Shown here: in pieces, positions 1 through 21,589 of the stretch | Numbering within the stretch: the stretch's first letter is position 1 | How the letters are laid out: each line of letters begins with the position of its first letter | Virus record (IMG/VR): IMGVR_UViG_3300037189_023550 | Coordinates: 1 to 21,589 of that record | Reading direction: 5' to 3' (one strand) | DNA length: 21,589 nt | Source: a virus | Position numbers and translations under genes: made by a program | The notes under the pieces: model-generated | What the model saw: the letters and a program-made list of their open reading frames with translations, nothing else | Databases searched by the model: none | What the model was told of the DNA's origin: nothing

Positions 1-543
1 CATACTTTTAAATTTTATTATACTGAAGTAGATAATATTGAAGATTTACAACATGAAGTAATTACATTCCTTTTATCTAAAATTCATTTATTTAATCATG
101 AAAAGGGAGCCAAAGCATATTCATATTTTGGTACTATTGCAAAACGTTATTTAATTCTTTCAAATCAGAAAAATTATAAAAAACGTATTGATACTGCACC
201 TATTGAATTACTAGAAGAAAGTGAAACCCATTCATACAATATAGATGATAATATCCATGAAGATAGATTATCTATGTTTATAAATGAATATGTAGAATAT
301 TGTACAACAAATATATATAAACTTTTTCCTAAAGAATATGATGCCCAAATAGCAGATGCCATTTTAGAATTATTTCGTAAAAGAGAAAATTTAGATATTT
401 TCAATAAAAAAGCACTTTACATTTATATCCGTGAAATTATAGATGTTAAAACACCAAAAATCACTAAAATAGCTAATCAGCTATATGATGTATTTAAAGA
501 AAATTACGTCTTTTATTTAGAAAACGGATATACAAATTTTTAG
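1..543 (+). CDS. T4 gp55-like late-transcription sigma factor, C-terminal part (5' truncated)
   Basis: The frame is open from base 1 to the TAG at 541-543, so 180 residues are visible and the true start lies outside the window. A sigma-70 region-2-like segment is seen at visible residues 31-49 (FNHEKGAKAYSYFGTIAKR), followed by a Lys-rich stretch; such an F-x-x-x-K-G-x-x-x-x-x-Y-F pattern is typical of phage late sigma factors. The C-terminal part is helical, with a possible helix-turn-helix near TPKITKIANQLYD. By family knowledge, T4 gp55 binds host core RNA polymerase and directs it to TATAAATA-type late promoters on replicating DNA. Its place just before the structural block fits that job. 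The internal ATG at 274 is not the start, because conserved sequence lies upstream. Assignment is by motif recall, not alignment; another sigma-like or DNA-binding protein is possible. Confidence 0.68.
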   Translation, partial: HTFKFYYTEVDNIEDLQHEVITFLLSKIHLFNHEKGAKAYSYFGTIAKRYLILSNQKNYKKRIDTAPIELLEESETHSYNIDDNIHEDRLSMFINEYVEYCTTNIYKLFPKEYDAQIADAILELFRKRENLDIFNKKALYIYIREIIDVKTPKITKIANQLYDVFKENYVFYLENGYTNF

Positions 544-549
544 TTTTAA

Positions 550-556
550 TATTTAT
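550..556 (+). promoter_or_regulatory. Candidate late promoter motif TATTTAT
   Basis: The 36-base gap 544-579 contains AATATTTATCA, leaving 23 bases before the ATG at 580. The same core recurs in four other places in the gaps of this window (3190, 12472, 18015, 18127). A second TATTTAT at 575-581 overlaps the start codon. The promoter role is inferred from recurrence and spacing only. Confidence 0.4.
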
Positions 557-579
557 CAAAAAACTAATATTGTATATTT

Positions 580-921
580 ATGTCACAATTTGATAATGTA
601 GTCTTTGGTAAGAAAAAATTCTCTGATATATTGGAGGAAATTTATAATAACCAACAGAAAAAAGACAAACAAGTCACGGCTTTAATCAATGAATTAAAAC
701 CTCTTATTTCAGATGTGGGGGATGCTACTTTAGTAGTTCCATTGATTAAAGAATATATGGATATAGGGGTTAAAAATGATGATATTTTAATCAAAATGGC
801 TGCTTTAGCTCAACGTGCTATGCAAACCCAAACATCAGAAGGTTCATTAACTATCTCTGATGAAGAAAAAGAACAATTACTTTCAGCAATGAATGATCTT
901 AAAGGAGGAGATAATAAATAA
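580..921 (+). CDS. Small acidic helical protein of unknown function
   Basis: This is a 113-residue protein I do not recognise. It is predicted to be helical and highly charged, with a Lys/Gln-rich stretch near residues 26-33 and an acidic C-terminal third (SDEEKEQLL near 95-103). There are no cysteines, no signal peptide and no membrane segment. The ATG at 580 is preceded by TATTT rather than by a Shine-Dalgarno sequence. Its TAA overlaps the ATG of the next gene by one base, so the two are probably translationally coupled. Lying between the late sigma factor and the spike-like gene, it could be a small virion or assembly protein; that rests only on position. Confidence 0.75.
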   Translation: MSQFDNVVFGKKKFSDILEEIYNNQQKKDKQVTALINELKPLISDVGDATLVVPLIKEYMDIGVKNDDILIKMAALAQRAMQTQTSEGSLTISDEEKEQLLSAMNDLKGGDNK

Positions 922-2219
922 TGGCAGGTTTTTTTAATTTTGGTCTTGAAAATAGTATTCTTTCAAATTCTTCTAAATTTGGAAGACAGGGGACATTTGC
1001 TATTACCCCTGTTAGAATAAAATATGTTTTTTTAGATCTAGAAGGTATTAAAAGAGATATTCCTGAATTATATGATTTATATGGAGGATATGCATCTTTA
1101 GGAGGAGTCCTTTTTGATTCAGTAACTAATCCTGTTTCATCTGAAAAAACTCAGGATAAAGATTATTTACTATCTCAATATACTTTTGCAAAACCTTTAT
1201 TCCCTAATTATAGACAAGTACCTTTAATCAATGAGATAGCATACATAATGAGTATGCCTACAGTAGATATACAGGATCCATATAATATAGATTTAAATAA
1301 AACCGAATATTACTATTTCCTACCAGTTAACTTATGGAATAGTGTTCACCATAATGCTTTACCTGATCCATCAGTAGAATCAAAAGATAATTATGGAGAT
1401 GGAACTCAACAAGCTCAATTAAATGATTATGAACAATCAGGAGCAGGTGTTGTACGAAAAGTTCAAGATGGATCTACTGAAATATTTTTAGGTAATACAT
1501 TTCAAGAAAAATCAAATATAAAAAATCTTCAACCATATGAGGGTGATGTAATTTTTGAAGGTAGATGGGGTAACTCATTACGTTTTGGAAGCACAGTTAC
1601 AGGTTCTCTCAATGGATGGTCAGTTAAGGATATAGGTAATGAGGGAGATCCTATTACATTACTTAGAAATGGACAAGGATCATCAAATACAGATGCTTGG
1701 ATTCCAACATATGAAGATATAAATAAAGATCCTTCAAGTATTTGGATGACATCTACTCAACAAATTAAAATAGATGCATCTAGTACAACATATAATAGCT
1801 ATACAACCGCACCAACCAAACCAAATGAATATTCGGAAAGTCAAGTTATATCTAATGCTAGTAGAATTCTATTAAATAGTACCTCAGATCATATTTTATT
1901 ATCATCAAATCAATCTGTTGGATTAAATGCTGTTACTAGTGTAAATATTGATGCCCCTACTTCAGTATTACAATCTCAAAATGTATATTTGGGAAGTAAA
2001 GATGCTACTGAACCTATTTTATTAGGTGATACTACAATTAGTATTTTAAGTGATTTAACCACCCAATTACTACAATTAGCTACAGCTTTACAAACAATAA
2101 TTCCCCAAGCCGGACCTGCTGTTAATCCATTTGTTACAACTGCTTTTATACCTGAATTAAATAAAATTAAGACCCAATTAGAGACTCAAACAAAATCTAA
2201 AGTATCTAAAACAATATAA
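921..2219 (+). CDS. Baseplate hub/central-spike-like structural protein
   Basis: A 432-residue protein. The N-terminal half (about 1-200) contains the segment ITPVRIKYVFLDLEG and resembles baseplate hub proteins of marine T4-like phages. Near residue 207 is a conserved-looking stretch EGDVIFEGRWGNSLRFGS. Residues about 310-370 form short alternating hydrophobic/polar repeats (ILLNS, ILLSS, VGLNA, VNIDA, VYLGS), as expected of a beta-helical or beta-prism needle like the gp5/VgrG C-terminus; a helix follows. No lysozyme catalytic domain of the T4 gp5 type is evident. It overlaps the upstream gene by one base and ends two bases before the next. A perfect GGAGGAG lies at 904-910, but it is also coding sequence of the upstream gene. 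Role: probably the tip or hub of the tail that pierces the envelope. The assignment is moderate, by pattern only. Confidence 0.55.
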   Translation: MAGFFNFGLENSILSNSSKFGRQGTFAITPVRIKYVFLDLEGIKRDIPELYDLYGGYASLGGVLFDSVTNPVSSEKTQDKDYLLSQYTFAKPLFPNYRQVPLINEIAYIMSMPTVDIQDPYNIDLNKTEYYYFLPVNLWNSVHHNALPDPSVESKDNYGDGTQQAQLNDYEQSGAGVVRKVQDGSTEIFLGNTFQEKSNIKNLQPYEGDVIFEGRWGNSLRFGSTVTGSLNGWSVKDIGNEGDPITLLRNGQGSSNTDAWIPTYEDINKDPSSIWMTSTQQIKIDASSTTYNSYTTAPTKPNEYSESQVISNASRILLNSTSDHILLSSNQSVGLNAVTSVNIDAPTSVLQSQNVYLGSKDATEPILLGDTTISILSDLTTQLLQLATALQTIIPQAGPAVNPFVTTAFIPELNKIKTQLETQTKSKVSKTI

Positions 2220-2221
2220 TA

Positions 2222-3184
2222 ATGGCTATAGAACTTAATAAAGAAGAATTAGCAAAAGCTAAAATGGAAGCTGAACAAGCTGCTGAAAAGGCTAAAAAAA
2301 TAAAAGATGCTACTAAAGCTGCGGTTGCTGCTGCTTCAACTATTAATACTATTATTAAATCTATACCTGATTCATCAAAACCTAAAGGAATAAGTAAAAT
2401 CCCTAACTTACTTTTAAGTCAAAGTGTTTTTATAGAACAATTCCTTCAGAAAAAAATCACAGAATTAGTTCAGGATAAAGTTTCGGATTTTTGTCTCCCT
2501 GCGGATCAAATAGATAAATTAATCTCACAAAGAAATAATATAGTAGATGAATTAAATAAAGTAGGAAAAACATTAGATACTTTAACTTCTACTATTACGG
2601 GAGTAAATGTTGGTTTTAATACAGCCCTTGATATAGTAAATGCCCTTAAAATAGCTAAAACAGGAGCATCAGTTGCTATAAAAGCTATCCCTGTAACCCC
2701 AGGAGCTGTAGCCTCTCTTCTAAGTGATTTAGGAGATGCGCTTGATGGAATTTCATTTGATAATTTAGGTGCATCTAAACTTAAAAAAATCCAAGATGCT
2801 CTTTCTTCTACTACTATCCCACTAGCATTAATAGCAGCTGCTCTTGATAAGTTAACAGCTAAATTAAATGAGTTAGATGCGTATTTAAAAAAATGTAGTC
2901 CTTCCGCTTTAAATACACTTGTTGAGGTTAATCCTAATATAATAAGTGCAGTCACATCTCAACAACAATCTCTACAAACAACTAACCAATCAACATACCA
3001 GGGTTTTACTATAAAAATAGAAGAAATTCCATATAATGACTCAATTGTTAGAAAAAGAGCAGTTGCCTATAATTCACAAGGTGTTCCACTTATAAACACC
3101 GAACTTTCATTTACAGCAAGTGATCAAACATTAATAAATGAACTTAAACTGATAATTGACAGAGATAATTTAAAAGCTTATTAA
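2222..3184 (+). CDS. Helical virion/baseplate-associated protein, unknown
   Basis: A 320-residue protein, Ala/Lys/Leu-rich and mostly helical. Residues 1-40 form a long charged Ala-rich helix, probably a coiled coil. The middle (about 90-230) alternates helices with small hydrophobic stretches. The C-terminal 60 residues turn to beta-type sequence (GFTIKIEEIPYNDS, then RAVAYNSQGVPLI). Only two cysteines are seen. It begins two bases after the spike-like gene, which indicates co-translation and a shared structure. Such helical proteins with a beta C-terminal cap are common among baseplate-hub and tape-associated proteins, but I cannot name the T4 equivalent. The start ATG has no Shine-Dalgarno sequence. 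Confidence 0.65.
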   Translation: MAIELNKEELAKAKMEAEQAAEKAKKIKDATKAAVAAASTINTIIKSIPDSSKPKGISKIPNLLLSQSVFIEQFLQKKITELVQDKVSDFCLPADQIDKLISQRNNIVDELNKVGKTLDTLTSTITGVNVGFNTALDIVNALKIAKTGASVAIKAIPVTPGAVASLLSDLGDALDGISFDNLGASKLKKIQDALSSTTIPLALIAAALDKLTAKLNELDAYLKKCSPSALNTLVEVNPNIISAVTSQQQSLQTTNQSTYQGFTIKIEEIPYNDSIVRKRAVAYNSQGVPLINTELSFTASDQTLINELKLIIDRDNLKAY

Positions 3185-3189
3185 TTTAA

Positions 3190-3196
3190 TATTTAT
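3190..3196 (+). promoter_or_regulatory. TATTTAT motif before the small K/E-rich gene
   Basis: The 18-base gap 3185-3202 contains AATATTTATAA. Only 6 bases separate the core from the ATG at 3203, against 21-23 at three other sites, so it would be too close for an ordinary leader unless the transcript is nearly leaderless or the motif acts on mRNA. It is listed because the core and flanks match the other copies. Confidence 0.25.
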
Positions 3197-3202
3197 AATA
3201 CG

Positions 3203-3547
3203 ATGAAAACCACAGAACTTAAAAATTTAATCAAATCAGCTGTTAAAGAAGCTATTCAAGAAGAATTAAAAGAAATTCTTTTGGAAGCAGTTCGTGCTCC
3301 TAAAACAATTGTACAAGAATCTGTAAGAGATACTTATGCTCAACCTCACATTGAAAAACCAAAACAATTAAATGCGGCCGAAAGACAGGCGATGTTTGGT
3401 AATATTTTGGGTGAAATGCAAAATGGTGGAGCAATTACTTCACAATATGCAAATGAATTTAAACCCCAATCCGTAGATACTATTAATGGTGCTCTACCAG
3501 CAGGTGAAGTAGGATTAGATATGATAATGAATTTAATGAATAAATAA
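3203..3547 (+). CDS. Small amphipathic-helix protein in the baseplate cluster, unknown
   Basis: A 114-residue protein. Residues 1-31 are a Lys/Glu/Leu/Ile amphipathic helix (LKNLIKSAVKEAIQEELKEI), followed by a linker and a second half containing AAERQAMFGNILGEM and a C-terminal hydrophobic helix, GLDMIMNLM. There is no enzyme motif. It lies directly before the gp25 gene, with its TAA overlapping the next ATG by one base. That coupling suggests a baseplate or assembly role, but the family is not recognised. The helix contains several (L/I)-x-E triplets, which I attribute to composition. Confidence 0.65.
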   Translation: MKTTELKNLIKSAVKEAIQEELKEILLEAVRAPKTIVQESVRDTYAQPHIEKPKQLNAAERQAMFGNILGEMQNGGAITSQYANEFKPQSVDTINGALPAGEVGLDMIMNLMNK

Positions 3548-3951
3548 TGGCATTTATAGTAAATAATAGATTCCCAGCAGATAACGTTGGAAGACAAGCC
3601 GTAGGGGTTGACCTTCCTTTTAACGCTCCTTCTGTATTTAGACCTAATTATTTTACTAGAGATGCTATAAAAAATAACTTAATTAATTTTTTCTCAACAA
3701 ATCAAGGAGAACGTGTATTCAACCCATTTTTTGGAAGTGGTCTTCAACGATTTGTATATGAAAATATTAATGGATTAACAGATGGTATAGTTAGACAACT
3801 TATCCAAAATGAAATAAATGCTTTCTTTCCATTTGTAACTCTTAACAATGTTTTAATTCAACCAAATGCTGACGAAAATACTATTATAATAAAAATATAT
3901 TATAGTGTAACAAATTTTGGTATAACAGACAGTATTAACGTAGTAGTATAA
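3547..3951 (+). CDS. 25: Baseplate wedge protein, gp25 (GPW/gp25) family
   Basis: 134 residues, the usual length for T4 gp25-family proteins (132 in T4). The family signature is visible: a helix from residue 39, then T51-N-Q-G-E-R56, the P60 and FGSGLQRFVYE run at 62-72, and a C-terminal beta hairpin (IIIKIYYSV). gp25 joins neighbouring baseplate wedges and contacts the inner disc of the tail; homologues occur in contractile injection systems. It overlaps the preceding gene by one base and is followed after one base by the gp6-like gene, the order often seen in T4-like phages. The family is known for an old, misleading 'lysozyme' label; no lysozyme active site is implied. Confidence 0.92.
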   Translation: MAFIVNNRFPADNVGRQAVGVDLPFNAPSVFRPNYFTRDAIKNNLINFFSTNQGERVFNPFFGSGLQRFVYENINGLTDGIVRQLIQNEINAFFPFVTLNNVLIQPNADENTIIIKIYYSVTNFGITDSINVVV

Positions 3952-3952
3952 C

Positions 3953-5812
3953 ATGGCTTCAAAAAAAGATATAAAATATATAAATAGAGATTTCCCATCA
4001 CTGAAAGATAGTCTTATCAGTTATGCAAAAACCTATTTCCCTAACACTTATAGTGATTTTACTCCATCATCACCTGGTATGATGTTTATGGAAATGGCAG
4101 CTTATGTAGGTGATGTTTTATCTTTTTATGTTGATAATCAAGTCCAGGAAACATTTATTCAATATGCTCGTCAAACCCAAAATTTATATGAATTAGCATA
4201 TTTACTTGGGTATAAACCTCGAGTAACATCAGCAGCAACAGTTGTATTTGATATATACCAACAAGTACCAGCCACTATAAGCGCAAGTGTTGCAATACCT
4301 GATTACACATACGCCTTACAAATACCTGAAAATACAACAGTAACTTCTAATTTAACAAGTTCATTAAAATTTTTAATCCAAGATAATGTTAATTTTACTG
4401 TTAGTAGTTCATTAGATCCTACGGAAGTTACAGTATATTCTACCGCAAACAACGCTCCTACTTATTATTTACTAAAGAAACAAAGACAAGCCATATCAGC
4501 TACTGTAAATACCCAAACCAATTCATTTACGGTCCCTGTAGCGTTTAATTCATTTAATATAAGTGATACCAACATCATTGGAATCTTAAGTATTACAGAC
4601 TCTAATAATAACATATGGTATGAAGTAGATAATTTAGCTCAGGATTCAATTTTTGAAAGTATTAAAAATACTAATATTAATAATCCTAATTTTTCTTCAG
4701 ATACTAATGTAGCTAATTTACTTCAAGTAAAGCAAGTTGCTAGAAGATTTGCAACTCGTTTCTTAAATAAGACCACCCTTCAGGTACAATTTGGAGCTGG
4801 AAGTCCAACAGATACTACTGAAGTAATTATTCCAAACCCAAATAATGTAGGAATTGGATTACCAACTAAAAAAAGTAAACTAACAACAGCTTACTCTCCT
4901 ACAAACTTTATATTCACAAATACTTATGGTATTGCACCTGCTAATACTACTTTAACAACACGTTATCTAGTTGGTGGGGGTGTTTCAGCAAATGCTCAAG
5001 CAAATTCACTAACTCTTATAGATACTACAAACGTTAAGTTTTTAAATTCAAGTATAACTAATTCATCATTAGCAAATCAAATATTTACTTCTTTATTAGT
5101 TACAAATCCTGTAGCTGCTGATGGTGGATCTGATGGAGATAATATAAATGAAATTAGACAAAATTCATTAGGTAATTTCCAAAACCAATTACGTACAGTA
5201 ACATTTGATGATTATGTAGTACGTGCTTTAAGTTTACCTTCAGATTATGGTAATATAGCTAAAATATTTGCAACCCAACAAAAAGCATCTGATATAGCAA
5301 CTGGTGATATTCCAAGTGTATTAGATCTTTATGTTTTAGCGTATAATGTAAATCAACAGGTAATTCAAGCTTCATCCGCTTTAAAGCAAAATTTAGCAGT
5401 TTATTTATCTGAATATAAAATTATAAACGATAATATTAATATTAAAGATGCTTATGTTATTAATATAGGAGTTAATATAGATATTATTACTTTACCTAAT
5501 TATAACAATGATGAAGTACTCTTAAAATGTATAACAGCAATGAGAGATTATTTTAATATTGAAAACTGGCAGATTAACCAACCAATTATTTTACGTGATA
5601 TAAATGTTATACTAGATAGAATTGAAGGTGTACAAACCGTTAAAAATGTATCAATTATTAATAAAGTAGGAGTATCTAATGGATATTCTGATTTTTCTTA
5701 TGATATTAGTGCAGCTACAGATAACAATGTAATATATCCTTCATTAGATCCAATGATTTTTGAAGTTAAGTACCCTAACACAGATATTCAAGCAAAAGTA
5801 GTACCATTTTAA
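3953..5812 (+). CDS. 6: Baseplate wedge protein, gp6 (baseplate J-like) family
   Basis: 619 residues, close to T4 gp6 (660). The N-terminus is characteristic: I-N-R-D-F-P-S-L followed by DFTPSSPGMMFMEMAAYVGD near 37-56 and a helical stretch ending in LAYLLGYKP near residue 85. The baseplate-J core lies around residues 402-435, with RQNSLGNFQNQLRTVTFDDY leading into ALSLPSDYGNIAKIF. The C-terminal beta domains are consistent with wedge dimerisation. gp6 forms the iris-like ring of the baseplate that rearranges on sheath contraction. It is translated just after gp25 (one-base gap). Confidence 0.9.
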   Translation: MASKKDIKYINRDFPSLKDSLISYAKTYFPNTYSDFTPSSPGMMFMEMAAYVGDVLSFYVDNQVQETFIQYARQTQNLYELAYLLGYKPRVTSAATVVFDIYQQVPATISASVAIPDYTYALQIPENTTVTSNLTSSLKFLIQDNVNFTVSSSLDPTEVTVYSTANNAPTYYLLKKQRQAISATVNTQTNSFTVPVAFNSFNISDTNIIGILSITDSNNNIWYEVDNLAQDSIFESIKNTNINNPNFSSDTNVANLLQVKQVARRFATRFLNKTTLQVQFGAGSPTDTTEVIIPNPNNVGIGLPTKKSKLTTAYSPTNFIFTNTYGIAPANTTLTTRYLVGGGVSANAQANSLTLIDTTNVKFLNSSITNSSLANQIFTSLLVTNPVAADGGSDGDNINEIRQNSLGNFQNQLRTVTFDDYVVRALSLPSDYGNIAKIFATQQKASDIATGDIPSVLDLYVLAYNVNQQVIQASSALKQNLAVYLSEYKIINDNINIKDAYVINIGVNIDIITLPNYNNDEVLLKCITAMRDYFNIENWQINQPIILRDINVILDRIEGVQTVKNVSIINKVGVSNGYSDFSYDISAATDNNVIYPSLDPMIFEVKYPNTDIQAKVVPF

Positions 5813-5822
5813 TATATAATTA

Positions 5823-7280
5823 ATGGCAGTATATAAGATATTTCCTACCAAAGATTCAACCTTATACTCATCCTATTCTAATATGAATACCGGATTAGAT
5901 GAAATCATTGAAGCTAGTACAAATTTTAAAACGGGTTCATTAGGATCTATCCAAAACGGTCTTTATCCTCAAACATCTCGCTTTTTAATTCAATTTGATG
6001 ATTCAGATATAGCTTTTGTTTCTCAAAGTTTAATAAGAACTTCAAATTGGACAGCAAATTTAAAATTATTTGTTGCTAATGATACTGGTTTAAGTAGTGA
6101 TACTACTGTATTAGTAAACATGGTATCCCAATCTTGGAATATGGGAACAGGTCGTTATCTAAACTCTCCTGAGACCCAAAATGGATGTTCTTGGAATTGG
6201 AGATCCTATTCAGGAAGTAATGCTTGGAAAACATCTTCATATACAGCAGGTAGTACAGGATCTTTTAATACCTCTACTAATCCACCATCAGCCGGAGGTG
6301 GTACTTGGTATATAACTCCTCAAACAAATCAAACATTTACATATTATTCACCTTTAGATTTAACCTTTAACGTTAAATCCTTTGTTGAGTATTGGACAGC
6401 AAGTATTGCTAACCCAGCAAATGGAAGACCAAATGATGGATTTATTGTTAGACAAGATCCATCTTTAGAATTTGTAAACAGTATATATCAACAAGTAAAT
6501 TTAGCTTATTTTTCAAGAGACACCCATACTATTTATCCTCCTCAATTAGAGTTTAAATGGAATGATTATTCATATAATATTGGAAGTTTAGACCCCTTAG
6601 GTATTTTAAGAACAACATCTAATGCTCTTTCAGCTTCAATTACGCAAAATGTAAATGCAACTGGTTCTACTCCAAATACAACCTTTACAGGTGTAAGTGG
6701 ATCAACTCCAACACTTTGCTCAACAGCAATATTTTCAATTACATTAGGAGCTACAACTGCCTCAATATCTAATATTACTGTAACTAGCACAGGATCTGGA
6801 TATGCTCCCGGACAAGTAATTACAATCCCTTCCCAATCATTAGGATCAATAGCTTCAGGTGGGACTGATTTAAAAATTACTTTAACTAAAGGTCAATTTG
6901 AATTAACCACCCTACCAGCATCTATACTAGTTAACAACAACCCCGGTATATTCTTTAGTGAAAGTATAAATAGATTTAGAGTAAATTCTCGCCCTGAATA
7001 TCCACCTCAATTATGGGTAACATCATCTGTTTATACTTACAATTATTATTTACCTACAGCATCTTATTATGCTATTAAGGATTTAGAGACTAATGAATAT
7101 GTAATTGATTTTGATCCAACATATACCCAACTCAGTGTAGATCCTTCAGGAAGTTATTTCGATTTATATATGAATGGATTAGAACCTGAAAGATATTATC
7201 AAATTCTTGTACAAACTACAATTGGTAGTTCAACGATTGTATATGAAGATCAATATTATTTTAAAGTAGTTAATGGATAA
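5823..7280 (+). CDS. DNRLRE-like beta-rich tail/baseplate structural protein
   Basis: 485 residues. The N-terminus (FPTKDSTLYSSYSNMNTGLD, then RFLIQFDDSDI near 58-68) follows the DNRLRE-type beta-sandwich pattern, in which a 'D-x-T-h-x-x' strand leads to an 'hhxF-D' strand. The middle is Ser/Thr/Gly/Asn-rich with many Trp and Tyr (about 100-160), typical of adhesive phage proteins. Near residue 323 is a short module, GSGYAPGQVITIPS, seen in tail-fibre-type proteins. The C-terminal region (about 430-485) is again beta-rich (SYFDLYMNGL, YYQILVQTT). No enzyme motif is evident. It sits 10 bases after gp6 and overlaps the next gene by one base. It probably decorates the baseplate or forms a short fibre; the T4 equivalent is unclear. 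Confidence 0.6.
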   Translation: MAVYKIFPTKDSTLYSSYSNMNTGLDEIIEASTNFKTGSLGSIQNGLYPQTSRFLIQFDDSDIAFVSQSLIRTSNWTANLKLFVANDTGLSSDTTVLVNMVSQSWNMGTGRYLNSPETQNGCSWNWRSYSGSNAWKTSSYTAGSTGSFNTSTNPPSAGGGTWYITPQTNQTFTYYSPLDLTFNVKSFVEYWTASIANPANGRPNDGFIVRQDPSLEFVNSIYQQVNLAYFSRDTHTIYPPQLEFKWNDYSYNIGSLDPLGILRTTSNALSASITQNVNATGSTPNTTFTGVSGSTPTLCSTAIFSITLGATTASISNITVTSTGSGYAPGQVITIPSQSLGSIASGGTDLKITLTKGQFELTTLPASILVNNNPGIFFSESINRFRVNSRPEYPPQLWVTSSVYTYNYYLPTASYYAIKDLETNEYVIDFDPTYTQLSVDPSGSYFDLYMNGLEPERYYQILVQTTIGSSTIVYEDQYYFKVVNG

Positions 7281-7627
7281 TGGAAAATATAAATTTTAGT
7301 AAACAGGTATTTGATAGAGATAGTTTTAATAATACTATTGATACTTCTTTTACTCAATTAGTCCAACCTACTTCTTCTTTAGCTGTAACCCCAAGTGTTA
7401 CAATTGAACAATTTTTCCAAGAATATCAACAATTATTTTTTGACATACCTAAATTTGGAGAAATTAATTCTCACGAATATTTAGTTAAAACTAGTGGTGC
7501 TTATATTGGAACAACGGCTCCCCAAGATGAAGTAGTTCAAGCACTTATTGACGAACTTACACAACTTAGACAAGATAATTTGGAATTACAACAACAGATT
7601 AGTACCATCCAATTACCTACCGGATAA
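7280..7627 (+). CDS. Small coiled-coil baseplate-cluster protein, unknown
   Basis: 115 residues with no family that I recognise. Residues 1-60 contain the low-complexity hydroxyl-rich stretch LVQPTSSLAVTPSVT and then an aromatic helix, FFQEYQQLFFDIP. The C-terminal about 30 residues (VVQALIDELTQLRQDNLELQ) have clear heptad character and should form a coiled coil. The start overlaps the upstream stop by one base, and the giant gene follows after nine bases. It could be a connector or trimerisation peptide between the two large structural proteins around it; that is inferred from position and the coiled coil. Confidence 0.65.
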   Translation: MENINFSKQVFDRDSFNNTIDTSFTQLVQPTSSLAVTPSVTIEQFFQEYQQLFFDIPKFGEINSHEYLVKTSGAYIGTTAPQDEVVQALIDELTQLRQDNLELQQQISTIQLPTG

Positions 7628-7636
7628 TTACAATAT

Positions 7637-10600
7637 ATGAATAGTATAACTCAAATAAATCCTAATACATTAACACCTAATCAGTCTTTTAATACACAAG
7701 ACTTTAATGTAATCCCTAACTTTACATTATCAAGCTCTTTTAATGATAATAAGGATACGATTGAGTATTTTGTATATGATTTTAATAATAATTTATTACA
7801 GAGTAATTATAATTTTGCAGGGTGGAAACCTCAATACTTAACCAGTGCCGAGGAAATTACCTCTATTACTATTAATCCTGAAGAAGATGCTATTGCCGCA
7901 GGCTTTAATACAGGTATAGTAAAAACGGTATACAATTATATTGCTCCTAAATTAAGTTCTTCTTTTGAACAACAATATTATATAAGCGAAATTTCTTCAA
8001 ATAGAACTGAAATTAGATTAAATTCTAATTTTTTATCTAACGAGGAAATAGCTATTGCTTATAATGAATTTAAGGCTCAATTAGATGATTTAAATTATTT
8101 CGATGAATTTTACTTAAATTTTGAAGATAATTTTTATGTATTAGCTGTTAATATTTTATTAGACATTACAACCCCAACATATTCAGTTTTAATTAAATTA
8201 TACGAACCTTTACCGGCAAATATACCATTAAAAACTCAAACATATGTTGTGGTTAAAACGGCTGAATCAACGGCTTACCAAATTGAATTTGAAGATATAG
8301 TATTAAATATTGATAATGTTTTACAATTAAAAACAGCTAATTTTAATATTCCTATTAAAAATGAAACTGGACCTCTTACAAGTTATCAATCCTATACTAG
8401 TATTACCTCTACTCCATTATCAGGCTCTTTATCTCAGTTATTAACTAATTTAGATGGTCCTAATTTTGATCTTTCAGTAGATTATGAAGATTATGAAAAC
8501 TTTGTTTTCTTTTCATCAGCAAATCAACGATTGTATAATTTTGAACAAAAAGTATCAAATATAGAGAATTATCAAAATCAAATTAATGCTATATATTCTA
8601 CCATTACCGGTTCAACATCTCAATCATTTGCTGTTTCTTCAAGTAAAGCAATTTTAGAGAAAAAAATCCAAGATGAAATAGTAAGTTTTGATGGGTATGA
8701 ATATTTTTTATACTATGATTCAAGTTCATATACTTGGCCTAAATCAAATTCTATCCCTCCGTATACTTTATATCCAACAGGATCATCTCAAGCTCTTAAC
8801 TGGTATACTACTCAAAGTATTTCAGCATCAATATATGATCAGAATAATCAAAATAATTTAATTTATGTAGTACCTGAATTTATTCGAAGTGACAATGATA
8901 ACACTAATTACATACTATTTGTAAATATGGTGGGTCAATTCTTTGACTATATTTGGTTATATACAAAAGGTATTACTTCTAAATTAAATGCAAATTCAAA
9001 TTTATATGAGGGTGTTTCAAAAGATTTAGTTGCAGATGTATTAACATCTTTAGGAACTAAAATATATGATAGTTCATATACCCTGGAAAACATATATAAT
9101 GCTATTATCGGTTTATCACCAAGTGGTAGTACATTGGTTCCAACAGGAAGTGAATTAATTACATCTTATGTAACAGCATCAGTTTCAGCTTCTTCTTTAC
9201 CAACTATTGAAGATTTTGTAAAATTATCTTATAAAAAAATATACCATAATTTACCTTATCTTTTAAAGAAAAAAGGTACAGTTGATGGTGTTAGAACTTT
9301 AATTAATGTATTTGGTATTCCTGATACTATTATTCGTATTAATGAATTTGGAGGTAAAGATAAAAACCCAAATACATGGGATCAATGGCAAAATGAATAT
9401 AACTTAGCCTACAATACTTCAGGATCTTATTTTATATCTTCTTCTTGGGAACTTGGACCTAATTGGGATACATTAACCCCCGCAAGTATACAATTTAGAT
9501 TTAAAACTAACGGGGTTCCTACTAATGGTGGATATTATTCTCAAAGTTTATGGACAAATAATATAAGCTCAGCTATTCGTCTAAGATATACAGGTTCAGG
9601 CTATACAAGTGGTTCCTATTCAGGTTCAATTCCAAGTTCTTCCTACCAATATGCTCTTTTAGATCTAATCCCAGATACAAGTGCTATTTCAACATCAGCA
9701 AGTGTTTACTTACCTTTTTTTAATGGTAATTGGTGGAGTGTAATGGTTACAGCTGATGTTAATTCTGGAGATTTTATATTATACGCTGGAGATAAAGTAA
9801 CTCCTGGGGGGAATTATAATGAATATAACTTTTTAGCTAGTTCATCGGTAACGGCAAATGAAGCTGCTTGGACAGATAGTGTATATAGTTATTTTCCGGC
9901 TACTGCAAATTCCTCTTTAGGTAAGATGTTTAGTGGTTCTTACCAAGAAATTAGATATTATGATACTATACTAAACTCTAGTGTATTTAAGGATTATATT
10001 ATGAATCCTTATTCAACCGAAGGAGCAGGGGGAATAAATTCATCCCCAAATGAATTAGCATTTAGAGCCCCCTTAGGTGGAGAATTATATACAGGTTCTA
10101 AATCAATCCACCCTAAAGTAACGGGATCCTGGATAACAGCTTCATCCTTTATTTCTAATGATAGTAATTTTTATATAAGTAATACATCAAGTTTTGTAAA
10201 TAATTACGAATATATTTACTTTGATCAAGTACCAGTAGGAATAAAAAATATTGTTACTGAAAAAATTACTCAAATTAATGGAGTATTACCTTATAGTGGA
10301 AGTGAAGAAGTAAATTTACCTACAAATAAAGTCCTTTCTCCATTTATTTCAATACAACAAAATTATCCTATAAGTCAAAGTTATACTAATGATATTAACT
10401 ATACAGAAGTAGCTTTATCCCCTCAAAATGAAATAAACGAGGATATAAATTCACAAATAGGATATTTTAATATTGGTAACTATATTGGTGATCCAAGATT
10501 AGTTTCCACCTCAGCTCAAACATATCCTGAACTGGATATTTTAAGTGAAGAATATTTTAAAAAATATACATCAAATTACAATATTTGGGATTACATTAGA

Positions 10601-12451
10601 ATAATTCAATATTATGATAATGCCTTATTTAAAATGATTAAAGATTATGTACCTGCTAGAACATCATTAGCTACGGGTATTGTAATTAAACAACATTTAC
10701 TTGAGAGAAACAAATATCCTGTTCCACAAGTAGATACTTATACAACTACTTCATATTATGGAAGTGGTAGTACACCTCCTCCTACATGGAATTCTCCTTT
10801 TGTATTTCAAAACCTAGAAATCACAGGCTCACCAATTCAAATGTATGAAATTAATGGAGGAACTGGAGGTACAATGCCTAATTTATTTGGATTAACTTCA
10901 TCTCAATATACAGGAAATAACGTAGTTAATATTACTCAAAGTTGGAGTGGTACTACCCCTTCACTTTCAGGTTCAGTTGCTTTTACTCAATCAAGTCAAA
11001 TTGAATTTTTCGATGGTGAATTAAGTGGATCTATTTTAGAGGTAGAAAATGGGGAATTAAATGAGGATAATCCATATAAAATGGCCCCCACTCAATTATC
11101 AGAATATACTATTTTCGGATCTTCCTTAACAACCCCAGGTGCTGGTCAAATTTTTTGGCAAATAAGTATTGGATATAATGGTTCTAATTATTATTTATAT
11201 GTAAGTACTTTATATATAAATGAAATTGATGAAAATGCATTAAATATAGAAGCAGCTTTATCTAATTTAAGGGCTGGGGATAAAATTACTCTTCCAGTAG
11301 CCTTTAGTGTAAATGCGACTCCATATACCGTAACAGTAACAGGGACTATTGCTTCCATTTCTCCCGAATCTCAAACAGTTTATAAAATTCAATTTGTTGG
11401 AGGAACAGTATCAACAACTACAATTTTTTCCCCTTATAACTTTGGTGATCCTTATGCGTATAATTCCATTACCTCAGATACAGCTGTAACTTTAGATCCA
11501 TTTTTAAATGAGGCAAATGGATATAATTATTCATCATTCAACCCATTAGTAAATAATATTATTATATCTCGTCCAAATGAAGAATTTTTTGATGTAGATT
11601 TTTCATCAAATGCTATTACTGCAGTAAATTTTAATACAATTATTTCAGCATCTAGAGGATCAGGTAGTGCAACACCAGCAACAGTCCCGGCTTCAAATTA
11701 TACTATAGCTAGAAGTGCTAATCCAAGATATAATGGAAGTACAACAACATCTCCAACAGGATCTATATCTCAATTATATGTTAATCAACCTATGATTTCC
11801 GGAAGTTCAATAGGAGCAGTAGCAAATGTTGAAGATTATTGTAATTGGTTTGCGTATTTTGATAATATAAGTCCTTCACTTGTAGCTTATAAAATATTCA
11901 TTGGTGGTTCACAAATCCAATCCTTTACTGGTGTTTCTGTAGTTCGTATTACTTCATTAATTAGTATAGATGGTAATAGAATTGATTTAAGTTCAACAAA
12001 TAATATTATTCCATCATCGAGTTTAACTGGGGCTTTAGATAATAAAGTAAATCCTTTAACAAGTAACATTCCTATATTAAATTCAATATTTCCCTCAAAT
12101 ATATTCTCAGGATATTTAGGTACCCCAATGGGTACTTCATCCATGGATACTCCAGTATCAATCCGCCAATATTCTTTTTCAGGAAGCAATGTTAATGTAT
12201 TTTCAGGAAGTTTTCAAAATTATCAAGTATTTTCAACCGGTGTAGCTCCTGATCTAAACGCTACTGGTTCTTATACATTTCAAAATGTATTTGGAAAACC
12301 AAATGAAAATCTAGTTCTTTTAGCTACTGGGTCTTTTATAACACCTACTGGAAACATTAATGGATTACTAGTCCCAGGAAATTTTAACCCACAATATACA
12401 GGTAGTTTATTAGGAATAGCACAATCTGTTGGATTCTTTTCAAATATTTAA
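7637..12451 (+). CDS. Giant virion structural protein (baseplate/tail-tip) with LamG/ConA-like insert
   Basis: 1604 residues. Residues about 1-530 are beta-rich. A helical segment around 525-575 (KLSYKKIYHNLPYLLKKKGT, then VRTLINVFGIPD) is strongly conserved in character and probably docks the protein to the baseplate. Residues about 613-795 look like a concanavalin-like LamG domain: strand FRFKTNG, NWWSVMVTADVNSGDFILYA, then SYQEIRYYDTILNSSVFKDY as the closing strand and helix. A second helical block at about 980-1030 contains DNALFKMIKDYVPARTSL and HLLERNKYPVP. The C-terminal 550 residues are Ser/Thr/Asn/Gly-rich beta sequence of adhesin type. Size and position resemble the large wedge protein gp7 of T4, but I see no direct similarity. 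Glycan binding at the host surface is the natural role for the LamG-like insert (inference). Confidence 0.7.
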   Translation: MNSITQINPNTLTPNQSFNTQDFNVIPNFTLSSSFNDNKDTIEYFVYDFNNNLLQSNYNFAGWKPQYLTSAEEITSITINPEEDAIAAGFNTGIVKTVYNYIAPKLSSSFEQQYYISEISSNRTEIRLNSNFLSNEEIAIAYNEFKAQLDDLNYFDEFYLNFEDNFYVLAVNILLDITTPTYSVLIKLYEPLPANIPLKTQTYVVVKTAESTAYQIEFEDIVLNIDNVLQLKTANFNIPIKNETGPLTSYQSYTSITSTPLSGSLSQLLTNLDGPNFDLSVDYEDYENFVFFSSANQRLYNFEQKVSNIENYQNQINAIYSTITGSTSQSFAVSSSKAILEKKIQDEIVSFDGYEYFLYYDSSSYTWPKSNSIPPYTLYPTGSSQALNWYTTQSISASIYDQNNQNNLIYVVPEFIRSDNDNTNYILFVNMVGQFFDYIWLYTKGITSKLNANSNLYEGVSKDLVADVLTSLGTKIYDSSYTLENIYNAIIGLSPSGSTLVPTGSELITSYVTASVSASSLPTIEDFVKLSYKKIYHNLPYLLKKKGTVDGVRTLINVFGIPDTIIRINEFGGKDKNPNTWDQWQNEYNLAYNTSGSYFISSSWELGPNWDTLTPASIQFRFKTNGVPTNGGYYSQSLWTNNISSAIRLRYTGSGYTSGSYSGSIPSSSYQYALLDLIPDTSAISTSASVYLPFFNGNWWSVMVTADVNSGDFILYAGDKVTPGGNYNEYNFLASSSVTANEAAWTDSVYSYFPATANSSLGKMFSGSYQEIRYYDTILNSSVFKDYIMNPYSTEGAGGINSSPNELAFRAPLGGELYTGSKSIHPKVTGSWITASSFISNDSNFYISNTSSFVNNYEYIYFDQVPVGIKNIVTEKITQINGVLPYSGSEEVNLPTNKVLSPFISIQQNYPISQSYTNDINYTEVALSPQNEINEDINSQIGYFNIGNYIGDPRLVSTSAQTYPELDILSEEYFKKYTSNYNIWDYIRIIQYYDNALFKMIKDYVPARTSLATGIVIKQHLLERNKYPVPQVDTYTTTSYYGSGSTPPPTWNSPFVFQNLEITGSPIQMYEINGGTGGTMPNLFGLTSSQYTGNNVVNITQSWSGTTPSLSGSVAFTQSSQIEFFDGELSGSILEVENGELNEDNPYKMAPTQLSEYTIFGSSLTTPGAGQIFWQISIGYNGSNYYLYVSTLYINEIDENALNIEAALSNLRAGDKITLPVAFSVNATPYTVTVTGTIASISPESQTVYKIQFVGGTVSTTTIFSPYNFGDPYAYNSITSDTAVTLDPFLNEANGYNYSSFNPLVNNIIISRPNEEFFDVDFSSNAITAVNFNTIISASRGSGSATPATVPASNYTIARSANPRYNGSTTTSPTGSISQLYVNQPMISGSSIGAVANVEDYCNWFAYFDNISPSLVAYKIFIGGSQIQSFTGVSVVRITSLISIDGNRIDLSSTNNIIPSSSLTGALDNKVNPLTSNIPILNSIFPSNIFSGYLGTPMGTSSMDTPVSIRQYSFSGSNVNVFSGSFQNYQVFSTGVAPDLNATGSYTFQNVFGKPNENLVLLATGSFITPTGNINGLLVPGNFNPQYTGSLLGIAQSVGFFSNI

Positions 12452-12499
12452 TAAAAAATAATAAAATTATATATTTATAACATATAACAATAAAAACAA
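12452..12499 (+). promoter_or_regulatory. Intergenic promoter-like region (TATTTAT at 12472-12478)
   Basis: The gap between the giant structural gene and the 220-residue virion gene is nearly all A/T. TATTTAT at 12472-12478 is followed by AA and lies 21 bases before the ATG at 12500, matching the spacing at 550 and 18127. An A-rich leader (AACAATAAAAACAA) directly precedes the ATG, as is common in highly translated Bacteroidota genes. No hairpin terminator is visible for the upstream gene. Confidence 0.4.
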
Positions 12500-13162
12500 A
12501 TGGGATATTTAAATAACAGCGTAGTAACAATAGATGCAATCCTTACAGATACAGGACGCCAGTTACTAGCACAAAATGATGGTCAATTTAGAATCACTCA
12601 ATTTGCTTTAGCTGATGATGAAATAGATTATACACTTTATAATCCAAATCATCCCTCAGGTTCTGCATATTATGGTGAAGCTATCCAAAACATGCCTTTA
12701 TTAGAAGCATTTCCGCAAGCAACACAAGTAATGAAATATAAATTAGTTACTTTACCTCGTGGAACTGCTAAAATGCCTATCCTTGATTTAGGTTACAGTG
12801 CAATTATAATTAAACAAGGTGCTTCATTAGCAATCACACCTCAAACATTAAATTATTTAGGTGGGAATACTTATGAAACAGCAGGTTATACAGCAACAAT
12901 CTCAGATGTTCGTTTATTTAGTACATTTGAAGGTATTGGTATTAACACACCAGCTGTACAGGCACTTAATTTATCAAACCAAACACAAACACTAGGTACA
13001 TCCGTATCTAAAACAGTTGTTGGTAGTACAATTAACTTAAGAGCAACAACAGTGAATACATTGTTTGGTTCAAATAATCAATTACAAGCTACATTAACTG
13101 TAGAAGGTAGAGATTCAGGTGCTCGTTTAACAATCCCTGTAACAGTAACTCAAGTATCTTAA
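12500..13162 (+). CDS. Virion structural protein conserved in marine T4-like phages
   Basis: 220 residues. The N-terminus matches a virion protein family that I recall from marine T4-like phages: MGYLNNSVVTIDAILTDTGR, then ITQFALADDEIDYTLYNP near 32-49 and a run including SGSAYYGEAIQNMPLLEA near 53-70. The C-terminal about 60 residues (from around 160) are a beta-rich, Thr/Val/Leu-rich domain ending in LTIPVTVTQ, possibly an Ig-like fold. There are no catalytic motifs. It has its own promoter-like element and A-rich leader, so it may be made in larger amounts than its neighbours (inference). The exact position in the virion is not known to me. Confidence 0.72.
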   Translation: MGYLNNSVVTIDAILTDTGRQLLAQNDGQFRITQFALADDEIDYTLYNPNHPSGSAYYGEAIQNMPLLEAFPQATQVMKYKLVTLPRGTAKMPILDLGYSAIIIKQGASLAITPQTLNYLGGNTYETAGYTATISDVRLFSTFEGIGINTPAVQALNLSNQTQTLGTSVSKTVVGSTINLRATTVNTLFGSNNQLQATLTVEGRDSGARLTIPVTVTQVS

Positions 13163-13172
13163 TATATAGATT

Positions 13173-14225
13173 ATGTCATTTAAAAGATTAGAAACAGACG
13201 ATTTCGTAGTAAGCACAGATGCTATTTCTTCAACTCTGTGGTCCACTGATGCTCCATCATTAGCATCCGTTTTTTCATCATCCGCACAAGTTAATAGCTC
13301 TAATGGGGCTTTTTATACTAATGTGTATGATGCCGCTACAACTCAATCTGTCCAATTTGCAATAGCTTATGGAAATTCAGATGGAAGTGGTAGTTTAAAT
13401 TACAATATTGCTGTAAACGGAAAATCACCAACATCAACAATTTATGGTCAATGGCAAGATTTAGTAATTGGTGATGAAAATACTAATTTTACTTTTGGTG
13501 CTATTACATCATCTGAATTTTATGCTTTAACTTTTGAGAGAGCAAGATATAAAGATTCATTATTTTTAGGATCTCTTTCATTAACCCTTTCAGGTTCAGG
13601 TGGTTCTGTTACTATAACCGATAATAGTAGTTATGTAACATCAGTTCAATTTACAGAAGCTGGTAGAGTATTTCAATTAATTACAGGTTCAACAGGTACT
13701 AGAGCAACAATTTCATCAAGAAATACAGCTGATGGGTATTCAGCGAACTCAGGTTCTTATGGATGGTTACTCCCAGATATTGGAACTATTTTATTAAACC
13801 CTAAGGCATTAGCTGCTCCGGCAATTAGTGGAGGTATTGGTTTTTTATATAGTGGATCAGCAACCGCTTCAGCTGCTCCTAATGTTAGTCCAAATCAATC
13901 ATTATTTGTATCTCTAAGTTCATCTTTAGCTAATTTAGCTCCATCTGCTGATTTCTTTATTAATTCTCAAGAATCAATAACTTCCGATTATATATTTGTA
14001 AGACCAAGAACATCAGAATTTAATTATTCAGAAAACCCATCATTTATTTCAGGTTCAACTGGTGAGGTATTATATAGTAGTTTTATTAATAATCCTACAA
14101 CTTATATCACAACTATAGGATTATACAACGATACTAACCAATTATTAGCGGTTGCTAAATTGTCAAGACCTTTACCTAAAGACTTTACAAAAGAAGCATT
14201 AGTTCGCGTTAAGCTAGATTTCTAA
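13173..14225 (+). CDS. Virion/tail structural protein, paralogue of the next gene (A)
   Basis: 350 residues, Ser/Thr/Gly-rich and beta-type throughout. The N-terminus (RLETDDFVVSTDAISSTLW) and C-terminus (YITTIGLYNDTNQLLAVAKL at about 310-329, then SRPLPKDF and a final VRVKLDF) match a family found next to the 220-residue protein in other T4-like phages. The C-terminal unit recurs in the next gene, so the two are paralogues with divergent middles. Near 75-110 is a polar stretch, NYNIAVNGKSPTSTIYGQWQ. It begins ten bases after the previous stop. It is probably a tail- or neck-attached fibre or adhesin; no enzyme function is visible. Confidence 0.68.
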   Translation: MSFKRLETDDFVVSTDAISSTLWSTDAPSLASVFSSSAQVNSSNGAFYTNVYDAATTQSVQFAIAYGNSDGSGSLNYNIAVNGKSPTSTIYGQWQDLVIGDENTNFTFGAITSSEFYALTFERARYKDSLFLGSLSLTLSGSGGSVTITDNSSYVTSVQFTEAGRVFQLITGSTGTRATISSRNTADGYSANSGSYGWLLPDIGTILLNPKALAAPAISGGIGFLYSGSATASAAPNVSPNQSLFVSLSSSLANLAPSADFFINSQESITSDYIFVRPRTSEFNYSENPSFISGSTGEVLYSSFINNPTTYITTIGLYNDTNQLLAVAKLSRPLPKDFTKEALVRVKLDF

Positions 14226-14230
14226 AATGA

Positions 14231-15259
14231 ATGAGTGCATACAAACAATTTCTTTCATCTGATATAATTGTTACCCCTTTTGAGGTAAATAAGAGTTTTA
14301 CTTTTACTGGAGCTAATCAACTAACAGGATCTATTGTTGGAATTGATAGATTTATAGGAACAAACCTTTCAGGAACTCTATTTAATCCAAATACAGATCC
14401 TACAACAGGACAAGTATCCACTCAATATCAGAGATTAATTTATAGTTCAATTCAAGAATTATATTATTCAAATTATTTAAGTTCTAGTTATGGTAGTCCT
14501 GCTACCACCCAAAGTTTATTCCCCGGTAATAATCCTGAAGGAAATGTTTATATAGGATCTAGTGATTCAAGTGGAAGATATTTTAATTATAATCAAACAA
14601 CTTTAACTTTTGAAAAATATTTCCCAACAGGTTCAGGTTCAGTAATAGGAGTAATGTCAGTTCCATCTAAATTATATGGAAATTATATCCAACCCGGTTC
14701 ATTTATATGGAATATGGTTAGTGGTTCTGTAAGTGGATCAATATATGATGATGCAAATGGAAATTTAATTTTATCATCATCAGGAGAAATTTGTGGTCAA
14801 ATATTTTATCCTCACGGTTTAGCAGTAATTACTAGTGATAGCAACCCAGGACTAAATGGTTATGGATCCGCAACATATGGTAGTAGTTTATATGGAGGTG
14901 GAAATGTACAAATTACTAATGCTTTTGTCACTTCATCAAATGTAACTTGTTCATTTTCTTCATCTCTTACAATATATGAAACTCAATATAAATGTACTAT
15001 TAGAGATAATGAATACAATTTTACCCTAAACCCAAGTATCTCCTCAGGAAGTACTCAAATTAGTGCCTCAAATGGTACTTTTTTTACACCGGGACAATAT
15101 CTATATAGTTTTGCAACTGCTTCGTATTTTAATCCTTATATTACAACAGTAGGGTTATATGATGACAATCAAAATTTAATAGCTATAGGTAAATTAGCAC
15201 AACCTTTACCTTTATCCCCTACAACCGATACAACAATATTAATTAATCTAGATAGATAA
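14231..15259 (+). CDS. Virion/tail structural protein, paralogue of the previous gene (B)
   Basis: 342 residues of the same type as its upstream neighbour. The N-terminus YKQFLSSDIIVTPFEVNKSF corresponds to the other protein's 'K-R-L-x-x-D-D-F-V-V' start. The C-terminus (near 301) reads YITTVGLYDDNQNLIAIGKL and then AQPLPLSPTTDT, ending in ILINLDR. The middle is Ser/Gly/Tyr-rich (ATYGSSLYGGGNVQITNAF around 215-233). The start chosen is ATG 14231; an overlapping ATG at 14227 lies in a different frame. The gap to the previous gene is five bases. The pair probably makes related surface structures. Duplication followed by divergence of the exposed middle is the simplest explanation. Confidence 0.68.
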   Translation: MSAYKQFLSSDIIVTPFEVNKSFTFTGANQLTGSIVGIDRFIGTNLSGTLFNPNTDPTTGQVSTQYQRLIYSSIQELYYSNYLSSSYGSPATTQSLFPGNNPEGNVYIGSSDSSGRYFNYNQTTLTFEKYFPTGSGSVIGVMSVPSKLYGNYIQPGSFIWNMVSGSVSGSIYDDANGNLILSSSGEICGQIFYPHGLAVITSDSNPGLNGYGSATYGSSLYGGGNVQITNAFVTSSNVTCSFSSSLTIYETQYKCTIRDNEYNFTLNPSISSGSTQISASNGTFFTPGQYLYSFATASYFNPYITTVGLYDDNQNLIAIGKLAQPLPLSPTTDTTILINLDR

Positions 15260-15261
15260 CC

Positions 15262-15798
15262 ATGGCAACTTTAAATAATTCCAACATTGTAAACGGAAAT
15301 ACAATCCAACCAAATGATATCCTACAACTATATTCAGCCTTAACATCAAATGGAGGATATGATGTTTCCATTAGTGGTAGTTTAACAGGTTCAGCAACCT
15401 CAGCCTCTTTTGCAATAAGTTCATCACGTGCTGTAACAGCCTCTTTTGCAATAAGTTCATCACGTGCTGTAACAGCCTCTTTTTCTTTAAATGCCTCTTC
15501 TACATTAGGTACCATAAATGTTATCCCTCAAGGAGATTCACCACGACTAATGTATTTAATTGCAGGATTTGCCACTTTTGGGGGAGGTTCTACCACATCT
15601 GCTTCTATTTCTTTAAATTCATTCTCTCCCGCACCTACTCCAACAACTTTAGGAACCGATATTTGGGTAACAGCAAACTCTGTAGACGATCCAGGTCCTC
15701 CAATTAAAGCAACAATTAATGGAGGTTATTTAGAATTTTTCGATGATACTTCTACATATATGGGTAATGTAATTTATACAGGATATATAAAAGTATAA
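15262..15798 (+). CDS. Short tail-fibre-like protein with tandem 12-residue repeats
   Basis: 178 residues. Residues about 36-80 are an Ala/Ser repeat region in which the 12-residue unit ASFAISSSRAVT occurs twice exactly and is followed by ASFSL; ATSAS precedes it. Such Ala-Ser-hydrophobic repeats are common in trimeric phage fibre shafts. After the repeats comes a beta-rich C-terminal domain (IPQGDSPRLMYLIAGFATFG, later GGYLEFFDDTSTYMGNVIYT) that would be the tip. It starts two bases after the previous stop, with no Shine-Dalgarno sequence. It is the last structural gene before the DNA-metabolism genes. Receptor binding is plausible but inferred. Confidence 0.65.
   Translation: MATLNNSNIVNGNTIQPNDILQLYSALTSNGGYDVSISGSLTGSATSASFAISSSRAVTASFAISSSRAVTASFSLNASSTLGTINVIPQGDSPRLMYLIAGFATFGGGSTTSASISLNSFSPAPTPTTLGTDIWVTANSVDDPGPPIKATINGGYLEFFDDTSTYMGNVIYTGYIKV
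15403..15474 (+). repeat. Perfect 36-bp tandem repeat, two copies, inside the fibre gene
   Basis: Bases 15403-15438 and 15439-15474 are identical. A third partial copy of nine bases (GCCTCTTTT) follows at 15475-15483 before the sequence diverges. The unit encodes 12 residues, so copy-number change keeps the frame. Identity at every synonymous position points to a recent duplication. Confidence 0.95.
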
Positions 15799-15803
15799 AA
15801 ATT

Positions 15804-16265
15804 ATGAAAAATTGGTTATATCAAAATAAAGAGGTAAATTCCCTAGAGGATTTACCTCAAGATGCTTTTGGTTTTATATATGTAACTACTCATATACCAA
15901 GTGGGAAAGCATATATTGGAAAAAAATCTTTATATCATAATATAAAGAAAAAACTCACTAAAAAAGAATTAGCTGAACAAACCGGACCTGGTCGTAAACC
16001 TACTACTAAAGTAGTTCAAAAAGAAAGCGATTGGAAAACATATTTTGGTTCTGCTAAACCTGTACTAGAAATCATCAAGGAAGACAAACAAGACGAATTT
16101 AAACGTGAAATTCTTAAAGTAGTTAATAATAAAAAATTATTGACTTATTACGAATGTAAGTATCTTTTTATGATGGGTGTTTTAGAATATCCCGAATCTT
16201 ATTTTAACGACAATATTTTAGGAAAATTTTTCGCACGTGACTTTGGAGTAGCAAAAGAGAATTAG
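15804..16265 (+). CDS. GIY-YIG-type nuclease-like protein
   Basis: 153 residues. The GIY and YIG strands are seen as GFIYVTTHIPSGKAYIGKKS (about residues 23-42). A basic insertion with KKKLTKKELAEQTGPGRKP follows. SDWKTYFGSAKPV (about 75-87) and the helix YYECKYLFMMGV (about 114-125) provide the later Tyr/Ser and the putative metal-binding Glu of the fold. The family includes T4 Seg homing endonucleases, but many phages carry such single-domain proteins as resident genes. No intron or split gene is evident here. It starts five bases after the fibre gene's stop and precedes the primase by 12 bases. Role: DNA cleavage or processing during replication or recombination, or exclusion of competing phage; the sequence does not decide. 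Confidence 0.72.
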   Translation: MKNWLYQNKEVNSLEDLPQDAFGFIYVTTHIPSGKAYIGKKSLYHNIKKKLTKKELAEQTGPGRKPTTKVVQKESDWKTYFGSAKPVLEIIKEDKQDEFKREILKVVNNKKLLTYYECKYLFMMGVLEYPESYFNDNILGKFFARDFGVAKEN

Positions 16266-16277
16266 TATATTATCATT

Positions 16278-17207
16278 ATGATAAATCAATCTCTAGTAGC
16301 ACTGACTAATTCTGTGCTTGGTTCTGGTAAACAAACGGCTCGTGGTAATTATGCTTACCATTGTCCTTTATGTAATCACCATAAACCTAAACTAGAAATC
16401 AATATGACTGAAAATGCTAAAGGAGAAAATCCTTGGCATTGCTGGGTTTGTGATAAAAAAGGTAAAAAACTTTACCAATTATTCAAATCAGCATCCGTTT
16501 CTCAAGATAAAATATCTGAATTAAAAGTTTTAGTAAAGTATGTAGGACCTGAAACCCATATTCAGATTGAACATAAATTACAACTTCCAAAAGAATTTAA
16601 ACCTTTAACAGATATTCAAAAATCCAACATCATAGGAAGACATGCTCTTTCGTATATCAAATCTCGAGGTATTACCGAAGAAGATATTTTAAAATATGGG
16701 ATTGGATATTGTGAGACAGGAAGATACGCTAATATGGTTATAATTCCCTCATTTGATGAAAATGGAACTATAAATTACTTTACAGGACGTTCATTTGAAA
16801 AAGAACCATCTGTAAAATATAGAAACCCATCAGTTTCTCGTGATATTATACCTTTTGAACTATTTGTAAATTGGGATTTACCTCTTATATTATGTGAGGG
16901 TCCATTTGATGCTATTGCTATTAAACGTAATGTTATTCCTTTACTTGGAAAAAACATTCAATCTAATTTAATGAAAAAAATAGTAAAATCAACAGTTGAT
17001 AAAATATACATTGCCTTAGATAAAGATGCTCAAAAACAAGCCTTAAATTTTTGCGAGCAACTTATGAAAGAAGGAAAAGAAGTTTATCTTGTAGATATGC
17101 AAGATAAAGACCCGAGTGAAATGGGTTTCAAAAATTTCACTAAACTAATTCAAGAAACCTACCCCTTAACATTTTCCGGTTTACTTGAGAAAAAATTATT
17201 TCTATGA
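16278..17207 (+). CDS. DNA primase, zinc-ribbon plus TOPRIM (T4 gp61-like)
   Basis: 309 residues. A zinc ribbon is formed by C29-x2-C32 and C55-x2-C58 (CPLC and CWVC). The catalytic TOPRIM domain has the acidic motif E207-G-P-F-D211 and the later D248-x-D250 (IALDKDA). Between them is the RNA-polymerase-like basic patch around GRSFEKEPSVKYRNPS. The length is close to T4 gp61 (342). Primases of this type make short RNA primers for lagging-strand synthesis with the replicative helicase; no helicase is fused here. The stop TGA overlaps the next start (ATGA), indicating coupled translation with the PD-(D/E)XK nuclease. Confidence 0.88.
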   Translation: MINQSLVALTNSVLGSGKQTARGNYAYHCPLCNHHKPKLEINMTENAKGENPWHCWVCDKKGKKLYQLFKSASVSQDKISELKVLVKYVGPETHIQIEHKLQLPKEFKPLTDIQKSNIIGRHALSYIKSRGITEEDILKYGIGYCETGRYANMVIIPSFDENGTINYFTGRSFEKEPSVKYRNPSVSRDIIPFELFVNWDLPLILCEGPFDAIAIKRNVIPLLGKNIQSNLMKKIVKSTVDKIYIALDKDAQKQALNFCEQLMKEGKEVYLVDMQDKDPSEMGFKNFTKLIQETYPLTFSGLLEKKLFL

Positions 17208-17974
17208 AAAAAATTATTAAATCCGTTAACAATCGAATTTTAGAAATTTCGGAGGATCACAAACAAATTACCCTCCCAGATTCTAGATACTACAGACGAA
17301 ACGGAGAATATTATCCATCAATTACACATGTTTTAAGTTGTTATCCTAAAGGTAAACACTTTGAAGAATGGCTTAAAAATATGGGTCGATCAGCCGATTA
17401 CATTGTTCGTAAAGCAGCAGAAGATGGAACTAAGGTACACGAAATGATTGAAGAATATTTAGAAGGTAAAGAAATGAACTTTTTAAATGAATGGGGTAAT
17501 CCTCAATATGATCCTAATATTTGGCAAATGTTCTTACGTTTTGTTGATTTTTGGGAAACTAATCAACCTGAATTAATAGACCAAGAAATTCATTTATTTT
17601 CAGACGAACTTAAAGTAGCAGGAACAACAGATTTAGTTTGTAAAATTAATAATGATTTATGGATTATTGACCATAAAACATCAAATCATATGCAAACAAT
17701 ATATGAATTACAAGCAGCAATTTATGCTCATTGTTATGAAGAATGCTTTGGTGTTAAACCTGATCGTGTAGGTATTTTATGGTTAAAATCTTCTAAACGT
17801 AAACCTAATAAAGAAAAAATGCAAGGTAAAGGATGGGAAATGATTTTACCATCTCGCACACAAGAAGAAAACATTGAAATCTTTAAAACAGTAAAACGTT
17901 TATTCGATTTAGAAAATCCAAACGAAGCACCTGTATTTACAGAATTCAAAACACAAGTGAAAAAAGAACAATAA
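17204..17974 (+). CDS. PD-(D/E)XK (RecB/Cas4-type) nuclease
   Basis: 256 residues with the full motif set: GTKVHEMIEEYLEG (H79, E80), E128, G140-T-T-D143 as the 'G-x-x-D' acid, D156-H-K158 as the D/E-x-K pair, and Q170-x3-Y174. This is the RecB-like nuclease arrangement found in many phage recombination or replication exonucleases. There is no cysteine cluster of the Cas4 iron-sulphur type and no helicase domain. It overlaps the primase by four bases, so a function in processing replication or recombination intermediates is likely. Alternative: a host-DNA degrading or superinfection-related nuclease. The metal-dependent fold is well supported; the substrate is not known. Confidence 0.85.
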   Translation: MKKIIKSVNNRILEISEDHKQITLPDSRYYRRNGEYYPSITHVLSCYPKGKHFEEWLKNMGRSADYIVRKAAEDGTKVHEMIEEYLEGKEMNFLNEWGNPQYDPNIWQMFLRFVDFWETNQPELIDQEIHLFSDELKVAGTTDLVCKINNDLWIIDHKTSNHMQTIYELQAAIYAHCYEECFGVKPDRVGILWLKSSKRKPNKEKMQGKGWEMILPSRTQEENIEIFKTVKRLFDLENPNEAPVFTEFKTQVKKEQ

Positions 17975-18008
17975 AAATATAGCGGAAACAATTGAAACAA
18001 AACGTTTT

Positions 18009-18021
18009 TATAAATATTTAT
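18009..18021. promoter_or_regulatory. AT-rich palindrome with TATAAATA and TATTTAT
   Basis: ATAAATATTTAT at 18010-18021 is a perfect 12-bp palindrome. TATAAATA at 18009-18016 equals the T4 late promoter consensus on the + strand, and TATTTAT at 18015-18021 equals the repeated motif of this window. A terminator lies just downstream, so a + strand transcript from here would be short. Confidence 0.35.
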
Positions 18022-18034
18022 CACATTTTTATAG

Positions 18035-18059
18035 AATGCCATTCAAATTGAGTGGCATT
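18035..18059 (+). terminator. Rho-independent-type hairpin terminator
   Basis: The arms AATGCCA (18035-18041) and TGGCATT (18053-18059) are perfectly complementary. They are extended inward by a T-G wobble, a T-A and a C-G pair, leaving the loop AAATT (18045-18049). The stem is followed by TTATTATAT, a weak U-tract. It lies 61 bases after the nuclease stop and probably ends the long upstream transcript. Confidence 0.65.
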
Positions 18060-18126
18060 TATTATATCATTTATATGAATTAATTAAAAAATGTAAAAAT
18101 AAACGATAAGAAACAAAATTATTAAG

Positions 18127-18133
18127 TATTTAT
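18127..18133 (+). promoter_or_regulatory. Candidate late promoter motif TATTTAT
   Basis: The sequence AAGTATTTATCA ends 23 bases before ATG 18157, the same distance as the copy at 550 before ATG 580. It lies just after the terminator, so it is a good candidate for starting the transcript of the coiled-coil gene and the polyprotein. Confidence 0.42.
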
Positions 18134-18156
18134 CATCCGAACAAAACTATATAATT

Positions 18157-18522
18157 ATGAAATTATTAGACTTACTTAAAGAAGTAGAAGAAAAAAAAGA
18201 TAAAAAATCCATTAAAGAAGAGGATAGTCCAACTGTAGTAGATGAAATTGGTAAATTTTTCGTAGTTAAAAAACCTGGTAAAGGTATGACTAAAGAAGGA
18301 ATGGTTTGCGAAGCTACTGTATTTGACGAAATCAAAATGGAGGAAACTAAAGGTGTTTATAAAAACCGCTCTGAGGCTAATCGTCATGCTAATGAAGCTT
18401 TCATGGAATATGAATCGCAGCTTAAAGAAATGGAAGAGGCAATGGAAGCTTTCCGTGGTGCTAAAAAAGATATTGAAGAAAAGAAAGCAGCTGCAAAAGA
18501 AAAAATCCAAAAGCTTAAATAA
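18157..18522 (+). CDS. Coiled-coil protein with capsid-targeting-like N-terminus (possible prohead/internal protein)
   Basis: 121 residues, very rich in Lys and Glu. It begins MKLLDLLKEVEEK, a short amphipathic leader with an L7-K8-E9 triplet. The centre (FFVVKKPGKG, then a single Cys in GMVCEATVFDE) may be a small beta unit. From about residue 66 to the end it is a continuous charged helix (SEANRHANEAFMEYESQLKE, then KKDIEEKKAAAKEKIQKL) expected to form a coiled coil. By composition and coiled coil it resembles prohead core or internal proteins of T4-like phages, but I do not recognise a named family. The polyprotein starts two bases after its stop, so the two are co-translated. The start lacks a Shine-Dalgarno sequence (TATATAATT before ATG). 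Confidence 0.7.
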   Translation: MKLLDLLKEVEEKKDKKSIKEEDSPTVVDEIGKFFVVKKPGKGMTKEGMVCEATVFDEIKMEETKGVYKNRSEANRHANEAFMEYESQLKEMEEAMEAFRGAKKDIEEKKAAAKEKIQKLK

Positions 18523-18524
18523 TA

Positions 18525-21500
18525 ATGGATTTGCTTACCAAATTCTTATTGGAGGATCTTTTAGAAGAAGATAATCGAGACTATATTATTTATTTTGATG
18601 TAGATGATACTTTATCAAACTACACTCAAAATTTAGCAACTACGTTTATTAAGGATCCTGAAACTGGTGAAGATAGAAAAATCAAACCTCAAGATACAGT
18701 TGAAAATCTAGATTATTGGCTTAATGCCCCTATCATTCCAGGAGCTAAAGAAATGGTTGATTTTGCTAAAAATAATTTCAATAAAGTTGAAATACTTTCT
18801 GCTGTTCCTGAATTATCTAAAGCAAATAAAGAATTAACTGGTAGAAGATTTTTTGATGCTCCCATTGATGGTAAAACAGAATGGGTTACAAAAAATATAG
18901 GTTCATTACCAATGAATTGGTCCAAAAATGGTAAAGAAAAAGCATTATGGGCTACACCAAATTCCGTATTAATTGATGATAAACCCGAAAACATTAGAGC
19001 TTTTGAACAAGCAGGTGGGATTGGGATTTTAATAGATACTCCTCAAAATGTTATTATTAAACTTAAGGATCTATTAGAAGGAAAAGAAACCATCAATGAA
19101 GGTCGTTATGATTCATTAACAAGAATGATTGTTAAAGATATAATTAATGATTGGAAAAGTCAATATGATGGTACTCCTGAACTTTTAGAATATAATGAGG
19201 ATTATGAATCCGAAAATTCTAAAGGTCAATCTATTAACTTTGAACTTTATGCTACTTTAAATGTTAAAGAAACAAAAACAGAAGTTTATAGAGTAGATGG
19301 AGGAGCAGATCCATTAAGAACCCCAGCATATTTAGAAATTAAATTCCAAGTAGATCCTAGAGATTTACCTCAAAAATGGGAAACCATATATAATGATCTA
19401 ATAGATGTTGTTAGACATGAAATTGAACATTTAACTCAAGCCGGGTCTAATGTAATTTCGTCTAAAGAAATGGAAGATGATGAAATTTTACGAAATTTAA
19501 TTGCTTTAAAAGTTTTACCTAAATCAGAATACTTTAAATTAGAAAAAGAGGTAGATGCTATGCTTCAAGGTATGTACTTGAAAGCTAAAAAATCAAAAAC
19601 ACCTTTTAAAGATGTAATTAATGATTATTTTGATAAAGTAAGATTAAATAAAAAAGATAGAAATAATATTTTAGATTTATGGAAACAAAGAGCTAAAGCT
19701 TTATCTTTACCTTTACAAGAAAATTTAATAAACACAGATTATAAAGAAAAAATACAAGATCTAACAAAATACATGTTAGATAAAGGTATGAATATTCGTC
19801 CTTTGCCTAAAGTAAAATTTATACATGATGATAGTAAGAATGCTGAAGACTTTTTTGGTAAAACAGCATATTATAATCCTAATGATAAATTAATTGTACT
19901 TTACACTTATGGTCGTCATCCAAAAGATATTGTACGTTCATTTTCTCATGAAATGATCCATCATATACAAAATCTTGAAGGTAGAATAGGTAATGGTGAT
20001 ATTAATACTACTAATACAAATGAAGACGATTATTTAGAAACTATAGAAAAAGAAGCCTATCTAAATGGTAATATTGAATTTAGAAAATGGTCAGATAGTA
20101 AAACTAAATTAGACGAAGGGATTTTAGATAAAACTAAAAACCTAATTTCCACTTTCAAATCAGCTTATAAAGATCAAACAGGTGATTTTAAAGGATTTAA
20201 AGAATTATTTACCAAATATATTAAAAAACAAGAATTAACTCCTGAAGAAAAAGAAAAGTTACATCGTAATGTTGTAGACATATTCAAAATGAGCGCTATT
20301 CCCATTTTAGGAATTTCAGGAACTACATTATTAGGTACACTAACTAATTTTTTAAGTAAAGGTAAATTTTCAACATATCCTTCTAAATTTAAAGATAAAT
20401 TCTTCCCAATAAATGAAGTAGGTGAAGCTAATCTTGAACCTTATAAGTGGACAGAAGTTGATAGTAGTGGTCGAGTTACTTCTATAGAATTTACCACACC
20501 TTCCGAAACCAAATATGAGGTAGATTTAACACATATCGAAATTGACGATCCTGAAGATGAGGATATGTCTATGGAAGCTATGGATATTGAATTTTTAGCA
20601 AAACCTAAAGGTGCTGAGGGTTCATCTTCAAAAATAGTAGTCAATAAAGGAGAACTATATAGAGTAATGTCTACAATAACGAATATTATTAAACATTATT
20701 TAAGACAGTATAGAGGAGATATTAAAGCAATTTTATACTCCCCTTCTAAAAAATCAAGCGAAGAAGATTTTAGTAACCAAAGAGATAATTTATATAAAGC
20801 ATTTATATTAAAAGTATTTCCTGATGCTAAAATTAAACAACAAGGCGAGAATATAATAACCTACTTCCCAGGTAATGCTATAGTAGCAGAATTGAATATA
20901 CATCAAAAAGCATTATCCCAAACAGAAAAAGATGCATTAAAAATAACATATAAAAATTGGGATAAATTTGGAGGAAAAGAATGTAATAATGGTTTCTGTG
21001 ATATTTTTGCTAAAAATTTAAGTAAATATTTACCTGGCTCTAAAATAATGAGTACAGAAGATTCTAGAAATAATACATTAGGACATGTTTGGGTTGAATA
21101 TGAAGGTAAATATTTTGATGCTGAAACACCTAACGGAGTAGACTCATGGAAACAATTACCATGGATGATAGAATTTTATTCTAAAACCAAATCATACCCT
21201 ACAGACATAGAAAACCTAAACGAACTAATAATCCCAGAAAATGATCCTAAAAAAGGAACAGGTAAAAAACCTAAAGGATCAGGTCGTAGATTATACACAG
21301 ATGAAGATCCATCAGATACAGTTAGAGTTAAATTTAAAACCAAAGAAGATATCGTTGATACTTTAAATAAAAAATCATTTAAATCTAAAGCACACGCTCG
21401 TCAATCTCAAGTAATTAACTTAATTCACCAACGAGTAAGAGCAGCTTATGGTAAAGCAAAAGATCCTGAAGTGAAATCAAGATTAAAACGTGCTTTAGAT

Positions 21501-21589
21501 TATATTGAAAAACGTAAAGAAATGTCTAAAAAGAAGACACAACGTTTAAATAAAATGAAAGAAGCATCTGACCCACAAGCAGGTACAGC
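18525..21589 (+). CDS. Multi-enzyme polyprotein (HAD, two HExxH modules, LETM1-like, Cys/His/Asp module), 3' truncated
   Basis: I translated this frame by hand: it is open from ATG 18525 to the window end, giving 1021 residues with no stop. Modules in order: N-terminal leader MDLLTKFLLED (1-11); NT5C-type HAD phosphatase (about 20-185); HExxH module 1 (about 193-396, H298-E-I-E-H302); HExxH module 2 (about 400-528, H475-E-M-I-H479); LETM1-like segment with a hydrophobic stretch at 589-610; an unrecognised phage module (about 632-800); a peptidase-like module with C820/C825, H854 and D865; and a Lys/Arg-rich tail from about 905. (L/I)-x-E triplets lie in linkers, ending at E185, E192, E399, E531, E631 and E900. 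This suggests cleavage by a gp21-type prohead protease into separate proteins packaged in the head. It starts two bases after the coiled-coil gene. The frame is certain; the processing and packaging model is inference. Confidence 0.85.
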   Translation, partial: MDLLTKFLLEDLLEEDNRDYIIYFDVDDTLSNYTQNLATTFIKDPETGEDRKIKPQDTVENLDYWLNAPIIPGAKEMVDFAKNNFNKVEILSAVPELSKANKELTGRRFFDAPIDGKTEWVTKNIGSLPMNWSKNGKEKALWATPNSVLIDDKPENIRAFEQAGGIGILIDTPQNVIIKLKDLLEGKETINEGRYDSLTRMIVKDIINDWKSQYDGTPELLEYNEDYESENSKGQSINFELYATLNVKETKTEVYRVDGGADPLRTPAYLEIKFQVDPRDLPQKWETIYNDLIDVVRHEIEHLTQAGSNVISSKEMEDDEILRNLIALKVLPKSEYFKLEKEVDAMLQGMYLKAKKSKTPFKDVINDYFDKVRLNKKDRNNILDLWKQRAKALSLPLQENLINTDYKEKIQDLTKYMLDKGMNIRPLPKVKFIHDDSKNAEDFFGKTAYYNPNDKLIVLYTYGRHPKDIVRSFSHEMIHHIQNLEGRIGNGDINTTNTNEDDYLETIEKEAYLNGNIEFRKWSDSKTKLDEGILDKTKNLISTFKSAYKDQTGDFKGFKELFTKYIKKQELTPEEKEKLHRNVVDIFKMSAIPILGISGTTLLGTLTNFLSKGKFSTYPSKFKDKFFPINEVGEANLEPYKWTEVDSSGRVTSIEFTTPSETKYEVDLTHIEIDDPEDEDMSMEAMDIEFLAKPKGAEGSSSKIVVNKGELYRVMSTITNIIKHYLRQYRGDIKAILYSPSKKSSEEDFSNQRDNLYKAFILKVFPDAKIKQQGENIITYFPGNAIVAELNIHQKALSQTEKDALKITYKNWDKFGGKECNNGFCDIFAKNLSKYLPGSKIMSTEDSRNNTLGHVWVEYEGKYFDAETPNGVDSWKQLPWMIEFYSKTKSYPTDIENLNELIIPENDPKKGTGKKPKGSGRRLYTDEDPSDTVRVKFKTKEDIVDTLNKKSFKSKAHARQSQVINLIHQRVRAAYGKAKDPEVKSRLKRALDYIEKRKEMSKKKTQRLNKMKEASDPQAGT
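18582..19079 (+). other. Polyprotein module: NT5C-type HAD phosphatase
   Basis: Residues about 20-185. HAD motif I is D25-V-D27-D-T-L; motif II is the Ser in E-I-L-S92; K117-T-E-W-V and K139 supply the motif III lysine region; motif IV is L-I-D151-D152. The order and the PIIPGA stretch near 68-73 fit 5'(3')-deoxyribonucleotidases, which release phosphate from nucleotides. All catalytic residues appear present, so it is probably active. Confidence 0.75.
19101..19712 (+). other. Polyprotein module: HExxH metallopeptidase-like domain 1
   Basis: Residues about 193-396. The module opens with GRYDSLTRMIVKDIINDWK, directly after an I-N-E triplet. H298-E299-I-E-H302 gives the zinc motif. About 40 residues later EKEVDAMLQGMYLKAKK (E340/E342) may supply the third ligand. 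The substrate is unknown. Confidence 0.65.
19722..20108 (+). other. Polyprotein module: HExxH metallopeptidase-like domain 2
   Basis: Residues about 400-528. H475-E476-M-I-H479-H provides the zinc motif, and IEKEAYLNGNIEFRKW (E508/E510) the probable third Glu ligand. The upstream strand KLIVLYTYGRHPKDIVRSF is typical of small SprT/IrrE-like metalloprotease folds. It is clearly different in sequence from module 1, so this is not a simple duplication. Confidence 0.68.
20157..20390 (+). other. Polyprotein module: LETM1-like segment with a membrane-like stretch
   Basis: Residues about 545-622. LTPEEKEKLHRNVVDIFKMS leads into a 22-residue hydrophobic stretch (589-610) with P593, G596, G599 and G604, then a K/F-rich end (SKGKFSTYPSKF). 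The pattern follows LETM1-like segments known from bacterial and phage proteins; a membrane or pore role is possible. Confidence 0.5.
20940..21164 (+). other. Polyprotein module: Cys/His/Asp peptidase- or transglutaminase-like domain
   Basis: Residues about 806-880. C820-N-N-G-F-C825-D-I-F-A begins a helix; G853-H854-V-W-V-E-Y and F864-D865-A-E follow as strands. The order Cys (helix start), His (strand), Asp (strand) is that of NlpC/P60, papain-like and transglutaminase-like enzymes. C825 is the better nucleophile candidate. The family is not pinned down. Confidence 0.55.

Follow-up and report, generated by a model that had tools for sequence, protein, structure and literature searches.

A probable capsid-targeted, prohead-protease-processed cargo polyprotein in a T4-like phage

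Among the closest known systems is the head cargo of T4, whose IP proteins offer a precedent for targeting, cutting, injection and anti-defense function (PMC9026906, PMC12373910), and whose T-even relatives differ in their IP sets from strain to strain (Repoila et al. 1994, as cited in PMC12373910). According to PMC9026906, the T4 prohead protease gp21 cleaves after L/I-x-E, and sites of this kind likewise lie near both of its own ends. In phiKZ and SPN3US (gp175, gp245), many head proteins are cut after x-x-E, some of them repeatedly (PMC9026906, PMC10052503). A second class of candidate cargo is formed by the polyvalent proteins, with 2-15 domains per chain, frequent metallopeptidases and a presumed delivery together with the DNA (Iyer et al. 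2017, PMC5512222); for these, the analogy to RNA-virus polyproteins has already been drawn (PMC5512222). Here we describe a gene that resembles both, in the genome of a phage that is T4-like and falls in the Immutovirus group. Our literature search found no published description of such a phage polyprotein, which is weak evidence of absence as most subscription papers lay outside it.

Reading frame and genomic setting

The window, by which we mean the whole 21,589-nucleotide stretch of DNA analyzed, itself a fragment from a virus record, carries on its + strand a frame that is open from an ATG (18525..21587), contains no stop and runs past the window end. The gene to which it belongs (5' part at 18525..21589, +) is complete at positions 10001-13663 of a 79,365-bp contig, L002, which shows 3 mismatches to the window across 13,065 nt; it encodes 1220 amino acids, 1021 of whose codons lie in the window. 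The first-pass annotation had proposed a single uninterrupted frame of at least 1021 codons, and the gene has proven longer still. A further contig, L003, holds a 1104-aa version at 98% amino acid identity that lacks exactly one module (F, below). Among the codons that differ over the 1102 shared by the L002 and L003 genes, 56 show synonymous changes and 18 nonsynonymous ones, and the whole chain is therefore under protein-level selection. It could be argued that sequencing or assembly has artificially fused separate genes, given that the source is metagenomic and that the nucleotidase is a gene of its own in the cultured Flavobacterium phage vB_FspM_immuto_2-6A (immuto). We put the chance of this close to zero: independent contigs share the frame and by themselves rule out an artefact, purifying selection acts along its full length, and immuto, a cultured isolate, has a like fusion in a 907-aa protein. 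The frame is real.

By capsid protein, the nearest relatives in culture are Immutovirus, at 52% identity, and Microcystis phage Mel-JY01, at 47%. The polyprotein locus sits between the tail genes and the terminase, portal, prohead protease and capsid genes. On its 5' side, the baseplate and tail genes are of the T4 type and are joined by genes for a DnaG-like primase (phrog_47) and for a RecB-type exonuclease (phrog_298). On its 3' side in L002 come two further multi-module genes, which encode 407 and 488 aa, then several short genes with capsid-targeting-like N-termini (MENLHQLIREVLESK, MDKLKKIISEVLQEKK, MINLLELLKEAKE), and after these terminase, portal, gp21-family protease, an acidic scaffold-like protein and a gp23-family capsid protein. 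Directly 5' of the polyprotein gene lies a 121-aa gene (18157..18522, +) whose N-terminus, MKLLDLLKEVEEKK, looks capsid-targeting-like by inspection only and whose C-terminus is Glu/Lys-rich and coiled-coil-like; it is the coiled-coil, internal-protein-like neighbor already noticed at first pass, and a search for a family match to it found none. A search of a defense-system library returned zero matches.

Modules and their shuffling

Homology of the chain to other ORFs breaks near residues 190, 400, 530, 630, 790, 900, 1013, 1091 and 1212. The first piece, module A (18570..19100, +; 20 kDa), is an NT5C-like 5'(3')-deoxyribonucleotidase: it matches phrog_2643 (E=3.1e-21) and displays the HAD motifs DVDDT and DDKPEN, as the first reading of a nucleotidase would have it, and its match to Pfam NT5C (E=0.0022) falls under the cut-off. 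Module A is first in this chain and last in most relatives. Module B (19101..19721, +; 24 kDa) carries HEIEH and represents a family without a Pfam name, with H108, E109, H112 and E152 invariant across 28 aligned sequences. Its structural model (pLDDT 93.5) spans exactly from site to site; compared by fold, it has zero matches in the PDB at E<=0.001 and one good match in BFVD (TM 0.78), a phage protein that is itself uncharacterised. Module C (19722..20117, +; 16 kDa) carries HEMIHH, with H76, E77 and H80 invariant and E109/E111 downstream in 27 aligned sequences, and is weakly M91/PipA/DUF6782-like (weak matches to M91 in 22/27 members and to DUF6782 in 18/27). From these alignments, and for C from the profile matches as well, B and C are both likely zincin-like, and the two zinc-peptidase-like modules proposed earlier hold up, HExxH and a downstream Glu, the candidate third ligand, being invariant in each family.

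Module D (20118..20417, +; 11 kDa) is basic and helical with a short hydrophobic stretch. It had been read as LETM1-like, an identity that finds no support: there is no Pfam LETM1 match at E<=1 and no related chain in a PDB sequence search. Module E (20418..20891, +; 18 kDa) is modeled as an alpha+beta domain (pLDDT 78), for which a fold search gave no significant match and a weak GNAT-like hint only. Module F (20892..21224, +; 13 kDa) is a YunG-like candidate Cys-His-Asp peptidase: the three residues are visible, in keeping with the earlier suggestion of a Cys peptidase-like module, but the family match is weak (Pfam PF24591, E=4.8e-4, 20.4 bits, under the cut-off of 27). Just four close relatives cover the module, and copies 82-90% identical to it occur on four further contigs in other architectures. 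The earlier statement that catalytic residues can be seen thus applies to A, to the HExxH of B and C, and to F. Module G (21225..21563, +; 13 kDa), basic and beginning DPKKGTGKKPKGSGRRLYTDE..., is conserved across many contexts. It is followed by the start of module H (21564..21589, +), a zinc-ribbon-like CxxC...CxxC piece that ends in a DPFGLKEYARELVQELKE↓ linker (↓ marks a predicted cut); the remainder of H and all of module I lie past the window end and are seen in L002. Residues 901-1220, mostly outside the window, add three modules to those first described.

The multi-module character of the gene is borne out by 97 ORFs of related contigs that match parts of it, with modules recurring in other orders. 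When relatives are annotated with the nine pieces plus two from relatives, 57 module orders and 48 adjacencies emerge, the kind of shuffling for which a survey of T4-like phages had been suggested. Several unrelated domains per chain, shuffled between elements, are also what polyvalent proteins show. Between L002 and L003, seven whole-module gains or losses over three genes have [LIVM]xE at every seam (for example INE↓A...LNE↓A, DFMNE↓A...LNE↓A, LQE↓K...LEE↓G and VAE↓L...IPE↓N), with the P2 position free (LTE, LKE, LNE, LEE, LQE, INE, VAE, MNE). One might hold that this is an ordinary multidomain protein that is never cut, in which the LxE joints act as linkers or as short stretches of common DNA that serve as recombination seams; recombination of modules at the joints is indeed seen, and linker DNA in common would promote it. 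The freedom at P2, however, is expected of a motif in the peptide and not of a common stretch of DNA, and use as seams leaves both the avoidance of LxE within modules and the match to the capsid propeptide, described below, unexplained. We therefore hold an uncut chain to be quite unlikely.

Glutamate sites at the joints

The key feature overlooked at first pass is that the joints carry prohead-protease-type sites and that modules are exchanged there. Nearly all module boundaries have [LIV]-x-E, and all of those in this 1220-aa protein have [LIVM]-x-E. After LLE14 come, all on the + strand, INE192↓GRYD (19092..19100), a joint of the LNE↓G(R/K)YD type found 5' of module B in 32 of 32 other contexts; LQE399↓NLIN (19713..19721), between modules B and C; LDE531↓GILD (20109..20117); INE631↓VGEA and then VGE634↓A (20409..20417); VAE789↓LNIH (20883..20891), the left seam of the module missing from L003 (IVSE↓ADPKK); LNE900↓ and IPE905↓N (21216..21239), the right seam of the gain or loss of module F; and MKE1013↓ASDP (21555..21563). 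Past the window end follow LKE1091 and LEE1212. Seventeen of the 22 [LIVM]-x-E tripeptides in the 1220 residues fall within joints, an illustrative count since the intervals were set by eye on the basis of where homology ends. Elsewhere, the motif precedes module B in 32/32 contexts and follows it in 18/19; for module C the figures are 65/66 (upstream) and 61/63 (downstream), and random stretches have it at a rate of 0.29. A stricter motif, [LI].E[AG], was rejected as too narrow. The cleavage motif is short and degenerate.

Statistics over the relatives point the same way. For 666 homology breakpoints in 74 non-redundant related polyproteins, we scored all residue pairs at distances 1-3, with no motif presupposed. 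L.E was the most enriched pair (245 vs 86 expected, z 17.1, the z-scores being inflated because breakpoints of related sequences are not independent). [LIVM].E lies at most 8 aa from 55.7% of breakpoints, compared to 20.7% (sd 1.6) of random positions; the 44% of breakpoints without the motif inside 8 aa stem in many cases from weak alignments. Tail proteins of the same contigs, taken as a control, have a much weaker excess (0.186 at breakpoints vs 0.105 at random, and 20.0% vs 12.4%). The interiors of modules hold [LI].E at 0.59 times its expected frequency (95% CI 0.52-0.65 by bootstrap), with 65 of the 74 ORFs below expectation, as compared to 1.28 for [LI].D, 1.24 for [LI].K, 1.10 for E.[LI] and 0.94 for [LI]..E; outside the polyproteins, [LI].E stands at 1.24 in other ORFs of the contigs and at 1.16 in tail proteins. 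Such avoidance of exactly the protease motif would be hard to explain if the chain were not cleaved.

A candidate protease for these sites is encoded nearby. The L002 record contains a gp21-family (S77) protease (E=5.3e-31), and the family is present in 9 of 10 records; its homologues in 8 related phages conserve ELDHP and GxSSRG, and [LIV]-x-E-type sites are kept near both of their own termini. The capsid-protein propeptide, in 8 related phages, conserves LLE↓S/N, LLE↓G, ILE↓N and LV[TVS]E↓; it holds [LI].E at 3.3x expectation, compared to 0.93x for the mature part. These findings bear on the polyvalent-protein model, in which an intact chain would be packaged or expressed, to be cut in the head or after injection by the metallopeptidase modules that it contains. 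The chain does hold two HExxH modules, autoproteolysis has been proposed for multidomain conflict proteins of phages (PMC5512222), and module C weakly matches MPTase-PolyVal in 4/27 members (best E=0.048). Yet the joints have their motif in common with the capsid propeptide and the protease termini, and the same joints occur in two sister polyprotein genes that encode no HExxH module, so that no embedded peptidase is needed and autoproteolysis by B or C is weakened; moreover, module B is missing from many relatives, and both B and C from some. We consider this model unlikely, though it is the strongest of the alternatives.

The polyprotein itself begins with a putative capsid-targeting propeptide, MDLLTKFLLEDLLEE (18525..18569, +), with sites at LLE10↓, LLE14↓ and LEE15↓. 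Similar N-termini are found in many relatives (MNQLTKFLVDSILNE↓, MDSLTKSLIKDLLPE↓ and others), not in all: the immuto polyprotein (MSGVAGGNRIL...), among others, has no obvious targeting peptide. An N-terminal [LIVMF].E occurs in 58/73 polyproteins vs 629/1233 other ORFs; given its frequency in the latter, we rejected it as proof of targeting.

Proposed cargo role and known systems

We propose, at a probability of roughly 0.74, that the gene encodes a capsid-targeted cargo polyprotein of a T4-like phage head, processed by the prohead protease, whose modules are carried to the next host. The N-terminal peptide would bring the chain into the prohead core, where the gp21-type protease would cut after Glu at the [LIV]-x-E joints and release proteins of 8-24 kDa (computed masses of the predicted pieces). 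The released nucleotidase, the two zincin-like modules, the YunG-like module and others would remain with the DNA and enter the next host cell, probably acting on host functions or defenses early in infection; early interference with the metabolism or defense of the host would be a fitting role for the nucleotidase, the protease-like modules and the NMN-adenylyltransferase-like module of relatives. Because all joints bear the same signal, modules could be gained, lost or reordered without harm to processing. The sequence itself shows the frame, the shuffling of modules, the joint motif, its avoidance within modules, the gp21 homologue, and the presence of the motif in capsid propeptide and protease; that the chain is cut, packaged and injected, and that each module is active, we infer.

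The first-pass annotation had left the choice between a packaged effector cassette and a head-maturation complex. In the latter case the chain would be cut and its fragments would serve assembly and then exit from the head, as do those of gp22 and gp67 in T4. T4 core proteins are indeed cut into multiple fragments (PMC9026906), and the locus adjoins the head genes. The modules, however, are folded, look catalytic and avoid internal sites, and their extreme presence/absence variation, even in 98%-identical strains, is unlike an essential core part. Since modules vary so freely between near-identical strains, we regard a head-maturation or scaffold role as very unlikely and the packaged cargo cassette as the best explanation.

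Extending the cargo reading beyond this gene, we lean, somewhat less firmly, toward the view that T4-like phages of the Immutovirus kind keep effector cassettes swapped between universal prohead-protease sites, such that one packaging signal and one protease may suffice for injected enzymes of any number and kind. If this is true, capsid-maturation proteolysis would double as modular polyprotein processing in tailed phages, a counterpart of RNA-virus polyprotein processing, and a single targeting signal would package many effectors in one phage. A sequence rule (LxE joints, LxE-free modules) could then find injected effectors and their boundaries in uncultured phages, and many database names given to genes of this sort would cover one module only. 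The 907-aa protein of immuto is a case in point: it has the same locus position and T-N-C-B modules, adjoins a targeting-tagged nucleotidase gene, and is recorded as a nicotinamide mononucleotide (NMN) adenylyltransferase next to a separately annotated 5' nucleotidase, with no polyprotein noted.

Compared to T4, the likeness to IPI-III and Alt extends to the gp21-type protease, the L/I-x-E motif and, in many of the polyproteins, the N-terminal targeting-like peptides, and small and variable proteins, cargo in T4 and putative cargo here, are encoded close to the head genes of both. In T4, however, each cargo gene encodes a single protein that bears a terminal propeptide (in Alt C-terminal too), unlike the polyprotein, with up to about nine folded modules per chain, a site at each joint and shuffling at those sites. 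The multiple cuts of phiKZ and SPN3US remove propeptides, and the available parts of PMC9026906 and PMC10052503 describe no exchangeable chain of enzyme modules there. The polyvalent-protein paper mentions neither LETM1 nor papain, and a nucleotidase once, in another context (PMC5512222). Release of polyvalent domains is credited to embedded peptidases (PMC5512222), whereas here the joints match the sites of the prohead protease, and the modules between them avoid such sites.

Module exchange in the polyproteins

The YunG-like module F keeps 82-90% identity on related contigs (L106-L112) in which the remaining modules have diverged much further; this suggests that single modules were transferred recently.

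Downstream of the main polyprotein gene lie two more polyprotein genes, at 14804-16303 and 16328-17842 in L003 and at 15152-16375 and 16400-17866 in L002, the 79,365-bp contig that matches the window. As in the main gene, these near-identical strains differ in both downstream genes by modules gained or lost, with seams at joints of the form LNE|A, INE|A, LEE|G and MNE|A (the bar marks the putative cut).

A recurrent linker and a gene beside the capsid gene

An amphipathic linker, DPFGLNxYARELAxxLEE|, recurs ahead of joints, with 29 distinct copies across loci, including residues about 1072-1091 of the L002 polyprotein. It resembles the putative N-terminal targeting peptide; it might act as a targeting element inside the chain, or as a spacer.

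Elsewhere on the L002 contig, directly after the capsid gene, a small gene (L091, 19646-20272) with a CxxC zinc motif and HNH-like sequence is possibly a homing endonuclease.

Hosts and NAD-related modules

Relatives (L124-L127) also lie on contigs of bacterial metagenome-assembled genomes, Flavobacteriales NAT55 among them. These contigs are probably of phage origin and were binned together with their hosts; this occurrence agrees with Bacteroidota as hosts.

Most related polyproteins (L039, L049, L009, L082 and many others) start with an NMN-adenylyltransferase-like domain, GGGFKPPTKGHF; the window's chain lacks it. In the cultured Flavobacterium phage vB_FspM_immuto_2-6A, the 907-aa polyprotein QQO91862.1 (L082, 13285-16005) is annotated as NMN adenylyltransferase alone, although modules T, C and B are present too. 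Another immuto gene, near the polyprotein locus, is annotated as NAD synthetase. It is conceivable that the NMN-adenylyltransferase-like module and the nearby gene annotated as NAD synthetase are tied to NAD-depleting host defences.

Follow-up and report, generated by a model that had tools for sequence, protein, structure and literature searches.

A modular polyprotein of a T4-like phage carries prohead-protease-like sites at its module joints and is a probable capsid cargo

Why would a T4-like phage encode one long chain of unrelated modules with a glutamate-ending triplet at each joint? The DNA analysed here (the window), an IMG/VR fragment of 21.6 kb (21,589 nucleotides), comes from a T4-like phage; it carries baseplate-type genes, a SegE-like GIY-YIG gene, a primase and an exonuclease, and it stops inside such a polyprotein gene. 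The open reading frame in the window (18525-21587) comprises 1021 amino acids; the complete polyprotein, read at L002:10001-13663 on a 79-kb contig (L002/G001) that is near-identical to the window and encodes an identical polyprotein, comprises 1220 amino acids, and its part past the window's end contains more [LIVM]-x-E triplets at later joints. The gene lies near head/baseplate genes. PHROG 447, matched at 15804-16265, and the gene at the matching place in Flavobacterium phage immuto are both labelled “NAD synthetase”, a label that looks wrong for what is a GIY-YIG SegE-like endonuclease (Pfam E=6e-28).

The modules of the window protein and the joints between them are listed in Table 1. Two HExxH motifs are seen in modules B and C; Pfam and Foldseek matches bearing on their zincin-like identity were below significance, and module C matched IrrE/PprI and selecase weakly in the PDB, with none of the matches significant. 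Foldseek searches of the AF2 models, which were poor (mean pLDDT 48 and 59), gave no significant match in the PDB. An ART domain as in T4 Alt, an ADP-ribosyltransferase head protein, found no match in Pfam or PHROGs.

Table 1. Features of the polyprotein gene and its surroundings (window coordinates; arrows mark predicted cuts)
Feature	Position	Strand	Remarks
Small gene just upstream	18157..18522	+	N-terminus similar, MKLLDLLKEVEE
Modular polyprotein gene, open-ended	18525..21587	+	residues 1-1021 of 1220
Capsid-targeting-like peptide	18525..18569	+	MDLLTKFLLEDLLEE; LLE10, LLE14, LEE15
Module A, HAD / 5'-deoxynucleotidase-like	18570..19082	+	PHROG 2643 E=3e-21
A-B joint	19071..19100	+	LLE185↓G and INE192↓G; breakpoint peak at residue 186
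Module B, GRYDSL...HEIEH	19101..19706	+	zincin-like HExxH, residues 298-302
B-C joint	19713..19721	+	LQE399↓N; breakpoint peak at residue 399
Module C, HExxH metallopeptidase-like	19734..20111	+	HEMIH, residues 475-479
C-D joint	20109..20117	+	LDE531↓G
Module D, putative LETM1-like	20118..20405	+	label of the first-pass annotation
D-E joint	20409..20417	+	INE631↓V
Module E, no assigned identity	20427..20888	+	
E-F joint	20883..20891	+	VAE789↓L, V at P3; L003 joins here without module F
Module F, Cys / YunG-like	20907..21203	+	weak Pfam PF24591, below cut-off
F-G joint	21216..21239	+	LNE900↓L and IPE905↓N
Module G, basic	21243..21584	+	DPKKGTGKKPKGSGRRLYTDE

T4 gp21 cuts after L/I-x-E, and Asp at P1 blocks processing (PMC9026906). 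The first-pass annotation had placed such triplets in the linkers between modules, and all those it named (ending at E185, E192, E399, E531, E631 and E900) are found at their residues, with Gly after E185, E192 and E531; the in-module chance triplet that it gave as a caution, LLE222↓Y, is likewise present. To these we add LLE10↓D, LLE14↓E and LEE15↓D at the N-terminus and IPE905↓N, and the one joint left unmarked there carries V-x-E (VAE789↓L). Its warning that the case rests on placement was sound: the window protein holds 11 triplets against 13.6±3.2 in shuffled sequences, and a count in a single protein that is not above chance was discarded as evidence. In the poor AF2 models the joints fall in low-pLDDT stretches (below 50 at residues 186-193, the A-B joint) and LLE222 falls in a predicted strand, which weakly suggests that the joints are disordered linkers.

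The homologue set comprised 80 related IMG/VR loci plus the isolated phage immuto, and its collection relied partly on the pattern HEMIHHIQ; a scan for relatives of residues 532-905 returned 6 loci, all on contigs already in the set. Across 103 ORFs in 82 loci, modules A-I occur in varied orders, as duplicates or as stand-alone genes, and in immuto they are distributed over several genes. The N-terminal modules of relatives include GGGFKPPTKGH NMNAT-like and MSGVAGG polymerase-beta-like types. Throughout these rearrangements the linker (L/I)-x-E is kept: nine unrelated modules carry it at their own N-end regardless of the module that precedes them, and they keep it as stand-alone genes too, e.g. 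MSNLNE↓ADPKK (module G) and MGNLADLLLE↓ES. Recurrent sites are LRE↓EETEY before module A, LNE↓GRYDS before B, LNE↓NASYS before C, LEE↓GRKKKKDPKK or LNE↓ADPKK before G, and LNE↓AIVGDKIECDNCGW before H. Some joints have V or M instead of L/I at P3, and most joints lacking L/I there still retain the P1 Glu; P2 is free to vary, and P1 Glu with an aliphatic P3 is retained across unrelated modules. The stand-alone module I of Methylophilales phage Melnitz has no site. Two loci that are 98% identical, L002 and L003, differ in that module F is missing from L003; the junction there reads IVSE↓ADPKK and its L002 counterpart IVAE↓L...module F...IPE↓NDPKK, so that gain or loss of a module falls at the Glu joint.

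Immuto gp88 (L082:6285-9008; NC_055915 107131-109854), annotated NadR, is a five-part chain in the order MSGVAGG polymerase-beta-like, NMNAT-like GGFKPPH, unknown, HExxH module C and HExxH module B; its joints include LPE↓GAEQ and MAE↓GRYD. The polyprotein at L034:8138-11476 begins with a zeta-toxin/kinase-like module (PF06414 E=5e-14) and also contains module C. Sinorhizobium phage phiM12 gp159 (L139:2040-3848, 602 aa), a long T4-superfamily protein of unassigned function, has a C-terminal module I preceded by LME↓R.

Breakpoints between homologues were taken from BLAST borders alone, with the motif not used, and were compared with 500 rotations. (L/I)-x-E lies within 8 residues of 207 of 331 breakpoint clusters against 64.2±7.3 by rotation, a count that none of the rotations reached, where HSP borders and homologues, like the breakpoints of related proteins, are not mutually independent. 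With a small or polar P1' the excess is 169 vs 37 expected; [LI]xD is depleted (38 vs 71), and the controls xK, xN, xQ, [KRNQ]xE and [DE]xE stay at about chance level. Two controls for which no role was expected also exceed the null, E-x-[LI] with z 5.4 and [LI]-x-x-E with z 4.3; [LI]xE is thus not alone in being enriched at breakpoints, although its excess is by far the largest.

The phage's own gp21-like protease, named in the first-pass annotation, exists: the contig of the window's phage (G001) encodes an S77 protease (E=5e-31), its gene lying outside the window. A gp23-type (T4-type) major capsid protein is present on 12 of 20 long contigs, and the identical 12 carry S77 protease above the Pfam cut-off. 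Those capsid-protein N-termini that could be read contain LLE↓S, LLE↓G and ILE↓N, and the S77 proteases begin MKKILIE↓T; in T4, too, gp21 carries such a triplet, LIE-9, close to its N-terminus (PMC9026906). The gp23 match of the G001 capsid protein (G001:C1:20313-22079, 588 aa) comes in two pieces, as it does in G003 and G006, which suggests that the capsid proteins of these phages contain an insertion. Within the head/core region of immuto, flanked by the capsid gene and the SegE-like gene, [LI]xE occurs at residues 6-30 in 22 of 30 genes vs 48 of 183 elsewhere (p=1e-6), with the control [LI]-x-x-E also enriched in immuto N-termini (p=0.0016). Sites with a small or polar P1' are in excess (94 vs 54) in those head/core proteins whose N-terminus bears [LI]xE and which lack HExxH, a pattern that fits scaffold being cut to pieces; genes for both counts were called with a simple ORF caller. 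A natural control, phages that lack a T4 head of the S77 type (those of the Viktualia and Psa21 YunG-like proteins), is too small to count.

These observations, from placement in homologues to the S77 protease, support in silico that the linkers bear prohead-protease-like sites. We consider it probable that the ORF encodes a T4-like capsid-cargo polyprotein that is cut between its modules by the prohead protease and delivered with the DNA. The peptide MDLLTKFLLE↓D would target the polyprotein to the prohead core. As the head matures, the T4 gp21-family (S77) protease encoded by the phage would cleave the joints after Glu, recognizing (L/I, sometimes V/M)-x-E where each module starts. The products—HAD nucleotidase-like, two HExxH metallopeptidase-like, Cys/YunG-like, basic, zinc-ribbon and other small proteins—would remain in the head until they pass into the host along with the DNA. 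Cleavage, head packaging and ejection we infer from the T4 rule, and the functions of the modules are likewise putative.

The chain is like the T4 gp21 (S77) substrates IPI-III, Alt, gp22 and gp23 in its L/I-x-E sites with Asp disfavoured at P1, and possibly in its short N-terminal targeting-like peptide, which is present in the window protein but absent in part of the homologues; in T4, 10-residue capsid-targeting peptides suffice (PMC9026906). It is also like T4 in that an S77 protease and a gp23 capsid protein occur within one genome. T4 substrates carry terminal propeptides or are chopped scaffold (PMC9026906), whereas here a single chain has many modules that are predicted to be folded, a site per joint and few sites inside. 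The head ejection proteins of phiKZ and SPN3US are similar in that a gp21-related protease recognizes a three-residue motif and cuts after Glu (PMC10052503), but the SPN3US motif is A-x-E, unlike L/I-x-E here; 13 of 14 mapped SPN3US sites remove N-terminal propeptides and one is a C-terminal autocleavage, and no string of cut modules is reported for either phage in PMC10052503. Our search of the open literature did not turn up a description of the present arrangement.

Iyer et al. (2017) described polyvalent proteins of phages and plasmids, with predicted co-delivery with DNA (PMC5512222; main text without “NadR”, “nicotinamide” or “Flavobacter”). Our chain resembles them in having many unrelated enzymatic modules, shuffled between relatives, and in its zincin-like HExxH modules, assigned here by motif. 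No domain is commoner in polyvalent proteins than the zincin, and zincins or a C-terminal assemblin-like domain have been proposed to process the chain to which they belong (PMC5512222), whereas the joints here match a separate prohead protease. The main rival explanation, ranked below release by the prohead protease, is that the two HExxH modules process their own polyvalent protein and that the joints are the zincins' own sites. We regard this as unlikely: the same triplet stands at N-termini that have no HExxH (stand-alone HADs, the capsid protein, the S77 protease), the 94 vs 54 enrichment is in head/core-region proteins free of HExxH, and the motif fits the known gp21 rule, including the depletion of Asp at P1.

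Slightly less probable still is that the joints, being ends of flexible or helical linkers, serve folding or act as recombination joints for the shuffling of modules, with no proteolysis involved, as would agree with the coincidence of the sites with recombination-like breakpoints and low-pLDDT stretches. A linker role does not, however, predict depletion of the triplet within modules, and depletion is what is found: module interiors contain 226 [LI]xE vs 411 expected (0.55), and the ratio is 0.64-0.65 at three redundancy-removal levels (32 vs 49, 42 vs 65, 96 vs 148), none of 300 shuffles being as low at any level, whereas other proteins of the same phages show no depletion (1.07). The triplet is thus enriched at joints and rare within modules across homologues, as the first-pass annotation would have it. 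Moreover, the 258 joint nine-mers include 107 different ones and joints hardly differ from other positions in codon use, which argues against a DNA recombination joint and indicates that selection acts mainly on the protein; a variable P2 beside a retained P1 Glu and aliphatic P3 in unrelated modules also speaks against a mere linker.

We give the same low probability to the idea that the triplets are leftover capsid-targeting N-termini of fused genes, of which the first alone is still cut. Stand-alone modules do begin with the triplet, as in the two module starts quoted above, but internal joints retain L/I-x-E and not the targeting-like peptide before it, and decay would not preserve the P1 Glu that these joints keep. 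At the starts of the polyproteins themselves, [LI]xE appears by residue 20 in 44 of 64 non-redundant sequences, and the control [LI]xK is almost equally frequent there (42/64), so that the count at N-termini has little weight by itself. The other 20 have no [LI]xE in residues 1-20, which counts against the capsid-cargo reading, as do the joints with V/M at P3 and the Melnitz module; two of them still begin MD(E/Q)LTKFLV, and the remaining starts are mostly MGKVIAAYGGG-like or MSGVAGG-like. Chance was considered as well and ranks below release by the prohead protease.

Release of head-delivered cargo by the prohead protease thus remains our preferred reading, and we think it reasonably likely, with somewhat less assurance than for the window protein itself, that a combinatorial, protease-released cargo chain, whose modules move between phages as units with their own site, is carried by T4-like phages that form a widespread group. 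If so, inserting one module into the chain would amount to the gain of a new head-delivered protein, and the capsid-targeting peptides of T4 and the injected polyvalent proteins would become parts of a single system, legible from sequence. Each joint would predict a mature N-terminus and thereby an exact list of head-delivered proteins, which would make the processing of polyvalent proteins directly testable and would allow head-delivered proteins of uncultured phages to be found by a sequence rule.
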